NCBI GenBank assembly: GCA_945860955.1
Contig: CAMATH010000025.1
Coordinates: 1 to 64,000 of the forward strand
Length of the DNA stretch: 64,000 nucleotides
From: Planctomicrobium piriforme
GTDB taxonomy: Bacteria > Planctomycetota > Planctomycetia > Planctomycetales > Planctomycetaceae
Direction of reading: 5' to 3'
Shown here piece by piece: positions 1-64,000 of the stretch. Below the pieces are notes generated by a model. That model was not told the origin of the DNA. It did not search any database and saw nothing but the letters and a program-made list of their open reading frames with translations. Both the position numbers and the translations under genes were made by a program. Positions within the stretch are counted from its first letter, which is position 1; every line of letters begins with the position of its first letter.

Positions 1-612
1 GGCGAAGTGGATATCGATTCGATCGCCGGCCCCAGCGAAGTGGTCTTGTTAGCCGACGATTCAGCCCATGCCGACTTCGTCGCCAGCGACCTGATCTCGC
101 AGGCCGAACACAGCCCGGGGTCGGGGGTGCTGATCACCTGGCACGCGCCGCTGATCGCGGCGGTGCAACAGGCGCTGGAACGGCAATTGGCCGAGGTCGA
201 TCGCGGCAATCTGGCGCGGGTGAGTCTCGAAGAGTACGGTGCGCTGATCCTGGCTCGCGACGAAGCGGAGGCTGCCGAGCTGACCGATCTGATCGCCCCG
301 GAACACCTGCATATTTCCACCCGCGATCCGCGGATCCTGCTGGAAAAAGTCCAGAACGCGGGGGCGATATTTCTGGGGCATCACACGCCGGTGGCGCTGG
401 GAGACTACATCGCCGGCCCGTCGCATGTGCTGCCAACGGGGGGAACCGCGCGATTCGCCAACGGCCTGTGCGCGACCGACTTTCTGAAGCGTTCGTCATT
501 GATTTCATACGACCAGCAGGCGCTCCGCGACACGGCAGACGACGTGCGACTGCTCGCCGCGACCGAGGGCTTGACGGCGCACAGCGCCAGTGTGGATGTG
601 CGACTGGATTGA
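1..612 (+). CDS. hisD: Histidinol dehydrogenase, C-terminal part (5' end outside window)
   Basis: Catalyses the last two steps of histidine biosynthesis, the NAD-dependent oxidation of L-histidinol to L-histidine, in the cytoplasm. The frame is open from base 1. Family hallmarks are visible: IDSIAGPSEVV at the start, the catalytic Glu-His pair in APEHLHI, the metal-ligand Asp in ALGDYIAGPSHVLPTGGTAR, and a His near the C-terminus (LTAHSASV) where the family has its last zinc ligand. About 203 residues remain of a family length near 430. The gene converges with the next one, with one base between the stop codons. Identification is secure; only the start is missing. Confidence 0.96.
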   Translation, partial: GEVDIDSIAGPSEVVLLADDSAHADFVASDLISQAEHSPGSGVLITWHAPLIAAVQQALERQLAEVDRGNLARVSLEEYGALILARDEAEAAELTDLIAPEHLHISTRDPRILLEKVQNAGAIFLGHHTPVALGDYIAGPSHVLPTGGTARFANGLCATDFLKRSSLISYDQQALRDTADDVRLLAATEGLTAHSASVDVRLD

Positions 613-613
613 G

Positions 614-961
614 CTACTTGACTCGATACCCCGCATCCGCAAGGAATTTCTTCACGCGATCCACCTGATCTCCCTGAATCACCAGAGTTTCCCCGTCAAC
701 CGTTCCCCCGGTGCCGAGCGAGTTCTTTAGTTTCGTCAAGAGCGCGGGAAGGTCGTTACCGGCGGCGGGAAGCCCTGAGACGACCGTCACCTGTTTTCCC
801 TTCTGACGTTTTTCACGCGCGACGCGGGCCGTCTGCTTCGCCGGTTCGAGCTGTGGGCGGACGACCGGCGCGGGAGGACATTGACACTCCGCCTCAAGCC
901 GACCGCAGCGCACGCAGGTCGGCGGGCGATCCCACACGGTACCGGAAAACAGGCGAGACAT
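614..961 (-). CDS. SUI1/YciH-family translation initiation factor-like protein
   Basis: 115 residues. The C-terminal two thirds match the SUI1/YciH (eIF1-like) fold: KGKQVTVVSGLP, LLTKLKNSLGTGG and the closing VIQGDQVDRVKKFLADAGYRVK pattern. Bacterial members are thought to influence start-codon selection on the ribosome, but the role is poorly established. The N-terminus carries a compact cysteine cluster (CVRCGRLEAECQCPP), which suggests a small metal site; the YciH core does not need it. The gene lies 12 bases downstream of the universal stress protein gene on the same strand, so the two are probably cotranscribed. Confidence 0.85.
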   Translation of the reverse strand: MSRLFSGTVWDRPPTCVRCGRLEAECQCPPAPVVRPQLEPAKQTARVAREKRQKGKQVTVVSGLPAAGNDLPALLTKLKNSLGTGGTVDGETLVIQGDQVDRVKKFLADAGYRVK

Positions 962-973
962 GGATCTTGGACT

Positions 974-1450
974 TTACCCTACCGGCCGTTCCTCGTGGAC
1001 AAACTGCTTCCCCTTGGGATGCACGGTCAGCACCGGACAAGGGGCTTTTCGCACGATCTTTTCAGCGACGCTTCCCAGCAGCAGATGCGCCGCCAGACCG
1101 CGGCCATGGGTCCCCAGCACAATCAGATCGATACCTGAATCGTCGGCGAATTCGACGATTTCGACATCGGGCCGACCGTGCCGCCAGCTCACTTCGAGTT
1201 TCACCCCTTCGGCCTGTTCGGCGGTGATCCAGTTGTCGAGCCGGGTTTGAGCGTAGGTTTCGAATTGCTGTCGACTCGGGACCGGGTAGCTTTCGTACAT
1301 CGGGATGTAGACGACCGGATCTTCGATCACGTGCAGCAGGTGCAGGGTCGCGTTGAACTTCCGTGCCAGCGTCAGGGCGTAGTCCGTCGCCTTCTCGCTG
1401 GGAGCGCTGAAGTCGATCGGAAGCAGAATGTTCTGAAGCTCAATCATCAT
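974..1450 (-). CDS. Universal stress protein (UspA family)
   Basis: Single Usp domain of about 158 residues. It begins with NILLPIDFSAPSEKATDYAL and has the nucleotide-binding signature GTHGRG followed by GSVAEKIVRKAPCPVLTV, which places it with the ATP-binding Usp proteins. Two adjacent ATG codons (1450, 1447) precede IELQN; the longer frame to 1495 adds residues not seen in the family, so 1450 is chosen. It is the first gene of a likely two-gene unit with the SUI1-like gene and is divergent from the epimerase gene at 1555. Its role is inferred only from the family: stress survival through ATP or AMP binding. Confidence 0.9.
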   Translation of the reverse strand: MMIELQNILLPIDFSAPSEKATDYALTLARKFNATLHLLHVIEDPVVYIPMYESYPVPSRQQFETYAQTRLDNWITAEQAEGVKLEVSWRHGRPDVEIVEFADDSGIDLIVLGTHGRGLAAHLLLGSVAEKIVRKAPCPVLTVHPKGKQFVHEERPVG

Positions 1451-1554
1451 GATGTCACCGTCCGACGTAGTTGCAGCCCCGCTGGCGTTCAACATATCAT
1501 CCTGCTCTCAAATCGAAAACCGTTTGCGCACACTTCCTTCGCAGGAGCGACTCG

Positions 1555-2406
1555 ATGCAACCTTGGGCGATTGGTGTCTTCACCTCGGTCGATGCCGGTC
1601 TTGGTGTCCACCTCGACGTGGCCAAAGAACTGGGAATTCCCACTGTTCAGATTCATTCGCCACACCAGCAGACGCGGAACGCCCGTGCCGCCGACGAGTT
1701 TCTCAAGAAGTGCAAAGACGCCGGGATTACCATCACCTGCGTTTTCGGCGGTTTCGAAGGAGAAAGTTACGCCGACATTCCCACGACGATCCGCACGGTG
1801 GGCCTCGTGCCGCGCGAAACCCGCGCCGCCCGACTCGCCGAGATGACCGAGATTTCCGATTTCACCAAGCTGCTCGATTGTGACACCATCGGAATGCACA
1901 TCGGGTTTGTGCCCGCCGACCGCAACGGGACCGATTACAAGGAACTGGTGAGCTGCACGCGGGATCTGCTGGACCATGCGAATGGCAACGGCCAGAAGCT
2001 GCACCTGGAAACGGGACAGGAGTCGGCCGATCATCTGCTGGAGTTCATTCATGATGTCGGGCGTTCGAATCTGTTCATCAATTTCGACCCCGCGAACATG
2101 ATTCTGTACGGAACCGGCAACCCGATCGACGCGTTGCAGAAGGTGGGCCAGTACGTGCGCAGCGTCCACTGCAAAGACGCGAAGTGGGCCGCCCCGGAAA
2201 AACGCGGAAAGGAATGGGGATCGGAAGTCGCGCTCGGTGAGGGGGATGTCGGAATGGAGACCTACCTCCGCACCCTGAAGGCGGTCGGATACACCGGACC
2301 GCTGACGATTGAACGCGAAATCGCCCACGACCGCGTCCGCCAGAAAGCCGACATTGGCGTCGCGCTCAAGCTGCTGACGGATCTTCGCACGAAGATCCTC
2401 GGTTAG
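1555..2406 (+). CDS. Sugar phosphate isomerase/epimerase (xylose isomerase-like TIM barrel)
   Basis: 283 residues with the AP-endonuclease 2/xylose-isomerase-like TIM barrel pattern. Strands carry acidic or histidine metal ligands: VQIHSPHQQ, GMHIGFVP, LHLETGQESA, INFDPANM, SVHCKDAKW and TIEREI. Members isomerise or epimerise sugars or inositols with a divalent metal; the substrate cannot be read from the sequence. The ATG at 1555 is preceded by GGAG (about 1543-1546), whereas an upstream in-frame extension has no such site. No export signal is seen, unlike the paralogue at 13879-14835, so this one is probably cytoplasmic. Confidence 0.85.
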   Translation: MQPWAIGVFTSVDAGLGVHLDVAKELGIPTVQIHSPHQQTRNARAADEFLKKCKDAGITITCVFGGFEGESYADIPTTIRTVGLVPRETRAARLAEMTEISDFTKLLDCDTIGMHIGFVPADRNGTDYKELVSCTRDLLDHANGNGQKLHLETGQESADHLLEFIHDVGRSNLFINFDPANMILYGTGNPIDALQKVGQYVRSVHCKDAKWAAPEKRGKEWGSEVALGEGDVGMETYLRTLKAVGYTGPLTIEREIAHDRVRQKADIGVALKLLTDLRTKILG

Positions 2407-2430
2407 TGCGAGCCGTAATGTCGAATTGAA

Positions 2431-3210
2431 TCCGACGTCGTCGACACCGCAAACCCGCGTTCGGGCCGCCGCGAATCCAGCGGCGGGTTCCGAGAGAACG
2501 CGGGTCGATGGCTGCCCGGAGAAGGGTTTCGCTGTGCGGAAGCGCAGCGGCGGCGGCTCAGCAGGAGCTTCGCCCTCCCATGACGCGAGGACCAATGCGT
2601 AACCGCCAACCGATCCCCGTTAAGGGACAAAATCCGACACGACGGGAGGGCGAACGTCCTCGTGAGCCGCTAGTGTGCGAACTACCGCCGAGAACCGCCC
2701 ATTGGGCAGCGCTCGACAGCCAACCGAACTGCAATACCGACTTAAATCCGACGTCGTCGACACCGCAATCCCGCGTTCGGGCCGCCGCGAATCCGGCGGC
2801 GGGTTCCGAGAGAACGCGGGTCGATGGCTGCCCGGAGAACGGTTTCGCTGTGCGGAAGCGCAGCGGCGGCTCAGCAGGAGCTTCGCCCTCCCATGACGCG
2901 AGGACCAATGCGTAACCGCCAACCGATCCCCGTTAAGGGACAAAATCCGACGCGACGGGAGGGCGAACGTCCTCGTGAGCCGCCAGTGTGCGAACTACCG
3001 CCGAGAACCGCCCTCTGGGCAGCGCTCGACAGCCAACCGAACTGCAATACCGACTTGAATACGACGTCGTGGACACTCCAAGCACCCGTTTGGGCCGCCG
3101 CGAATCCGGCGGCGGTTTCCGTGGGAACGCGGGACGAGTGCTGCCCGGAGAACGGTTTCGCTGTGCGGAAGCGCAGCGGCGGCTCAGCAGGAGCTTCGCC
3201 CTCCCATGAC
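2431..3210. repeat. Tandem repeat block of about 315-bp units (2.4 copies) with 'SWEGEAPAEP' palindromic elements
   Basis: This gene-free stretch (2407-3297) is filled by a direct repeat. The motif TCCGACGTCGTCGACACC occurs at 2431 and 2747, and a diverged copy starts at 3060, giving unit lengths of 316 and 313 bases. The 3-base difference comes from one extra CGG in a CGGCGGCGGCT run. Each unit contains two oppositely oriented near-copies of GAGGGCGAA(G/C)(C/G)TCCT-type sequence, so that ORFs on either strand spell the SWEGEAPAEP or GERPREP strings scattered through planctomycete genomes. No credible gene lies in it; the ORFs of 73-135 residues are products of the repeat. Confidence 0.9.
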
Positions 3211-3297
3211 GTGGGTTCTCCACACGACAGGTCACACGTCGTGACTTCGATGGCCTTCCATGGGAATGCCGTCTGGTACGCCTTCGAGGTTCGATAG

Positions 3298-4371
3298 ATG
3301 CCGCACACCCGCCGAGGATTTCTGGAACAGAGCGTGATCGCGTCGACCGTGGCGGCGGCATTTCCCGGTGCTTGGGCGAACGCCGCCACTGCCGGGCCGA
3401 TCAAGGTCGGGCAGATTGGTGTGGGGCACGCTCATGCCAGCAAGTTGGACGTATTTCGTAAGTCCAAGGAATATGAAGTCGTTGGAATCGTCGAACCCGA
3501 CGAAGCTTTGTGGACAGAGGCAACCGGGCAACCCGCCTACCGGGGCTTGCCCTGGATGACCCAGGAGCAGCTTTTGAACACCCCGGGGCTGCAACTCGTG
3601 CTGGTCGAAACCCACGTTCGCGATTTGCTCAAGACGGCTGAGGCGTGTGTGAAAGCGGGGAAACATGTGCATCTCGACAAGCCTGCGGGCGAGTCACTGC
3701 CACACTATCGCCGCGTTCTGGACGAGGCCGCGAAACAGAAACTCCTGGTGCAGATGGGGTACATGTTCCGCTACAACCCGGGAATTGTGATGCTGCGGGA
3801 GTTTCTGGCGGCAGGCTGGCTCGGGGAGATTTTCGAAGTCCAGGCGGTGATGAGCAAAGTGGTCGATCCCCGCACGAGAAAGCAGCTTGCCGAGTATCCT
3901 GGCGGAATCCTGTTTGAACTCGGCTGCCACATCATTGATCTGGTGGTGGGGATTTTGGGAAAGCCGGTCGAGGTCACGCCGTTTCCCAAACAGTCTCTAC
4001 GCGGCAATGACAATCTGGTCGACAACATGCTGGCGGTCCTTTCGTACGATTCCGCGACGGCGACGGTCAAATCGACGGCGATGGAAGTGGAAGGGGGATC
4101 TCGGCGGCAACTGGTGGTGTGTGGCACGAAGGGGACGTTTCAGGTGCAGCCTCTCGATGACCCCAGGGTGATCATGGCGCTCGACCAGCCGCGCGGCAAA
4201 TTCGCCCGTGGACTCCAGACGATCGAGTTGCCGACCTACACGCGGTACGTCGATGATGCGGTCGATATCGCCCGGGTGCTTCGTGGGGAACGGGCCCCGT
4301 TATACGACTACGAACACGATCTGGCGGTGCAGGATACGGTGCTGCGGAGCGCGAACCTGCCAGTCCAATGA
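3298..4371 (+). CDS. Gfo/Idh/MocA-family oxidoreductase, Tat-exported
   Basis: 357 residues. The N-terminus has a twin-arginine signal (RRGFLEQSVIASTVAAAF) with a plausible cleavage after the AWANA region. It is followed by a Rossmann NAD(P)-binding motif, VGQIGVGHAHASKL, and by LDKPAGESLPHYRRVLD, the family's (E/D)KP catalytic-lysine segment. The C-terminal domain has the usual GGILFELGCHIIDLV helix. Such enzymes oxidise or reduce sugars and cyclitols with a tightly bound nicotinamide cofactor; the substrate is unknown. A GAGG lies about 12 bases before the ATG. The next gene starts inside its stop codon (ATGA). Confidence 0.9.
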   Translation: MPHTRRGFLEQSVIASTVAAAFPGAWANAATAGPIKVGQIGVGHAHASKLDVFRKSKEYEVVGIVEPDEALWTEATGQPAYRGLPWMTQEQLLNTPGLQLVLVETHVRDLLKTAEACVKAGKHVHLDKPAGESLPHYRRVLDEAAKQKLLVQMGYMFRYNPGIVMLREFLAAGWLGEIFEVQAVMSKVVDPRTRKQLAEYPGGILFELGCHIIDLVVGILGKPVEVTPFPKQSLRGNDNLVDNMLAVLSYDSATATVKSTAMEVEGGSRRQLVVCGTKGTFQVQPLDDPRVIMALDQPRGKFARGLQTIELPTYTRYVDDAVDIARVLRGERAPLYDYEHDLAVQDTVLRSANLPVQ

Positions 4372-5198
4372 ACACCATGCACAGACTGATCCTCTACCCC
4401 CGCAATCCCACCGGCCAACTTCCCGCGACGCGCGCCGTCGGACGGGTTTTGGCTGAACTTCCGAACCTGGTGCGTGACGCCGTCGCCGGCGCGATGGGTC
4501 CGTCGCGCGGCATCACCGGGCGCGGTCCAGGCTGGCTCGCACGGGCCGCCGACGTGCGGATCGAGGGGATCGATCGCTCGGCCCCCGATCGCCCGGCGTT
4601 TCTCCTGTCGGCACCGCCACTGGGAGAGGCGGCGCCCGATCAATTTTCGCAGCGCACGTTGTTTCCGGAATTGAGCCCAAATCGGGACGACACCGGCCTC
4701 GACGTCCTGAACAACACGCTCCGCAGTCTCTTCCACCCCGAAATGGGACACCCTCCGTTGTCGCTCGGGCTGATGCGGCGGCTGTTGCGACTGACCAACG
4801 CGCTGGCGGCAACGTCGGAATTGAAGGGGTTCGCACTGGATACCCCCAAACGCGGCGGCCGTCCCCTGTCGATGGTGAATTCCGACCTGATCGAAGTGGT
4901 TCGCATGCAACTGGAGGAACGGACCGAAACGACGCTGGTCGAATTCATTGGCTCGATTGACCGACTGGAACTGGACGCGGGACAATTCCGCGTGACAAGC
5001 GATCGGAACGAACGAATCTGGTGCGACTGGGAACACCGTGGATTCAAATCGCTGCACCTGTTGTGGGGTTGTCGCGTGCGGATCCGCGGGGCGGGACATT
5101 TTTCGTCCACGGGCAAATTGCGGCGCGTGACGGTCGAACGATTGAGCCCGCTGCGTCCGGAGGAGGCGAAGCTGTTTGAGATGGCGCTCAATCTCTGA
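4368..5198 (+). CDS. Hypothetical protein, translationally coupled to the oxidoreductase
   Basis: 276 residues with no domain I recognise. It has no signal peptide or membrane segment. The composition is mixed alpha/beta, with charged stretches such as RMQLEERTETTLVEFIGSID and a C-terminal segment rich in basic residues (GKLRRVTVERLSPLRPEEAK). The start ATG overlaps the stop of the preceding gene by four bases, so translation is probably coupled; a second ATG three codons later is an alternative. A long perfect hairpin begins 23 bases after the stop and may end the transcript. Only its position suggests a link to the oxidoreductase. Confidence 0.7.
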   Translation: MNTMHRLILYPRNPTGQLPATRAVGRVLAELPNLVRDAVAGAMGPSRGITGRGPGWLARAADVRIEGIDRSAPDRPAFLLSAPPLGEAAPDQFSQRTLFPELSPNRDDTGLDVLNNTLRSLFHPEMGHPPLSLGLMRRLLRLTNALAATSELKGFALDTPKRGGRPLSMVNSDLIEVVRMQLEERTETTLVEFIGSIDRLELDAGQFRVTSDRNERIWCDWEHRGFKSLHLLWGCRVRIRGAGHFSSTGKLRRVTVERLSPLRPEEAKLFEMALNL

Positions 5199-5220
5199 GC
5201 AGGAACCCGACATCGAATCA

Positions 5221-5276
5221 GAGCCGCGCCCGTTAGGAAGCGGTTGTCGGCGACCGCTTCCTAACGGGCGCGGCTC
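5221..5276. repeat. REP-like hairpin, 24-bp perfect stem with 8-base loop
   Basis: Arms 5221-5244 and 5253-5276 are perfectly complementary. The arm starts GAGCCGCGCCCGTTAGGAAG and is closed by TGTCGGCG. Related sequences occur near 22510-22572, 25041-25096 and 28186-28247, so this is a dispersed family. It stands after the stop of the upstream gene and could act as a terminator or mRNA stabiliser, but it lacks a T run. Confidence 0.85.
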
Positions 5277-5342
5277 TACGAAATCAGTCATTACCGCCGT
5301 ATGGAGTATCGTCCGATTCATTGAAGATCCTGAGTGTGCGCG

Positions 5343-6599
5343 ATGGAGACACCACTCGACCCAAGCGAAGGGCCACCCGCGATCGGGTCACCCCCCTGTG
5401 TGTTTCCCGTCGTCCACGATGGCTCTCGCTGGTTCGAGATGCTGGCCCATGTGGGATTCGCCGTATTCCTGCTGGCTCTCGCGCATCTCGCCAACGGTTA
5501 TTGGGGGATTTCGGGTGCGTTCCTGTTGATTGCCCTCTATCAGGCCGCCAAAGCGGCGTGCTGGGTCTGGCGGCGGTCGGCGGAACGGCTGGAAATCACT
5601 TCGAACGAAATTGTCTGGCATCTCGGGTATGCCCGGTTGCGGATTCCCTGTGACACGATTGTCGATGTCACACCGGTTCCCGGAATCCGTCTGACGACCC
5701 GTGTGACTCCCGATCTGTTGCTTCGACTTTCAAAAACGGTCCACTGGGAGGCCACACCCCGTGACCAATGGTTGTGGTGGCTCGTCTGGAAAACACTCCC
5801 CGGTTCACCAGATGGCGCTTTCGTCCGGGGAGACATGCAGGTCGTACAAATCGCGCCCGAGAGTGACCGTAACTTTTTGGACGAGTTGCATTCGCGGCAC
5901 CCCCGTCTGGCGAATTCCACGACAGCCGCCGCCGACGCAGCAATCCGAGTTAGCGGCATTCGGAGCACCGGTGAATCCCAGTCATTGGCTGGCGAGGGGA
6001 CAAAGTCCGTTGAGAAACCCTGGCCGCGGCGGCGGTTTGAGACTGTCGGTGATTCGTTTGTGTACATTCGACTCGGGTGTCTCGTGTTCGTCACGGTCTG
6101 GCTGGGAACGTTGACACTTTGGATACTGGTTTTCGCCGATCAGTCCATCGCTGTTTACTGTCTGGGGTTGATCGTATCCCTATTGCTATCGTGCTTGGCA
6201 GTTAATATCGGTGAAACGAACATCCGTGAAAAGTGGGTTGAATTGGGAGAATCGACACTCACTTGGTCTCTGGGGGGAGCCGAATTGTGTGTGCCGTACG
6301 AACATATTGTCCGAGTCGTACTCTGGGAGCCGACCGATCTGGATCCAGCCGATACTCGTTTTGTGGAGATCGAAACCATGTGCCCGGTCGAATGGAAGCC
6401 CTGCGGATTCGGCACCAGGATTTGGTGGTTGATCCGGGGAAGTCTCCCGCGTCCACCGAAAGACGCGTGGAATTGGTATCGTGACGGACTGTGGTTTCGA
6501 AAGTGCAAGGTTCTTGTTCGAAACGCGGCGGAATTCGAACGGGAACTCGCACGGCGCTGTCCGGTGAAAGTCACGGCAACAGGACAAGGTGCGTCGTGA
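5343..6599 (+). CDS. Membrane protein with two copies of a PH-like unit (paralogue A)
   Basis: 418 residues from ATG 5343 (a GTG at 5334 is an alternative). It has an internal duplication. Each half begins with a pair of hydrophobic helices (AVFLLALAHLANGYWGISGAFLLIAL in part; later VFVTVWLGTLTLWILVF plus LIVSLLLSCLAV) and continues with a soluble segment of the pattern IxxxEIVWHLGYARLRIPxDTI, then a tryptophan-rich stretch (WLWWLVWKTLPG) and a closing VVQIAPESDRNFLDEL-like strand and helix. The soluble part resembles small bacterial PH-like domains, but that is inference. The next gene is a paralogue and starts in the stop codon (GTGA). Function unknown; both products should sit in the cytoplasmic membrane. 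Confidence 0.75.
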   Translation: METPLDPSEGPPAIGSPPCVFPVVHDGSRWFEMLAHVGFAVFLLALAHLANGYWGISGAFLLIALYQAAKAACWVWRRSAERLEITSNEIVWHLGYARLRIPCDTIVDVTPVPGIRLTTRVTPDLLLRLSKTVHWEATPRDQWLWWLVWKTLPGSPDGAFVRGDMQVVQIAPESDRNFLDELHSRHPRLANSTTAAADAAIRVSGIRSTGESQSLAGEGTKSVEKPWPRRRFETVGDSFVYIRLGCLVFVTVWLGTLTLWILVFADQSIAVYCLGLIVSLLLSCLAVNIGETNIREKWVELGESTLTWSLGGAELCVPYEHIVRVVLWEPTDLDPADTRFVEIETMCPVEWKPCGFGTRIWWLIRGSLPRPPKDAWNWYRDGLWFRKCKVLVRNAAEFERELARRCPVKVTATGQGAS

Positions 6600-7855
6600 A
6601 TGACTCCGTTCGGCCCCTCCTGTTCCCGATCTACCGCAATCCGATGCACTGGGTCGAGGTGCTGGTCTATTCCACCGTGATCAGCGGGTTCACGATTGTC
6701 ATGGCAATGGAAACCATCCCGTTCGCGGAGGAAAGCCACAGAGCGGATTGGTGGCTATCCCAACTGACCTGGGCGACATTATTTCTTATTCAGTTTGTTT
6801 TTCTATTCTTGATTCCGGTCGGTTTTTGCAGCGTGCGGCTGGGCCTGGCGATTTGGCGGCGATGGCGAGAACAGATCGAGGTGACTCCGGAAGAACTCAC
6901 CTGGAATCTCGGATTCGCCCAGTTGAAGATTCCCACGAAATCAATCGTCCGGGCGACGTTGGGACCAGGGCGTCGGCCAACCTCCCCGGGACCGCTGGAG
7001 GTGAGATTGCGAATGTCCTCCCCGGCCTGCTGGACGGGGACAATTGACCGACCGTGGTGGAATTGGTTGATCGCGTCCAGGATTCCCGCGAGGAGTGCCG
7101 GTTTCAATGCGAGGGATTCGATCGTGATGGTTCAACTCGCTCCCTGGAATCCCCAAGCACTGAAGTATGCACTCTGCGAATACTGTCCAAATCTCGCCGA
7201 TTCGTCGGACGAATTCGAAGATTCGGCGGCGGATGCTGCGGAATATCAGGTCCGCCGCGAACGGCAGGCTTCCACTTCGCCGTCCCCCCGTCGATTTGCC
7301 GTCAAATCGGATCTCTCCTGGTCTGACACCTGGTTCAGCGTCGTCGCGGCATTTCCCATCCTGCTGTTTGGGATGGCATTGTTGTTGGTCAACGTTCCGA
7401 TTGGTGCCGTGTCGGTGGGTGCGGGCGTATTGCTCTGGATTCAGTTTCTGTTTCTCATGTGGAGGAATTTTCGCGAACGAATCCAAGTGTTCGAGTCGGC
7501 ATGGGTCTGGAACATTTGTTACGCACGACTTCGGATCCCCTTGGAGGATATCGCGCGACTGGACCGATTCGAGCGCGACGGCGTCGCACATGTTCGGCTT
7601 CAAACGCGACGCGTGATCGCCTGGGAACCCCATCCTCTGGTGCGGCTCTTCTGGTATCTGACCGGCCATTTCCCCGGGCCATTGCCTGCGTCACCCGATA
7701 CGTTCCGTGACGACGATTGGCTGCGGGTGATTGAATTCGCTCCCCGCAACCCCGATTTGTTTCTTGCACAGGGATTCAGAATTGCCCCGTCACCGGAATC
7801 TGTGGGTCGAATCCCTTCGCACACCGGCGCTTCAGATATGCAGAACCCAGCGTAG
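6596..7855 (+). CDS. Membrane protein with two copies of a PH-like unit (paralogue B)
   Basis: 419 residues from GTG 6596, which overlaps the stop of the preceding gene (GTGA). The frame is open further upstream to 6491, but that part lies inside the previous gene. It has the same architecture as its neighbour: two units, each with a pair of membrane helices followed by a soluble segment (VTPEELTWNLGFAQLKIPTKSI and, in the second half, SAWVWNICYARLRIPLEDI), then W-rich and IEFAPRNPDLFL-type strands. The pair therefore carries four diverged copies of one unit, consistent with duplication inside a gene followed by gene duplication. The products may form a heteromeric complex; function is unknown. 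Confidence 0.75.
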   Translation: MNDSVRPLLFPIYRNPMHWVEVLVYSTVISGFTIVMAMETIPFAEESHRADWWLSQLTWATLFLIQFVFLFLIPVGFCSVRLGLAIWRRWREQIEVTPEELTWNLGFAQLKIPTKSIVRATLGPGRRPTSPGPLEVRLRMSSPACWTGTIDRPWWNWLIASRIPARSAGFNARDSIVMVQLAPWNPQALKYALCEYCPNLADSSDEFEDSAADAAEYQVRRERQASTSPSPRRFAVKSDLSWSDTWFSVVAAFPILLFGMALLLVNVPIGAVSVGAGVLLWIQFLFLMWRNFRERIQVFESAWVWNICYARLRIPLEDIARLDRFERDGVAHVRLQTRRVIAWEPHPLVRLFWYLTGHFPGPLPASPDTFRDDDWLRVIEFAPRNPDLFLAQGFRIAPSPESVGRIPSHTGASDMQNPA

Positions 7856-7914
7856 GCTCGGTCCGCTTGAAGACAACTGAAACGCATGGTGCCGATTGCC
7901 ACGCTTCGGGATCC

Positions 7915-7943
7915 AAGCTGGGTGGACTCTGTCCCCCCAGCTT
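7915..7943. repeat. Dispersed palindrome of the GGGGGGACTCTGTCCCCCC family
   Basis: Arms AAGCTGGGTGGAC (7915-7927) and GTCCCCCCAGCTT (7931-7943) pair at 12 of 13 positions around a TCT loop. Related palindromes are found at 9753-9771 and 16153-16175. Confidence 0.75.
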
Positions 7944-8023
7944 CCGCTCGACGGTTTGATCACTCATTCGGTGCGGAAATCCAACTCACAAATTGCCTCT
8001 GCGATTTTGCTTTCAAATTCCAG

Positions 8024-8051
8024 TTGATATATTCCCGTATGGGAATACAAT
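8024..8051 (+). promoter_or_regulatory. Predicted sigma-70-type promoter of the ArsR/SRPBCC pair
   Basis: TTGATA (8024-8029), 16-base spacer, TACAAT (8046-8051). Counting seven bases from the -10 puts the start point at or next to the ATG at 8059, so the transcript would have almost no leader. There is no Shine-Dalgarno-like sequence in between. Confidence 0.55.
8030..8047. promoter_or_regulatory. Predicted operator: TATTCCC-N4-GGGAATA palindrome
   Basis: A perfect 7+7 inverted repeat with a 4-base spacer fills the space between the -35 and -10 boxes of the gene for an ArsR-type repressor. Operators in this position are typical for autoregulating ArsR-family proteins, so repressor binding here would block RNA polymerase. 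Confidence 0.6.
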
Positions 8052-8058
8052 ACCAACC

Positions 8059-8412
8059 ATGCCACGTTCAGCGACCACAGCGGATGTTTTCAACGCGGTT
8101 GCCGAACCGCGGCGCCGGGAGATTCTCGGCCTGCTCGCCCGGGGGGAGCGGTCGGTCAACGATGTCGCGGGATCCCTTCGCGTCAACCAGCCTCAGGCCT
8201 CAAAGCACTTGAAAGTGCTGAAAGAAGTCGGCCTGGTGCGGATGCGTGGTTCGGGTCAGCAGAGGCTGTACAGCCTCAATGCGGCGGCGCTGAAACCCAT
8301 TCACGACTGGGTCATGACGTTCGCCCAGTTCTGGGGCGAATGTTACGACCGCCTCGACGAATACCTTCAGGAACTGCAGGAACAAGAGAAACGACATGCC
8401 CAGCAAAAGTGA
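8059..8412 (+). CDS. ArsR-family winged-helix transcriptional regulator
   Basis: 117 residues from ATG 8059. The winged-helix core is clear: VFNAVAEPRRREILGLLARGERSVNDVA, then the recognition helix QPQASKHLKVLKEVGLV, then the wing MRGSGQQRLYSLN. No cysteine metal site of the classic ArsR/SmtB type is present, which fits the sub-group encoded next to SRPBCC (AHSA1-like) proteins. The gene overlaps the SRPBCC gene by 17 bases, so the two are cotranscribed. A palindrome inside its promoter suggests autorepression. The frame is open back to 7993, but that start lies upstream of the predicted promoter. Confidence 0.9.
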   Translation: MPRSATTADVFNAVAEPRRREILGLLARGERSVNDVAGSLRVNQPQASKHLKVLKEVGLVRMRGSGQQRLYSLNAAALKPIHDWVMTFAQFWGECYDRLDEYLQELQEQEKRHAQQK

Positions 8413-8881
8413 CTCGACCTTTACACTGACCCTCCCCTCCGACCGGGAGATTCTGCTCACACGGTTCTTCAATGCGCCGCGACAACTTGTCTTCGAAGCG
8501 ATGACCAATCCCGAACATATCGCCCGCTGGTGGGGGCCGCGCGCCATGACGATGGTGTCGTGCGAAATGGACTTCCGGGTCGGTGGTGGCTATCGGTTCG
8601 TACTTCGCGGTCCCGATGGCAACGACTACGGATTCCGCGGCGTCTATCGGGAAATCACTCCCCCCGTGCGTGTCGTCAACACCTTTGAATTCGAGGGAAT
8701 GCCGGGACACGAATCGGTCGAAACGGTGACGCTGGAAGAAGTCGACGGGAAGACCAAATTGACCAGTCTCGCGCTTTATCAGTCGACGCAGGATCGTGAC
8801 GGTCACCTGCACTCCGGGATGGAATCGGGTGCGCGCGAATCGCACGACCGTCTCGAGGAACTGATCGCGACACTCGCCTGA
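8396..8881 (+). CDS. SRPBCC (AHSA1-like) domain protein
   Basis: 161 residues. A single SRPBCC/START-like helix-grip domain is visible from TRFFNAPRQLVFEAMTNPEHIARWWGP through GGGYRFVLRGPDG, VNTFEFEGMPGHES and the closing long helix SGMESGARESHDRLEELIATLA. Such proteins bind hydrophobic ligands in a deep cavity, and those paired with ArsR regulators are often involved in response to small organic compounds. The ligand is unknown. The start overlaps the regulator gene, giving translational coupling. Confidence 0.9.
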   Translation: MPSKSDSTFTLTLPSDREILLTRFFNAPRQLVFEAMTNPEHIARWWGPRAMTMVSCEMDFRVGGGYRFVLRGPDGNDYGFRGVYREITPPVRVVNTFEFEGMPGHESVETVTLEEVDGKTKLTSLALYQSTQDRDGHLHSGMESGARESHDRLEELIATLA

Positions 8882-8939
8882 TTTTTCCGGGCATCTCCAT
8901 AAGCGATTCACACTTTACCATTTTTTCAAGAGTTCTCTC

Positions 8940-9629
8940 GTGTCACACGCTGTTCCGCAGACCTCCAGCACGCAAAGCGAACTGTCGCGACGGGCCGCGT
9001 CGGTTTGCTTCTGGTCCGCCGCCACGTTCCTGCTGCTCCTCGCGCTGTTGCATCTGCTGCGGCCGGATATGGACCCGTCGTGGCGATTCATCAGCGAGTA
9101 CGAGCTGGGGGATTTTGGATGGGTCATGCAGCTCGCGTTTCTCACCCTGTCCCTGAGTTGTGTCACCTCGTGCGTCGCCCTTTTTTCACAGGCGAGAACG
9201 GTGGCCGGGTACATTGGGATGTTCACGGTGATGCTGACGGCGTTTGGCCTGATCCTCGGGGGCGTGGTCGTCCCTGGCGAGAAACCGGGGCTGCACGATC
9301 TGGGGGCGACGCTCAACCATTTGCCGTTCGGCGCGCCGCTCATCAACTGGAGTCTGTCGCGCAATCCCGCCTGGAAGCGGGCGAAACCGATGCTGCTCGG
9401 GACGGCGTTTCTGCCACTCGTGGGACTGGTTCTGTTTTTTGTGTCGTTGGGAATCATGCTGCCGCGAAATGGAGGAAAGCCCGGTCCCACGGTTTTGGTC
9501 GGCTGGCAGAATCGCGTCCTGGTCGTCCTGGAATGCGCCTGGCTCATGGCGACCGCGTACTACGCGAGCAAATTGGGAACTGTTGACTCGACAACCGGGG
9601 AACCCACACACGGGAAATCCAGCGACTGA
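8940..9629 (+). CDS. DUF998-like integral membrane protein
   Basis: 229 residues from GTG 8940. About six hydrophobic helices are seen: FWSAATFLLLLALLHLL, GWVMQLAFLTLSLSCVTSCV, GYIGMFTVMLTAFGLILGGVV, LLGTAFLPLVGLVLFFVSLGI and VLVVLECAWLMATAYYA are the clearest. The segment RPDMDPSWRFISEYELGDFG between helices one and two is typical of DUF998 membrane proteins. The function of the family is not established. It follows the ArsR/SRPBCC pair with a 58-base gap on the same strand and may belong to that unit. Confidence 0.75.
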   Translation: MSHAVPQTSSTQSELSRRAASVCFWSAATFLLLLALLHLLRPDMDPSWRFISEYELGDFGWVMQLAFLTLSLSCVTSCVALFSQARTVAGYIGMFTVMLTAFGLILGGVVVPGEKPGLHDLGATLNHLPFGAPLINWSLSRNPAWKRAKPMLLGTAFLPLVGLVLFFVSLGIMLPRNGGKPGPTVLVGWQNRVLVVLECAWLMATAYYASKLGTVDSTTGEPTHGKSSD

Positions 9630-9752
9630 CACTTCTAACACTTCTGACACGAAACGACAATCGGATTCGGTACCATCTGTTCTCGCAAAGGCCGATTTCT
9701 TTTCCGCCCATTGGCCATCGGACCGATGCCTAGGAAAATCCCAGGGGGGTTT

Positions 9753-9771
9753 GGGGGGACAGAGTCCCCCC
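9753..9771. repeat. Dispersed palindrome, GGGGGGAC-AGA-GTCCCCCC
   Basis: An eight-base perfect stem with a three-base loop, in the gap between the DUF998-like and CPBP genes (9630-9876). It is the reverse-orientation version of the palindromes at 7915 and 16153. Confidence 0.7.
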
Positions 9772-9876
9772 AGCGTCAGACCTGACCAGGCCGTATTCCC
9801 CAACCTACCGATTCACTACACTCCCTCCGTTCCGATCCCCACAACAACGAGTTCGAGTTCTCCCTGACAACGGCGT

Positions 9877-10704
9877 ATGTTTGCCTCTCTGGTTCCGCAG
9901 CTCGACTCACTGGTTCTGGTGGGCCTGTTCACGCTGTGCGCGGGAAGTTGGGGACTGATCTGGGGGCGGCTGGCGCGAGGCGTGCCCATAGTTCCGTGGC
10001 GCGACCGGCCTCGAATCGAGTGGCCCGGGATTCTCCCTCTGGTGGCGTTTCCTCTGGTCTACATTGTCTCAGCCTGGATCCACCTGGCTGTTCCACAGAA
10101 AGATCCGCCGGACCTGCTGCAATCCCTCCAGGTTGACTGTCTGTCCCGATTGGTGTGCTTGGGGACGCTGCTTCTGTTCCCTCTGGCGTTTCGTCAATGG
10201 AATCGCGAGAACCTCGGCCTCCATCGTGGACCCATTGGACCAGAGATTGCCTTCGGACTTGGAACCGCCTGTGCCGTGTTTTTACCGGTGATGGCGATCA
10301 ATTTCGGCGTGGCGGCCGCCGGCTGGAAAGATCCCGATGTGGTTCATCCTCTGCTCCAGGCGCTGAAGAGCGGTGACTCCAGAATCTGGCCCTGGGTCGC
10401 ACTGTCGGCGGTGGTTCTCGCCCCGTTGTTGGAAGAATTGCAGTACCGTGTCTTCGTGCAGGGAACCTTGGAAGACCGCGTCGGCTTGTCGGGTTGGACC
10501 TCGATCAACCTCAGTAGCCTGCTCTTCTGCGGCGTTCACTTCGCCCCCGGCCGACCCGACGGACTGGCGCTGTTTCCCCTCGCGTTCGCACTCGGCTTCC
10601 TGTACTGGCGTCGCCGCAGTTACATCGCAGTCGTCGTGGCCCATGCGACATTCAACGGAATCAATCTCGTGATGGCGCTGTTGAGTGCCTCAGGAGATTC
10701 ATGA
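9877..10704 (+). CDS. CPBP-family intramembrane glutamic/metallo protease
   Basis: 275 residues, polytopic. The CPBP (CaaX protease/bacteriocin-processing) signatures are present in order: EELQYRVF (the EExxxR motif), FCGVHFAPG (FxxxH) and a final VVVAHATFNGI with the second conserved histidine and asparagine. Eight or so hydrophobic segments surround them. In the family these residues form the membrane-embedded active site that cleaves prenylated or other membrane proteins; bacterial members also act in immunity to bacteriocins. The substrate is unknown. The MATE gene begins about 90 bases downstream. Confidence 0.85.
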   Translation: MFASLVPQLDSLVLVGLFTLCAGSWGLIWGRLARGVPIVPWRDRPRIEWPGILPLVAFPLVYIVSAWIHLAVPQKDPPDLLQSLQVDCLSRLVCLGTLLLFPLAFRQWNRENLGLHRGPIGPEIAFGLGTACAVFLPVMAINFGVAAAGWKDPDVVHPLLQALKSGDSRIWPWVALSAVVLAPLLEELQYRVFVQGTLEDRVGLSGWTSINLSSLLFCGVHFAPGRPDGLALFPLAFALGFLYWRRRSYIAVVVAHATFNGINLVMALLSASGDS

Positions 10705-10796
10705 GGCCTTGCACTGTTCGAATGTTGTCGTTATTCCGTGCGAAAATCCAGCACTTGCGCGAACGTGCCCCCCTTCAGCGTTGTCCAGCTCGAACC

Positions 10797-12200
10797 ATGT
10801 CAGATCCATCGAACGAAGCCACCGGTGTTCTCGCGGAGGCCCGCGCCCTGATGCGGATCGGCGGGCCGGCGATCGGCGCGCAACTCGCCCAAATTTCGAT
10901 GGGTGTGGTGGACACGATCATGGCGGGGCAGTTGGGCTCGGAATCCCTCGCCGCCGTCTCCGTCGGGGGCAGCGCCTGGATGCCCCTGGTGATCAGCGGG
11001 ATGGGGGTTCTGATGTCGATCTCCCCCTCGGTCGCGCAGTCCTACGGTGCCGACCGGCGGCTTGAATGCGGTCAACACCTTCGGCAGGGCCTCTGGTTGA
11101 GTTTTGCTGTCGGCACTGTGCTGTTCGTCGGCTTGCAATACGCGTCGCACATCATGGTGGCGTTTGGCGTCGAGGCGAAGCTGATTTCACAGGCGTCGGC
11201 GTTTCTTTGCGCTGTCAGTTACGGAATGCCCGGGTTGATGGCGTTTGTCGCCCTGCGCGGTTTCTGCGAAGGAGTCGGCACAACCCGCCCCATTCTGGTC
11301 ATCAGCCTCGTGGGAACAGTCGCCAACATTGTTGGTAACTACGTCTTCATGTATGGCCATCTCGGGTTTCCCGCGATGGGGGCAGTCGGCTGCGGTGTCT
11401 CGACGGCGGTCGCCGAGTGGATCATGGCCGCTTGCCTCGCGCTGTGGATCCTGCGGACCCGACACTATCACCAGTTCGAACCGTTTCTCCGGTTTGAAGC
11501 ACCCCGGTTTCACGCCTTGTGGCATCTCATGCAGATTGGAATTCCGATCGCGATCAGCCTGTTCATGGAGGTGAGTTGTTTCGCCTTCGCGGGTTTGTTG
11601 ATCGGGCGTTTTGGGGCGGAAGTGGTGTCCGGCCACCAGATCGCGCTCAACCTGGCGTCGCTGACGTTCATGGTGCCGCTGGGGATTTCGATCGCCGTCT
11701 GTGTGCGTGTGGGACACTTCATCGGATCCGGTGACCCGGCCAAAGCCCGGTGGGCCGGGACGGTCGGCGCCGGGTTGTGTGCCAGTTTCATGCTGTTGTC
11801 CGCCACCGCATTGGCGTCAGTGCCTCAGTTTTTTGTGGGACTCTACACCAGCGATCCGGGAGTGCATGTGGTCGGTGCCCAACTGATTTGGCTCGCCGCC
11901 ATCTTTCAGCTTTTTGACGGCCTGCAGGTCGCGGCAGCCGGCGCCCTCCGTGGCTTGAAAGACACACGAGTCACGATGATCATCACCGCGGTCGGGTACT
12001 GGGGACTCGGGTTCCCACTGGGTGTCTGGCTCGGTCTGTATCGTGGCTGGGGTGCCTCGGGATTCTGGACCGCGTTCAGTGTGGCGCTGGCGTTCGCCGC
12101 CTTCTTTCTCAACGCCCGGTTCCAGTACGCGGTCGCGCGGCGGATTGAAAATGCCGCTCCGATTGTTGTGGAATCCCCCCGCCCGGTGGAGGTGGCGTGA
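10797..12200 (+). CDS. MATE-family multidrug/Na+ antiporter (NorM-like)
   Basis: 467 residues with twelve hydrophobic helices in two homologous halves. It begins EARALMRIGGPAIGAQLAQISMGVVDTIMAGQLG, the characteristic first helix of NorM/MATE transporters, and has the matching second-half segment LMQIGIPIAISLFMEVSCFAFAG. These carriers export cationic drugs or metabolites in exchange for Na+ or H+. The ATG at 10797 is chosen because the frame upstream to 10701 encodes a basic stretch not found in the family. Confidence 0.92.
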   Translation: MSDPSNEATGVLAEARALMRIGGPAIGAQLAQISMGVVDTIMAGQLGSESLAAVSVGGSAWMPLVISGMGVLMSISPSVAQSYGADRRLECGQHLRQGLWLSFAVGTVLFVGLQYASHIMVAFGVEAKLISQASAFLCAVSYGMPGLMAFVALRGFCEGVGTTRPILVISLVGTVANIVGNYVFMYGHLGFPAMGAVGCGVSTAVAEWIMAACLALWILRTRHYHQFEPFLRFEAPRFHALWHLMQIGIPIAISLFMEVSCFAFAGLLIGRFGAEVVSGHQIALNLASLTFMVPLGISIAVCVRVGHFIGSGDPAKARWAGTVGAGLCASFMLLSATALASVPQFFVGLYTSDPGVHVVGAQLIWLAAIFQLFDGLQVAAAGALRGLKDTRVTMIITAVGYWGLGFPLGVWLGLYRGWGASGFWTAFSVALAFAAFFLNARFQYAVARRIENAAPIVVESPRPVEVA

Positions 12201-12319
12201 GGATCGCGAACCACCAGTTTGTTTGCTGCCGGTTGCTCCGCATCACATGCCGCGCAAAACCCAGCCCGGCCCCGATTCGCAGGGCCGGAGCCAAGGTATT
12301 CACAGAATCAACTGCCGTC

Positions 12320-12485
12320 ACACGAATCCTGTTCATCCTCTTCATCCCATTCATACTGTCTAAATCTTCTTCCAATCCGCGACGTATGGTCGTGCGGCTT
12401 GGAGAATGGGACAGACGGACGGAAAGAATCTGACAGGATGAAGAGGATGGAATCACTCGCCATTTCCGCTTGCTGGACAAATCAC
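12320..12485. repeat. Dispersed inverted-repeat element, 'GGATGAAGAGGATG' family (copy A)
   Basis: The gap 12201-12568 holds an element bounded by CCTGTTCATCCTCTTCATCC on the left and GACAGGATGAAGAGGATGG on the right, i.e. outward inverted repeats separated by about 80 bases. Copies B (40831-41034) and C (55646-55875) share the arms and the flanking GTGCGGCT and GGAAAGAATxTGACAGG pieces. Reading frames across it are artefacts rich in Met, Lys, Arg or Ser, Cys, Pro. Confidence 0.75.
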
Positions 12486-12568
12486 GCTCGTTTCTACTTC
12501 CGCGGCTGATGACGTGTCCTACCAAGCAGACGTCTCGTTTTCTTCCGCGCGGAGTATGACGTCACGTC

Positions 12569-13723
12569 TCAAACAACCGTCCACGCCCCTCCCACAAATA
12601 GATGCGTGAACGCCACGGCCAGTGCCAGCAGCACAATGACTCGTCCGTACTTGCGAATCGATTTGGCGGCTGGAGCGCCTAGAAGTCCGACCCGTTCGAT
12701 CACATCGATCGCCATGTAGGTCGCCACCGAGAGCATCGCCAGGGAAACGACCAGCCCGTAGATGATCCAACCGTCAACCATCCACCAGACGCCGATGACC
12801 GCCATCAGCAGTCCCCACATGGGTGGCGGAACACGAGAAATGTAGTCCTTGACTTTTGAGAGTCGGGCCACTTTATCGATCGGTGGGAAGTCCGACTTCA
12901 CCAGGGCGACGAAGCTCGCCGCCACGATTAATAACAGCTTCCAGACCCGGGAGAAAATGCTGGTATTCGAAAGCGTTCCGCCGAAGAGGATGAACTGCGT
13001 CGTGGGACCAGACGATGTCCCCGACTGTCCGCCGTCCGAAACGGGCTGAGCCGGCTCGACATCAGAATCTTGAGTCGGAACCCGCTTGGTGGATTTTGAA
13101 GGCTGGCTTGCGACCGGTTCGCGGACCGCCGAGCGTTCGCGCCGCACCGGGGGAACGACAACTTCGCTCTCATCGTCTTCGGCATCCATCGGCAGCGCCC
13201 GACTCGGTGCGGTGTCCCATCCGCGATCCTTCAGTTTGCGGTCGTGCGCCCTGCGAAACAACGTCAGCCGCTGCCGGTATTTCTCGGCGAAGCTCACTCC
13301 TAGCGCTTTGGCAGTTCCATGCTCGTTGAGCAACTCTTCAATGCGGCGCAACGTCGCCTCGCCACCTCCGCGCGGTGTTCCCAGCGTGATCACCGCCTCG
13401 TCGAACAGTCGCTCAATCCGCTGCGCCAGAAGTCTAGCGCTGCGCACCGACGCGTCAGATTCGTATTGCTTGCGCAATGCTTCGACCTCGGTCTGAAGCG
13501 GCCCGCGTTGATCAAGCGGGGCGTCGTCGAGGGCCGCCTCGGCCAATCGAAGGAGGTTGTCAACCACCAGCGTATCGCTGGCGGCGAGATGTTCCTGCGC
13601 TTTGGAGAGATAATCGCGGGCTTCGTCCACGCCGGCCTGTGCGGGTGACACTCCGACAAGACCGGCCAGCAAGGCCAACCAGACCGTCAGTCCACGCCAG
13701 AATTCAGGAACCACACATCTCAT
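12569..13723 (-). CDS. Secreted/membrane protein with helical N-domain and C-terminal membrane helices
   Basis: 384 residues. A signal peptide (LTVWLALLAGLVGVSPAQA) is followed by a helical region of about 130 residues (DEARDYLSKAQEHLAASDTL onward). Next is a low-complexity linker rich in Pro, Ser and Arg (about 180-240), then four hydrophobic segments: VWKLLLIVAASFVALV, MWGLLMAVIGVWWMVDGWIIYGL, SLAMLSVATYMAI and YGRVIVLLALAVAFTHLFVGG. I recognise no family. The helical part has a repeat-like feel (TPR-like) but no clear consensus. It stands alone between a repeat element and the epimerase gene. Confidence 0.7.
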   Translation of the reverse strand: MRCVVPEFWRGLTVWLALLAGLVGVSPAQAGVDEARDYLSKAQEHLAASDTLVVDNLLRLAEAALDDAPLDQRGPLQTEVEALRKQYESDASVRSARLLAQRIERLFDEAVITLGTPRGGGEATLRRIEELLNEHGTAKALGVSFAEKYRQRLTLFRRAHDRKLKDRGWDTAPSRALPMDAEDDESEVVVPPVRRERSAVREPVASQPSKSTKRVPTQDSDVEPAQPVSDGGQSGTSSGPTTQFILFGGTLSNTSIFSRVWKLLLIVAASFVALVKSDFPPIDKVARLSKVKDYISRVPPPMWGLLMAVIGVWWMVDGWIIYGLVVSLAMLSVATYMAIDVIERVGLLGAPAAKSIRKYGRVIVLLALAVAFTHLFVGGAWTVV

Positions 13724-13878
13724 CAGACGACCCTTGGACTCGGTGAGACGACATTGCCAGTCGACACGCCGGTTTTCCGACCATTCAAACCGCTTGTAGG
13801 CTGTTCGTTGATCGGCCGGTGATCTTGAGGGTTTTCATGACCTGGGAATCTCCAATCCGTCGTTCTCGATTGAAATCG

Positions 13879-14835
13879 TCACGCCGGCTTCAATGCCTGC
13901 GCGACCACTTCCTGCATCTTTTTCAATCCGGTCTTGGCAACCAGCATCGGATCCTGTTTCCAGTATTCACGGTTGAACAGTTCCAGAGACAACACGCCGC
14001 TGAAACCGGCAGCATAGAGATCCCGCAAAATCAGTCCCAGTGGGGCGACACCGTCCCCCGGGAAAACGCGATGCGAATCGTTGATCTCCTTGGGGCCGGG
14101 CTGTGCCGGATAGTCGTTCATGTGGAAGACATGCACTCCCGCTCCCGAAAGTACCTTCACCCCCTCGAATCCCGAACCTCCCTTGTGCAGATGGTAAACG
14201 TCGGGGAGCAGACACGCTTTGGGGTGATTCGCCTCAATGACGACGTAGGCGGTTTCCGACAGCCGGCTGAGTGTTTTCGAAAAGCCCCATACCTCACATT
14301 GAGGAACGACGCCGATCTGGTCTCCCAATTCCAAAAGCGCGCGGTACCGTTGCCCGGCCGTCGCGAGATCGGGACCGGGCTTGTCGTGTGCGCCAACAGG
14401 GGGGGCGGCAATCCGCAGGCCACCGATCCGCGCCAACAGGTCCATGTCCCGCCTGGCGTTTTCCAGTCCCTGTTTCCGCGCCGACTCGTCATCGACAATC
14501 CACTGTGCGAAGCCGATCGCGCTGGGAATGATCAAACCCGCGTCCTGAATCCGCTTCTTCAAATCGGGAAGCGATCCTCCCTCTTCGACGTACCGGTGCA
14601 GCGCGTCCATCCACGGTTCGAGCGCGTCGTATCCCGCTTCCCGGGCGATTTCGATCTCGCGGACGATCCCCACCTTCTGCTCGCGGATTGTCGCGGTGTT
14701 CAGTGAGAATTTCGGCTTGTGAACCACACCGTCGGCGGCGGCGACCCGCGTCCCTTCCGCAGTGGCCAGCGCACCCGCGACGGCAACCGCTGAAGTGTTG
14801 GTCAGAAATCTACGACGGGACACGGCAGACGACAT
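13879..14835 (-). CDS. Tat-exported sugar phosphate isomerase/epimerase
   Basis: 318 residues. The twin-arginine signal SRRRFLTNTSAVAVAGALA is followed by a TIM barrel of the xylose-isomerase-like family with ligand-bearing strands (PQCEVWGF, CLLPDVYHLHKGG, HVFHMNDYP and LSLELFNREYW). The start is at ATG 14835 because it has a strong ribosome-binding site (GGAAGGAG, six to seven bases upstream). Upstream in-frame ATGs would bury the Tat signal inside the protein. The enzyme should act outside the cytoplasmic membrane on a sugar or cyclitol, in line with the many exported Gfo/Idh/MocA partners in planctomycetes. Confidence 0.9.
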   Translation of the reverse strand: MSSAVSRRRFLTNTSAVAVAGALATAEGTRVAAADGVVHKPKFSLNTATIREQKVGIVREIEIAREAGYDALEPWMDALHRYVEEGGSLPDLKKRIQDAGLIIPSAIGFAQWIVDDESARKQGLENARRDMDLLARIGGLRIAAPPVGAHDKPGPDLATAGQRYRALLELGDQIGVVPQCEVWGFSKTLSRLSETAYVVIEANHPKACLLPDVYHLHKGGSGFEGVKVLSGAGVHVFHMNDYPAQPGPKEINDSHRVFPGDGVAPLGLILRDLYAAGFSGVLSLELFNREYWKQDPMLVAKTGLKKMQEVVAQALKPA

Positions 14836-15010
14836 CGCCACTCCTTCCAGGATCTGGTTCATTGGGGAACAGGTATCGTAGCGTGGATCGACTGCCGTTC
14901 CGAGTGAACACCGCACGGTTGACCTTTTGCCGGATCCCGGTTGATAATCCCCTTGGCTGTCGGCCGCGATGGTCGCGTGCCGCGATTCTGGTCTGCATCC
15001 GGAGCGAGTT

Positions 15011-16117
15011 ATGCGCGCGAATCTCATTCTCTGTGGTTTCCTGGCGGCGGTCGTCTGTTCCGCTGGCACCTCCCAAGCGGCTCACAAATGGGGCCTCAAA
15101 GAGGGAACCCCCGATTTGAAGTCAGCCGGTCAACTGGCATTTGGTCCCGACGGGGTGCTGTTCATCGGTGACGCGAAAGGGGCGGCGATTTTCGCGGTCG
15201 ACACGGGCGATGCCACCCCGGCCAAGGGAGCCCCCCAGCGCAACATCGACGACCTCGCCGGGAAACTGGCCAGCGTCGCGGGCCTCAAAACTCCGTTGGC
15301 GGTCAACGATCTGGCCGTCAATCCTCTGACCGCGAACATCTTCCTGTCGCTCAGTTCCGGTGACGACAAGGCACCGGCTCTGGTTCGTATCAACCAGTCG
15401 GGCGAGATCGCTCTGGTCTCGCTGGCCAAGGTGCCGTTCCTGAAAGCGACGTTGCCCAACCCGCCCGAAGACAAGCTCGTGGGGGAAGGCCCAAGGGCCC
15501 GCAACCTCCGGAATGAAGCGGTAACCGATATCGCCTACGCCTCGGGCAAAGTCCTGGTTTCCGGAGTTTCGGCCGCCGGCACACCGTCGCAGATTCGTGA
15601 GTTCGCGTTCCCGTTTTCTGAAAACGCGATTGGGACGGGAGTCGAAATCTACCACGGCGCTCATGGGCGGATGGAGGACAACGCCACGGTCCGCACGTTT
15701 GTCGCGATGAACATTGATGGCGTTCCCTCGGTGCTGGCGGGTTTCACCTGCACGCCGCTGGTACGCTTTCCGATCACGGCGATCGAATCGGGATCCAAAA
15801 CGCGCGGCACAACCGTCGCCGAGCTGGGGAACCGCAACATGCCGCTCGACATGATCGCCTACAAAAAGGGAGACGAGAACTTCCTGCTGATGAGCAACAA
15901 CAATCGCGGTGTGATGAAGATCAGCACCAAGGACATTGGTCGTAAAGAAGGTATCACCGCTCCTGTGCCGAACGAAAAGTTGACCGAGGGCCAGGCGTTC
16001 GAAACGATCAAGGATCTGGAAGGAACGGTTCAGCTTGATCGACTGAGCGATGACCTGGCGGTCGTCATTGTTCAAAAGGATGGGAAGCAGTCGCTACGGA
16101 CGGTTCCGCTGCCGTAA
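15011..16117 (+). CDS. Secreted propeller-like protein of unknown function
   Basis: 368 residues from ATG 15011, preceded by GGAG. A signal peptide (LILCGFLAAVVCSAGTSQA) precedes a body of repeated beta blades, e.g. SAGQLAFGPDGVLFIGDAKGAAIFAVDTG, VNDLAVNPLTANIFLSLSSG and VTDIAYASGKVLVSG, which read like a beta-propeller of the SMP-30/NHL sort. No catalytic residues can be assigned. It is divergently arranged with the Tat epimerase. Products are expected in the periplasm. Confidence is for the gene, not for any activity. Confidence 0.75.
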   Translation: MRANLILCGFLAAVVCSAGTSQAAHKWGLKEGTPDLKSAGQLAFGPDGVLFIGDAKGAAIFAVDTGDATPAKGAPQRNIDDLAGKLASVAGLKTPLAVNDLAVNPLTANIFLSLSSGDDKAPALVRINQSGEIALVSLAKVPFLKATLPNPPEDKLVGEGPRARNLRNEAVTDIAYASGKVLVSGVSAAGTPSQIREFAFPFSENAIGTGVEIYHGAHGRMEDNATVRTFVAMNIDGVPSVLAGFTCTPLVRFPITAIESGSKTRGTTVAELGNRNMPLDMIAYKKGDENFLLMSNNNRGVMKISTKDIGRKEGITAPVPNEKLTEGQAFETIKDLEGTVQLDRLSDDLAVVIVQKDGKQSLRTVPLP

Positions 16118-16152
16118 GGCGTGGAGAGAACGGCGACGCTGCGAGACCGAAA

Positions 16153-16175
16153 CTGGGGGGACTCTGTCCCCCCAG
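16153..16175. repeat. Dispersed palindrome CTGGGGGGAC-TCT-GTCCCCCCAG
   Basis: A perfect 10-base stem with a three-base loop, 36 bases after the stop of the secreted propeller gene. It may serve as a terminator here; it belongs to the same family as 7915-7943 and 9753-9771. Confidence 0.75.
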
Positions 16176-16634
16176 ACCCCATCCGGCTTGCCCGGATGGT
16201 GAATGAGATCCTCGCTATGTCAGACAAGATCAGCGTCAAACGGTACCCGTCCAGATCGCAGAGCGATTGGTCTCCAATCGTCGCAGGGAACGTAGAACGC
16301 ATTCATGCGTTGCAATAAGCATGAAAATCGCCGGTGGTGCCGATTGACTTGGTTACCGACGTCATGTGTGGCAGACAGAGCGAAGATCTGATTCACCAAT
16401 CCACACAAGGTGGATGGGGCCTGGACCGCGCAATGTGTCTTGCGGCTAGCCATCGATCTTTCTCCCCATCCGCTCAAGGCGGATGGGGCCGTCGCCAATA
16501 CCCGCCGCCATCCGGCTTTCGCAATTCCCCATCCACCTCGGGTGCAATGTCGCGTTTTCGGCCGCGAGGAGTATATTCGACGATTCGCATTTCGGCGATG
16601 GCTCGACCACCGAGTGGCACCGGTAATGTCGATT
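16176..16634. other. Gene-free stretch with short GGATGGGG palindromes
   Basis: No convincing gene. Between 16384 and 16540 the pieces AAGGTGGATGGGG, CCCATCCGCTCAAGGCGGATGGGG (in part) and CCCCATCCACCT recur on both strands and can form hairpins. They look like decayed dispersed repeats. The minus-strand frame covering them has no family features and ends in repeat sequence. Confidence 0.5.
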
Positions 16635-17687
16635 TTACTCCGCGTTGGGCGCGTTCCAAGAACAGAGATACATCGCCCGCGGGACGCTGGCGTCAAGCAG
16701 CGACTGCCAGGGACTCGCGGGCTCTTTGGCCTTCGCCGACCCGAGAACGATGTCGAGTACGCTGGTGGGGTGCGAATAGGTAATCACGAGGGCTTTGCTC
16801 AGCCCGGTCTTTTTTCGTAAAGCGTCGAGCGCGTCGTCTTCATAGCCGATCGCGTCGATCAGCCCGTTGCGGAGCGCGTCTTGCGCGGTGTAGATCTGGC
16901 CGGTCGCCAATTCCTGGACTTGCGAGCGATCCAGTCGGGGACGGTTCGTGTCGATCACGTCGATGAACTGCTGAAACGACTGGTCAAGAATCGCGTGCCA
17001 GACCTCGCGATCGCGATCGGTCATTTTTCGGAACGGACTTAAGGCGTCTTTGAACTCGCCCGTCTTCAGCGGTGCCGCCTCGATCCCCAGCTTCTCCGCC
17101 AATTCCGCGACTTCATAGTGCGGAATGATCACGCCGATCGAGCCGGTCCAGGTGGTTGGCTCGGCGAAGATCATCGTCTCGGGCCCGGCCCCCATCGAAA
17201 CATAATATCCCCCCGAAGCGGCCATGCTTCCCATCGAGACATAGACCGGTTTCAAAACACTCAATTCACGCAGGCGATGGAAAATCTGGTGACTGTCGGT
17301 CACAAGTCCCCCGGGACTGTCGACGGTCAGCAGCACCCCTTTCACGTAATCGTCCTCCTTCGCCCGCTTGATGTCCTCCAGCACGCGGTGCGTGAACGGC
17401 GGCATGATGGTGCCGGTGACGTGAATGATCGCCAGTTTGTCGCGGCTGAACTGATCTCCCGAATGGAACCGTTCGCTTGGCGGCTGGGTGTCGGAGAAGT
17501 ACTGCCGCTGCCGGTCGTACATCCAAACATTGACACCGATCGAAGCGATGAGCGCCAGAATCACCAAGCCCCACCAAAAGCGAGAACCCCGACCCGGTGC
17601 GGTGTGGACAATGACATGCAGCGGCCGCTCACCCGGTCCGCCGTTCCGACTTTGTGCCGCCCCCACAACTGCTTCGACGCTCATCAT
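16635..17687 (-). CDS. S49-family signal peptide peptidase (SppA-like)
   Basis: 350 residues. One N-terminal membrane anchor (FWWGLVILALIASIGVNVWMY, about 38-58) is followed by a single S49 protease domain. The family substrate-binding strand GVLLTVDSPGG is present. The catalytic pair can be assigned: Ser158 in SMAASGGYY and Lys213 in GEFKDALSPFR, which matches the spacing of the short bacillus-type SppA. It degrades leftover signal peptides in the membrane. The start has an AAGGA site upstream. A distal ALRNGLIDAIGY helix is typical. The C-terminus overlaps a repeat-like segment. Confidence 0.93.
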   Translation of the reverse strand: MMSVEAVVGAAQSRNGGPGERPLHVIVHTAPGRGSRFWWGLVILALIASIGVNVWMYDRQRQYFSDTQPPSERFHSGDQFSRDKLAIIHVTGTIMPPFTHRVLEDIKRAKEDDYVKGVLLTVDSPGGLVTDSHQIFHRLRELSVLKPVYVSMGSMAASGGYYVSMGAGPETMIFAEPTTWTGSIGVIIPHYEVAELAEKLGIEAAPLKTGEFKDALSPFRKMTDRDREVWHAILDQSFQQFIDVIDTNRPRLDRSQVQELATGQIYTAQDALRNGLIDAIGYEDDALDALRKKTGLSKALVITYSHPTSVLDIVLGSAKAKEPASPWQSLLDASVPRAMYLCSWNAPNAE

Positions 17688-17780
17688 TCAATCCTTCGGT
17701 TTCACAGGAAGGGACTGAATATACCGTGAAGGAATGTCGCCCGTCATGTAACGGGCGACATTCTCTTCGGGAATCCGGCG

Positions 17781-19238
17781 TTATCGCTGGTACACAACGC
17801 CCAATTCCCGTACTTGCCCCTTTTCCCGCCGTTTGACTGCCAGCATCACCTCCTTGGTGCCGCGAGCCGACTCCAGCGCCGACTCCAGATCCTTCAGATT
17901 CGCGATTTCCTTTCCCCCCACTGACGCGATGATGTCATAAGGGCGGACTTCCTGCTGAAATCGAGGGACGCCATTGACCTTGAGGACCAGCACCCCGCGG
18001 GTCTCCCGGCTGTAGCCGAGCTGCGTCAGCAACTCTTCCGACAGGTCATGAACGGTTAAGCCAAGCTGATCGAGCTGTGTCCCTTCGTCCTGCATTTGCG
18101 GACCGGCGGCGCGGTCGAGCTGTTCCCGGTCGCCCACAACCACATCAATCGTGAGGTGTTTGCCCCCCCGGAAGATCACCACTTTGACTTTCCGATTTAC
18201 GGGGGTCAGGCTCACCAGATTGATCAAGTGGTTCTCGTCCTGAACTTCGGTCCCGTCGAACGTCAGAACAACGTCATCCACCAGCAGCTTAGCGCGGGCT
18301 GCGGGTGTCCCCGGATTCACCTTCAACACACGCGCCCCTTTCGGACGATCGAGTTTCAGTGCCGCCGCGCTCTCGGTGTTGAAGTCGGGATCCAGCGAAA
18401 CCCCCAAGTACGCCCGGACGACTTTGCCGGTTGTCAGCAATTGGTCGATAACCGTTTGCACCAGTTTGCTGGGAATACTGAATCCAATTCCTTCGTTCCC
18501 TCCGCTATTCGACGCGATCGCCGAGTTGATTCCAATCACCGCCCCTTGCATGTCAATCAACGGTCCGCCGCTGTTCCCTGGGTTGATGGCAGCGTCAGTC
18601 TGCAGAAAGTCCTGATTGAGCATGTCGGTCGTTTCGCTGATTTTCAGCGACCGCCGCCCCTTCGCGCTGATGATCCCCAGTGTCGTCGATTGGCTCAATC
18701 CAAACGGACTTCCCATCGCCAGTACCAGATGCCCGATTTGCAGCTTGTCGCTGTCGCCCAGCCTGGCCGCCGTCAGATCGCGCTCTGCCAGCAGCAAAAC
18801 CGCGACATCGGTCGGGCGGTCTTCCAATTTGCGAACCGGGTGCAATACCCGCTTGTCGTGCAGATGGACAGAAATGTCGGCGACTTCGGTCCCGTCAACG
18901 ACATGGCTGTTCGTCACCACGATGAACTCCCCCGGCCGGGGAGAAGCCAAGATGACCCCCGAACCCGTTTCGTCCGCCCGACGCCCCCGGATTGTCCGCC
19001 GCTGGGTCTCGATATGTACGACGCTAGGAGTCGTGAGCCGCACGATCTTCGCGTAGAGTTCGCTCGACTTCAGCAGCGGAGATTCCGGATCGGCCAGCTC
19101 TCGCCGGGCGGCCTCTGTGCGCCCCGAGTCTTGCGCCTCGAGCGGGGCGACTCCCGGCAGGGGAAATCCCAACCGTCCCAGAAAGAGACCCAGGCACAAC
19201 AGGTTGGCGCACAGCAGAAACCGGGACGCAGTTTTCAT
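17781..19238 (-). CDS. HtrA/Deg-family serine protease with two PDZ domains
   Basis: 485 residues from ATG 19238, which follows GAGGGG. An N-terminal hydrophobic stretch (FLLCANLLCLGLFLGRLGF) is a signal or anchor. The trypsin-like domain carries the triad His112 (NSHVVDG), Asp144 (PTDVAVL) and Ser223 (GNSGGP). PDZ1 lies at about 280-375 (RAYLGVSLDPDF... KGARVLKVNPGTPAARA) and PDZ2 at about 395-480 (RGVLVLKVNGVPRF... YDIIASVGGKEI). These are envelope quality-control proteases that degrade misfolded exported proteins. It lies between SppA-like and DksA-like genes on the same strand. Confidence 0.95.
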   Translation of the reverse strand: MKTASRFLLCANLLCLGLFLGRLGFPLPGVAPLEAQDSGRTEAARRELADPESPLLKSSELYAKIVRLTTPSVVHIETQRRTIRGRRADETGSGVILASPRPGEFIVVTNSHVVDGTEVADISVHLHDKRVLHPVRKLEDRPTDVAVLLLAERDLTAARLGDSDKLQIGHLVLAMGSPFGLSQSTTLGIISAKGRRSLKISETTDMLNQDFLQTDAAINPGNSGGPLIDMQGAVIGINSAIASNSGGNEGIGFSIPSKLVQTVIDQLLTTGKVVRAYLGVSLDPDFNTESAAALKLDRPKGARVLKVNPGTPAARAKLLVDDVVLTFDGTEVQDENHLINLVSLTPVNRKVKVVIFRGGKHLTIDVVVGDREQLDRAAGPQMQDEGTQLDQLGLTVHDLSEELLTQLGYSRETRGVLVLKVNGVPRFQQEVRPYDIIASVGGKEIANLKDLESALESARGTKEVMLAVKRREKGQVRELGVVYQR

Positions 19239-19313
19239 GGTGTCACCCCTCGGGTCACGAGGGGCCGGGGGGTGCCGTGGTCTGTGCCACCACGGCACCC
19301 GACTCACGCGACG

Positions 19314-19769
19314 TTAATCAACCGGGACGTCCAGATCGTGAATGGTGAGTTCACGGTCCGACAAGCGGCCTTCGTAATCGGACAGCGACTCCCAGTTTTC
19401 GCTCGCATCGTCCGAGTATCCGCCCCGCAGCTCCTGCTTCTGACGGCAGTCGATGCAGACGGTGGTATTGGGAATCGCCTTCAACCGGGCGGCGGGAATC
19501 GCGTCGCCACAGACCTCGCAACGCCCATACCGACCTGTTTTGAGCAGGTGGATGGCGTGTTCGATCTGTTCCAGTTCACGACTTTCAAAAGCCGCCAATT
19601 GACTGTGCATCTCGTTTTGGCTGTCGTCAAGTGCGGCGTCGGCAAGATCTCCACCCAAGTGGTCGGGAGAGACCGAATCGTCCAGCTCCATCAACAGTTG
19701 CTTGCGCAAGGCGTCACGTTTGGCGACCAGACTCTTGTGCAATCGCAGCAGCGCGTCTTTCCGGGGCAT
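19314..19769 (-). CDS. TraR/DksA-type C4 zinc-finger protein
   Basis: 151 residues from ATG 19769, which has a strong GGAAGGAG site. The protein is a long helical hairpin (about 5-75) followed by a C4 zinc finger (Cys84, Cys87, Cys105, Cys108 in CEVCG and CIDC), as in DksA/TraR proteins that enter the RNA polymerase secondary channel. The helix tip has DD/ED acidic residues (ELDDSVSPD), but the canonical DksA tip pair cannot be judged by eye. An acidic C-terminal tail of 40 residues follows. The frame extends upstream to 20054, but the extra part lies beyond a good start and looks non-coding. Confidence 0.88.
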   Translation of the reverse strand: MPRKDALLRLHKSLVAKRDALRKQLLMELDDSVSPDHLGGDLADAALDDSQNEMHSQLAAFESRELEQIEHAIHLLKTGRYGRCEVCGDAIPAARLKAIPNTTVCIDCRQKQELRGGYSDDASENWESLSDYEGRLSDRELTIHDLDVPVD

Positions 19770-20189
19770 TTCCTGTTCTCCTTCCGATGGCGTTCGCGAA
19801 GAAGCGTCATCTGTTCCTGGGTAATCATACGCCGGGTCTGGGACAAACGACGGGTCGTGTGGCGTTCGACACCCGTCGTTCATACATTGGACACAGCGTA
19901 AGTGTTCCCAGTTCCCTGTTTTATGACGATTTGTCTGATTTGTAACGGCGTTGAAAACGCCGCAAAAATCGCACTTGACGTCGTTTCGACGATTCTCGGG
20001 GACAGGAACACATATTCCGGTGTTCACGTTCCCGGGATTTTTCCGGGACGTCACTCGTCTTTACGATCGTCGACCGCCCGGAACGGGAATCATGGAATCT
20101 TGAGCCAGGACCGGTTCCCAGTGTTTTTTCCGCCCCTTCGCAGTGTATAAGTTCCGCAGACAAACCCTTCGGACAGTCTCGATTCTCAC
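19770..20189. other. Divergent intergenic region with two hairpins
   Basis: This gap lies between the DksA-type gene (leftward) and the SGNH-like gene (rightward), so it should hold both promoters. Two perfect hairpins are visible: AACGACGGGT/ACCCGTCGTT (19846-19855 with 19871-19880) and CGGCGTT-GAA-AACGCCG (19946-19962). Neither has a T run. A TATAAG at about 20146 could be a -10 box for the rightward gene, but I see no convincing -35 partner. Confidence 0.45.
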
Positions 20190-21932
20190 ATGCACACCAC
20201 AATTCGCCTCATCCGGACACTCACGCTCACCTGCCTGTGTTTCGCCGCCGCCTGCCTGGCGGGTTCTGCCACGCGTCTGGCGGCCGACGAACCGCAATGG
20301 ATGTGGTCGACGCCCGAAGCGGCGACCAAAGCCCCCGCCGGCCGGGTTTTCTTTCGGAAGACCGTCGACGTTCCGGCCCTGGAGTCGGCGCAGATCGAAA
20401 TCGCCTGCGACAACGTCTATGCACTGTTCATCAACAACGACCGGGTCGGGGCGGGAATCGACTGGCAGGAACTCGACGCTTATGACATCACGAAATCGCT
20501 CCGCGTCGGGAAAAACAGCATCGCCATTCTGGCCGAAAATGGTGGTGACGGTCCCGCCGGCTTAGTGATTCGCCTGTCGTTGAAGCCCAAAACGGGCGAG
20601 ACGATTTCTCACCACAGTGGGAAGGGGTGGAAATTCAGCCCGCGGGAAGTCCCCGGCTGGCGCGAGGTCGCGTTCGAAGACTCCGCCTGGCAACCGGCCG
20701 TTCCCCTTGGAACGATTGGCAAAACCGCCCCGTGGGGACAGATCCAACGTCGCGAACGTGGGTCGGCAACGCCGGAATTCGTCCGCAAAGAACGTCCGGA
20801 GGGCATTTTCCAGCTCTTGGACGGCGACCGCGTCGTCTTCCTGGGGGACACCCTGGTCGAACGGGCGAGCCGGGATGACTTCTGGGAGTCGATTCTGACC
20901 GCCCGCTTCCCCGATCGGAATATCACCTTCCGCAACCTCGGTTGGAGTGGCGATACTGTGGGGGGTGACGCCCGAGCCGGGTTCGGAACCGTGGAAGATG
21001 GCTACCAGCAGCTCAAATCCCAAGTGTATTTCGCCCGGCCAACGGTTGTTTTCGTCGGTTATGGTTCCGCTTCGTCGTTTGAAGGCGAGGCCGGGTTGCC
21101 GAAATTCGAACAGGGACTGAATCGGCTGCTCGACGATCTCGCCGTCACCAAGGCCGAAATCGTGCTGCTGTCCCCCCTGCGACATGAACACCAGCCCAAA
21201 CCGCTGCCCGACCCGGCGAAACACAATCGCGACCTCGAGCGCTACACAGCGGCGATCCGCACAATCGCCAAATCCCGTGGGACACATTTCGTCGACCTGT
21301 ACTCCGACCTGATCAGCACCAGCATGGTCGCCCCGGGGACCGCGTTGACGGACAATGGGATACACTTGAATGCGAAGGGATACTTGAAATTCGCCTCGGA
21401 GTTCGAATCGCGCATTGGCTGGTCACTCCCCCAGGTCGATCTCGTTCTGACAGCACGGGGCAAAGTGACGAAAGATGTCGGGGTCAATGTCGGGAGCATT
21501 GACGCCAACGCGAGCGGTTTGAGATTCACCGTTTCCAACTCCCGGTTGCCGACGTCGTCGATGGGCATCGGGCAGCCGCCGCGATTGAAGATTACCGAAC
21601 TGCCAGAAGGGAATTGGGTCTTGTCGTCGGGGGGCCAACCGCTGGTAACCAAAACCAGTGGCGAATGGGCACGAGGAGTCGAATTGACGAACGGCCCCGG
21701 CTTCGACCGGTTTGAGACATTGCGGTCGACGATCCGAGAAAAGAACCAGCTCTACTTCCATCGTTGGCGGCCGCAGAACGAGACCTATCTGTTCGGATTT
21801 CGCAAGAACGAACAGGGACAGAACGGCAAAGAGATCCCGATGTTCGATCCGCTGGTTGAAAAGCTCGAGAAACAAATCGCCGACCTGCGGCGGCCGACGG
21901 AAGATGTGTTGGAACTGCGCCGGGTAGAATAG
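20190..21932 (+). CDS. Secreted SGNH/GDSL-hydrolase-like protein with altered active site
   Basis: 580 residues. A signal peptide (residues 1-32) is followed by a jelly-roll, CBM-like N-terminal domain (about 35-160: MWSTPEAATKAPAGRVFFRK, INNDRVGAG) and an SGNH-fold domain from about 215 to 405. In block I the usual GDS is GDT (Thr221), block II reads NLGWSGD, and block III (normally GxND) is GYGSASSFEG. The last block is DNGIHLNAKGY with His392. The nucleophilic serine is therefore missing, so esterase activity is doubtful. The C-terminal 170 residues form a further beta-rich region. Many planctomycete relatives are annotated as GDSL-family proteins. Confidence 0.85.
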   Translation: MHTTIRLIRTLTLTCLCFAAACLAGSATRLAADEPQWMWSTPEAATKAPAGRVFFRKTVDVPALESAQIEIACDNVYALFINNDRVGAGIDWQELDAYDITKSLRVGKNSIAILAENGGDGPAGLVIRLSLKPKTGETISHHSGKGWKFSPREVPGWREVAFEDSAWQPAVPLGTIGKTAPWGQIQRRERGSATPEFVRKERPEGIFQLLDGDRVVFLGDTLVERASRDDFWESILTARFPDRNITFRNLGWSGDTVGGDARAGFGTVEDGYQQLKSQVYFARPTVVFVGYGSASSFEGEAGLPKFEQGLNRLLDDLAVTKAEIVLLSPLRHEHQPKPLPDPAKHNRDLERYTAAIRTIAKSRGTHFVDLYSDLISTSMVAPGTALTDNGIHLNAKGYLKFASEFESRIGWSLPQVDLVLTARGKVTKDVGVNVGSIDANASGLRFTVSNSRLPTSSMGIGQPPRLKITELPEGNWVLSSGGQPLVTKTSGEWARGVELTNGPGFDRFETLRSTIREKNQLYFHRWRPQNETYLFGFRKNEQGQNGKEIPMFDPLVEKLEKQIADLRRPTEDVLELRRVE

Positions 21933-21950
21933 CGGTCTTGATTTGGGGCG

Positions 21951-22508
21951 ATGTTCCATATCGGCGTAAACAGGTACAATCGCCGGTTCTCCTTGTTGCG
22001 TTCAAGCGATGTGGTAATGCAGACTCGGCGAGTTGTCCCTGTACAGCAGTTGTTGTCAACTCCAGAGAAGTTGCATGGCGCGATATGGCAACAGTTGATT
22101 TGCGATTCCCGACTCACCGGAGAATCCGTTTCATTGCGGGAGTTTTATTGGTATTATTCCTTTGTAATTGACGTCGAAATGAGCGGGTTTGGAAAGTACA
22201 TGCGAGTCGTCGTCGAACGAGATTGCGATCGACTACATAAGACAAGGAACGCACTTCGGCATTTTGGACTGGGAGAATTATTTGAGCTGCATGAGCGCGC
22301 AGTAGAAATGTCGATTGGATACTTCGAGAGGGCGTTAGAGATTCTGAAGGGCAATAATGTTGGTGAATGGGAGAGCCCACTTCCTCAACTGCTGGCGAAT
22401 GAAGTGGAACTGAATCGGCTGTTTCGTGAACAGTATCATGATTGCCTGACTCGCGTCGCGTCACACATTGGCGAACACATTGAAGAATTTAGTATTGAGA
22501 GTCGTTGA
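21951..22508 (+). CDS. DMP19/DUF4375-like protein, AT-rich gene
   Basis: 185 residues with no signal peptide. The segment SLREFYWYYSFVIDVEMSGFGKYM followed by a helix and RNALRHFGLGELFELHERAVEM resembles the DMP19-like DUF4375 pattern (here ...EVxNGGFxQYFxN... with altered GGF), so membership is tentative. The coding sequence is visibly AT-richer than its neighbours, which may mean recent transfer. It starts 19 bases after the SGNH-like gene. Several in-frame starts exist (21951, 22017), and the first 25 residues may not belong. A second, clearer DUF4375 protein is at 51064. Confidence 0.6.
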   Translation: MFHIGVNRYNRRFSLLRSSDVVMQTRRVVPVQQLLSTPEKLHGAIWQQLICDSRLTGESVSLREFYWYYSFVIDVEMSGFGKYMRVVVERDCDRLHKTRNALRHFGLGELFELHERAVEMSIGYFERALEILKGNNVGEWESPLPQLLANEVELNRLFREQYHDCLTRVASHIGEHIEEFSIESR

Positions 22509-22509
22509 C

Positions 22510-22572
22510 ATCAAGCGGCGCCGATCAGGCAGCGGTTGTCGATCAGCTCTTCCTGACGGGCGCGGCTCTGGC
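22510..22572. repeat. Degenerate member of the GCGGTTGTCG/CTTCCTGACGGGCGCGGCTC hairpin family
   Basis: It contains CAGCGGTTGTCGATCAGC and CTTCCTGACGGGCGCGGCTC, the latter matching the right arm of the hairpin at 5221 with one change. The left arm has decayed. The following 200 bases (to 22785) hold another short palindrome (GCGCACTCGGAGAGTGCG at about 22697) and no gene. Confidence 0.6.
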
Positions 22573-22785
22573 ACGTGTCACCCGAGTCAACCCGCGAGTA
22601 CCTCCGACTTCCCGCCGCACCGTGAAAATCCGCGTTTCGAGGAGAGGTTGCGCCAGCCCCGAGTGCGTCGAGGGATGAAGCTCGCACAGCGGGCCGCGCA
22701 CTCGGAGAGTGCGGGCTACATTCGGCGAACGACGGCCGCCGCCAGAAATGCCTGCTTTCGACCGATCGAAGCCTGTCCCGTCAGA

Positions 22786-22814
22786 TTGACGACGCGTTCC
22801 AAGTCGCCTATATT
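22786..22814 (+). promoter_or_regulatory. Predicted sigma-70-type promoter of the cimA leader
   Basis: TTGACG (22786-22791), 17-base spacer, TATATT (22809-22814). Optimal spacing and good boxes, with the expected start point at about 22821. It lies 58 bases before the leader-peptide ATG and 266 bases before the cimA start, so the message has a long leader containing the attenuator. Confidence 0.6.
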
Positions 22815-22871
22815 TGACGGCGCGATGGATTGCCATCGTATCGTACGAGGTCTTCACTCCCAGCCTGCTTC

Positions 22872-22970
22872 ATGTTCTGCGAATTCGTCCACCACTCAGT
22901 CGTCGCGCACCGTACCGATGCTGGCATCGTGCGGATTGTCGTGATTATTGGACGAATCGTCCCGACCTGA
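22872..22970 (+). CDS. Ile/Val-rich leader peptide of the cimA attenuator
   Basis: A 32-residue frame ATG 22872 to TGA 22968-22970. The last 15 residues are GIVRIVVIIGRIVPT; in total it has five Ile and seven Val, with nine of them in the final 14 codons (ATC GTG, ATT GTC GTG ATT ATT, ATC GTC). The two other frames across the stretch are not enriched in these residues. The stop lies inside RNA segment 1 of the attenuator. No Shine-Dalgarno is visible at 22872 (GTG 22929 is a shorter alternative start). The composition fits a sensor of charged tRNA-Ile and tRNA-Val, as in ilv leaders of other bacteria, and the gene downstream makes an isoleucine precursor. Confidence 0.75.
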   Translation: MFCEFVHHSVVAHRTDAGIVRIVVIIGRIVPT

Positions 22971-23042
22971 GGCGTGGCCCCTGTTCCGCACTTTCAACCG
23001 CCCCTCAGGTCGCCGACCTGAGGGGCGGTTTTCGTTTGTTTT
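22963..23042 (+). promoter_or_regulatory. Transcription attenuator (antiterminator/terminator switch) of cimA
   Basis: Three segments can be drawn. Segment 1 is CGACCTGAGG (22963-22972), segment 2 contains CCTCAGGTCG (23003-23012) and segment 3 is the 3' arm of the terminator. Segments 1:2 pair 10 of 10. Segments 2:3 form the 16-bp terminator at 22996-23030. The two pairings share bases 23003-23011, so they exclude each other. The leader stop codon TGA (22968) is in segment 1. A ribosome that reaches the stop covers segment 1 and lets the terminator form; a ribosome stalled on the Ile/Val codons at about 22935-22949 leaves segment 1 free for the antiterminator. Confidence 0.78.
22996..23042 (+). 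terminator. Intrinsic terminator in the cimA leader
   Basis: Perfect stem of 16 bp (22996-23011 with 23015-23030; arm AACCGCCCCTCAGGTC), loop GCC, followed by TTTTCGTTTGTTTT. It lies upstream of the cimA start at 23080 and has no other gene end nearby on the plus strand except at 22508, so it is best read as the off-state of the attenuator. Confidence 0.85.
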
Positions 23043-23079
23043 CCAACACTTCGCAACTCAATTTCCTTGAGGCGTTTTC

Positions 23080-24690
23080 GTGGCCCAGATCGAGCTGTAC
23101 GACACCACCCTGCGCGACGGTAGCCAGGGAGAAGGCATTTCCTTCTCTTTGGAGGACAAGCTGCAGATTACGGCGCGGCTCGACGCCTTGGGTTTCGATT
23201 ACATCGAAGGGGGCTACCCGCTCTCGAATCCCAAGGATGCCGAGTATTTTGAACGCGTCCGCGATTTGAATATCACTCACGCGACCGTCGCCGCTTTTGG
23301 CATGACCCGCCGGCGTGGCTGCGCCCCCGAAGATGACATCGGAATGAAGGCTCTGGTCGCTTCCCAGGCGAAAACCATCACCATTGTGGGCAAGACCTGG
23401 GATCTGCACGTCCACGAGGTACTTCAGGTCGACGAAGCCGAGAACCTCGCGATGATCAAGGATTCGGTCGGCTGGCTCGCCAGCCAGGGGAGGGAGTTGC
23501 TGTACGATGCCGAACACTTTTTCGACGGCTACTTCGCCAATCCCGAATTCGCGCTAAAAACGATTGTGGCCGCCCAGGACGCCGGTGCGCGTATGGTCAT
23601 TCTGTGCGACACCAACGGTGGCCGACTTCCCGAACATGTCGCCGAGGCGGTTGCCGCCGCGCGACGGGCACTGAAGATTCCAGTCGGTATCCACTGCCAC
23701 AACGACTGCGATCTGGCGGTCGCCAATTCGCTGGCTGCGGTCGACGCCGGGGCGATCCAAGTGCAGGGAACGATCAATGGAATTGGCGAACGGTGCGGGA
23801 ATGCGGATCTGATCAGTCTGGCGGCCAATCTGGCGCTCAAGAAGACGGGGTTTCAAGTGCTGCGCACGACCGATGGTGTCAAACATCTGACGGAGTTGTC
23901 GCGGTACGTCTACGAACTCGCCAACATGAATTTCCGATCGAATCAGCCGTTCGTCGGAACGAGCGCGTTCGCCCACAAGGGGGGAATGCACGTCAGCGCG
24001 GTCAACAAGCTGGCGAGCAGCTACGAGCACATTCCTCCCGAGAAGGTGGGCAATGTCCGCCGGGTTCTGGTCAGCGAGCTGTCTGGCCGTTCCAACATCG
24101 TCGCCAAGACCACCAAGTTTCAACTGCAGCATGACTCGCAGTTGATGGCGAAAATTCTCGACAACGTGATGACCCTGGAGGCGAAAGGCTACCAATTCGA
24201 AGCCGCCGAGGCGTCGTTCGATTTACTGGTCACGAAAGTCGCCGGCACCTACAAGCCGAAATTCGAACGGATTCATTACCGCGTCAACGTGATGACGAAC
24301 GAGGGGGCCGAGCCGTTGACGGAAGCGACAGTCAAACTCCAGGTTGGCGGCCGTACGGAACATGTCGTCGGCGAAGGAGACGGCCCGGTGAACGCGCTCG
24401 ACCAGGCGTTGCGTAAGGCGCTCGAACCGACCTACCGCCGACTGTTGGAAATCAAACTTGTCGACTACAAGGTACGAGTCATCAACTCCGCCGAGGGGAC
24501 AGCCGCCCGGGTGCGTGTGGTGATTGAATGTCGGGACGAGAAAGATGTCTGGAGTACCATCGGCGTGAGTGAGAATGTCATTGAGGCGAGCTGGCTGGCG
24601 CTGGTCGACAGCATTGAATACAAACTGTTCAAGGACGACGGTGTACTGGGAGATTCGATTACCCCTCTGGAAGTCGGCTCCCAAGGATGA
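23080..24690 (+). CDS. cimA: Citramalate synthase (LeuA-related)
   Basis: 536 residues from GTG 23080. It condenses pyruvate with acetyl-CoA to (R)-citramalate, the first step of the threonine-independent route to 2-oxobutanoate and isoleucine. The catalytic TIM barrel begins ELYDTTLRDGSQGEGISFS (with the Arg-Asp pair and metal Asp), and the metal-binding HCHNDCDLAVANS and NGIGERCGNADL follow. The substrate segment IEGGYPLSNPKD is typical of the CimA-like branch rather than 2-isopropylmalate synthase. The C-terminal 150 residues form the LeuA regulatory domain, which implies end-product feedback. Transcription is predicted to be controlled by the leader attenuator. The small membrane gene overlaps its stop (ATGA), and valS follows. 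Confidence 0.93.
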   Translation: MAQIELYDTTLRDGSQGEGISFSLEDKLQITARLDALGFDYIEGGYPLSNPKDAEYFERVRDLNITHATVAAFGMTRRRGCAPEDDIGMKALVASQAKTITIVGKTWDLHVHEVLQVDEAENLAMIKDSVGWLASQGRELLYDAEHFFDGYFANPEFALKTIVAAQDAGARMVILCDTNGGRLPEHVAEAVAAARRALKIPVGIHCHNDCDLAVANSLAAVDAGAIQVQGTINGIGERCGNADLISLAANLALKKTGFQVLRTTDGVKHLTELSRYVYELANMNFRSNQPFVGTSAFAHKGGMHVSAVNKLASSYEHIPPEKVGNVRRVLVSELSGRSNIVAKTTKFQLQHDSQLMAKILDNVMTLEAKGYQFEAAEASFDLLVTKVAGTYKPKFERIHYRVNVMTNEGAEPLTEATVKLQVGGRTEHVVGEGDGPVNALDQALRKALEPTYRRLLEIKLVDYKVRVINSAEGTAARVRVVIECRDEKDVWSTIGVSENVIEASWLALVDSIEYKLFKDDGVLGDSITPLEVGSQG

Positions 24691-24950
24691 CCCCTCTCAA
24701 GTGGCGGTTTGTGATCGCGGGCGGGGTGATCACCCTGTTCGGCGCGATCTTGATGTCTCAACCCCCCGCATCGGAACCGAATGGGTTCCGCAAAGGGGGT
24801 GTCCTGGTTGTCCTGGGAGTCGTACTGGCCATTACCGGTCTGATGCGACGCGATGCCGAATCGGCCGAAGGCGATTCCCCCCGCCCCCGGATTTTTGATC
24901 CTGAGGAAGGTTCGTCGGATACCACACGCCCATTGACGCCCGAGAAGTGA
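24687..24950 (+). CDS. Small membrane protein with two helices
   Basis: 87 residues. Two hydrophobic helices (FVIAGGVITLFGAILM and GGVLVVLGVVLAITGLM) are followed by a charged, proline-rich cytoplasmic or periplasmic tail of 35 residues. The ATG overlaps the cimA stop by four bases, so it should be cotranslated with cimA and come under the same attenuator. I recognise no family and can give no function. The overlap argues that it is a real gene. Confidence 0.65.
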   Translation: MTPLKWRFVIAGGVITLFGAILMSQPPASEPNGFRKGGVLVVLGVVLAITGLMRRDAESAEGDSPRPRIFDPEEGSSDTTRPLTPEK

Positions 24951-25040
24951 CTTGGCGATTCCCTGCGAACCGTCACTGTCTCAACTCCCTCCACCCCCGC
25001 TATACTCCGCCCGGCCCAACAGGCGATACGTTGACTGAAT

Positions 25041-25096
25041 CGTGTTCGCCCGGTAGCGACCGTTGCCGAACGCTTCCTGACGGGCGGGACTCTGCC
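25041..25096. repeat. Half-site of the CTTCCTGACGGGCG hairpin family
   Basis: CGCTTCCTGACGGGCGGGACTCTG is close to the right arm of the hairpins at 5221 and 28186, and GGTAGCGACCGTTGCCG is a decayed left arm. It lies in the gap between the small membrane gene and valS. Confidence 0.5.
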
Positions 25097-25168
25097 GAAC
25101 TGGTGTTGTTGGCCAGGCGGCTCCTGAATCCGCGATTCCTCTGACTTTGTGAAACCCTCCCTCTGATC

Positions 25169-28141
25169 ATGTCCGCCGAACTTCCCAAAGCGTACGAGCC
25201 GAAACTGGTGCAGCCCCGCTGGCTCGAAATCTGGAACGACCGCGGCTATTTCAACGCCGACCCAGACTCGGCGAGGAAACCGCACACGATCATGATTCCG
25301 CTCCCCAATGTCACGGGGGCGCTTCACATGGGTCACGCGCTGAACGGTACCTGCCAGGATCTGATCACCCGCTGGCGTCGCATGCAGGGTCGCGTCGCAC
25401 TGTGGATGCCAGGGACCGACCATGCCGGCATCGCCACCCAGGCGGTCGTCGAACGGCGGATGCTCGAAGAAGAAAAGTTGACCCGCCACGACATCGGCCG
25501 GCAGGCGCTTGTCCAGCGAATCTGGCAGTGGAAAGACGAATACGAAGCGCGGATTCTCAACCAACTGAGGCAACTCGGGGCGAGTTGCGACTGGCGCCGC
25601 ACACGGTTCACACTTGACGACGTTTGTTCGCGAGCCGTTCGCAAGACGTTTTTCAATCTCTTTCGCGATCGACTCATTTTCCGCGGCAAACGGCTCGTCA
25701 ACTGGGACACCTTCTTACAGACCGCCGTCGCCGACGACGAAGTCTTCACCGAAAACGTCCAAGGGCACTTCTGGACGTTCACGTACCCGGTTGTGGGGAC
25801 CAATGAGACCATCGCGTTCTCGACCACACGCCCCGAGACAATGCTGGGAGACACCGCCGTCGCGATTCATCCCGAAGACGACCGGTACCGCCATCTGCAC
25901 GGCAAATTTGTGCGGATTCCGCTCAACGGCCGCGAAATCCCGATTGTCACCGACGCGCTGCTCGTTGACCGCACGCTGGGGACCGGCGTTGTCAAAGTGA
26001 CACCGGCGCACGACCCCAATGACTATGCCTGTGGTCAGCGGCAGAGACTGCCGATGATCAACATTCTCAACCCGAACGGGACACTCAACGAAAACGCCGG
26101 CCGCTGGCAGGGACTCGATCGCTACGAGGCCCGGACCCAGGTTGTCGCCGAGATGGAGAAGCTCGGACACCTGGTGCGGATCGAAGATCGCGAGATCCCG
26201 CTGGCGCACAGCGACCGCAGCAAGACGACGATCGAGCCATACTTGTCGGATCAGTGGTTCGTCAAGATGGAGACGCTCGCCGAGAACGCCCTGCTCGCCG
26301 TTCGCGAAAGTCGGGTCAAGTTCTTCCCGTCGCGCTACGCCAAGACCTATCTCGACTGGCTGGGGGAAAAACGGGACTGGTGCATCAGCCGGCAGTTGTG
26401 GTGGGGACACCAGTTTCCAATCTGGTACTGCGACACCTGCACCGAAGCCGACTTGCAAGCGGCGTTCGGCGACCGCACCGACGTTGTTTTTCAGCGCGAC
26501 GCCGAGGACCGCTGCTGGCTCATTTGTGGCGAGACCGATATCGCGGTGGACGCACTGGGAGCGGGACACACCCTGCGGCGTGACGACGACGTTCTCGATA
26601 CGTGGTTCAGCTCGGCACTGTGGCCGATGGCGACACTCGGCTGGCCCGACCAGGATCACAATCCTCCGCTGTCGGGACAGCCCGATCCGTCCTCGACGGG
26701 AAGCAACGCGGTTCTCGATTTCTTCTATCCCACCAACGTGCTGATCACGAGCCGGGATATCATCACGCTGTGGGTCGCCCGCATGGTGATCATGGGGTTG
26801 TACAACCTGGGCAAAGTTCCGTTCGCCCACGTGCATGTGCATCCCAAGATCCTCGACGGTTTCGGCCAGACGATGTCGAAGAGCAAGGGGAATGGGGTCG
26901 ACCCGCTGGATCTGATCGACAAATACGGCGTCGACGCGGTCCGGTTCACGATCGCTTCGCTCGCGGGCGAAAGCCAGGACGTCCGGCTGCCGGTCGGGTA
27001 CGAATGTCCGGCGTGTGCCGAGGTGATCGCACAGACAATCGAACACCAGAAAGCCATTCCCGCTGGTGGTGCCAAGCCCCGCTTGAAGTGCCCCAAGTGC
27101 AAAGCGAACCCGCAATACAGCAGCCCGTGGTTCGTTCCCGATGAAGGAGAACCGGTCGCCCGTGTGGTCAGTGATCGCTTTGAGTACGGCCGCAATTTCT
27201 GCAACAAATTGTGGAACGCGACCCGGTTCGCGTTCATGAACCTGACCGGCTATACCGCGGGCCCGGTCGCGGAGGATGAACTGCGTCTCGAGGACCGATG
27301 GATTCTCAGCCGGTTGACAACCACCGTCCGCACGGTCAACGCGGAACTCAATGACTATCACTTCGACGCCGCCACCCGTGCGCTCCGCGACTTTACGTGG
27401 AACGAGTTCTGTGACTGGTATGTCGAGATGATCAAGCCGCGACTGCGCGACGAGCGGTTCCGGCCAGCGGCGCAGCGGGTTCTGGTCGGAGTGCTGGACG
27501 TTCTCCTGCGTCTGCTTTCGCCGTTCACTCCGTTCCTGTGTGAGGAACTGTGGGCCAAGTTGAACGAACTCGCCCCCGAACGGGGACTTCCCTCCCCTGC
27601 CCAGGCGGCCGAGGCGTGCATGATCGCCCCGTGGCCCGAACTTCCTCCAGGCTGGCGCGATGTCGAACTCGAACGCCGATTCGAGCGGTTGCAAGAATTG
27701 ATTGCCGCCGTTCGCAATGTCCGCGCGATGTATCGCATTGAAGACAAAGTCGAACTGGCGCTGCACATTCGCTGTCAACCCGATGTCGCGACGCAACTGC
27801 AGGATGTCGCCTCGCAGTTTTCGAACCTGGCGAAAGCGGTTCTCAAGGGAGTCGGCATTGATGTGACACGGCCGGGAACGTCGGCGAGCTTTTCGCTGAC
27901 CGACGCCGACGGTTTCATTCCGCTGGCGGGTGTTGTCGACCGGGAGGCGGAGGTCGTCCGTCAAAAGAAAGAAGCCGAGAAACTGCGCGGCTTCATTTTG
28001 GGACATGAGCGGAAGCTCGGAAATCAGAGCTTCGTCGGCAAAGCCCCGCCGGAGGTTGTCGAGCAGGTGCGCGAAACGCTGGCCGGCTTGCAGAAACAGT
28101 TGCTGAGTGTGGAAGAGATTATCAAGCAGCTCGGAGAGTGA
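25169..28141 (+). CDS. valS: Valyl-tRNA synthetase
   Basis: 990 residues. It attaches valine to tRNA-Val in the cytoplasm. The class I signatures are ALHMGHALNG (HIGH motif, residues 53-56) and TMSKSKGN (568-575), in which the first Lys of KMSKS is Thr. The editing CP1 domain (STTRPETMLGDTAVAIHP) is complete. Just after KMSKS there is an insertion with two CxxC pairs (613/616 and 641/644), a probable zinc ribbon that is absent from the E. coli enzyme. The anticodon-binding helical domain and the C-terminal coiled-coil arm (from about 925) are present. No T-box or other leader is visible. Neighbouring cimA gives a branched-chain amino-acid theme. Confidence 0.97.
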   Translation: MSAELPKAYEPKLVQPRWLEIWNDRGYFNADPDSARKPHTIMIPLPNVTGALHMGHALNGTCQDLITRWRRMQGRVALWMPGTDHAGIATQAVVERRMLEEEKLTRHDIGRQALVQRIWQWKDEYEARILNQLRQLGASCDWRRTRFTLDDVCSRAVRKTFFNLFRDRLIFRGKRLVNWDTFLQTAVADDEVFTENVQGHFWTFTYPVVGTNETIAFSTTRPETMLGDTAVAIHPEDDRYRHLHGKFVRIPLNGREIPIVTDALLVDRTLGTGVVKVTPAHDPNDYACGQRQRLPMINILNPNGTLNENAGRWQGLDRYEARTQVVAEMEKLGHLVRIEDREIPLAHSDRSKTTIEPYLSDQWFVKMETLAENALLAVRESRVKFFPSRYAKTYLDWLGEKRDWCISRQLWWGHQFPIWYCDTCTEADLQAAFGDRTDVVFQRDAEDRCWLICGETDIAVDALGAGHTLRRDDDVLDTWFSSALWPMATLGWPDQDHNPPLSGQPDPSSTGSNAVLDFFYPTNVLITSRDIITLWVARMVIMGLYNLGKVPFAHVHVHPKILDGFGQTMSKSKGNGVDPLDLIDKYGVDAVRFTIASLAGESQDVRLPVGYECPACAEVIAQTIEHQKAIPAGGAKPRLKCPKCKANPQYSSPWFVPDEGEPVARVVSDRFEYGRNFCNKLWNATRFAFMNLTGYTAGPVAEDELRLEDRWILSRLTTTVRTVNAELNDYHFDAATRALRDFTWNEFCDWYVEMIKPRLRDERFRPAAQRVLVGVLDVLLRLLSPFTPFLCEELWAKLNELAPERGLPSPAQAAEACMIAPWPELPPGWRDVELERRFERLQELIAAVRNVRAMYRIEDKVELALHIRCQPDVATQLQDVASQFSNLAKAVLKGVGIDVTRPGTSASFSLTDADGFIPLAGVVDREAEVVRQKKEAEKLRGFILGHERKLGNQSFVGKAPPEVVEQVRETLAGLQKQLLSVEEIIKQLGE

Positions 28142-28185
28142 GTTCGGCGCGGCGTCTTCCACGCCACCAAGAGCGGGGTGTATAG

Positions 28186-28247
28186 GCAGAGCCGCGTCTG
28201 TCAGGAGGCAGTGACCGTCGACGGACTCCTGACGGTCGCGGCTCTGC
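28186..28247. repeat. REP-like hairpin of the GCGGCTC family
   Basis: GCAGAGCCGCG (28186-28196) pairs with CGCGGCTCTGC (28237-28247), and GTCAGGAG (28200-28207) with CTCCTGAC (28226-28233), separated by a 3x3 internal loop and an 18-base apex. It lies 45 bases after valS and may end its transcript. It is homologous to the hairpin at 5221. Confidence 0.8.
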
Positions 28248-28413
28248 ACGGTATGCGCGGTTCGGGCGGAATGGCGTCTTTTCCGCCCGAATCGAGTCTA
28301 GAATCCGTGAAAATGCGTTTGGTTAGGCACATTCAGAAAAATCCCACTAAGAAAACCCCGTCTCGTCCGTTTCTCCTTCCAGACGGGTTGCCACATCGGC
28401 CTGCGATAGCGAC

Positions 28414-28923
28414 ATGAGCGGACAAAACGGTCACACCGAGTGGGTGAGTACGGTGCTGCGTCGGCACGAGGCCGATCTGCTGCGCTATGCGCGCCGCCTC
28501 ACTGGCGATGACGGACTCGCTCGCGACGTTGTCCAGGAGACGTTTCTGCGGCTGTGCCAGCAGGATCGGTCCAAGCTCGACGGGCACCTCGTGGAATGGC
28601 TGTACACTGTGTGCCGCCACCGTGCAATCGACCTACGACGGAAGGAACTGCGGATGAACCTGGTCGCGGAGGAAACTCTGGAACGGGTCGCCACAAGCGG
28701 CCCCGCCCCCGACGGCGCTCTGGAACGCGCTGACGATGCCGACGAAATCCTCGGCTGGCTGGCGACACTTCCGGAAAAACAACAGGAAGTGGTCCGGCTG
28801 AAATTTCAATCGGGTCTGCGCTACAAGGAAATTGCTGCCGTCACTGGGTTGACGGAGTCCTATGTGGGGGTCTTGTTGCATGAGGCGATCCAATCGCTTC
28901 GCCGGAAGGCCCAGGCACAGTAG
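28414..28923 (+). CDS. RNA polymerase ECF sigma factor
   Basis: 169 residues. Region 2 is at about 15-80 (HEADLLRYARRLTGDDGLARDVVQETFLRLCQQ... WLYTVCRHRAIDLRRKE) and region 4 at about 110-165 (LATLPEKQQEVVRLKFQSGLRYKEIAAVTGLTESYVGVLLHEAIQSLRRK). It directs RNA polymerase to its own regulon. The next gene, 128 bases downstream, encodes a membrane-anchored vWA protein whose N-terminus resembles planctomycete anti-sigma modules, so the two probably form a sigma/anti-sigma pair. The target promoters are unknown. Confidence 0.92.
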   Translation: MSGQNGHTEWVSTVLRRHEADLLRYARRLTGDDGLARDVVQETFLRLCQQDRSKLDGHLVEWLYTVCRHRAIDLRRKELRMNLVAEETLERVATSGPAPDGALERADDADEILGWLATLPEKQQEVVRLKFQSGLRYKEIAAVTGLTESYVGVLLHEAIQSLRRKAQAQ

Positions 28924-29051
28924 CCGCTGACGCTTTGTCTCGCGAGCGTTGCCGCCGTAGATGGTGTCTCACGCTCGCCCCCATCGAATTCTCAAGGCGG
29001 TCGCTTCGCCTTTCTCACAAACACAATTCTCCGCTTACGGAGTCACGAATC

Positions 29052-31805
29052 ATGGTCACGTCCACTTTTGATCCCAATGACCCGCGTCTCACCGCGTGGC
29101 TGCTCGGCGAACTTCCCGCTTCCGAGCGGGAGGCGTTCGAACGCTATTTGGATACACATCCCGAGGCACGAGCCGAAATTGAGTTGCTCCGCGGCGCGTG
29201 CGAACAAATGCGGGGCGCCCTCGCGGCGGAACCATCCCCCGCGTTGAGTGATGCCGAGCGAGCCGGCGTACTCGCCGCCGCAGAGCGCCCGCCTTTGGAG
29301 TCTGGCAAACCCGCGACCATAACCCCCAATCCGGCGGCAATTCCCACCAAGCGGTGGCATTCCCTGATCGCCGTCATGACAACCATTGCCGGTTGCGCGC
29401 TGGTAATCGCCCTGGTCAACCAGACGCCACAGGAACGGGACACAGCTCCGGCAGTTCAGCGGAACCGATTCACGAGTCTCGAACGAGAACCTGAGTCGGT
29501 CGCCCTTCAGAGTTCGCACAAACTGCGCGAAGTGGCAGCCCAAGCGACCACGCGGGAATCGGAGCGAGCACGACTTGAATTGAGGTCGGCTGAGTTGGCG
29601 CTGAGCGATCAGAGCGAGGCGGCGGGTCAGCCGATGGGATTCACCCATTCGTCGCCAGATGGGGAATCCAGCGGCAGGGAAGGAGAGGGTCGGGGACAGG
29701 GGGGATTTCTCTCCGGTCGCACCGAACGGAGCCGACCGGCACCTCAGACGGTTGGTGCGACACTGCGAAAATCGGGCAGTGCCGCCTCCATCACTCCGCG
29801 GAACACTATTCAGGGTGGAGAAGTTGAGCCAATCGACAGCCTGTTGACAAGTCCCCAACCCGTCGCAAAGGACGCGCGAACGTTGCGGACCGTCGCGGAA
29901 CCGGTTGGAACCGTTGCACGCGGCATAACCGAGGAGCGATTGTCGGCCAGGAGGAAGGGCCCCGCCGATCGTTCACCGAGTATTTCCACGAGTCGTGGAG
30001 GTGAAAAGGCTGGCGAACAATTAAGGGAATTTGAATCGGAATCCCGATTCGCGGCCATTGACGAGCGGCTTGATGGTGATCGCATCGAGTCCATCAAGGG
30101 TTACCGGTTTATTCAAGACGGTCCGCGGGCGGGGGCCGAAGAGTACGCCGCCTTTGCCGACAATCCCTTTTCCGCTCCGCAGAAGGCTCCGCTTTCGACC
30201 TTCGGAGTCGATGTCGACACCGCATCCTACGCCAACGTCCGTCGATTCTTGACGAATGGCCAGCTCCCGCCACCCCAGGCGGTTCGCATCGAGGAGATGC
30301 TCAACTACTTCCGCTACGACGATCCGGCGCCGCAGGGGGATGTTCCGTTTTCTGTGACGGTGGAGATGTGGGGTTGCCCCTGGAAGGCGGACCATCGGCT
30401 GGTCCGAATCGGCCTGTCGGGACGTGAAATTCCCAAAGGAGATCGCCCCGCCGCCAATCTCGTTTTTCTGGTCGACGTCTCAGGATCGATGCAGTCTGAG
30501 AACAAGCTGCCGCTGGTGAAGCACAGCCTGAAGCTGCTGCTGAGCAAGCTGGATGAACGGGATCGACTGGCGATTGTCACCTACTCCGACACCGCGAAAG
30601 TTGTGATGCCTTCGACCGTGGTGGCCAATCGCGACCAGATCCAGACGACCATCGACAGTCTGGTCGCCGCCGGCTCGACCAACGGGGCCGACGGAATTCG
30701 GCTCGCCTACAACGAAGCGGTGCATCACTTCGTCGACAAGGGAATCAACCGCGTCGTCCTCTGCACCGATGGTGATTTCAACGTCGGAACCACCAATGAC
30801 GACGAACTGGTGAAACTGATTGAAGAGCGTCGCCGGAGCCAGGTGTTTTTCAGTGTCTACGGCTATGGCATGGGAAATCTGAAGGATGGCAAGCTGGAAA
30901 AGCTGGCCGACCATGGCAATGGCCACTATGGCTATATCGATGGACCGGTCGAAGCGCAGAAGTCGTTCGTTGAGGATGCCGAGGCGAATCTGGTGACGAT
31001 CGCGCAGGATGTGAAGATTCAGGTCGAGTTCAACCCGACCTGGGTGGGAGCGTACCGGTTGATTGGTTACGAGAATCGCGTGCTGGCGGCGGCCGACTTT
31101 CGCAATGACAAAGTGGACGCGGGAGACATCGGGGCGGGACATCGGGTCACCGCCCTGTACGAGATCGTGCCGCCGACCGCAGTCGCAGAGGTCTCCAGCG
31201 AAGAGCGTCCGAAACTGCGCTACAGCACGCCACAAACGCCAGCCGAGGGGCCGTTGGCGCACGAGACACTGGCGGTTCGGCTGCGATACAAAACGCCGGG
31301 CGAAGAGACCAGCAAGGAATTCGAAGTGCAGTACATCGAAGACCCGCGCCCGGTGTCGAAGAACATGCAGTGGTCCTCCGCCGTCGCGGCGTTCGGCATG
31401 CTCTTGCGACAGTCGCCTCATCGTGGTGAGGTGAGCATTCCGATGATTCTGGAGCTGGCGGAAGCGAGCGTTGGCGAAGACCCGCAGGGGCATCGCCACG
31501 AATTCGTGGAACTGGTGCGAAAGGCGGCCCCCGCGTTCACACACCAGCCGACGGCCAGTGTGAAGTCCGTCGACGGGGACCAGCCCGTGACGGCGGCGGA
31601 TGCGGAACAGATCGCCAGCCTGAAAGGGAAGTACAGCAATCTGCTGCGAGTGATTCGAGCCGAAGGAGATCGTGAACTCTACGGCGAGGTCTCCGAATAC
31701 GGCCGGTGGGAAGGCCGTGACTACCAGGACCACACCAACCTGCCGCAGGGTTACTGGGTGTACGTCGCACCCAACTGGTACATCTGGGGCGACATGACCA
31801 AGTGA
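29052..31805 (+). CDS. Membrane-anchored vWA-domain protein with anti-sigma-like N-terminus (YfbK-like)
   Basis: 917 residues from ATG 29052. The N-terminal module DPRLTAWLLGELPASEREAF...HPEARAEIELLR (8-46) is of the kind found in putative planctomycete anti-sigma proteins. One transmembrane helix lies at about 104-123. A long Ser/Arg/Gly-rich linker follows to about 340. The von Willebrand factor A domain starts near 465, with a complete MIDAS motif Asp475-x-Ser477-x-Ser479 (LVDVSGSMQS). The C-terminal DUF3520-type region follows, ending in a tryptophan-rich segment (WVYVAPNWYIWGD). The order in the membrane puts the N-terminus in the cytoplasm next to the sigma factor and the vWA domain outside. 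Confidence 0.88.
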   Translation: MVTSTFDPNDPRLTAWLLGELPASEREAFERYLDTHPEARAEIELLRGACEQMRGALAAEPSPALSDAERAGVLAAAERPPLESGKPATITPNPAAIPTKRWHSLIAVMTTIAGCALVIALVNQTPQERDTAPAVQRNRFTSLEREPESVALQSSHKLREVAAQATTRESERARLELRSAELALSDQSEAAGQPMGFTHSSPDGESSGREGEGRGQGGFLSGRTERSRPAPQTVGATLRKSGSAASITPRNTIQGGEVEPIDSLLTSPQPVAKDARTLRTVAEPVGTVARGITEERLSARRKGPADRSPSISTSRGGEKAGEQLREFESESRFAAIDERLDGDRIESIKGYRFIQDGPRAGAEEYAAFADNPFSAPQKAPLSTFGVDVDTASYANVRRFLTNGQLPPPQAVRIEEMLNYFRYDDPAPQGDVPFSVTVEMWGCPWKADHRLVRIGLSGREIPKGDRPAANLVFLVDVSGSMQSENKLPLVKHSLKLLLSKLDERDRLAIVTYSDTAKVVMPSTVVANRDQIQTTIDSLVAAGSTNGADGIRLAYNEAVHHFVDKGINRVVLCTDGDFNVGTTNDDELVKLIEERRRSQVFFSVYGYGMGNLKDGKLEKLADHGNGHYGYIDGPVEAQKSFVEDAEANLVTIAQDVKIQVEFNPTWVGAYRLIGYENRVLAAADFRNDKVDAGDIGAGHRVTALYEIVPPTAVAEVSSEERPKLRYSTPQTPAEGPLAHETLAVRLRYKTPGEETSKEFEVQYIEDPRPVSKNMQWSSAVAAFGMLLRQSPHRGEVSIPMILELAEASVGEDPQGHRHEFVELVRKAAPAFTHQPTASVKSVDGDQPVTAADAEQIASLKGKYSNLLRVIRAEGDRELYGEVSEYGRWEGRDYQDHTNLPQGYWVYVAPNWYIWGDMTK

Positions 31806-31890
31806 GGCGAACGGCCGGCGTCAGCCGGCTGGTCCCTCGCCACTTACCGTGCCAGGCTCGAATTCAAGATCCTGCCTCAAAGTAACCGTG

Positions 31891-31943
31891 GTGCCAAGGC
31901 CGCGAGGAAGCCATCCCTGTTGACAGCTTCCTCCGGCCGGCAC
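31891..31943. terminator. Interrupted hairpin between convergent genes
   Basis: GTGCC-GGCCG-GAGGAAGC (31891-31911, with small bulges) pairs with GCTTCCTC-CGGCC-GGCAC (31926-31943) around a 14-base loop. It lies between the ends of the vWA gene and the oppositely oriented NHL-repeat gene, a position that suits a bidirectional terminator. A second small hairpin (GCCGGCGTCAGCCGGC) is at about 31814. Confidence 0.55.
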
Positions 31944-31965
31944 CACAGACCTCACAAAAACCGAA

Positions 31966-33063
31966 TTACGACATCCGCACCAGCTTCGAGACGCGTCCAG
32001 TTCCCACCCATTCCGCGACGAAAATGCTGCCGTCGTGACCAAAGCAGGCGTCGTGCGGATGAACGAATTTCCCATCCACCCACCGGCTCTTGTCGCCGCG
32101 AATCCCTCCCCCCTCCTTGGCTGTCACACGGGCGACATCATCTCCCAACCGGGCGACGACTTCATTTTTCTCGTTCAACAGTGTGACACGGGCGTGTAAC
32201 TCAGGAACGACCAGCAGGTTCTTCCACGTTTCGATATTGGCAGGCAAACCGTATCCCTTCAGAGTTTCGAGGTATTTCCCGTCCATCGTGAAGTACTGCA
32301 GCGTATTGTTCGCGCGGTCGCAGACACAGATGGAAGGGGTTCGCCCAGCCCGGTTGTCGACCCACACTCCGTGGGGCGTGTTGAACTTTCCTTCGCCCCC
32401 CCCTGCCCCGCCAAAACACGACAACCATTTGCCATTCTTGTCGTACCGATGCACGTAGAACGCGCCGTAACCGTCGACCAGCAGGAATCCGCCGTCGTCA
32501 AGAAACGCGAAATTCGTCGGCATGAAACGATCTCGGCCCCATTGCCCTGTCGGCTTGGTGTCTTCTTCGGGAGCGTAAACCCCCGACTCCATCGGGGCGT
32601 ACTTCTGCCAGACGGTTTCCCCTTTCAGCGTCAGCTTGGCGAAGGTCTTGAGGGCCTGGTAGGCGCAGACATACAGGAACTCTTCATTTCCTTCCTGTCG
32701 GATTTCGATCCCGTGCCCGCCCCCTTGAAACTGCTTGCCGAACGACCGGATGTACTTTCCCGTCGCGTCGAAGACAAAAATCGAAGGATGATCCTTGAGT
32801 TCCGCCCGACCTTCGTGAATCACATAGAGGTTCCCCGCTTTGTCGACCGCCACATTGTGGGTTGTCTGCCAGGTGTACTCACTGGGTAATCGGGGCCACT
32901 CATGGACCACCTGGTATTGATATTCACCCTCTCCCACGATGTTCTTCGCGTCGGTCTTGCTGGCGGTGATCACCGCCGGCGCGGCCAGAATCGCCGCCGC
33001 TCCCACGGCAGAAGTGGAGAGAAACGTCCGTCGAGACAGGGAATCGGGGCGCGAGCGAGCCAT
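31966..33063 (-). CDS. Tat-exported NHL-repeat protein
   Basis: 365 residues from ATG 33063. A twin-arginine signal (LSRRTFLSTSAVGAAAILAAPAV) precedes a beta-propeller built of NHL-type blades: THNVAVDKAGNLYVIHEG, GHGIEIRQEGNEEFLYVCA, NFAFLDDGGFLLVDGYG, PHGVWVDNRAGRTPSICVCD and a final VHPHDACFGHDGSIFVAEW. The closing His-Pro-His-Asp and Trp are usual in planctomycete members that look like peptidylglycine-lyase-related propellers. No activity can be assigned. It acts in the periplasm. Confidence 0.85.
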   Translation of the reverse strand: MARSRPDSLSRRTFLSTSAVGAAAILAAPAVITASKTDAKNIVGEGEYQYQVVHEWPRLPSEYTWQTTHNVAVDKAGNLYVIHEGRAELKDHPSIFVFDATGKYIRSFGKQFQGGGHGIEIRQEGNEEFLYVCAYQALKTFAKLTLKGETVWQKYAPMESGVYAPEEDTKPTGQWGRDRFMPTNFAFLDDGGFLLVDGYGAFYVHRYDKNGKWLSCFGGAGGGEGKFNTPHGVWVDNRAGRTPSICVCDRANNTLQYFTMDGKYLETLKGYGLPANIETWKNLLVVPELHARVTLLNEKNEVVARLGDDVARVTAKEGGGIRGDKSRWVDGKFVHPHDACFGHDGSIFVAEWVGTGRVSKLVRMS

Positions 33064-33152
33064 CGCGAAGATCCTCAACTTGGGGGGCAAAAAGTGGGAA
33101 CAAGATCGATGCCCATTCTGCCCCGCGCCTTGCCTCGACACAAGCCCAGCGA

Positions 33153-33180
33153 TGGCGAGCGGGGTGGCGTCAGCCCCTTG
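33153..33180. repeat. Short dispersed element TGGCGAGCGGGGTGGCGTCAG, left copy
   Basis: It is the inverse complement, apart from one missing base and one substitution, of the sequence at 34076-34104. The two face each other around the cupin-like gene. Confidence 0.65.
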
Positions 33181-33292
33181 CCGTCGTCCGCCCTCTCCAC
33201 GCAGAATATCCACCCAGCCCGCGGTCGGTTAGACTCCCCTCAGCGCCCCACCTCGCGGGCGACGCTCCGCCGATCCTCCAAGGACCAGTCTG

Positions 33293-34051
33293 ATGAGTCA
33301 ACTGTCGCGACGCGCCTTCGCCCAGCGGACGCTGGGATCCATTCTCTCGTACTCTCTGCTGCAAACGCTGGTGCAGCATGATCTGTTCGCCGACGAGACG
33401 AGACCAGCCGTTGTCAAATGGCTGGCCCGGGTCAATCAACTCGGCTGGGACTTGAAAGAACAAAAGCTCTCTCAGGCCGACTGGCAGAAGACGATTGAAG
33501 AACTCTACGCGAAGGCGGATGTCGACGGCTTTCTGGCGCTCATTGATTTCGACAAGTTGACCAAGAATCTCGAACTCGTCGATACCGGAGCCCGCAGTCT
33601 GCAGTTCAAGTTCCCCAAGATCGACGGAATCCCTGAGAATGTCGCCTGGGGCAAGCAGATCTTCGCGCTCAAACAGGGGCGCTCGGTTGTGCCGCACGGG
33701 CACAACAACATGGCGACTGCGTTCCTGATTCTCAAAGGGGAGTTCCACGGTCGCCATTACGATCGACTCGAGGATCAAACGGAACACTTCATCCTGAAGC
33801 CGACGATCGACCGCAAGTTCACCGTCGGCGAATGCTCGACGGTTTCCGACGTCAAAGACAACGTCCACTGGTTCAAGTCGCTGTCGACCGAGACCGCGTT
33901 CATCTTCAACATCCATGTCACAGGGATCAACTCTGAGAACAAGGATCCGACCGGGAGGCTTTATGTCGACCCGGCGGGGGAGAAGCTGGAGGGGGGGAAA
34001 TTGCGCTGCCGGCGGATTGATTACGATGAGGCGAATAAGCTCTATGGGTGA
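33293..34051 (+). CDS. Tat-exported cupin-like protein
   Basis: 252 residues. A twin-arginine signal (LSRRAFAQRTLGSILSYSLL) precedes a helical part and a beta-barrel that reads like a cupin. The segment GRSVVPHGHNNMATAFLILKGEFHGRHYDR holds the His-x-His and downstream Glu typical of a metal site, and the second half FTVGECSTVSDVKDNVHWFKS supplies the other His. Reaction unknown; cysteine-dioxygenase-like and other cupins share the pattern. The gene is flanked by inverted copies of a short repeat (33153, 34076). Confidence 0.7.
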   Translation: MSQLSRRAFAQRTLGSILSYSLLQTLVQHDLFADETRPAVVKWLARVNQLGWDLKEQKLSQADWQKTIEELYAKADVDGFLALIDFDKLTKNLELVDTGARSLQFKFPKIDGIPENVAWGKQIFALKQGRSVVPHGHNNMATAFLILKGEFHGRHYDRLEDQTEHFILKPTIDRKFTVGECSTVSDVKDNVHWFKSLSTETAFIFNIHVTGINSENKDPTGRLYVDPAGEKLEGGKLRCRRIDYDEANKLYG

Positions 34052-34075
34052 GGTCGCTGGCACGCGGGCGCGGCG

Positions 34076-34104
34076 CAGGGGGCTGACGCCAACCCCGCTC
34101 GCCA
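34076..34104. repeat. Short dispersed element, right copy (inverted)
   Basis: Reads CAGGGGGCTGACGCCAACCC onward on the plus strand and pairs with the element at 33153-33180. It ends five bases before the stop codon of the leftward AsmA-like gene. Confidence 0.65.
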
Positions 34105-34108
34105 GAGG

Positions 34109-37100
34109 TTAGCGATCGAGCAGTCGGCGCAGGGGCCCCTGCAGGAGATCCTCAAGGGCCCCCTGACCGATCTCTTTGAGTATTCGCCGAATGGTTCCAG
34201 TTTCGAGCCGCGGCTTCTTCAGTGTTCCCTCGATCGGAATCACCAGGCCGCGCCCCTCCGGCCCATTGAGGAACGGCAACACCCGGGTCCATTCCGGCGG
34301 AAACACCAGTACCGCGGTCAGATTGAGTGTCTGATCGAGGCCGACCGAACCCACGGTACCAACGGCGACTTTTCTCAACTGCACGACGGCGAGCGAATGA
34401 AACAGACGACCGTCGTGCAATTCAAAGTCAATCGCCTGATTGCCGATCGTCGCCAGCGGCTTGTCGAGTTGCAGCAGGTCACCCGACGCGCCAATCCGGC
34501 TGACAGCCGACTCAATCAGCCCCACGACCTCGCCAAGCTGATCGAAAAGTGGACCGGGAAGGACGCGTCCCTCGGGGATCTCGAGTCTCCCACTCAACTG
34601 AGCGGTTGACATGTCCCCTAAGGAGAGCTGCGTTTCATCCAGCAGCAGCGAAAACCGTCCTTCCGCACGGGTCGCCTGCGAAAGAATCGGCGCGACAAAC
34701 TGCAACCAGCCGTTGCACACTTCCTGCGTCAATTCGACATCAGTCATCACCGGGCCAGCCCCCCGCGAGAAGACCGGCGGTCGCTCGTTGAGATCGAGGT
34801 TCCCCGAAAAGAACATTCGGCCGCCACTGAGATCCATCTCCGCAGGCGTGAGCGCCGCCACCCCGTTCGCATAGTGTGTCTGCAACGTGACTGGCCCCGC
34901 GCTCAATCCGAACGCGTTCGCCTGTCGCCAGCCGCCGGTGATATCCCCCTCGAGTTCCGCCAAATGACCGTGGATTTCTACGTCAAATCTCTGCTCCCCA
35001 ACGAATCGGACCGGCCCTTTCGAAAGCGGCGCAACGTGTGTCACAAGGTCTTCGAGAGTCGTCACCAGATTGCCGGTGATATCCACGCGATTCGTGGAAA
35101 GCAGTTTTGAGACGGTCCCGCTGGCATCGAGCCGTAGCCCCGCCGTTGCCACAGAAACCGTGTCGATTGTTAGGGTGCGATTGCCGACATCCATCCGGTA
35201 GTCGCCCGTCAGCGTCAATTGGGGATCGCTCCACATGGTTTCCCAGGCTTCTTCGCGGACCCATTCCATTGCGCTCGCTTCGCGTTCGGCGATTCGTTTC
35301 GCCTGAGCGGCCTTGGCCGCCTCTTTTCGCGCATCGCGGCGGTCGGCTCGCTCCGCCTTCGCCTGGACACGTTTCGCACGTCGATCGAGTGGTGCTTCCG
35401 GTCGTGGCCTGACTGGTGCTGCCGGGGGCGCATTCTCGTCCCGAAAAGTTTGGGGGAGAATGCCACCGGATCGATCGCCGTCCCCCGACTCGTTTCGATC
35501 CGCGCCATCGGGCAAAGGAGCGCTCCGCGGTTGTTCCACCAGTCGCGACACCAGCCGACGATATTCCAGATCGCGAACCACGATCTGACTGGTGAGCGTG
35601 ATCTCCCCCTCTTCCGGTTGTCGCAACTGCCCGGTGATTTCGAGTTTTCCCGCGAATTCCATTCGTTTCGATTCGCCGGCCAAACCGAACCGAGTCGCGA
35701 GTTCGGCGACATCTCCTGATCCACTCAGTCGCAATGAGTCACCGTCTGGTTTTCCAATCAGCGTGAACACCGGCGTCGTGATCGTCAGAGAATCCACCAC
35801 GACCCGGTCGCGCTGCTGTTGAATCGCGAGATCCACATCGATGGGTGACTCCCATACCACGGGCTCACCATCGACACGGGCTTCGACACGCGGAGCGCCG
35901 ACAGCGGCCTTCCACACCACCCGTTCGCCGACTTCGTCCGGTGTCGCGCGCAGTTCGACTTTCAAATCGCCGACGAGTAATTCGGTATTCACGGGGAGCG
36001 ATACGGTCTCGGGCAACATCTGGGTCAATTGGGCAAGATCGACATTCCCCTGAATCGTCATCGGTCCTCCTTGTGGACGAGGAACTCCAGAGAGTGACAT
36101 CGCTCCGCTGGCGGTCCAGGCACCGAGTGGGGACTTCGCTTCCAGCGTGTGAACTCGAACGAAGCCGTCCTCCAGATCGATCGACAGATCGACCGTCGAC
36201 TCGGCTAACGTAATTCGATCGGTCCCGACCAGCGACGGCAGATCGAGTACCAAATCGGCCACCCCCATTCTCCCCTGAATCGAACCGGTGATCCTTCCGC
36301 CCGCGTCGCCCACCACATGCAGTTTGAGCGCGCAGTCCCCCGCACCGGTCAACGAAACCTCTTTCAACCATGTTTCAGGGAGCAGGCGGACAAGAAACGG
36401 AACCGCCGATTCGAGAGGCAATCCATTTCCGCGAATCGTCACGTCCGCCGACAACGCATCTCCCGGTCGCGGCTCCTGCCACGTCGCATTCACGTTCAAC
36501 CCATCGTCCGCGGAACCGTTCGCGGGACGCGAGGTCAGTTCGAGAGTGTGTTCCGTGTCTTTTCCCGGGGGATTGAAAATCGCCAGTCGGATGTCGTTCC
36601 ATTCGGCACTCCGACCTGTCACCGTATCGAGAATCTTCAGGACTCCCCCGACAGACTCAAACTCAGCCGGCTTTCTCGGGCGTTTCCCTTCATATTCGAG
36701 CACAGGCAGCAGTGCGTCTTGAAGATTGCTGCCATCCGCTCGCAACCGCAGCGAGATCACGGGCTTCGATGTGGACAATCGCGGCCGCTGGTTTGGATGT
36801 AACAGGCGCGACACAATCGACCGATCATCCTGTGTCGACTCCACCGTCAGAAACGGTTCGCCATCCTGGTCAAAGAAACGCACGTCGTGCAGGACCGCGG
36901 GACCGAACCACGCCAGACTGGCGCTACCGACTTCAATCTTTCCAGTGAAACCGCGCAAGCGTGTTCGCGGCAATTCGTGACGCAAGGGTGACCATGCGAC
37001 AATCGTCGGCCCCGCGGCAATCACCGCGAACAGCCCCAACACGACGAACAGGGCGTTTCGCTTCCATGCCGAACGCTGCGGAGCCGCCGTGAGGGATAGC

Positions 37101-37156
37101 ATGGTCGCTGGCGGATCGGACGCGTTTTCCGCAGGAAGATTTGAGTCAATCGTCAC
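34109..37156 (-). CDS. AsmA-like/TamB-like envelope protein
   Basis: 1015 residues from GTG 37156, which overlaps the stop of the upstream oxidoreductase gene (GTGA); ATG 37102 is an alternative. One N-terminal membrane helix (NALFVVLGLFAVIAAGPTIVAW) anchors a long, repetitive beta-rich body of the AsmA/DUF748 type: GFTGKIEVGSASLAWFGPAVLHDVRFFD, LRLSGSGDVAELATRFG, RLDASGTVSKLLSTNRVDITG and a terminal RGLVIPIEGTLKKPRLE. A low-complexity Arg/Ala/Glu-rich insert lies around residues 600-690. AsmA-like proteins span the periplasm and are implicated in lipid transport to the outer membrane. The role here is inferred from the fold. Confidence 0.82.
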   Translation of the reverse strand: MTIDSNLPAENASDPPATMLSLTAAPQRSAWKRNALFVVLGLFAVIAAGPTIVAWSPLRHELPRTRLRGFTGKIEVGSASLAWFGPAVLHDVRFFDQDGEPFLTVESTQDDRSIVSRLLHPNQRPRLSTSKPVISLRLRADGSNLQDALLPVLEYEGKRPRKPAEFESVGGVLKILDTVTGRSAEWNDIRLAIFNPPGKDTEHTLELTSRPANGSADDGLNVNATWQEPRPGDALSADVTIRGNGLPLESAVPFLVRLLPETWLKEVSLTGAGDCALKLHVVGDAGGRITGSIQGRMGVADLVLDLPSLVGTDRITLAESTVDLSIDLEDGFVRVHTLEAKSPLGAWTASGAMSLSGVPRPQGGPMTIQGNVDLAQLTQMLPETVSLPVNTELLVGDLKVELRATPDEVGERVVWKAAVGAPRVEARVDGEPVVWESPIDVDLAIQQQRDRVVVDSLTITTPVFTLIGKPDGDSLRLSGSGDVAELATRFGLAGESKRMEFAGKLEITGQLRQPEEGEITLTSQIVVRDLEYRRLVSRLVEQPRSAPLPDGADRNESGDGDRSGGILPQTFRDENAPPAAPVRPRPEAPLDRRAKRVQAKAERADRRDARKEAAKAAQAKRIAEREASAMEWVREEAWETMWSDPQLTLTGDYRMDVGNRTLTIDTVSVATAGLRLDASGTVSKLLSTNRVDITGNLVTTLEDLVTHVAPLSKGPVRFVGEQRFDVEIHGHLAELEGDITGGWRQANAFGLSAGPVTLQTHYANGVAALTPAEMDLSGGRMFFSGNLDLNERPPVFSRGAGPVMTDVELTQEVCNGWLQFVAPILSQATRAEGRFSLLLDETQLSLGDMSTAQLSGRLEIPEGRVLPGPLFDQLGEVVGLIESAVSRIGASGDLLQLDKPLATIGNQAIDFELHDGRLFHSLAVVQLRKVAVGTVGSVGLDQTLNLTAVLVFPPEWTRVLPFLNGPEGRGLVIPIEGTLKKPRLETGTIRRILKEIGQGALEDLLQGPLRRLLDR

Positions 37157-38538
37157 AGCGTCCAGCCCTTGCGGAATTCGGTATGCACAAACGGATTCAT
37201 TTCGGGCGCATTCTTGAACTTCAGGCTCGCACTGTCCCATTCGAGTCGGCGGCCCGGGGCACGCAACGACAGGACTCCCAGCAGTGCGGTCTCGGTCATC
37301 GGGCCGGCGTATTCGAAATTCGAAATGGCCGCCTGTCCCCCCTTGCACGCCGCGAGCCACTCTTCGTAGTGACCAGCGGAACGGGCCATGGATTTGGGAA
37401 TCTTTGTCGCCGCATCATGCAGACCGGCCGGCAAGAGGCGCGGCATGCCGCCGTGCGAGCTGTGGAACATCTTCCCTTTGCTGCCAATGTAAAGCACACC
37501 GTTGTCAGGCAGACGTTCGCCCGCGGGCAGTTCAGCCGGCGTCGCCGGCATCAGCCCGCCGTCGTACCATGTGAGTCGCACCGGTGGCAGTTCGCCCCGC
37601 GCGGGGAAATCGTAGAAGATCATCGCGGCGATGGGATAAGTCTCGGTATTGGGGCGTTTGCCTTCGAGCTCGGAACCATCCAGCGTCGTGCGCGATTCGA
37701 CGGTCGTCGGTGCCCCGAGCTTCAACGCCCAAACCGGGTGGTCGATGATGTGACAACCCATGTCACCCATCGCGCCGGTGCCGTAGTCCATCCAGCCGCG
37801 CCACCCGACGGGACAATAGGCGGGGTTGTACGGACGCTCGGCAATCGGCCCCTGCCAGAGATTCCAATCGAGCGTCTTGGGAATCGCGGGACTTTCGGCA
37901 GGCCGACCAATTCCCTGCTTCCAGAGTTTTCCCGCCCGGTCGGACCAACAATGCACCTCACGCACCTCGCCGATGATTCCCGCCTGGATCCATTCGTTGG
38001 TGAGCCGGGCACCCTCGGTCGCGTGGCCCTGATTTCCCATCTGGGTGGCAACGCCGGCTTTACGCGCAGCTTCCGTGACGGTGCGACATTCCAGCAGCGT
38101 GTGAGTCAGTGGCTTCTGACAGAAAACGTGTTTGCCCGCGCGAATCGCGGCGAGCGTGGCGACCGCATGAATGTGGTCGGGAGTGCCGACCGTCACGGCG
38201 TCAATATTCTTCGCCTCTTTGTCGATCATCTCGCGGAAATCGCGGTACTTCTTCGCCATGGGGTGAGCGTTGAAACTCCCCGCCGCCCGTTCGTCATCGA
38301 CATCGCACAGCGCGATGATATTCGCCCCCAATTTTGACACCGTTGCGACGTCTCCCCCTCCCATTCCCCCAACACCAATGCCAGCGATATTGACCCGCTC
38401 GCTGGGGGCGATGAACCCGACTCCTCCCAACACATGACGCGGCACAATGGTGAAGCCAAACACGGCGGCGGCACTCCCGGCGACGAATTGGCGACGGGTC
38501 GAGTGATTGGAGGACGGCGGCGTGGTGGTGAGCGACAT
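37153..38538 (-). CDS. Tat-exported Gfo/Idh/MocA-family oxidoreductase
   Basis: 461 residues from ATG 38538 (GGAG upstream). The twin-arginine signal STRRQFVAGSAAAVFGFTIV is followed by the Rossmann motif IAGIGVGGMGGGD and the catalytic-lysine segment VFCQKPLTHTLLECR (the family's EKP as QKP). The C-terminal domain carries GAMGDMGCHIIDHPVWAL. It belongs to the long, planctomycete-expanded group acting outside the cytoplasmic membrane, probably on sugars or sugar acids. The next gene downstream starts within its stop codon. Confidence 0.9.
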   Translation of the reverse strand: MSLTTTPPSSNHSTRRQFVAGSAAAVFGFTIVPRHVLGGVGFIAPSERVNIAGIGVGGMGGGDVATVSKLGANIIALCDVDDERAAGSFNAHPMAKKYRDFREMIDKEAKNIDAVTVGTPDHIHAVATLAAIRAGKHVFCQKPLTHTLLECRTVTEAARKAGVATQMGNQGHATEGARLTNEWIQAGIIGEVREVHCWSDRAGKLWKQGIGRPAESPAIPKTLDWNLWQGPIAERPYNPAYCPVGWRGWMDYGTGAMGDMGCHIIDHPVWALKLGAPTTVESRTTLDGSELEGKRPNTETYPIAAMIFYDFPARGELPPVRLTWYDGGLMPATPAELPAGERLPDNGVLYIGSKGKMFHSSHGGMPRLLPAGLHDAATKIPKSMARSAGHYEEWLAACKGGQAAISNFEYAGPMTETALLGVLSLRAPGRRLEWDSASLKFKNAPEMNPFVHTEFRKGWTL

Positions 38539-38656
38539 GGGGAATCTCCGGCGCAGGGGTAAACGCGAATGCTGTCGGTGGTTGTATCGACGCAGTCGCG
38601 AATGCCGCAAGCGGGCGTGGTGGCCAGTCACGACGATGCCGCGCGCCAGGCGGCGA

Positions 38657-40003
38657 TTATTCCGCCGTCACCACAATCATATCGCCCCCGTCCGATTCCG
38701 CCTCGATTTCACTCGAGGCCAGATTCGCCAAGGGAGTCAGCACCGGGTCGCGATCGGGGTGGCGTGCCGCCGTCAACCCGTAGATGCACGCTGCCAGGCA
38801 GGCGACGGAGGCCGAGCCGACGAACATCAGGCTGTAGCCAAATGTCGCCCGGTTCCCATCGACGCCGTATTTGTTCCCCCAGTCGATCACCGTTCCCAGA
38901 ACGGGGGCCGCGACCGCCAGTCCGATTTCCTGGAAACCCAGAATCAAAGTTGTCCCGGTTCCACGGTACTCCGTTGGAAACCGGCCCGCGCCAATGGAAA
39001 TGACCGCGGGAAACAGCAGCGCATGTCCGAAGCCACAGACCGACCCCGGGAGTGTGAACCACGCATCCGAGTTCACCAGCAGAAACATCGCCTGCCCCAC
39101 GGACAGTCCCGCCAGCCCCCACAGCACCATTTTGTGTCGACCCAGTTTCGTCCCCCACTCTCGAAACAGCCAGCGACAGAAGAACGCTGTCACTGAGTAC
39201 GGCAGGAAAAACATGGCAATCCCGCGCAGTCCCATCGCGGAAGCGTACCGACTGAGAAACACGGTCGTGACCGCGAAGCTGGTCCCCATCGCCAGAGAGA
39301 CGAGTGTCACCGGACCGGGCCAGTAACGGAACAGCAGCCGCAGCGGTCCAACGAATTGCTCCGGGGCCACGTGATGTTCGTGCCGGGTCAGTTCCAACAC
39401 GAACAGTGTATGCAACAGGCCGCCAACCAGAGTTCCACCGAACACGCAGAGAAAGGGAAATTGTCCCAGCGGGAACCACGAGAAAATCAGGTCTCCCAAA
39501 TTGGTTCCCAGAATGGTCCCGATGAATCCACTGCTGCCGAGACTGCCGATGACCTCGGTCCGGCGATGCGCGGGAACCTGGTCCTGGATGTTCACAATGC
39601 CGCAGGTGAACATGCCGGCGACACTGAGCTGTTGCGCGATTCTGGCGAACCAGAGGAGGGGCGAGATCCGGTCAGCGGCCAGGTGCGAGACGCAACCGAC
39701 AATGAACACCACCGCCGACACCAGCCACACTCTTCGCGGACCGTAGCGATCGATCGCCCGCCCCAGCACCAGTCGAAACAGAATGGCGGCAATCAACCCG
39801 CTTTGCACGATCCAGCCCGTGAGCGCTTTCGTTCCGCCAAAGTACTCAACGTAGTCGGCGAACCGAAACGTGAGAGAATTGGCCGCCACCAGCGCGAGAT
39901 TGGCTCCGTAAGCGAGCCAGAAATCGCGGGTGTAAATCGACGGTTCGTCGAGGGTGGAAAGCGGTGCGGGGGGTGACGGAGGCATTGGCGGGGATTGCAT
40001 CAT
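38657..40003 (-). CDS. Major facilitator superfamily transporter
   Basis: 448 residues, twelve transmembrane helices. The conserved loop 2-3 motif appears as GRAIDRYGPRRVWL, and the related loop 8-9 segment as REWGTKLGRHKMVLWG. It exports or imports a small solute; the substrate is unknown. It ends about 120 bases upstream of the leftward oxidoreductase and could share its transcript. A promoter should lie in the gap of 180 bases to the divergent lipoprotein gene. Confidence 0.88.
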   Translation of the reverse strand: MMQSPPMPPSPPAPLSTLDEPSIYTRDFWLAYGANLALVAANSLTFRFADYVEYFGGTKALTGWIVQSGLIAAILFRLVLGRAIDRYGPRRVWLVSAVVFIVGCVSHLAADRISPLLWFARIAQQLSVAGMFTCGIVNIQDQVPAHRRTEVIGSLGSSGFIGTILGTNLGDLIFSWFPLGQFPFLCVFGGTLVGGLLHTLFVLELTRHEHHVAPEQFVGPLRLLFRYWPGPVTLVSLAMGTSFAVTTVFLSRYASAMGLRGIAMFFLPYSVTAFFCRWLFREWGTKLGRHKMVLWGLAGLSVGQAMFLLVNSDAWFTLPGSVCGFGHALLFPAVISIGAGRFPTEYRGTGTTLILGFQEIGLAVAAPVLGTVIDWGNKYGVDGNRATFGYSLMFVGSASVACLAACIYGLTAARHPDRDPVLTPLANLASSEIEAESDGGDMIVVTAE

Positions 40004-40183
40004 AGGGCTAAACCGGGGATAGGGGCAATCTCAGGTTTTGTATTGCCGTCCAACGGGTTTTGTGATAGCAAACCGCCCCCTCCGAGACTTCCTCCCCGCG
40101 TTCACACCGAAGAATTCCGCCGTCGGAACCCCACCGGCGCATTCCGTGTTGTCCCTCCCCTTTGTCATCCCCGGTGTGCCCCA

Positions 40184-40729
40184 ATGAATAGTCCGAAACT
40201 GTTGTTTTGGCTTCTACTGGCCGTGACGGAAGTCGGATGCGCGACCGGCCCCGTGGTCCAGAACCGACAGGATGCTGCGGAACATCTGACGGCGGCGGCC
40301 CGGGGTCAGGTCTCCCCGCGTCCCCCGGATTACACCCTGCGCGGCGATCAGGCCGACGCAATGCCGCAGGGGTCGCGCTGCGTGATCGAAACCACCGACG
40401 CCGATCCGGTTCGCGTGATCACGGCGACTGTGCTGAAGGTGGACGGCTCACACGCTCTACTGCGAACGGGTGTGACCCGCACGCTGTCACGTGAGTGGGA
40501 ACTCGATGGCCGGGGTGATTATCCCGACACCGCACCTTCCGAAATGCATCCCAAAGGTCTCGTCGTCGAGACCCGCTTCGAAAACCTCCAATTGCCACTG
40601 TCTGAGATTCAACACGTCGATGTGTTTCTCAATTCGGCGCAGGCGAGTTGGCAACGAAACGGAGAAGGTTGGAGACCGGCGAATCGGCTGCCAGTGATGG
40701 CGAATAACGACGATTCAGGTTCGGAATGA
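40184..40729 (+). CDS. Putative lipoprotein
   Basis: 181 residues from ATG 40184. The N-terminus KLLFWLLLAVTEVGCATG is a lipoprotein signal with the lipid-modified Cys in a VGC context. The mature part has beta-strand patterns (CVIETTDADPVRVITATVLKVDG, LVVETRFENLQLPLSEIQHVDVF) but no family I can name. It is probably anchored in the cytoplasmic or outer membrane. Frames upstream of 40184 lack coding character. Confidence 0.75.
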   Translation: MNSPKLLFWLLLAVTEVGCATGPVVQNRQDAAEHLTAAARGQVSPRPPDYTLRGDQADAMPQGSRCVIETTDADPVRVITATVLKVDGSHALLRTGVTRTLSREWELDGRGDYPDTAPSEMHPKGLVVETRFENLQLPLSEIQHVDVFLNSAQASWQRNGEGWRPANRLPVMANNDDSGSE

Positions 40730-40830
40730 CAACTTGCTGGACGAAAATGGAATGATTTCTTGGAACCTGTTCACGATCGTTCCAACGCGGACCTCTGGGA
40801 GTGTAGCCTGCAAGCGGGCCGTTGATTTTT

Positions 40831-41034
40831 TAGACAGGATGAAAGGGATGAAGAGGATGGACAGGATTGCTGAGGCGACTGTCGATCGTGGGGATTGGGG
40901 GGTTCGATTGAAGCCACTTATCCAGTGAGCCGGAATGGCGAGCAACTCCATCCTGTTCATCCCTTATCATCCTCTTCATCCTGTCGAATTCTTTCCGTCG
41001 TTCGTACCCACTCTCAGAGTCGCACAACCACATT
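40831..41034. repeat. Dispersed inverted-repeat element, 'GGATGAAGAGGATG' family (copy B)
   Basis: It runs from TAGACAGGATGAAAGGGATG to CATCCTCTTCATCCTGTCG plus the tail TTCTTTCCGTCGTTCGTACC...CGCACAACCAC. The outer arms are inverted, and the centre contains GATTGCTGAGGCGACTGTCG and CCACTTATCCAGTGAG. The whole is the reverse complement of copy C at 55646-55875 with point changes. It fills the gap 40730-41214, which has no gene. Confidence 0.85.
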
Positions 41035-41214
41035 CCGCAGTTCGGTCAGGGCTTCTACAACGGCCCGCCTCGGGGCGCGGATTGCCCGAATTCCGGACGG
41101 GTTTTTAGAGCCGCATGACGTCGCAAATCCAATCGGTGGAGCCGACTCGCAGTTGCCTGTAGTATGGTCCGGATACGTGCAGCGAGCGCCACGATCCCGT
41201 CGAAAGAACCCCTC

Positions 41215-41484
41215 ATGACCACCCCCGAATCCACTCCTTCCGCCGACGGCGGTATCCCACCAGACCAACTCAAGCTCGCCCTCAAGGCGTTCAAGAAGCG
41301 TCTGAAACTGACCCGCCTCGACGCGGAATCCAAAATCGGCGTCGGGCCGATGAGCGGCGGAGCGGGCTGGGGCATTGTCGGGATCGTTCCCCCGAATCAA
41401 TATCCGCGTGCCGTCTGGGAAGAGCTGGTCAAACAGGGCAAGCTGAAACACTCCGGCAGCGGTATGTATTCACTGGTGGAGTGA
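41215..41484 (+). CDS. Small conserved-looking protein of unknown function
   Basis: 89 residues from ATG 41215. Acidic/basic helical first half (DQLKLALKAFKKRLKLTRLDAESKIG) and a second half GPMSGGAGWGIVGIVPPNQYPRAVWEELVKQGKLKHSGSGMYSLVE that looks like a compact domain with a winged-helix-like end. No signal peptide. I do not recognise a named family. The regular codon usage and the sharp start support a real gene. It converges with the DUF1552 gene, nine bases apart. Confidence 0.7.
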   Translation: MTTPESTPSADGGIPPDQLKLALKAFKKRLKLTRLDAESKIGVGPMSGGAGWGIVGIVPPNQYPRAVWEELVKQGKLKHSGSGMYSLVE

Positions 41485-41493
41485 CCCCGAATC

Positions 41494-42750
41494 TCAACTC
41501 GCGAACTCCAGCCCCGTCAGCGTCCCGGTGCTTGATCCAAACTGCTCGGCGGGAATTCCCAGCCGTTGCAGCATGCTGACGTAGAGATTGGAGAGCGGGG
41601 GCGAGTTATCGGGATGAAACGCCAGATGCTGACCGTGGTGGAATCCACCCCCCGCGAGCAGGATCGGCAGGTTTTTAGTCGAATGTGTGCTGGCGTTTCC
41701 CAGATTGCTGCTGAAGAACACCGTCGTTGTGTCCAGCAGCGTTCCACCAGCCTCCTCGGTCGTTTTCAATTTCTTGAGAAACTCGGCAAGCGCCACCAAT
41801 TTTGCCCGCTCGACCGCCAGCAACTGTTTGATTTTCCCGGGATCCTGACCATGGTGCGACAGGTCGTGGTGTCCCATGTTCACCCCTTCGATGGGTGGCA
41901 CCGCGCTGGTTCCCAGAAGAAGTAATGTGACTAGCCGGGTCGAGTCGGTCTGGAGCGCCAGATGCGTCAGATCGAACATCAGCCGAGCCCGGCCGACCAG
42001 GTCGGCACCATTCGGGCTGTCGACCGGGGGAGCCGCTTCCACTTTCGGCTTGGGCTTTCTCGACCATTCTTCGGCCCGTGCCAAGCGCTGTTCGAGTTCC
42101 CGCACGCTGGTGAAGTATTCGTCCAGCTTCGCCCGATCGTCGGTCGAAACGCCCCGTTCGACCTGCTTCGACTGACCCCGAACGGTGTCCAGAATACTCT
42201 GACCGGCACGTAGCCTGCGCGTCTGCGCCGCGACTTCATCCGGTCGCCCCTCGAGAAACAGCCTTGCGAACACCCGCGACGGAAAAATATCGGAGGGAAC
42301 GATCGCGCCGCTGCGCGTCCAGGACAAACTGAACCCCTCGCACGAAAGCACCAGGCTGGGGTGGCGGGTTTCGAGACCAATTCTTTCAGCGGCGAACTGG
42401 TCGAGCGAAATGCTGTTGCGGAATCCACCGCGAATTTCGGGATGCGGGGCCGCGGTCAGAAAGCTGAAGATCGAGTCATGCGACGGCCCGACTTCAGGAT
42501 GCGATAACCCGGAAATGACGGTGACGTCGTCGCGGAACTCTTTCAGGATCTCCAGGTGCGACGACGGAAGGTAATCTCGCCCGGCTGTCTCGGGAAAAAA
42601 CTGAGGAGGATGCAGCCCCAGCGGCGTGCAGACACACACCATCCGCCGCGGCGTCGCCGACACCTGCGCCCCGCGCGCGAACGACTCAAGCCACGGAAGC
42701 GCCAACGAAACGCCGGCGGCTTTCAGAAGAGTGCGACGATTGAGCTGCAT
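41494..42750 (-). CDS. DUF1552 family protein, Tat-exported
   Basis: 418 residues. A twin-arginine signal (LNRRTLLKAAGVSLALPWLESFA) precedes the DUF1552 body (RRMVCVCTPLGLHPPQFFPET, SHDSIFSFLTAAPHPEIRGGFRNSISLDQ, LVALAEFLKKLKTTEEAGGTLLDTT). The family is restricted mostly to Planctomycetes and relatives and is usually found near cytochrome-like DUF1549/DUF1588-type proteins. Its fold resembles the sulfatase/alkaline phosphatase-like DUF1501 group, but no reaction is known. It is divergent from the DUF1549/1553 gene. Confidence 0.9.
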   Translation of the reverse strand: MQLNRRTLLKAAGVSLALPWLESFARGAQVSATPRRMVCVCTPLGLHPPQFFPETAGRDYLPSSHLEILKEFRDDVTVISGLSHPEVGPSHDSIFSFLTAAPHPEIRGGFRNSISLDQFAAERIGLETRHPSLVLSCEGFSLSWTRSGAIVPSDIFPSRVFARLFLEGRPDEVAAQTRRLRAGQSILDTVRGQSKQVERGVSTDDRAKLDEYFTSVRELEQRLARAEEWSRKPKPKVEAAPPVDSPNGADLVGRARLMFDLTHLALQTDSTRLVTLLLLGTSAVPPIEGVNMGHHDLSHHGQDPGKIKQLLAVERAKLVALAEFLKKLKTTEEAGGTLLDTTTVFFSSNLGNASTHSTKNLPILLAGGGFHHGQHLAFHPDNSPPLSNLYVSMLQRLGIPAEQFGSSTGTLTGLEFAS

Positions 42751-42815
42751 GGCGAATTGGCAAAGGGTTCCCGAGTTGCGACGGAGGGAATGATCATATC
42801 ACCGGGCGCGTCCGC

Positions 42816-42843
42816 TTGACACACAAGCCCCCACTGATATGAT
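42816..42843 (+). promoter_or_regulatory. Predicted strong sigma-70-type promoter of the DUF1549/1553 gene
   Basis: TTGACA (42816-42821), 16-base spacer, TATGAT (42838-42843). This is the best promoter match noticed in the window. The expected start point at about 42850 leaves a 5' leader of some 210 bases before the ATG at 43061. The leader holds no gene I can support. Confidence 0.6.
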
Positions 42844-43060
42844 CCACTGTCAATCCAGAAGATTGCCAACGGTTCACCCGATGGATATGCTGGAATAGAT
42901 GCGTTCGTGCGGCGGTCCTGCCGTCGTACCACACCGAGGCGTTTACGAAAGACGCTTCCGACACGCTGACGGTTTGATGCGAGTGGGAGGTTTGCCCCCA
43001 AAGCGTCGAGTCGGCAGCGCCTGCCCGAAACGGAATTCCTTCCAACCCGGAGTACACGCG

Positions 43061-45550
43061 ATGTTCCAGTCCTGGAAATTGAGTGCCTTGATCGCCCTGG
43101 CCGGCGTCATGGTCTCGCCAGTGTTTGCGGCGGAGCCTGTCAAACCGAAAGGTTTGGGCGATCCCGGTCAGTTGACCGCCCTGCGGGTTGAACCCAACCT
43201 GGGCGATCAGGGGGTCACGGTCCGTGGGCGTGACGCCCGCCAACAGTTGTTCGTCACCGGCGTTTACAGTTCCGGGCAATTCCGAGATCACACCCGCAAG
43301 GTCAGCTTCGCTTCCGACCCGGCCGGTATTGTCCAGATTGATCCCACGGGCTTGCTCACTCCGCTGGCCGACGGAACGACCAACGTGGTCGCCTCGGATC
43401 CGAGCGGAATGAAGGCCACGTTGAAGGTCGCGGTCACCGGCCTGGCGAATGAAATTCCGATCAACTTCAACAATCAGATCGTGCCGATTTTCACCAAGCT
43501 GGGATGCAACGGCGGCGGTTGCCACGGCAAATCCAGCGGTCAGAACGGTTTCAAGTTGTCTTTGCTGGGGTTCTACCCCGATGAAGACTACGAATTCCTG
43601 GTGAAAGAAGCCCGTGGGCGGCGTTTGTCTCCTTCGTCTCCTGGGTCCAGCCTGTTGCTCGGCAAGGCGGTGGGACGGTCACCCCATGGAGGTGGCAAGC
43701 GCATGGAAGTCGACAGCTACGAATATCGGATCATCGCCCGCTGGATTGAACAGGGAATGCCGTACGGTTCAGAAAAGGATCCGGTCGTAGTCGGCATTAA
43801 GTGCCTGCCCGAAGGCCGAATCATGGACCGCGGCTCCGATCAGCAGATCGCGACGGTTGCGATCTACAGTGATGGCACGTCAGAAGACGTCACACAGATG
43901 GCGCTGTACGAGCCGAACGATACCGAAATGGCGGAAGTGACTTCTGCCGGCTTGGTCAAGACGCTCGACCTTTCGGGGGAAGTGGCGATCATGGCCCGCT
44001 ACCAGGGACAGGTCTCGACGTTCCGAGCCACTGTACCGCTGGGTGCCGACTTGGGGACGCTTCCCGCCGAAAAGAACTTCGTTGACACGCACGTGTTCAA
44101 CAAGTTGAAGCTGCTTGGAATTCCTCCCTCACAGCTTTCGGACGACGCGACATTCATTCGTCGTGTGTACATCGACATCACCGGCAAACTGCCGAGCGAC
44201 CAGGAAGTTCGCGATTTCATCGCCAGTGGTGAATCAAACAAGCGCGACCTGTTGATCGACCGGCTGGTCGATAGCACCGAGTACGCCGACCTGTTCGCGA
44301 ACAAGTGGAACATGGTGCTGCGAAACAAACGCAAGCAGCCGACTGACACCCGCGGAACCTATGAGTTCTACAACTGGATTCGAGATTCGCTGTACGAGAA
44401 CCGCCCGTATGACCAGATGGTTCGTGAAGTGTTGACCGCCTCGGGCGACGTCACCACCACGCCGACCGTCACTTGGTTCCGTGAAGTGGCACAGATCAAC
44501 GAACAAGTCGAAGACACGGCCCAACTTTTCCTCGGCCTGCGGATCCAATGTGCCCGCTGCCACCATCATCCGTTTGAGAAGTGGAGCCAGGACGACTACT
44601 ACGGGTTCACCGCCTTCTTCAGCCGCGTGGGACGGAAGAATGGTGCGAATCCCCGGGAACAGCGAATCTTCCACAACGACGGAGCGGCGGCGGCCACCAA
44701 CCCCCGCAGCAACAAGTCGCTGAAACCGACCGGACTGGGCGCCCCCGCGCTCGACATCGCCGTCGATCGCGATCCCCGACACTACCTCGTCGACTGGATG
44801 TCGGCCAAGGACAACAAGTTCTTCGCCTACTCGCTGGTCAATCGCTATTGGAAGCACTTCTTCGATCGCGGGATCGTCGAACCGGAGGACGACATGCGGG
44901 AAACCAATCCTCCGTCGAATCCCGAGCTGATCCGCGCTTTGGCGAACTCGTTCATCGAAAGTGGATTCGACCTCAAGCAGCTCGTCCGCACGATCACCAA
45001 GTCGACGACCTACCAGCTCAGCTCGCTCCCCAACGACTACAACCTGAAGGACAAGCAGAACTTCTCGCGGTACTACCCGCGCCGCTTGAAGGCTGAAGCG
45101 TTGTACGACGGACTCCATCAGGTGACCGCGACCACTCAGGGTTACAGTGGTCTGCCCGAGGGAACGTCGGCGATGCAGTTGCCCGACCCGACGGTTGGTC
45201 CCTACTTCCTGAAGGTCTTTGGTCAGCCTCAGGCCGACACCGCCTGCGAATGCGAACGATCGCAGGAAGCCAACCTGGCACAGAGCCTGCACTTGCTGAA
45301 CAGCAGCGAAGTCCAGGGGAAAATCTCCAGTGGCTCGGGCCGCTCGGCGCTCCTCGCCAACGACAAGGAACGGACCGACGAGCAGAAGATTCAGGAGCTG
45401 TATCGCTGGGTCTATTCGCGCAACCCCGATGCCGAGGAAACCCAGATCGCTCTGGGCCACCTGAAGAAGCACGAGCAGAACAAGAAAGTCGCTTGGGAAG
45501 ACATCATCTGGGCGCTGATCAACACCAAGGAGTTTCTGTTCAACCACTAG
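43061..45550 (+). CDS. DUF1549/DUF1553 planctomycete cytochrome-like protein with Ig-like domain
   Basis: 829 residues from ATG 43061 (GGAG upstream). A signal peptide (LIALAGVMVSPVFA) is followed by a BIG2-type Ig-like domain (about 40-130), a cytochrome-c-like stretch with CNGGGCH (one residue longer than CxxCH), a second BIG2-like domain (about 240-325), DUF1549 (DATFIRRVYIDITGKLPSDQEVRDFI) and DUF1553 with a canonical CARCHHHPFEKW haem-type motif. These proteins are exported and paired with a DUF1501 protein, as here. Their role is unknown; redox or polysaccharide-linked functions have been proposed for the families. Confidence 0.92.
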   Translation: MFQSWKLSALIALAGVMVSPVFAAEPVKPKGLGDPGQLTALRVEPNLGDQGVTVRGRDARQQLFVTGVYSSGQFRDHTRKVSFASDPAGIVQIDPTGLLTPLADGTTNVVASDPSGMKATLKVAVTGLANEIPINFNNQIVPIFTKLGCNGGGCHGKSSGQNGFKLSLLGFYPDEDYEFLVKEARGRRLSPSSPGSSLLLGKAVGRSPHGGGKRMEVDSYEYRIIARWIEQGMPYGSEKDPVVVGIKCLPEGRIMDRGSDQQIATVAIYSDGTSEDVTQMALYEPNDTEMAEVTSAGLVKTLDLSGEVAIMARYQGQVSTFRATVPLGADLGTLPAEKNFVDTHVFNKLKLLGIPPSQLSDDATFIRRVYIDITGKLPSDQEVRDFIASGESNKRDLLIDRLVDSTEYADLFANKWNMVLRNKRKQPTDTRGTYEFYNWIRDSLYENRPYDQMVREVLTASGDVTTTPTVTWFREVAQINEQVEDTAQLFLGLRIQCARCHHHPFEKWSQDDYYGFTAFFSRVGRKNGANPREQRIFHNDGAAAATNPRSNKSLKPTGLGAPALDIAVDRDPRHYLVDWMSAKDNKFFAYSLVNRYWKHFFDRGIVEPEDDMRETNPPSNPELIRALANSFIESGFDLKQLVRTITKSTTYQLSSLPNDYNLKDKQNFSRYYPRRLKAEALYDGLHQVTATTQGYSGLPEGTSAMQLPDPTVGPYFLKVFGQPQADTACECERSQEANLAQSLHLLNSSEVQGKISSGSGRSALLANDKERTDEQKIQELYRWVYSRNPDAEETQIALGHLKKHEQNKKVAWEDIIWALINTKEFLFNH

Positions 45551-45600
45551 GCCGCCTAGCGGTTCCACGGCCGTGTTTTACTGCCGATGAATGTTGAAAC

Positions 45601-45640
45601 ACAGGTCCATGGACGCCGGTATTCGGAGTCCATGGACCTG
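45601..45640. terminator. Perfect 14-bp hairpin between the DUF1549 and DUF1501 genes
   Basis: ACAGGTCCATGGAC (45601-45614) and GTCCATGGACCTGT (45627-45640) are perfectly complementary around a 12-base loop; GTCCATGGAC is also self-palindromic. It is followed by TCGCATTGTCTTCG without a strong T run. It could be a terminator or an mRNA-processing or stability element that sets different levels of the two paired proteins. Confidence 0.55.
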
Positions 45641-45685
45641 TTCGCATTGTCTTCGTCCGCTTAAGTCTACTGCGGGAGGTGAGTG

Positions 45686-47089
45686 ATGCTTCACAGACGC
45701 GATGCGATGATGCGGCTGGGCACGATTGGCCTGGGGGCGCTGACGTTGCCTCAGCTCTTGCGAAGCGAGAGTACCCGCCGGGCAAACGCCTCCGAGTCAC
45801 CGCTGGTATTGCCGTCGCCGCGAATGACCGATGGCAAGGCGAAGTCCTGCATCCTGATTTACCTCTGGGGGGGACCGCCGCAGCAGGATATGTGGGACAT
45901 GAAGCCCGAATCCCCCGAGGGGATCCGCAGCCAGTTCCGCTCGATCCCGACGGTCGTCCCGGGAATCGACGTTTGTGAACACCTGCCGAAATTCGCCCGG
46001 CATACCGACAAAGTCGCGCTCGTGCGATCGGTGACCCATCCCAGCAACAACCACGAACCGAGCGTCTACCGCACCCTCACCGGTCGCATCAACAACACGC
46101 TGGCGGTTCCCAGGAATCAGCGTAACCGGACCGACTTTCCCAATCTGGGATCGGTCGTGTCGTACTTCACCCCGATGGGGGTGATGCCCGCCGCTGTCAC
46201 CATCCCACGCCCCATCGGCCACGACGGGGCGACCTATACGGGAACCTACGCCGGCTTTCTGGGGGGCCGGCACGATCCGATGGAGGTCGCCGCCGCCGAA
46301 GAGACGCCCGAAAAGCCCACCCATTCGATCGCACTCCCCGCCGACCTCGCCGAAACGCGCCTGTTGGCACGTCGCGGGCTGCTGAACGTTTTGGAAGAAA
46401 CAGATGCCCGGTTTCAGGCCGAGCGCGGTGCCAAGTCACTCGACAGTTACCGCGAACTGGGGTTCAGCATGCTCTCGGCACCCACAGCGAAGAGGGCGTT
46501 CAACCTCGGCCTGGAGACCCCCGAAACACGCGACCGTTACGGCCGAAATGAGTACGGCGAGAGTATTCTGCTCGCCCGCCGGCTGGTCGAATCGGGTGTT
46601 CGTCTGGTGACGATCAGTTGGATGTATATCCAAAAGGGAGGCAATGTCGCCAATGTCTGGGACAACCACGGTCCCTTCGAAGGACTGACCGGCACGAACA
46701 TGCTCAAGGCGTACTACTGCCTGCCGTCACTCGATCAGGGATTTAGCGCCCTGATGGACGACCTGCAATCCAGCGGGTTGCTCGACGAGACCATGGTGGC
46801 GATGTGGGGGGAGTTTGGCCGGACTCCCAAACTGAACGCGGCTCAGGGACGAGACCATTGGGGAGCCTGCCAGACGGCATGCTTCGCGGGGGGAGGCATA
46901 CGTGGCGGCACCGTGTTGGGTTCCAGCGACCGCGACGCCGCGTATCCCAAAACAAACCCCGTCTCGCCGGAAGACCTGCTGGCGACTGTCTACCACTCGC
47001 TCGGGATCTCGCCCGACGCCGAGATTCACGATCCGCTCAATCGCCCGCACCGCCTGGTCGATGGACGGGCGTTGACGGAGCTGTTTTAG
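45686..47089 (+). CDS. DUF1501 family protein
   Basis: 467 residues from ATG 45686 (GTG 45683 is adjacent), with GGGAGGTGA immediately upstream. The N-terminus HRRDAMMRLGTIGLGALTLPQLL is a Tat-like signal. The DUF1501 body shows CILIYLWGGPPQQDMWDMKPESP, VRSVTHPSNNHEPSVYRTLTG, VWDNHGPFEG, AMWGEFGRTPKLNAAQGRDHWG and a C-terminal DLLATVYHSLGI. The fold is alkaline-phosphatase/sulfatase-like with conserved Asp and His residues that could bind metal. It forms the usual pair with the DUF1549/1553 gene. Confidence 0.93.
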   Translation: MLHRRDAMMRLGTIGLGALTLPQLLRSESTRRANASESPLVLPSPRMTDGKAKSCILIYLWGGPPQQDMWDMKPESPEGIRSQFRSIPTVVPGIDVCEHLPKFARHTDKVALVRSVTHPSNNHEPSVYRTLTGRINNTLAVPRNQRNRTDFPNLGSVVSYFTPMGVMPAAVTIPRPIGHDGATYTGTYAGFLGGRHDPMEVAAAEETPEKPTHSIALPADLAETRLLARRGLLNVLEETDARFQAERGAKSLDSYRELGFSMLSAPTAKRAFNLGLETPETRDRYGRNEYGESILLARRLVESGVRLVTISWMYIQKGGNVANVWDNHGPFEGLTGTNMLKAYYCLPSLDQGFSALMDDLQSSGLLDETMVAMWGEFGRTPKLNAAQGRDHWGACQTACFAGGGIRGGTVLGSSDRDAAYPKTNPVSPEDLLATVYHSLGISPDAEIHDPLNRPHRLVDGRALTELF

Positions 47090-47119
47090 CACCCGTCCAC
47101 AAACGAATATCGTCGCCAG

Positions 47120-47545
47120 GAAGATCAAGGATTGACAGCGTTACTACCACTGCGGCGCAGCCGCCAGTCGCATCCTGTCAGGGATGCAATACAGTAGCCG
47201 GGGGTCTCAGCGCAGCGGAGACCCCCGGGATAGCCGTATCGAGTCGAGTGCATCCCGGCGGGATGCCAGTAGCATGGTTGCAGCGTGAGACTCTCGCATG
47301 GGTTTCAGCGTTTCGCAGTGTGTAAAAGAATCGCGCTCGCGCTTGGCAGACGGAGGGAAATTGAGAAACGTGACCGGAATAGCCGAACACGATTCTGGCA
47401 TCCCTCCGGGATGCTTTTCCTGGCAGCGCTTTCCGGGGGTCTGAGCTGCGCTCCGACCCCCGGCTACTTTCTGGCATCCCATTCGGGATGCGACGGCGGC
47501 TGCGCCGCGTTGATTCCTACAAAACGACGGTCTTGATCCTGAACG
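47120..47545. repeat. About 425-bp non-coding element with 100-bp terminal inverted repeats
   Basis: The left end (about 47128-47235) and the right end (about 47437-47540) are imperfect reverse complements. Each carries GCGGCGCAGCCGCC, a CATCC...GGGATG hairpin, GTAGCCGGGGGTC and a GGGGGTC...GACCCCC hairpin. In total four CATCC/GGGATG hairpins and two GGGGGTC/GACCCCC hairpins are present, e.g. CCGGGGGTCTC/GAGACCCCCGG at 47198-47228. No ORF of note lies in the 200-base core. It resembles a MITE-like element. Confidence 0.75.
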
Positions 47546-47550
47546 AGTTC

Positions 47551-49695
47551 CTAAACTCGAACGTCGTCGTTTCTTGGACGGGCCGTGAACTCAATCGCGA
47601 CGTCGTCCACGCACAGCCAGGCGCGCTCTTCGGGTGCGAGAACCAGATCGCCGGGTGAGGACTTTTCCAGGATCAACGCCAGACCGACCCCCATTTCGAT
47701 CTCATTGGCACCATCTTCCTGGCTGCGCAACCGCTGAGACAGGGTCACTTCGCGGTATTCGTTCAATCGATCGTCGAAATCGAGATCGAGCCGAACTTTG
47801 GCAAAGTCCCGAACTCCCGACAACAGGTTTTTGGTCAACTCCCGATAACCGAACAACACCAGAGACGCGGTGAAGTGAAACGCCAGCAGTTCACGAAACG
47901 CCCTGGCATCGCCGCCAGCCGCCACGCGCAGGGTGACGTCGAATCGGCCCGCTCGCGGATTCCGCAGCTCCTGGGTGAGAATGGCCTTCGATCCGTTCGC
48001 GACGGTGATTGGAGAGCCTCCCGCGTGAAATCCAAACCCGAGTGCCGCGAACTGATTTCCCGGTTTTTGCGGCTCGCCGCCACGCAGAATCTGAACTCCG
48101 AATGCCGAAGTGGTTGAATCGGACGCGACAACCGGAGTCCCCCGCCACCCCTTGGCCCGTCCAGCCGGTCCGATTTCCAGCAGCGGAACCTGGTCCTCAA
48201 ATCGGGTATTGAGCAACAGGTCATACGAGAACGGTGGGACCAGCGCGAGGTTGCCAGAGCTGGGGACCCGCTCGGCGGTCGCGGGGGCCAGCCCCAGCAG
48301 CGGCGCGATGGGTGTCCCCAATGTCGCCGCCATCGGCCTGCCGGTCGCGTCGGGAAACGTCGCTTCGTGGCCGATTCCCAGCAGATGCAGAATGGTGGCG
48401 GTCAGATCCTGGGGTTCCATTCTGCCATCGCGCGGAAACGCCCCGTGCCGGTCGCTGCTGCCATACACCTGACCCCCGCTGATTCCCGCCCCCGCCAATG
48501 CGAAGCTGAAGACATGTCCCCAATGGTCGCGTCCCCCCTGGCTGTTGATTTTGGGAGTGCGACCGAATTCACCGATGACCACCACCAGGGTCTCACTCAA
48601 CAGTCCACGTTCATCGAGATCATCAAGGAGCGTCGAAAACGTGACATCAAACAGTGGACAGAGCACATCTTGCAGCCGATCGGAATTCTGCGCGTGCGTG
48701 TCCCACAGGGGATTGTTGACCGCTTCGTCTCCCGGTTCTCGGCACCAGTTGACGTGGACGAGTCGCGCTCCCGCTTCGATCAGCCGCCGACCCAAGAGCA
48801 GCGACCGACCCCATTTTGTCGGGCCATAGGCGGCCCGGACTCGCTCCGGTTCCAGACTGAGGTCAAACGCCCGGCGGGCCCGTCCCGATGCCAGCACGTC
48901 GAACGCCTGTTGGGTCTGCCGGTCGTATTCGAAAGCCCGCGGGCCACGCTCCAGCGACTGAAAATGCTCTTCAATCTGCGACAGCAATGTCTGGCGATTG
49001 TTGAGTCGCAGCGGAGGTATTTCGTGCGGCAATGCCAACCCCTCCACCTGAAAGCGGGGTGCCGAGGGATCGCAAACCAGTCGTTCCGGCTCCCATTGAT
49101 GCCCGAGAAACCCGGCGGTCTGTCCCGCCGGCGTCACGTTGTCGTTGAGTCGCATCCAGTCGGGAAGCCAGACCGAGCTGTAGGCCGGCAACACCTCGCT
49201 CGGCTTGAGCCTCTTCACCACCGAACCCAGCCAGGGCCAGTCGGTCGTCGGGCTGATTTCCCGCGATTGCCGGCCGACATAGGGATACCCGGTCAGAACC
49301 CAATACCCGCTGGCATCGTGCAGGTCATTGTGCGTCGTCAGCGAACGAACGATCGCCAATTTGTCGGCCCGGACGGCGATCCGCGGCAGCAATTCGCCGA
49401 TCTCCATTCCGGGCACGTTGGTCTGAATGGGCCGGAATTCCCCGCGAATCTCCGCGGGAGCTTCGGGTTTGGGATCCCACGTTTCGTGCTGCGGCGGTCC
49501 CCCCTGGAGCCACACATACAGCACATTCTTCGCCCGTCCAAACATCCCGTCGGCAGGTTGGGCGGTGGGTATGGACTGAGCCGCTAGTAACTGCGGTAGG
49601 GTCAGCCCCAGCATGCTCAACCCGCCCACGCGCAGCCACTCGCGACGTGCGAACCCCTGACAGAGTCGCGAAGGGTCGGATGTCAATGAGAGCAT
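47551..49695 (-). CDS. DUF1501 protein with extra C-terminal domain
   Basis: 714 residues from ATG 49695 (AGGAACG upstream; ATG 49722 is possible). The first 470 residues are a DUF1501 module: REWLRVGGLSMLGLTLPQLLAA signal, NVLYVWLQGGPPQHETWDPKPEAP, VRSLTTHNDLHDASGYWVLTG, VVIGEFGRTPKINSQGGRDHWG and DLTATILHLLGIG. About 210 further residues follow (from about 505) with a beta-sandwich look (LLLNTRFEDQVPLLEIGPAG, GRFDVTLRVAAGGDAR, WLCVDDVAIEFTARP), absent from the sister protein at 45686. This part may be a carbohydrate-binding or adhesion-like domain; that is inference. Confidence 0.88.
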   Translation of the reverse strand: MLSLTSDPSRLCQGFARREWLRVGGLSMLGLTLPQLLAAQSIPTAQPADGMFGRAKNVLYVWLQGGPPQHETWDPKPEAPAEIRGEFRPIQTNVPGMEIGELLPRIAVRADKLAIVRSLTTHNDLHDASGYWVLTGYPYVGRQSREISPTTDWPWLGSVVKRLKPSEVLPAYSSVWLPDWMRLNDNVTPAGQTAGFLGHQWEPERLVCDPSAPRFQVEGLALPHEIPPLRLNNRQTLLSQIEEHFQSLERGPRAFEYDRQTQQAFDVLASGRARRAFDLSLEPERVRAAYGPTKWGRSLLLGRRLIEAGARLVHVNWCREPGDEAVNNPLWDTHAQNSDRLQDVLCPLFDVTFSTLLDDLDERGLLSETLVVVIGEFGRTPKINSQGGRDHWGHVFSFALAGAGISGGQVYGSSDRHGAFPRDGRMEPQDLTATILHLLGIGHEATFPDATGRPMAATLGTPIAPLLGLAPATAERVPSSGNLALVPPFSYDLLLNTRFEDQVPLLEIGPAGRAKGWRGTPVVASDSTTSAFGVQILRGGEPQKPGNQFAALGFGFHAGGSPITVANGSKAILTQELRNPRAGRFDVTLRVAAGGDARAFRELLAFHFTASLVLFGYRELTKNLLSGVRDFAKVRLDLDFDDRLNEYREVTLSQRLRSQEDGANEIEMGVGLALILEKSSPGDLVLAPEERAWLCVDDVAIEFTARPRNDDVRV

Positions 49696-49875
49696 GAGAC
49701 GTTCCTGAACCGGTGATCGCATTGCCGCGACGGGGATCGATTGGCTGGCGGATTTCGCAGGGCCGATCGTATGCGCGGAATGGTGCCAAAATCAACCGGA
49801 ACCCAATGGGCGCATTACCACGATTGTCGCGATTACGGAATATGTGTCTATGCACTCCCGGGACAGCCCCCGTAG

Positions 49876-49904
49876 TTGACTGATTTGTCCTACTTTTGTA
49901 GACC
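49876..49904 (+). promoter_or_regulatory. Possible promoter/operator of the vapBC pair
   Basis: TTGACT (49876-49881), 17-base spacer, TAGACC (49899-49904). The -10 is poor. The spacer and -10 contain the small palindrome CTAC-TTTT-GTAG. The start point would fall on the antitoxin ATG. Weak evidence. Confidence 0.3.
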
Positions 49905-49910
49905 GGGCGT

Positions 49911-50153
49911 ATGAAAATCACAGTCGAGCTTTCCGATTCTGAGATCAAGGAAATCTGCCGGGTGACCGGCGAAAAGAAGAAAGGACCGGCAATCCGTCGG
50001 CTGCTCGCGGAACTGCTGATGCGCAAGCGCCGGGAACGGCTGGCCCAAAAATTCATCGACGCGGAATGGGGAGTCGAGTTGAAAGGCTTCGAGGCGACGG
50101 AGGCGGCCGATCAAGCCGCCAACCAGCATGACGCTGAACGCTGGAGGCATTGA
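49911..50153 (+). CDS. VapB-type antitoxin
   Basis: 80 residues. An N-terminal strand and helix (MKITVELSDSEIKEICRVTG) of the ribbon-helix-helix or AbrB-like size class precedes a helical, charged C-terminus (LLAELLMRKRRERLAQKF, AEWGVELKGFEATEAADQAA), the part that usually wraps around a PIN toxin. Its stop overlaps the ATG of the PIN gene (TGATG), the standard antitoxin-toxin arrangement. Role: neutralises the VapC ribonuclease and represses the operon. The exact antitoxin family is uncertain. Confidence 0.7.
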   Translation: MKITVELSDSEIKEICRVTGEKKKGPAIRRLLAELLMRKRRERLAQKFIDAEWGVELKGFEATEAADQAANQHDAERWRH

Positions 50154-50564
50154 TGCCCCCTCTGCTGATCGACACCAGTCTGTGGATCGATTTCACGCGT
50201 TCTCGCTCGCCCCGAGCGCTCAAACTGTTCATCGCTCCGTTCATACTGGCTCCAGGCGCCCACCTCACTGAGCCGATTTCTTTCGAAATCCTCCGTCACG
50301 CCACGCCGCTCGAGGCCAGGCAGCTCATGTCGCAGTTTCAAACCGTGCCGATGCTCGTCACCCCCCCCCGCGCTCTGGTCCCAGGCCGTCGGGTTGGGGC
50401 AGGCGTGCCAGCAGAAGAACGTCGCGGTCAATTCGCTTGATCTGTTGATCGCCACGGTCGCCCTCCACCACGGTGCGAAAGTGGTGACCTTCGATGACGA
50501 CTTTCAAAAGATCGCGAGTGTGTCGAAGCTACTTGTGAAATTGTTAAAGCGTCCGACGTTGTGA
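50153..50564 (+). pseudogene. VapC-type PIN toxin, frameshifted at a C9 run
   Basis: From ATG 50153 the product starts PPLLIDTSLWIDFTRSRS (first PIN Asp) and continues with EPISFEILRHAT (conserved Glu) to MLVTPP. At the run of nine C (50361-50369) the frame shifts and ends at 50440. In the frame one base over, the rest of the domain continues as ALWSQAVGLGQACQQKNVAV, then NSLDLLIATVALHHGAKVV (third acidic residue) and TFDDDFQKIA to a TGA at 50562. With eight C the gene would encode a full PIN protein of about 136 residues. It may be a sequencing error, a slippage-controlled gene or a dead toxin. Confidence 0.82.
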
Positions 50565-50620
50565 AGGTGCGGTTCGTGACCGCGAACCGCACGGGACACG
50601 AAAGGGGGACATGGCGAGTT

Positions 50621-50862
50621 TCAAGACTTCTTCGGTCGTTCTGGCGGTCGCAAACAGGATTCCGAGCCCAAAGCCTGGGCGGTAGGACGCGTCCAGTCGT
50701 CGTTGCCTAACGGCCGACCACGCCGCACAATAATGACGCAATCGCTGCAAGTCGCCGCTCAAGAGCGGTTCGTTGACGCGCTCTCACCACGCCGCATCAC
50801 GCGGTGCCGGCGTGCCACGGCAGAGCGGCGGGTCATCCGCGGACAACCAGCCGGGCAGGCTC
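50621..50862 (-). pseudogene. RAYT transposase relic A (C-terminal fragment)
   Basis: Read leftward, the fragment spells PSLPGWLSADDPPLCRGTP, RDAAW-stop-ERVNEPLLSG, DLQRLRHY, then after a one-base insertion LGNDDWTRPTAQALGSESCL and RPPERPKKS with the original stop at 50621. This is the C-terminal tail of a REP-associated tyrosine transposase (IS200-like, TnpREP): VNEP, LR.S..RG.PFG...W, the GRP-like end. One in-frame stop and one frameshift show that it is dead. It is a near copy of relics B and C. The rest of the gap (50863-51063) holds no gene. Confidence 0.75.
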
Positions 50863-51063
50863 GGCTTCACGTCGCTTTGAAAATCGACCGGCGGCGCAGC
50901 CCGCAGGCTGGAACCGACGGCAAGCGTCACGCAGAACGAGAGAGCGCACAAACGACGAGAGATGTTCCGGGGTCCTCGTCAACGCTGTGCTGCAACGCCG
51001 GGGGAATCGAAGTTGTATCGACGGGTGGTTTTCCATAGTATCGAGCAGGGGAAACCAGAAGCC

Positions 51064-51663
51064 ATGAAACATACCACCATCATGTTCCTGCTGTTCTTGG
51101 CGGGATGCTTCCCCGCACCTACGGACACCACAATGCCAGCTCGTAAAGGAATGGGTCACTATGACCACCGAATCACGCCCTACATCAACGAACAGATGGG
51201 CGGAGACGGCTGGTGGCGACACTTGGGTTACGAAGATGTCATGGAACGGCTGCGGAACCATCCGCCAGGCTATCGCCGCGCCTTTTGCATATACATCAGC
51301 GACGCCGACATCGACAACGGCGGATTTGATCAGTATTTTTACAACCAATTTGGCTTCATGACGATGACCGCGATTGAGGGTTACGAACGCCTCGGTGCGA
51401 CGCACATGATTGAAATCATTAAGTCCGCGCTCTATGTTTGTCGCAAATCCCATCCTGATCTCTGGGGTCGCAATCACTTCGAAGACTTGCCCGACGGTTA
51501 CTTCGAAGGGTTTGTTCCGATTGCCGACAACTTCGACGAATTGAATTCTCTCTATTACGAAGAATCGAATCGGCTCCCTGGCTCTGAAGATGTGGATTCC
51601 GTAATGGCGGATGGTCCAATGGACTATTACTACGAGAACTTTCCCGAAGACTTCCGCCGGTAG
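51064..51663 (+). CDS. DMP19-like (DUF4375) lipoprotein
   Basis: 199 residues from ATG 51064. The N-terminus TTIMFLLFLAGCFPAPTDT is a lipoprotein signal with the modified Cys in AGC. The mature part has the DUF4375 pattern: CIYISDADIDNGGFDQYFYNQFG followed by a helix TAIEGYERLGATHMIEIIKSAL. DMP19-like domains occur in MafI/immunity-type proteins and a DNA mimic, but function in this exported form is unknown. The 3' end meets a truncated PIN gene on the other strand, overlapping by 34 bases. Confidence 0.75.
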   Translation: MKHTTIMFLLFLAGCFPAPTDTTMPARKGMGHYDHRITPYINEQMGGDGWWRHLGYEDVMERLRNHPPGYRRAFCIYISDADIDNGGFDQYFYNQFGFMTMTAIEGYERLGATHMIEIIKSALYVCRKSHPDLWGRNHFEDLPDGYFEGFVPIADNFDELNSLYYEESNRLPGSEDVDSVMADGPMDYYYENFPEDFRR

Positions 51664-51788
51664 AGGTCGGGAGAGCACAGATCGTGGACTCCGTTTCGGA
51701 AGTCTCCACGGAGCTGCAGCGCCTTCGGAGTCAGAATCTCAGGCACTATGCACTTGAAGCCGACAGAAGCATCAATAACGTACCTCAC
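51630..51788 (-). pseudogene. Truncated VapC-like PIN toxin remnant
   Basis: 52 codons starting with GTG 51788, which overlaps the stop of the antitoxin-like gene (GTGA). It reads RYVIDASVGFKCIVPEILTP, then KALQLRGDFRNGVHDLCSPD, the first third of a PIN domain with the first catalytic Asp in VIDASV. After this it runs out of homology into the reverse complement of the DUF4375 gene end and stops. About 90 residues of the usual 135, including the other acidic residues, are missing, so the toxin is dead. The join is likely the scar of a deletion or insertion. Confidence 0.7.
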
Positions 51789-51994
51789 GAGCGACGTTCT
51801 TCACGAGCTTTGCGGATGAGGTCGACGCCGATGTTCAAAAGTCCGTGCTCACGGATCATTCTCTGCCGAAATTCTTCGGCACGTTCCTCGATTCTCCGGG
51901 CGAGATCGGGGTCAATGTGACGGCCGGCGAGCACAGCCTCATTCACGGCGCGCAGGTCGTCGATTGCGGTCGGAATGGTTGCCGTGTTCATCAT
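51785..51994 (-). CDS. Antitoxin-like protein (partner of the truncated PIN gene)
   Basis: 69 residues from ATG 51994 (or 51991). Sequence pattern TIPTAIDDLRAVNEAVLAG followed by RHIDPDLARRIEERAEEFRQ and a helix to the end (RMIREHGLLNIGVDLIRKAR): all-helical, charged, typical of small VapB-like or prevent-host-death-like antitoxins. Its stop is overlapped by the GTG of the truncated PIN frame. If the toxin is dead, this gene may be an orphan antitoxin able to act in trans. Assignment rests on size, composition and context. Confidence 0.55.
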   Translation of the reverse strand: MMNTATIPTAIDDLRAVNEAVLAGRHIDPDLARRIEERAEEFRQRMIREHGLLNIGVDLIRKAREERRS

Positions 51995-52084
51995 GGAATT
52001 GTCGGAAAATGAATGGTGGGAGTCAACGGGAAACTGGGCGGCAAAGGACACTGATTCCTTGTATGTCGCCTCCCATCATTCCAC

Positions 52085-52387
52085 TGACACGCCGCACCGA
52101 ATGACGCAATCGCTGCAAGTCTCGGCTCAAGAGCGGCTCGTGGACACGCTCCCACCACGCCGTATCACGGGGTGCCGGCGTGCCAGAGCAGCGGGTCATC
52201 AGCCGACAACCAGCCGGGCAGACGCGACCATTTCCAATGCTCGGGGAACCCGACGCTGGGCGTCGTTCATCGTCGCCACAAACGCGTCGAAATCCGCCGG
52301 CTTGTGGAAAACCGTCTCGCGGCGGTTCCCGCGATTCAAAGCGTGATCGATCATCCCGCCAACAGCGGCTCAAGCGGTCCGTGGCAT
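52085..52387 (-). pseudogene. RAYT transposase relic B (N-terminus joined to C-terminus)
   Basis: Read leftward from ATG 52387: MPRTA, an in-frame TGA, then GGMIDHALNRGNRRETVFHK and PADFDAFVATMNDAQRRVP, which is the N-terminal end of a REP-associated tyrosine transposase (compare H-x-x-NRGN...R..F). The catalytic core (HxH and Tyr) is missing; the sequence jumps directly to the C-terminal part LPGWLSADDPLLW, then TPAPRDTAWWERVHEPLLS and RDLQRLRHSVRR, with a frameshift between. An internal deletion of roughly 100 codons is implied. It fills the gap 51995-52454 apart from about 65 bases. Confidence 0.75.
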
Positions 52388-52454
52388 CCTCGCAGAGTGG
52401 CCGACACGAGTCTCCAAGTCGAGAACGCGCAATGTCCTCCTTTTGCCCCGGGGG

Positions 52455-53228
52455 TCAATTACTGATATGAGGAGAGTGAGGCGGGTCGAGACATTCGAGT
52501 GAGGTGAATGTGTTAACCGAAATCCCCAGCAGTTCGGCGGCTTCGCGGGCCTTGTCGCCGATTTCTTCCGAACTCCAGGCGAATTCAATAAACGGAACGG
52601 CGCGTGCATCCTTTCGCCGGGCGAGGCCGATGAGCGCTTCACCGCGAGTGTATTCATCGGAGTCGTCGAGACGGGCTGCGAGGGCTTCGCGGATCTCAGG
52701 AGTGTCGAGGTCGATCTGCGTTCCCAAACCAAAGGCCGCCCAGTCCCGCACATCGGAATCTTCATCTTGCGAAAGACCTATCAATAACTCGACCGCCACA
52801 GCCTCGGAGTATCCAAGAAGTGAAAAGACGAGTGCATACCGAACCTCTGGATCGGGATGGGAGTCAAATCGCCCGGCGGCTGCGATTGCTCTCGGGTCAC
52901 TTTGATGCCCCAGGGCGACGAACGCATCGTGAAGAACTTCCGGTTCTGTTTCGACTTCAATCAGCCCGAGAATCGCGTCGACACACTCCTTGGGAAAGGT
53001 TCGCTCCGGGCAGCCAAGCTGCGCCAGAATGGTCGCCCCGAGCGACCGTTCCCGCTGGCACATACTGCGGCACAATTCCCGGGCACGGTCAAGCACGCCG
53101 GCCGAACCGCGGACGTGCAGAACGGCGATTGCATTCCACAAAATGTCTTCGTCGGTCACGGCAAGAATCGTGTTGATCAGTTCGTCGACGGTGCGGGGAT
53201 CGCTTCGCAGTTTCTCGAGGTGGGTCAT
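52455..53228 (-). CDS. HEAT-repeat protein
   Basis: 257 residues, all-helical, with repeated HEAT-like units about 30 residues long: VLHDAFVALGHQSDPRAIAAA, DPEVRYALVFSLLGYSEAVAV, DSDVRDWAAFGLGTQIDLDTP and DEYTRGEALIGLARRKDARAV. HEAT arrays form curved scaffolds for protein-protein binding; no enzyme site is present. No signal peptide, so likely cytoplasmic. It lies upstream of relic B and downstream of the nucleotidyltransferase pair on the same strand. Confidence 0.85.
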   Translation of the reverse strand: MTHLEKLRSDPRTVDELINTILAVTDEDILWNAIAVLHVRGSAGVLDRARELCRSMCQRERSLGATILAQLGCPERTFPKECVDAILGLIEVETEPEVLHDAFVALGHQSDPRAIAAAGRFDSHPDPEVRYALVFSLLGYSEAVAVELLIGLSQDEDSDVRDWAAFGLGTQIDLDTPEIREALAARLDDSDEYTRGEALIGLARRKDARAVPFIEFAWSSEEIGDKAREAAELLGISVNTFTSLECLDPPHSPHISN

Positions 53229-53273
53229 GGTGCGTTTTCAAGCCTGCCTTACAGCGACGAATGACCAGCCGGC

Positions 53274-54053
53274 TTATGCCGGCCGTTCGCCTTTGGCGGT
53301 TTGTTCTTGGAGGCGGATGCGAACCAGCAGGTCGTTGAGCGCGGGCAGTGCCGAGGCCTGTTCCGGCAACGTGCTTTCGGCGGCGGCCTGTTCCAACTCG
53401 GCAACGAGTCGCTGGTGTTCGCGTTCATGAAACGCGAGGTCGGCCTGATTGAGCAGGCCTTTCTCCGGACCTCCGATCTTGCGGGCGATCAGTTCGTCGA
53501 TGTACGGCAGGCGAGCCGACTCGTTCAGCCGGGGAAGATTCGCCTCGACCACACCCGTGCGCATCAGGTGGATGCCGGTCAGCAGTACCCGGTAGACATA
53601 CAAGAGCGGTTTGACGAGCGGCGGATCGGCTTTGCGGAACAGTCCCAACTGCGTCTTCGCGAAACCCAGGTAATGATGAGCGTGGTGTCGGGTGATGCAG
53701 CCGGCGGCGATCTCCTTGAGTTCGGCATGTTCGGGTGTCGTAAGGAGGACGAGCGGGGAAAAGAGCTGCTCCAGCACGTACCCGTTCTTGTGCAGCATCA
53801 GCCCGAAGAACTTCCGGACGTCGTGCGTCACGAGGTCGATCTCCAGTCCATCGTGGATTCCAGACCGCTCGACCGTTTCGTCAGCGGAGTGCAAACCAAG
53901 CACCGACCGCAGCGGCAACGTGTGCGCACCCCGCAAGTCAAAATCCGAATCGGGCGAAGGAAACCCGTACAGATGGGCCCCGCTGATCGTGGCGAAAAGC
54001 AGCGGATAAGGGTGCGCTTCGATCTGGCGATGAAGTCTGGGGTCGATGTGCAT
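53274..54053 (-). CDS. RlaP-like nucleotidyltransferase (paralogue 1)
   Basis: 259 residues. The N-terminal nucleotidyltransferase motif is ISGAHLYGFPSPDSDFDLRG, with the paired acidic residues Asp37 and Asp39. The usual Gly-Ser of the fold is here Ser-Gly. A third acidic strand is GLEIDLVTHDVRKFFGLML. The C-terminal part is helical (HYLGFAKTQLGLFRK). The family (predicted nucleotidyltransferases, PF10127-like) is linked in some genomes to RNA ligases, but the substrate is not known. Its neighbour at 54089 is a second member of the family, 35 bases upstream on the same strand. Confidence 0.8.
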   Translation of the reverse strand: MHIDPRLHRQIEAHPYPLLFATISGAHLYGFPSPDSDFDLRGAHTLPLRSVLGLHSADETVERSGIHDGLEIDLVTHDVRKFFGLMLHKNGYVLEQLFSPLVLLTTPEHAELKEIAAGCITRHHAHHYLGFAKTQLGLFRKADPPLVKPLLYVYRVLLTGIHLMRTGVVEANLPRLNESARLPYIDELIARKIGGPEKGLLNQADLAFHEREHQRLVAELEQAAAESTLPEQASALPALNDLLVRIRLQEQTAKGERPA

Positions 54054-54088
54054 GAGTCAGCTTGACAATGGGACGTGGCGAACGGAAT

Positions 54089-55045
54089 TCAGGGCAACGC
54101 AGTGCCAATTCCCCTCTGGCGGGCGTCGATCAGAAACGCGTTGACCCGGAGATAGTCGGGACGGTCGGGGAGTTTCGTGGCCGCCAATGCGTCATCGAAT
54201 TCGCGGTGAAGTGACCTGCGCCAGCGCTCGGTTTCCTCCCAGGGAAATTCCTCCCGTTTGATCGCCAGCAGTCGTTCGCGGTGCTCCTCGACGCGAATCG
54301 TGACGATTCCTTCACGCAACGCGCGAATTCCCGCGAGCAGTAGTCGGATCAGGTGCATCACGTGCTTCCACTTCACCTGTCCCTGGTTTCGCAGATCGGC
54401 CTGCATTTTCTTGAATTGTGACATCACGTACCCGTTGTACGTCTGGTAAAGCAGTTTCGACACAAACACCGACCGCATCGCCAGCAGTTCCTCCGCGAGG
54501 GGCGTCGCCTTTTCAACCAGCGGGGTGTAGAGGCACTCCAGCACATTCGGGTTCGCCTTCAGGGCCAGGATCAGAAACCGCTGCAATTCCCAGTACTGCT
54601 CCTGCGTCTCGTAGCAGTCGAGTTGCTCGGGGACGCCGAAGATCGACCAGTGCTGCTCGGCGGTCGGCAGAAAGATCCCGCGATAGTCGGTGTCGGACTC
54701 TTGGTCGTCGAGTCCGTACGCCCGCGAACCGATGATGCAACGATAGATCACCCGGTCAAAAAGTTCCGCCCGTGCGGGTGCCGCTTCGGAATCGGTCAAC
54801 GCCCCTTCTTTGTATTTCGCTAGCAGCACGATCTCGTCGCGGCGCAGCGCCTCTTCCACCCCGTCGGGAAACCGCACCCGGTACGAGTGATCGAGATCGC
54901 CCGGCGATTTGACGACGACGCCGACCGCGCCGGTCGGATGCAGAAGACGGCCTCCCTGACCGTAGATCGTGCGCAGCGCCACCACCTGCGTTCCAGTCGA
55001 GTAGATCAATCCCTGCGGATGGTGTACACGCTCAGTCACGTTCAA
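54089..55045 (-). CDS. RlaP-like nucleotidyltransferase (paralogue 2) with N-terminal barrel
   Basis: 318 residues if the TTG at 55045 is used; GTG 55039 is an alternative, and no Shine-Dalgarno is visible. Residues 1-75 form a small beta-barrel (VVALRTIYGQGGRLLHPTGA, DLDHSYRVRFPDGVEEAL). The nucleotidyltransferase motif follows: CIIGSRAYGLDDQESDTDYRG, with Gly106-Ser107 and Asp118/Asp120. The helical C-terminal part (KWKHVMHLIRLLLAGIRALREG) parallels paralogue 1. The two genes probably form a unit; cooperation in modifying a nucleic acid end is possible but unproven. Confidence 0.8.
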   Translation of the reverse strand: MNVTERVHHPQGLIYSTGTQVVALRTIYGQGGRLLHPTGAVGVVVKSPGDLDHSYRVRFPDGVEEALRRDEIVLLAKYKEGALTDSEAAPARAELFDRVIYRCIIGSRAYGLDDQESDTDYRGIFLPTAEQHWSIFGVPEQLDCYETQEQYWELQRFLILALKANPNVLECLYTPLVEKATPLAEELLAMRSVFVSKLLYQTYNGYVMSQFKKMQADLRNQGQVKWKHVMHLIRLLLAGIRALREGIVTIRVEEHRERLLAIKREEFPWEETERWRRSLHREFDDALAATKLPDRPDYLRVNAFLIDARQRGIGTALP

Positions 55046-55287
55046 ATTTGGGTAGAAGCAAGTTCGGGGCGATCCTTGGTGAGTGAGTGAATCGAGTCAG
55101 GATTCGTGGATCGGCAAAGCGTGAACTCAATCCAGACGCCGGAAGGGGGTCGAAAGGTTCACGGATTGTATAGCGCAGCCGCGACAGCGTGGGACTGTGG
55201 TCGCGGAACCGGAGTCGGCGAAATCGCACTGCCCTGCTCAATTCCGGGATTCGGCGCTCCAGGCAGAAAAGGGGGACCGAGTGAGTT

Positions 55288-55536
55288 TCAACACGTCTTC
55301 AGTCTTTCTGGCGGTCGCAAACAGGATTCCAGGCCCAAAGCCTGGGCGGTAGGACGCGTCCAGTCGTCGTTGCCGAACGGCGGACCACGCCGAACCGAAT
55401 GACGCAATCGCTGCAAGTCGCCGCTCGAGAGCGGTTCGTTGACACGTTCCCGCCAAGCCGCATCACGCGGCGCGGGCGTGCCACGCCAGAGTAGCCGGTC
55501 ATCAGCGGAGAACCAGCCGGGCAGGGAGACTGTCAC
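55288..55536 (-). pseudogene. RAYT transposase relic C (C-terminal fragment, frame intact)
   Basis: Read leftward: LPGWFSADDRLLWRGTPAP, RDAAWRERVNEPLSSGDLQ, RLRHSVRRGPPFGNDDWTRP and TAQALGLESCLRPPERLKTC, stop at 55288. This is the last 75 or so residues of a REP-associated tyrosine transposase, without frameshift. About 150 upstream residues with the HxH and Tyr are absent. The match to relic A continues a few bases beyond the stop (AGGGGGAC). The surrounding gap (55046-56072) has no other gene. Confidence 0.75.
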
Positions 55537-55645
55537 TTGATTCTCCGCACGGCCTCAAATCAGACGACTCGCGTTCCATGCTCCGGAAGCTTTCTGGCTT
55601 GCCCAAGACCCAATTCACACGCCCCTCCGACTCGGGTTTAGCAAG

Positions 55646-55875
55646 TGGTTGTGCGGCTCTGAAATTGCGTACGACCGAGGGAAAGAATTTGACAGGATGA
55701 AGAGGATGAAAGGGATGAACAGGATGGAGTTGCTCGCCATTCCTGCTCTCTGAATAAGTGCTTGAAATCGAAATATTCCCAATCCACACGATCGAAGGTC
55801 GCTTCAGCAATCCTGTCCATCCTGTCCATCCTCTTCATCCCTTTCATCCTGTCTAAACATTGAACGGCCCACTTG
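55646..55875. repeat. Dispersed inverted-repeat element, 'GGATGAAGAGGATG' family (copy C)
   Basis: Begins GTTGTGCGGCTCTGAAATTG and GGAAAGAATTTGACAGGATG, and ends CATCCCTTTCATCCTGTC. It is the reverse complement of copy B with changes; the centre contains GATCGAAGGTCGCTTCAGCA. The outer arms can pair over about 40 bases. 55876-56072 shows nothing recognisable apart from GACGCCGCAGAGCGTCGTCG. Confidence 0.85.
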
Positions 55876-56072
55876 CAGTCAATACTCTGCGCGGTCCGCA
55901 TTGAAACATTTTTATGGAGCCGCGAAATCGTCTCGCTTCCGGTCGTGCGAGGTATAGGCGATCCGGTCGCGTGTTTGCCACAGCCGGTTATTGTTCCGCT
56001 TCGCGGGAACCAGAGCCGGAGCGACGCCGCAGAGCGTCGTCGCTACAACTGGCGATCCTCACGTTCGCGCCT

Positions 56073-56780
56073 TCACTCCGGCCGCTTCAAAAACTCCCGC
56101 ACATACTCCATCAAATCCAGATCAATCAGTTCATCTTCCATCGATTCCGCCGTCGGCTGTTGCAGCGTTTTGCGGACCTCGTTGACGATTTGCTGAGCGA
56201 AACGCTTCCTCGCCCGGCTGAGCTGCTTGCGAAACGCGTCGGCTCGAATCTCGCGACCGACCAACCGCGACAGTTCCGCCGCCTGACGGTCGGAATGTGC
56301 CGTCGGGTCGGCGACATGCAGTTTCAGAACCGTGTAATCGAGATTCCCGTCCGTCTGCCGTTCCAGTTGCTCAACAGACTGCCAGACACGATCGAGCAGG
56401 CAGGCGCGCCATTCGCTGGTGAAGGTCCGTTCCGCTTCCGACTCCACTTCAGGCTGCGTGAGCTGCGACAGCGCCTGCTCATTCAGCTCACCGGGACGCT
56501 TCTTGCGCAGATGTGAAATCGCGACAAACCGCACCGCCGACCGCAGGTAATCGCGAAACCGACCGCGCGAGACATTCTCCGGACAAAACCCCTTCTCGAA
56601 CACCCGAACGAGAAAGTCCTGGGCGACTTCGTCGGCGTCGTGTGAATCGCGCACAATCGCCGCCACGTACTTTCGAATCGCCCGCGCGTAACGCATGACG
56701 AACTGCACGGGATCGCGAATCGACGGCCAGCAGGTCGAGATCTGTTCGAGAACGGACTTCGGTGGGTCCACTCCGTTCAT
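56073..56780 (-). CDS. ECF-type RNA polymerase sigma factor, kinase-linked
   Basis: 235 residues. Region 2 is at about 30-95 (VMRYARAIRKYVAAIVRDSHDADEVAQDFLVRVFEKGF) with RFRDYLRSAVRFVAISHLRKK; region 4 is replaced by a longer helical section with an HTH at about 170-205 (AAELSRLVGREIRADAFRKQLSRARKRFAQQI). This pattern belongs to the planctomycete ECF groups that are encoded next to Ser/Thr kinases and probably controlled by phosphorylation. On the same strand, its ATG lies upstream of nothing else; the kinase gene's stop overlaps it by four bases. Confidence 0.85.
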   Translation of the reverse strand: MNGVDPPKSVLEQISTCWPSIRDPVQFVMRYARAIRKYVAAIVRDSHDADEVAQDFLVRVFEKGFCPENVSRGRFRDYLRSAVRFVAISHLRKKRPGELNEQALSQLTQPEVESEAERTFTSEWRACLLDRVWQSVEQLERQTDGNLDYTVLKLHVADPTAHSDRQAAELSRLVGREIRADAFRKQLSRARKRFAQQIVNEVRKTLQQPTAESMEDELIDLDLMEYVREFLKRPE

Positions 56781-58999
56781 CGGTCGTCACTCCCCTCGTC
56801 ACGCACGATCCGCCAGATCTGCAAGTACCCCGCCCGTCGGGGTTGATCGCCGCCACAAGTCGCCAGCAATGTGCCATCCCTCGAAATCGTCATGTGAATC
56901 GCCCCCGTTCGCGTCGACTCCTGAAACGTCGCCTGATGGGTATTTGACTCATAATCATACAGCCGCAGGATTCCATCCCATTCCCCGTTGACAATTACCT
57001 GGTCACGTCCGCACAGGGCCAAGGTTCGAACCTGCCGACCAACGGCGGCCGTGACTGACTGGGGCGTCGCGTCAGCCTGGTGGAAATCCCACCGAAACAA
57101 GCCGTCTTTGTAGTTCGCACCAAACAGGATGCGGTTCCCCGATGGCTCAAACGCGACGCTCATCAACTCCTTCGAAAGATCTTTCCGTGAAGCCTGGAGG
57201 GTGCCATCCACCGCCGACCAGATCCCCAAAGCGCGATTCCAACTGGTCGCCGCGACCCACTGGCCATCGGGGGAGAATGCCACCGAGTAGACCATGTAGG
57301 CGGGCATGGGGCTGCGGTTGGTGGAGTTTGCCAGCTCACACAGTCGGTCCCCGCCTGTGTCGCGCAATTCGTACAACTGAACCGAATTGGTTGTGCCGGC
57401 CACCACACGCGTTTCGTCCGGGCTGAGGGCGAGAGACAACACGTTGTGTTCCATTCGGGCCAGCTCGACGGCGGCCCCCTTCCGGGCCAGATCCCACAAC
57501 CACACTTTCCGGTCGTCTCCCCCCGCGACGAGCCAACGCCTGCCCGCCGCGATCGCGTGAATCTCGCGAACACCCATCATGAGTTCGCGAATGACGCGAC
57601 GGTCGGCGACGCTCCACTCACGCACCGCGCCATCCTTCGACGCCGCGAACACCGAGGTCGCGTCGTACGAAAACGCCACACCGCGAATCTCCGATTCAAT
57701 TCCCGGCATCGAGGCGACAAACTCGAGTCTCGTCACCCGATCGTGTGGCGGATTCACAAGTCCGGAGGCGGGGACTCGAGATCGGCGTCCGGTGGATGAC
57801 TCGGACACCACCGTGCCACCGCCGCTCTCGTCTGGATTTTTCCGCTTCGCCCGCGGAGAGAGCGAGAACCAGGCTACCGCCGCGATGAGGAGCGCTCCGC
57901 AGCCAATCAGGAAACGTATCCCAGTGGGTCCCGGATTCCATGGTCCACCGCGCCGTTGCCGATTGACGTGCGAATCCGCGACGAACAAGGGCGCGGAGAC
58001 TTCCGAAATGGGACCGGCGACTGGTGCTGGCCGCGCGGTGTGAGGCGTCCATTCCAGCGTTTCCGGGGGATCGACAGCGGCGACGAAGGGACCGGTCGGT
58101 TGAGCCTCCGATTGATCGACCGGCGGAGTGGAGGCCATGGTCCCGTGGGGAGAGACGGCCAGGGTCGACGCGCCGGAGAGCAGGTTGTCGAGTGCCGCCT
58201 GCATCTCCGCCGCCGACCCGAACCGCTCCGACCGGTTCTTCGCCATCGCCCGGGCGATAATCTCGGCGCATCCCTCTGGGATGTCGCCCCGGATCGAGCG
58301 CGGATCGGGAGCCGGCTGCGAGCAGTGGGCGAACATCAACTGCAACGGCTGAGACACCTGAAACGGCGGTCGGCCGACGAGCAAAGTGAAGTACGTCGCG
58401 CCCAGCGAATACAAATCGCTCCGCGCGTCGAGCGCCTCTCCCTGACACTGCTCGGGACTCATGTAGTGCGGCGTCCCCAGAACCGTTCCGGTTCGCGTGA
58501 GCGGACTGGTCTCGTCGCCGTCGAGCGACTTCGCCAGTCCGAAATCCGCGAGTTTCACGATCCCATCGTGCGTCTGGAGGATGTTCGCCGGCTTGAGATC
58601 GCGATGAATCAGCCCCTCCTGATGCGCGGCGGCCAGTCCACGACAACACTCCGCGAGAATTCGTGTCGCCACGGTCCATTCCACCGGTCCCTGCTCAACC
58701 AGCGTTTGGGCCGAAACTCCCCGTATCAGCTCCATCACGAGAAACGTGTAGCCCGACTGTTGATCGACATCCAGAACGGCCACCACATTGGGGTGATTCA
58801 ACCGGGCGGCGGTCCGCGCTTCACGGATGAACCGCCGGACCGCCTCGGGGTCGCTCGCCAGACGCTTCGGCAGCAGCTTGATCGCGACATCGCGTTGCAG
58901 CCGGGTGTCGGTCGCCAGATAGACAATCCCCATCCCACCGCGCCCCAATCGGGACTTCAGCAGGTATTTTCCAAGTCGGATTTCCTCGTCACTGGCCAT
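56777..58999 (-). CDS. Ser/Thr protein kinase with transmembrane helix and WD40 repeats
   Basis: 740 residues. The Hanks-type kinase domain spans about 10-275: GRGGMG loop, Lys41 (VAIKLLPK), HRDLKPAN (132-139), DFG (152-154) and GTPHYMSPEQ. A proline-rich linker, one membrane helix (FLIGCGALLIAAVAWFSLS, about 365) and a C-terminal WD40-type propeller follow (GVAFSYDATSVFAASKDGAVREW, VYSVAFSPDGQWVAATSWNRALGIW, and others). The kinase faces the cytoplasm and the propeller the other side. The sigma factor gene starts within its stop codon (ATGA), so the kinase and sigma factor are a coupled signalling pair. Confidence 0.95.
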   Translation of the reverse strand: MASDEEIRLGKYLLKSRLGRGGMGIVYLATDTRLQRDVAIKLLPKRLASDPEAVRRFIREARTAARLNHPNVVAVLDVDQQSGYTFLVMELIRGVSAQTLVEQGPVEWTVATRILAECCRGLAAAHQEGLIHRDLKPANILQTHDGIVKLADFGLAKSLDGDETSPLTRTGTVLGTPHYMSPEQCQGEALDARSDLYSLGATYFTLLVGRPPFQVSQPLQLMFAHCSQPAPDPRSIRGDIPEGCAEIIARAMAKNRSERFGSAAEMQAALDNLLSGASTLAVSPHGTMASTPPVDQSEAQPTGPFVAAVDPPETLEWTPHTARPAPVAGPISEVSAPLFVADSHVNRQRRGGPWNPGPTGIRFLIGCGALLIAAVAWFSLSPRAKRKNPDESGGGTVVSESSTGRRSRVPASGLVNPPHDRVTRLEFVASMPGIESEIRGVAFSYDATSVFAASKDGAVREWSVADRRVIRELMMGVREIHAIAAGRRWLVAGGDDRKVWLWDLARKGAAVELARMEHNVLSLALSPDETRVVAGTTNSVQLYELRDTGGDRLCELANSTNRSPMPAYMVYSVAFSPDGQWVAATSWNRALGIWSAVDGTLQASRKDLSKELMSVAFEPSGNRILFGANYKDGLFRWDFHQADATPQSVTAAVGRQVRTLALCGRDQVIVNGEWDGILRLYDYESNTHQATFQESTRTGAIHMTISRDGTLLATCGGDQPRRAGYLQIWRIVRDEGSDDR

Positions 59000-59147
59000 T
59001 CGGACATTCTAGAATTCCAGATCTCGAATTGGCGAGTACGACGTATGGGTGACGCTCAGTGCCGGTGACTCCATGGAGGCGGATACCTTCCATTGGTTAC
59101 AATCCGCGGCGAAGTCTCCCCTTGTTTCTCCTTTGAGGATTCGACGC

Positions 59148-60374
59148 ATGCGCTTCGGTCGGCGGTTTCTGACAGCGTTGTTCGTAATGTCCACTCTGGC
59201 GTCGGCGATCTACGCCGATCCCGCCGAAGCCCCCGCTTCCGGCAAGTATTGGGTCTACATCGGAACCTACACGAAGCCAAACGTCAGCCAGGGAATCTAC
59301 CGGTGCGAACTCGACCTGAAGTCGGGCGGACTTTCGGAGCCGAAACTGGTCGCGGAGATGGTCAATCCGTCGTTCGTCAATCTGAGCCCCAACGGTGAGT
59401 TTCTCTACGCCGTGGGGGAGACGGGCGAGAGCGGCGAAAAGAAAAACGAAGGGACGGTGCATGCGTTCCGAGTCGACCGGAAAACGGGGGATTTGACAGC
59501 GCTGAATTCTGTGACCAGCGGTGGAGCCGCCCCGTGTCACTTGATGGTGAACCGAACCGGGAAGTTTGTGATCGTCGCGAACTATACCGGCGGGAACGCA
59601 TCGGTCTTCTCATTGAAAGCGGATGGAAGTCTTGATCGTCGGACAGACTTTCGGCAGCATTCGGGTGGCGACGCCGGGACGGGCCGGAAGATCGTTCCAC
59701 ACGCCCATTGCTCCATGTTCCGCACGGAAGGCGAGACGGAATACGCGTACGTCGTTGATTTGGGGCTGGATCAAGTATTGTCGTACACGCTCGACCAGAA
59801 GACGGGGGCGTTGACGCCGACGAATCCGGGCTTCGTCAAGGTTCCGGAGCGGGCCGGTCCCCGCCATATCGCGTTCAATCCCGTCACTGGGAAGGCGTAT
59901 GTCTGCGGCGAATCGGACTCCACAATCGTCACCCTGGCGAACCGCAAGGGACGTGGCGGCGTGTTGGAGATGTTCGGAACCAACGGACTGGAAGCGCGGA
60001 CCGACAATCACCTTTCAACACTTCCCAAGGATGTGCCCGCTGACATTCGCATGCGGAATTCCACCGCAGAAATCGTGGTTCACCCCGCGGGGGGGCATGT
60101 GCTCGTGTCAAATCGCGGACACGACAGCTTGGCGGTTTTCGAAGTGAACGCCAACAGTACAAAAGCGGTCGGACACATCACCAGCGAAGGGGACCGCAAG
60201 ATTCGGACGCCTCGCAACTTCAATTTCGATCCGACTGGAAAATGGTTGCTGATCGCGAGCCAAGATGGCGATTCCGTCCAGGTCGCCGAGTGGTCGAACG
60301 GCTCGGCGAAATTGACCGGCAACATGGTCAAGGTCGGGATGCCGGTCTGCGTGAAATTCCTCGCCAAGCCGTGA
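59148..60374 (+). CDS. Lactonase-family beta-propeller (6-phosphogluconolactonase-like), exported
   Basis: 408 residues from ATG 59148 (GAGG upstream). A signal peptide (RFLTALFVMSTLASAIYA) is followed by the seven-bladed lactonase fold (PF10282-type): YWVYIGTYTKPNVSQGIYRC, FVNLSPNGEFLYAVGE, PCHLMVNRTGKFVIVANYTG, PRHIAFNPVTGKAYVCGE and NFNFDPTGKWLLIASQDGDS. The conserved HAHC segment (IVPHAHCSMF) is present. Cytoplasmic relatives hydrolyse 6-phosphogluconolactone; the exported form must have another lactone substrate or none. Upstream frames to 59049 lack coding features. Confidence 0.88.
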   Translation: MRFGRRFLTALFVMSTLASAIYADPAEAPASGKYWVYIGTYTKPNVSQGIYRCELDLKSGGLSEPKLVAEMVNPSFVNLSPNGEFLYAVGETGESGEKKNEGTVHAFRVDRKTGDLTALNSVTSGGAAPCHLMVNRTGKFVIVANYTGGNASVFSLKADGSLDRRTDFRQHSGGDAGTGRKIVPHAHCSMFRTEGETEYAYVVDLGLDQVLSYTLDQKTGALTPTNPGFVKVPERAGPRHIAFNPVTGKAYVCGESDSTIVTLANRKGRGGVLEMFGTNGLEARTDNHLSTLPKDVPADIRMRNSTAEIVVHPAGGHVLVSNRGHDSLAVFEVNANSTKAVGHITSEGDRKIRTPRNFNFDPTGKWLLIASQDGDSVQVAEWSNGSAKLTGNMVKVGMPVCVKFLAKP

Positions 60375-60399
60375 TCTCCCCCTCAGCCAATGTGACATC

Positions 60400-60951
60400 A
60401 TGAACGACACAATGTTCTGGAGCCTGATCGACGCGTCGCGAGACAACGCGCGGAAACTTGCGCGTCGCCCCGGCCAGGACTTTGCTGACGTTCAGGAGCA
60501 AACGCTGGCCGCGTTGTTGAAGCAACTCACCCCCGACGAGATCTGCGACTTTGACGCGACGTTTCATCAATTCCATCGAAAAGCGTATCGCTGGGATTTG
60601 TGGGGGGTCGCCTATTGGCTGCGCGGCGGTTGTAGTGACGACGGATTTATCGACTTCCGCGCCCGGTTGATCAGCTTGGGCGAAAAGGTCTTCGAACGAG
60701 CGCTGCGGGATCCCGATTCGCTGGCGGAAGTGGCGGGTGGGCCGGACGTCCCCTACCTGGCCAGCGAAGGGTTTCAGTATGTCGCGTCCAGGGTCTATGA
60801 GGAAAAGACCGGGGAAGAGATGCCGCTGTCACTGGATGTTGACGGAACGCCCGACGAGCCAGCGGGCGAACAATTTGATTTCGAAGACGATGAACGGATG
60901 CGAGAACGGTTTCCGAGGCTGTTGGAGAAATTTCCCGAAATGGGAGACTGA
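60400..60951 (+). CDS. DUF4240 family protein
   Basis: 183 residues. The DUF4240 pattern is clear: TMFWSLIDASRDNA at the start, LLKQLTPDEICDFDATFHQF, then WDLWGVAYWLRGGCSDDGFI with DFRARLISLGEKVFERALRDPDSLA. The C-terminus is acidic (DFEDDERMRERFPRLLEKFP). The family is cytoplasmic and of unknown function, and is often found among polymorphic-toxin or immunity-like neighbours. It follows the lactonase-like gene by 25 bases and may be cotranscribed. Confidence 0.85.
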   Translation: MNDTMFWSLIDASRDNARKLARRPGQDFADVQEQTLAALLKQLTPDEICDFDATFHQFHRKAYRWDLWGVAYWLRGGCSDDGFIDFRARLISLGEKVFERALRDPDSLAEVAGGPDVPYLASEGFQYVASRVYEEKTGEEMPLSLDVDGTPDEPAGEQFDFEDDERMRERFPRLLEKFPEMGD

Positions 60952-60982
60952 GGTTGGAAGTCGGTTGCTGCGCGCGGTCCAT

Positions 60983-62863
60983 TCAGCGCAGGCGAAACAG
61001 GACGTCGCCTGGCGGAATTGTCGATCCGATCTCGGCGGCCGAATTCACGAGAAAATCGAATTCGCCGCGATCGTCGACGCCATCGGGTCCAATCGAATAG
61101 ATCACCGGTTCACCCTTTACGATCGCAAACCGAAACGGCTGATCGGAATAGGGATCAATTGGAATCTCTGGCAGTCCAGCGGCCGCGACAACTGCGGCGA
61201 GGTCCGGCGGTGGGTCGGAATGAGACAACCGCCAGCGTTTCAGGGCGATGAGGCAATCGGTGCCGCGAGAAAATGTTTCGGCTCGCCGAAACGCCTCGAT
61301 ATAGGTCGGCAGAACCACATTGAGTTGCGCCAGGATGAATGTCCGTTTTGTCTTCGCCTCGACCGATTCCAGTGCCCCGGCCTGCTGTCCGCGGGGCAGG
61401 CGTAAAATCGGGAGCATATCTCGATACCATTCGCCCAAGACTCGCAACTCCTGTTGGAACTCGTCCTCCGACATGACTTCCAATCGTGTGTTGAACGATT
61501 GCACCTGTCGCTGGGTTTCCTCCACGTCGCGATCCATCATCGCCATCGCGAAAATCAGATGCCCCGGAGTGGTCCCTCCCAGTCCTTCCATAAGTTTGGG
61601 GATTCGGTCGGGCGCGAAGTCCCCGGTGCGATGTTCGAGGTCGTGAATCGCGGTGCGGAGCATGAGGTATTCCGCCTGCGCTCCGGCCTCCCAACGGTCC
61701 CAGCCGGTGGCCTGATGCTCACGCAGCAGCGACGCCAGCGTGTCACAATGTTCTGCAGTGCAATCCTCCCCATCAAGAATCGCCGGCAGAATGGAATTCA
61801 GGCAAATCCTGTCGATCGCGATCGAGACCAACTGGCAGACGGCCGCCCCACGCGGTCTCAAATCGCGGCTCATTCGCAACGCGGACTTCAGCGAGGCGAT
61901 GGCGGTATTCGGGTCATGCCGAGTGATCGCCCGGAACGCTTGAACTTCGAGCAGGAACGCAACGGTGCGCGCCACCTGAGCGTGCGGCAACAAAGTTGCG
62001 AGTCCGACACTGGTCTCAAAAATCAGGGGTCGCTTCGATTGCGCAACGGCGAGTTTCTCAAACCCCACATTGTACTCTGAGAGTATTTGATCAACCTCGA
62101 CATCGTCCGCCGCTTTACGTTCCTGGAGGTACGCCTTCATGTTGCGATTCCAACGTTCGAAAAAAGCGTTGAATCGCTGTGTTCGGCTATCCAGTTGTTG
62201 GCGGCGTGCGTCCCGGAATTCCTGCGGAAAGTACAGCTCCATGTCTCTCGAGAACTCGCCGAACGCGTCAATCATCAACGCGACCGCTTCCTCGTTTTCC
62301 GAACTGTCTGGAAAGAGTTTTTTGACGTCGAATGGCGCATCCTTCACCAACCACTCGGGGGCGCGTCGCAGTGGATTGGGAAAACGCGGCGCTCGCTCAT
62401 TCAAACGCAAGGCATCGGACTGACCTCCCGCCGCACTATTCCCAGTGGTCGCGGCAACGGTTTGCGGGGACGCGTCACCCCGTTCCCGATGTGTCCCTCG
62501 CACCATCAGCCACCACGCCAAACCAACCAATCCGGCGACAGCCGGTAACGCAATCAAAGCAACTGGACGCCACAAGCGCGATTTCATTTCAACATTGTCA
62601 ATGCGAATCACTCCGGCCGTCCGTGGCTTCGAAGGGGCGTGGAACCGGAAGTCCGGAGGTGTATTATCGACAACGACGGTGGCGGCGAATTCATCCCCTT
62701 CCCCGCTCGATTCGTCTTTCGTCGCTGCTCCGTCCACCACGGTGACAACGACCCGACACGTTGGACACACAATGGACTGGGGACCCGAGCCTCCCACGCA
62801 TGGTACGGAGTGTCCATTGGGACAAATGACCGAGTTCTTGTTGTTGTTGTTCGACATGTCCAT
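60983..62863 (-). CDS. Membrane protein with N-terminal zinc ribbon
   Basis: 626 residues from ATG 62863; TTG 62872 and ATG 62857 are alternatives. An N-terminal zinc ribbon (CPNGHSVPCVGGSGPQSIVC and CPTC) precedes one membrane helix (VALIALPAVAGLVGLAWWLMV). A large helical region of about 400 residues follows, with a segment LKRWRLSHSDPPPDLAAVVA and the ending PIDPYSDQPFRFAIVKGEPV then YSIGPDGVDDRGEFDF. This closing motif recurs in planctomycete pseudopilin-like and other secreted proteins. Function is unknown. The gene starts inside the stop of the upstream WD40-like gene. Confidence 0.75.
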   Translation of the reverse strand: MDMSNNNNKNSVICPNGHSVPCVGGSGPQSIVCPTCRVVVTVVDGAATKDESSGEGDEFAATVVVDNTPPDFRFHAPSKPRTAGVIRIDNVEMKSRLWRPVALIALPAVAGLVGLAWWLMVRGTHRERGDASPQTVAATTGNSAAGGQSDALRLNERAPRFPNPLRRAPEWLVKDAPFDVKKLFPDSSENEEAVALMIDAFGEFSRDMELYFPQEFRDARRQQLDSRTQRFNAFFERWNRNMKAYLQERKAADDVEVDQILSEYNVGFEKLAVAQSKRPLIFETSVGLATLLPHAQVARTVAFLLEVQAFRAITRHDPNTAIASLKSALRMSRDLRPRGAAVCQLVSIAIDRICLNSILPAILDGEDCTAEHCDTLASLLREHQATGWDRWEAGAQAEYLMLRTAIHDLEHRTGDFAPDRIPKLMEGLGGTTPGHLIFAMAMMDRDVEETQRQVQSFNTRLEVMSEDEFQQELRVLGEWYRDMLPILRLPRGQQAGALESVEAKTKRTFILAQLNVVLPTYIEAFRRAETFSRGTDCLIALKRWRLSHSDPPPDLAAVVAAAGLPEIPIDPYSDQPFRFAIVKGEPVIYSIGPDGVDDRGEFDFLVNSAAEIGSTIPPGDVLFRLR

Positions 62864-62868
62864 GTTTC

Positions 62869-64000
62869 TCAATCAGCGCCCAGTGCCGTTGAAGAAAACT
62901 CAAGGCGGCCCTCGGCATCCACGATCACGGGAGACCCGTCCGCCCGTTCGAGTCGCAAGTAGAACCCGCACGCGCCGGTCCCGTTCAGAGTCTCGACTAG
63001 AAGACGGTTCTCGCCTTTCCGCAATGTGACTTCCGTGGAATCCTCATCGGGCCGCGCGATTCTCAACTTCCGGGTCGCGAACACCTGTTCGCCATTCAGC
63101 CACACGCGCAAACCGTCATCACTTCCCGTCCTCAATCGCAGCGTCTTTTCCTCGGCGGAAGTCAATCGTGTGACCGCGTACCCTGCCACAAACTGCTTTT
63201 CCGCGCCGAGGTGAGGCAGGCAGTCGACATACGCCGCACGCGAACCAACCGACGGTGATTCCCACGCTCCATTTTCCAGACTCGCGAGTTCGTCTGGCCC
63301 AAACTCGGGGAACCGATCCATGAGCCGCCAGGGTTTCGTCGTTGGAGAATATCGCCACCGAGTAATGAATGCGCTGTTACGGGAATTGATTCCAACCGCC
63401 GTCGCTGGCCGAACGGCAGATGTCGGCGTTGCTGAAGAGCTTTGCGTGTTTGGCGTCCGCCCGGCCCGATACCCCAGCGTCGCATCCCGGATCTCGACAG
63501 CACCTGGAGTCACCCAACAAATCGCTTTCCCGTCGGAACACCAGTTGGCGTCTCGTATCGGTTTTGAAACCGCGGTCGAATCGCGTTCGGGAAAAATCAG
63601 CAACGGTGACTGGATCACCAGGGGATTCCAAATCGCGATTTCGTCCGCCGTGAACGTCAGGAGCCGCGTTCCGTCGGGACTCCAGCGAATCCCTCCCAAA
63701 GTCCCGCGCTGCGGGAGGGAGACCGCGACCTTGCCGGTAAAGTTCACCGCCGCGACTTGAAAACAATCTGGTTCACTCGCGGCTCGAACGCCGACAAACT
63801 GTGTCGATCGGGGACTGAAGAGTAAATGGCCATCGACGCGTGTTGTGATTGACTCGATTCGCTCGCCGGTCGATCCACTCACGGTTGATGCGCCCGCTTC
63901 ACGAACGTTCGAACCGTCGCCGTCCCAGTTCCAGTCCACAATCCGATCGAACTCCGCGCGCCATAACCGCTGGCCAGTTTCGACGTCGTAACACTCGAGG
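62869..64000 (-). CDS. WD40-like protein with C-terminal PA14-like domain (5' end outside window)
   Basis: The frame is open through base 64000, where LECYDVETGQRLWRAEFDRI continues the reading upstream of the first internal start (63939). Visible are propeller-like blades (GGIRWSPDGTRLLTFTADEIAIW, DANWCSDGKAICWVTPGAVEI) and, near the C-terminus, a segment LRLRTGSDDGLRVWLNGEQV that resembles PA14/carbohydrate-binding ornaments, followed by VTLRKGENRLLVETLNGTG and FYLRLERADG. By analogy with 56777-58999 the missing part may encode a kinase domain. The zinc-ribbon gene overlaps its stop. Confidence 0.75.
   Translation of the reverse strand, partial: LECYDVETGQRLWRAEFDRIVDWNWDGDGSNVREAGASTVSGSTGERIESITTRVDGHLLFSPRSTQFVGVRAASEPDCFQVAAVNFTGKVAVSLPQRGTLGGIRWSPDGTRLLTFTADEIAIWNPLVIQSPLLIFPERDSTAVSKPIRDANWCSDGKAICWVTPGAVEIRDATLGYRAGRTPNTQSSSATPTSAVRPATAVGINSRNSAFITRWRYSPTTKPWRLMDRFPEFGPDELASLENGAWESPSVGSRAAYVDCLPHLGAEKQFVAGYAVTRLTSAEEKTLRLRTGSDDGLRVWLNGEQVFATRKLRIARPDEDSTEVTLRKGENRLLVETLNGTGACGFYLRLERADGSPVIVDAEGRLEFSSTALGAD

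What the first reader, a model, noticed from the sequence alone, without database searches (positions are those of the whole stretch)
22872..22970. Unannotatable leader peptide ending in GIVRIVVIIGRIVPT
Nine of the last 14 codons are Ile or Val, and the codons alternate ATC, ATT, GTC and GTG. The other two frames across the same bases show no enrichment, so this is not base composition. The frame is too short for normal gene callers. Using both Ile and Val may let one sensor read two amino acids that share the downstream pathway enzymes.
Basis: partly seen in the sequence, partly recalled or inferred. Interest (0 to 1): 0.75.

Follow-up and report, generated by a model that had tools for sequence, protein, structure and literature searches.

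The report
Ile/Val leader-peptide attenuator before cimA-valS
Just upstream of an isoleucine-biosynthesis gene, this planctomycete encodes a tiny isoleucine/valine-rich peptide whose translation probably decides whether the gene is transcribed. Relatives across the phylum have the same kind of switch, and they carry extra valine codons when the valine tRNA-charging gene (valS) follows in the operon.

Summary
A 32-codon ORF (22872-22970) has 9 Ile/Val among its last 14 codons, the only such case among 1,700 stop-ended frames in the window. Its stop codon lies 25 nt before a 16-bp intrinsic terminator, followed by cimA (citramalate synthase) and valS. The stop codon sits inside a segment that can pair with the terminator's 5' arm, i.e. 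an antiterminator. Relatives show this is a conserved element. In 80 distinct planctomycete cimA upstream regions, ORFs ending just before the terminator are enriched for Ile (z=26) and less for Val (z=7.5). In the same family leuA has a parallel Leu leader (z=11). Antiterminator pairing peaks at the leader's stop codon (-15.9 versus about -7 kcal/mol) and covaries between loci. The best reading is ribosome-mediated transcription attenuation, sensing Ile-tRNA and, here, Val-tRNA. Val codons track valS downstream of cimA (2.7 versus 0.6 per leader; MWU p=5e-10 over 93 loci; PGLS p=4e-6 over 78), and no other amino acid does so comparably. Rfam has no match, and no paper in the searched library describes it. 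The mechanism is a known kind; the lineage and codon-to-operon matching appear new. Nothing was tested experimentally.

The parts
22786..22814 (+). sigma-70-like promoter TTGACG-17-TATATT; predicted transcription start about 22820
   Evidence: 1 found, 0.1 expected in shuffles; consensus match only
22872..22970 (+). leader peptide ORF MFCEFVHHSVVAHRTDAGIVRIVVIIGRIVPT* (ATG start preferred; GTG 22929 possible)
   Evidence: frame conserved in same-genus L003 and L299
22926..22961 (+). sensing codons: 5 Ile (ATC/ATT) and 4 Val (GTC/GTG) in codons -14 to -3 before the stop
   Evidence: Ile frequency across relatives peaks at codon -10 and is near zero at -1 to -3
22963..22977 (+). antiterminator 5' segment (CGACCTGAGG.GTGG), containing the leader stop codon TGA 22968-22970 and copying the terminator 3' arm
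   Evidence: pairs with 22998-23012, -23.3 to -26.7 kcal/mol
22996..23040 (+). intrinsic terminator: arms 22996-23011 and 23015-23030, loop GCC, T-rich tail
   Evidence: 16 pairs, -32.8 kcal/mol; conserved in relatives
23080..24690 (+). cimA, (R)-citramalate synthase (threonine-independent isoleucine pathway), first regulated gene
   Evidence: TIGR00977 666 bits, cut-off 450
24687..24950 (+). small ORF of unknown function, overlapping the cimA stop; genus-level only
   Evidence: no family; one relative, L003, 40%
25169..28141 (+). valS, valyl-tRNA synthetase, probably cotranscribed with cimA
   Evidence: NF004349 1046 bits, cut-off 704; no promoter or terminator found between cimA and valS; synteny in 112 of 176 scorable cimA loci

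Best explanation
It is a ribosome-mediated transcription attenuator for a cimA-orf-valS operon. Proposed working: RNA polymerase transcribes the leader from about 22820 with a ribosome following. When Ile-tRNA and Val-tRNA are charged, the ribosome runs to the stop codon at 22968-22970. There it covers the segment 22963-22977, so the later-made segment 22998-23012 pairs with 23015-23030, the terminator forms, and transcription stops before cimA. When Ile-tRNA or Val-tRNA is short, the ribosome stalls at codons -14 to -3. Segment 22963-22977 then stays free and pairs with 22998-23012 before the terminator's 3' arm is made, and cimA and valS are transcribed. Ile codons report the product of the cimA pathway. 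Val codons most likely report the substrate of ValS, the second enzyme of the operon. Shown by computation: the leader, its conservation, the amino-acid specificity, the terminator, the antiterminator pairing centred on the stop codon, and the Val-valS association. Inferred: translation, stalling, termination, and cotranscription with valS.
For: Amino-acid test that does not choose the frame by Ile or Val: ORFs ending within 70 nt of the terminator, 80 distinct cimA upstream regions, Ile z=26.1, Val 7.5, Leu 0.6; 19 leuA regions of the same family, Leu z=11.1, Ile -1.9. Stop-to-terminator spacing 25-33 nt (interquartile); sensing codons peak at -10 in both cimA (Ile 56%) and leuA (Leu 75%) and are near absent at -1 to -3. 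Pairing of the stop-codon region with the terminator 5' arm is -15.9 kcal/mol at the stop versus about -7 elsewhere, combined z -17.5; leuA the same. A set chosen by Ile content alone gives the same (combined z -18.8). Native arms pair better than arms swapped between loci (-15.9 versus -12.7; none of 2,000 permutations), which indicates covariation. Val codons track valS downstream: 2.72 (61 loci) versus 0.63 (32), p=5e-10; PGLS slope 1.66, p=3.5e-6 over 78 loci, p=3e-4 at lambda=1, not explained by G+C; before two labels were corrected, 24 of 30 nearest contrasting pairs had higher Val with valS and 3 lower.
Against: No expression, ribosome-profiling or reporter data. No Shine-Dalgarno-like sequence directly before ATG 22872. 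About half of scorable planctomycete cimA loci lack a detectable leader, for example Isosphaeraceae records. At equilibrium the terminator (-32.8) is more stable than the antiterminator (-23.3), so the model needs cotranscriptional order. A trp-like protector hairpin is only weakly indicated (combined z -2.4), so the state without translation is unclear. Val sensing rests on a correlation, and cotranscription with valS rests on synteny and absence of signals.
Confidence: 0.87

Rival explanations
1. The leader senses Ile (and Val) because the ilv enzymes are shared, as in the enterobacterial ilvGMEDA leader; Val codons have nothing to do with valS.
For: Ile plus Val leaders are known before ilv genes (actinobacterial ilvB, PMC1262725), and Ile and Val do share enzymes downstream of CimA.
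Against: Val codons fall to background where valS is not downstream, with phylogeny and G+C taken into account. cimA itself is Ile-specific. ilvB has no leader in these genomes.
Confidence: 0.1
2. Nascent-peptide arrest (TnaC or Erm-leader type): the peptide in the exit tunnel, not codon decoding, stalls the ribosome in response to a free ligand.
For: Short hydrophobic C-terminal region; stop codon at the switch position.
Against: Outside Ile/Val the peptides share no motif; position and number of Ile codons vary between species; leuA leaders use Leu with the same geometry. This is what codon sensing predicts.
Confidence: 0.04
3. The ORF is incidental; the hairpin is an ordinary terminator of an upstream transcript or another kind of riboswitch or T-box.
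For: The terminator is strong by itself, and terminators often follow genes.
Against: Upstream gene ends at 22508, about 490 nt away; no Rfam family matches, even at permissive thresholds; Ile enrichment is frame-specific at z=26; the stop-codon segment pairs with the terminator arm in relatives; same-genus relatives keep the frame.
Confidence: 0.02

Closest known systems
Enterobacterial ilvGMEDA leader (ilvL) attenuator (from general knowledge)
   Same: Short leader with Ile and Val codons before a branched-chain amino-acid biosynthesis operon; mutually exclusive antiterminator and terminator; multivalent sensing.
   Different: Controls cimA-valS rather than ilv genes; leader sequence unrelated; Leu codons not enriched; no strongly conserved trp/ilv-type protector hairpin; Val codons come and go with valS.
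Actinobacterial ilvB leader peptides with terminators (Seliverstov et al. 2005, PMC1262725; C. glutamicum ilvBNC, PMC11857589)
   Same: Ile/Val/Leu-rich ORFs close to a terminator before a branched-chain amino-acid gene.
   Different: Different phylum and gene. There the mode of regulation was reported unclear in Streptomyces, and ORFs overlap the terminator; here the stop codon lies in a separate antiterminator arm 25-35 nt before the terminator.
Enterobacterial leu operon leader (leuL; from general knowledge)
   Same: The own-genome leuA attenuator (L002: MTNSTLLSLDLLLSPHLREV*) has the same logic, and the leaders over-use the rare Leu codon CTA (17 of 124 versus 1 of 148 in own cimA+valS).
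   Different: Sequence unrelated; same compact architecture as the cimA attenuator.
Attenuators of aminoacyl-tRNA synthetase genes (leuS and trpS in Streptomyces, PMC1262725; hisS in bacilli, PMC2965389)
   Same: Leader codons match the amino acid charged by the downstream synthetase.
   Different: Here valS is a distal gene behind cimA, and its codons are added to an Ile leader, giving a two-input sensor.

Membership tests
Ribosome-mediated (classical) transcription attenuators | Short leader ORF rich in codons for the amino acid of the regulated pathway | tested here: met
   9 of 14 Ile/Val; 80 loci, Ile z=26.1
Ribosome-mediated (classical) transcription attenuators | Intrinsic terminator between leader and first structural gene | tested here: met
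   22996-23030, 16 pairs plus T tail; conserved in relatives
Ribosome-mediated (classical) transcription attenuators | Antiterminator mutually exclusive with the terminator, placed so that a ribosome at the stop codon blocks it and a ribosome at the sensing codons does not | tested here: met
   Pairing peak at the stop codon; sensing codons centred at -10
Ribosome-mediated (classical) transcription attenuators | Protector (1:2) hairpin that gives termination without translation, as in trp/his/ilv of enterobacteria | tested here: inconclusive
   Weak signal, combined z -2.4 over 99 loci; not significant in the window itself
Ribosome-mediated (classical) transcription attenuators | Leader is translated and transcription read-through rises on starvation for the amino acid | not testable with these tools
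   No expression data available
T-box riboswitch | Match to a T-box covariance model | tested here: not met
   No match of any Rfam 15 family at gathering; only chance hits at permissive thresholds
ilv-type leader | Located upstream of ilv genes (ilvB/G/N/C/D/E/A) | tested here: not met
   First gene is cimA; ilvB regions of own genome and 19 relatives have no leader attenuator

The most novel reading that the evidence does not exclude
Planctomycetota use a widespread family of compact attenuators with the leader stop codon inside the antiterminator arm. Their sensing codons are gained and lost together with the genes they serve: Ile codons alone for cimA, Ile plus Val when valS is in the operon, Leu for leuA. 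The leader's codon content then reads out the operon's gene content and makes a natural two-input sensor.
Probability: 0.7. Interest if true: 0.7.

Novelty: new member of a known kind. Interest (0 to 1): 0.6.

Why it matters
To my knowledge, and in the papers searched here, leader-peptide attenuation has not been described in Planctomycetota; Naville and Gautheret (2010) stated it was then known only in Proteobacteria and Actinobacteria and added bacilli. The element is unannotated (no Rfam match) and recurs in about half of the planctomycete cimA loci examined. The Val-valS association is a natural experiment: 13 inferred gains or losses of synteny allow a direct test of how attenuator codons evolve to match an operon's genes. 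It also predicts that ValS shortage switches on an Ile-biosynthesis gene in this species but not in relatives without the synteny.

Tried and rejected
Rfam at gathering and permissive thresholds gave nothing relevant. Search for the terminator core elsewhere in the own genome found only cimA and one site without a T tail, so it is not a dispersed repeat. ilvB upstream regions of own genome and 19 relatives: terminator-like hits in only 2 of 20, no leader. valS in genomes where it is away from cimA has no leader attenuator of its own. Literature searches for planctomycete attenuation or cimA leaders found nothing relevant; Lopatovskaya et al. 2010 (PubMed 20198868), the most likely prior survey, is not held, so prior mention cannot be excluded. 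Two loci first scored as lacking valS (G001, G030) have it 1.46-1.47 kb downstream and were relabelled; the association was significant before and after. A trp-like protector hairpin was sought and is only weakly supported.

Full report
CHECK OF THE OBSERVATION. The ORF 22872-22970 translates to MFCEFVHHSVVAHRTDAGIVRIVVIIGRIVPT*; 9 of its last 14 codons are Ile or Val. The other frames across the same bases are not enriched. Of 1,700 stop-ended 14-codon stretches in the six frames of the window, this is the only one with at least nine Ile/Val. A promoter-like site at 22786-22814 and a perfect 16-bp terminator at 22996-23030 frame it. The next gene is citramalate synthase (TIGR00977, 666 bits against a cut-off of 450), then a small ORF, then valS. 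No promoter or terminator was found between cimA and valS.

ANATOMY. The leader's stop codon lies in the sequence CGACCTGAGG, a copy of the terminator's 3' arm (GACCTGAGGGG). It can therefore pair with the terminator's 5' arm: 22963-22972 with 23003-23012 plus 22974-22977 with 22998-23001, -23.3 kcal/mol when the 3' arm is not yet made. The terminator alone is -32.8, and it forms freely if a ribosome on the stop codon masks the first segment. Geometry and order of synthesis fit ribosome-mediated attenuation.

COMPARATIVE TEST 1, AMINO ACID. cimA upstream regions were taken from one genome per species within the family and class and from named contigs. For every amino acid, the maximum count in the last 20 codons of any ORF ending within 70 nt of the terminator was compared with dinucleotide shuffles. 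Over 80 distinct cimA regions Ile stands out (z=26.1), Val follows (7.5), Leu is at chance (0.6). Over 19 leuA regions of the same family, used as an internal control, Leu stands out (11.1) and Ile does not. The own genome has both: the cimA leader in the window and a leuA leader MTNSTLLSLDLLLSPHLREV* with its own terminator (L002).

COMPARATIVE TEST 2, SWITCH. Without using pairing to choose sites, the region around the leader stop pairs with the terminator 5' arm at -15.9 kcal/mol on average, against about -7 at 20 nt or more upstream; the best duplex is centred within about 3 nt of the stop. A set picked by Ile content alone repeats this (combined z -18.8). Arms swapped between loci pair worse (-12.7; none of 2,000 permutations reached the native value). 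Loci whose arm is not the CTCAGG type pair well only with their own arm type (-17.5 versus -11.8), so the sequences changed together. Sensing codons peak ten codons before the stop in both cimA and leuA and vanish in the last three, as expected if a stalled ribosome must leave the stop region free. A trp-like protector hairpin is at most weakly present.

CLOSE RELATIVES. Of three other genomes in the genus, two hold the cimA upstream region. G062 (L299) has ...MAGIAAVIIGQIIAA* followed by CCTGAGGCG-type bases and the same terminator core; G046 (L003) has ...LLISEVIHVRIRRIDLA* and a terminator.

WHY VALINE. cimA makes an isoleucine precursor only, so Val codons need an explanation. valS lies downstream of cimA in 112 of 176 scorable loci. 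Among leaders, those with valS downstream have 2.72 Val in the last 20 codons (61 loci) against 0.63 without (32 loci), p=5e-10, with two labels corrected; Ile does not differ. On a cimA tree of 78 loci, PGLS gives slope 1.66, p=3.5e-6 at the best lambda and 3e-4 at lambda 1. Adding G+C does not change it. No other amino acid comes close: the next smallest p is 0.008, for Pro, in the opposite direction. With the uncorrected labels, parsimony gives 13 synteny changes, and in 30 nearest contrasting pairs Val is higher with valS in 24, equal in 3, lower in 3. The simplest reading is that Val codons serve valS. In genomes where valS has moved, it shows no leader of its own, and ilvB, the enzyme truly shared by Ile and Val, has none.

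SPREAD. 101 of 192 distinct cimA loci have an Ile leader whose stop pairs with the terminator arm; within the loci most similar to the window, 55 of 63 do. Named records with the element include Gimesia, Gemmata, Pirellulaceae, Phycisphaerae and Tepidisphaeraceae; Isosphaeraceae records such as Aquisphaera and Singulisphaera GP187 have none. Two deltaproteobacterial cimA loci (L097, L101) have a longer Ile/Leu/Val leader and a terminator.

COMPARISON WITH KNOWN SYSTEMS. It works like, and meets the sequence criteria for, classical ribosome-mediated attenuation. It is not a T-box (no Rfam match) and not an ilv-operon leader by position. Held literature describes attenuators with leader peptides in Proteobacteria, Actinobacteria and bacilli (PMC2965389; PMC1262725), and no paper found describes them in Planctomycetota. 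One likely survey was not held, so priority is not proven.

LIMITS. Everything is computational. Translation, stalling, premature termination and cotranscription are inferred. Absence of valS was judged within about 1.2-3 kb downstream, so a few labels may be wrong; the two errors found both strengthened the association. MAG contigs are included. The tree is of one gene.

Noticed in passing
L002 (own genome contig C236), about 90-240 nt upstream of leuA: A parallel Leu-rich leader (MTNSTLLSLDLLLSPHLREV*) with terminator before leuA; in nearly all of 20 relatives examined too, with the rare Leu codon CTA over-represented (17 of 124 Leu codons versus 1 of 148 in own cimA+valS).
   Followed up: partly
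L097 and L101, about 90-200 nt upstream of cimA: Deltaproteobacterial cimA loci carry a longer leader ...NIIVIISATGILLPLLLLVVV...GPGLIMT* with Ile, Leu and Val runs and a terminator whose arm resembles the GCCTGATAA near the leader end.
   Followed up: no
window 24687-24950: Small ORF of 87 codons overlapping the cimA stop (ATGA); no Pfam or NCBIfam match, found only in one same-genus relative (40%).
   Followed up: partly
L082, L084, L088: cimA directly followed by valS also in Omnitrophota, suggesting an old gene pairing well outside planctomycetes.
   Followed up: no
L299 (G062:C875): In this same-genus genome cimA is only about 61-69% identical to the window's, while the adjacent valS start is 98.8% identical; recombination or a mixed metagenome bin.
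   Followed up: no
L057, L060, L053, L213, L215, L216, L218, L221: Isosphaeraceae-type loci keep cimA (often with valS) but show no leader or terminator, an apparent loss of the attenuator.
   Followed up: no
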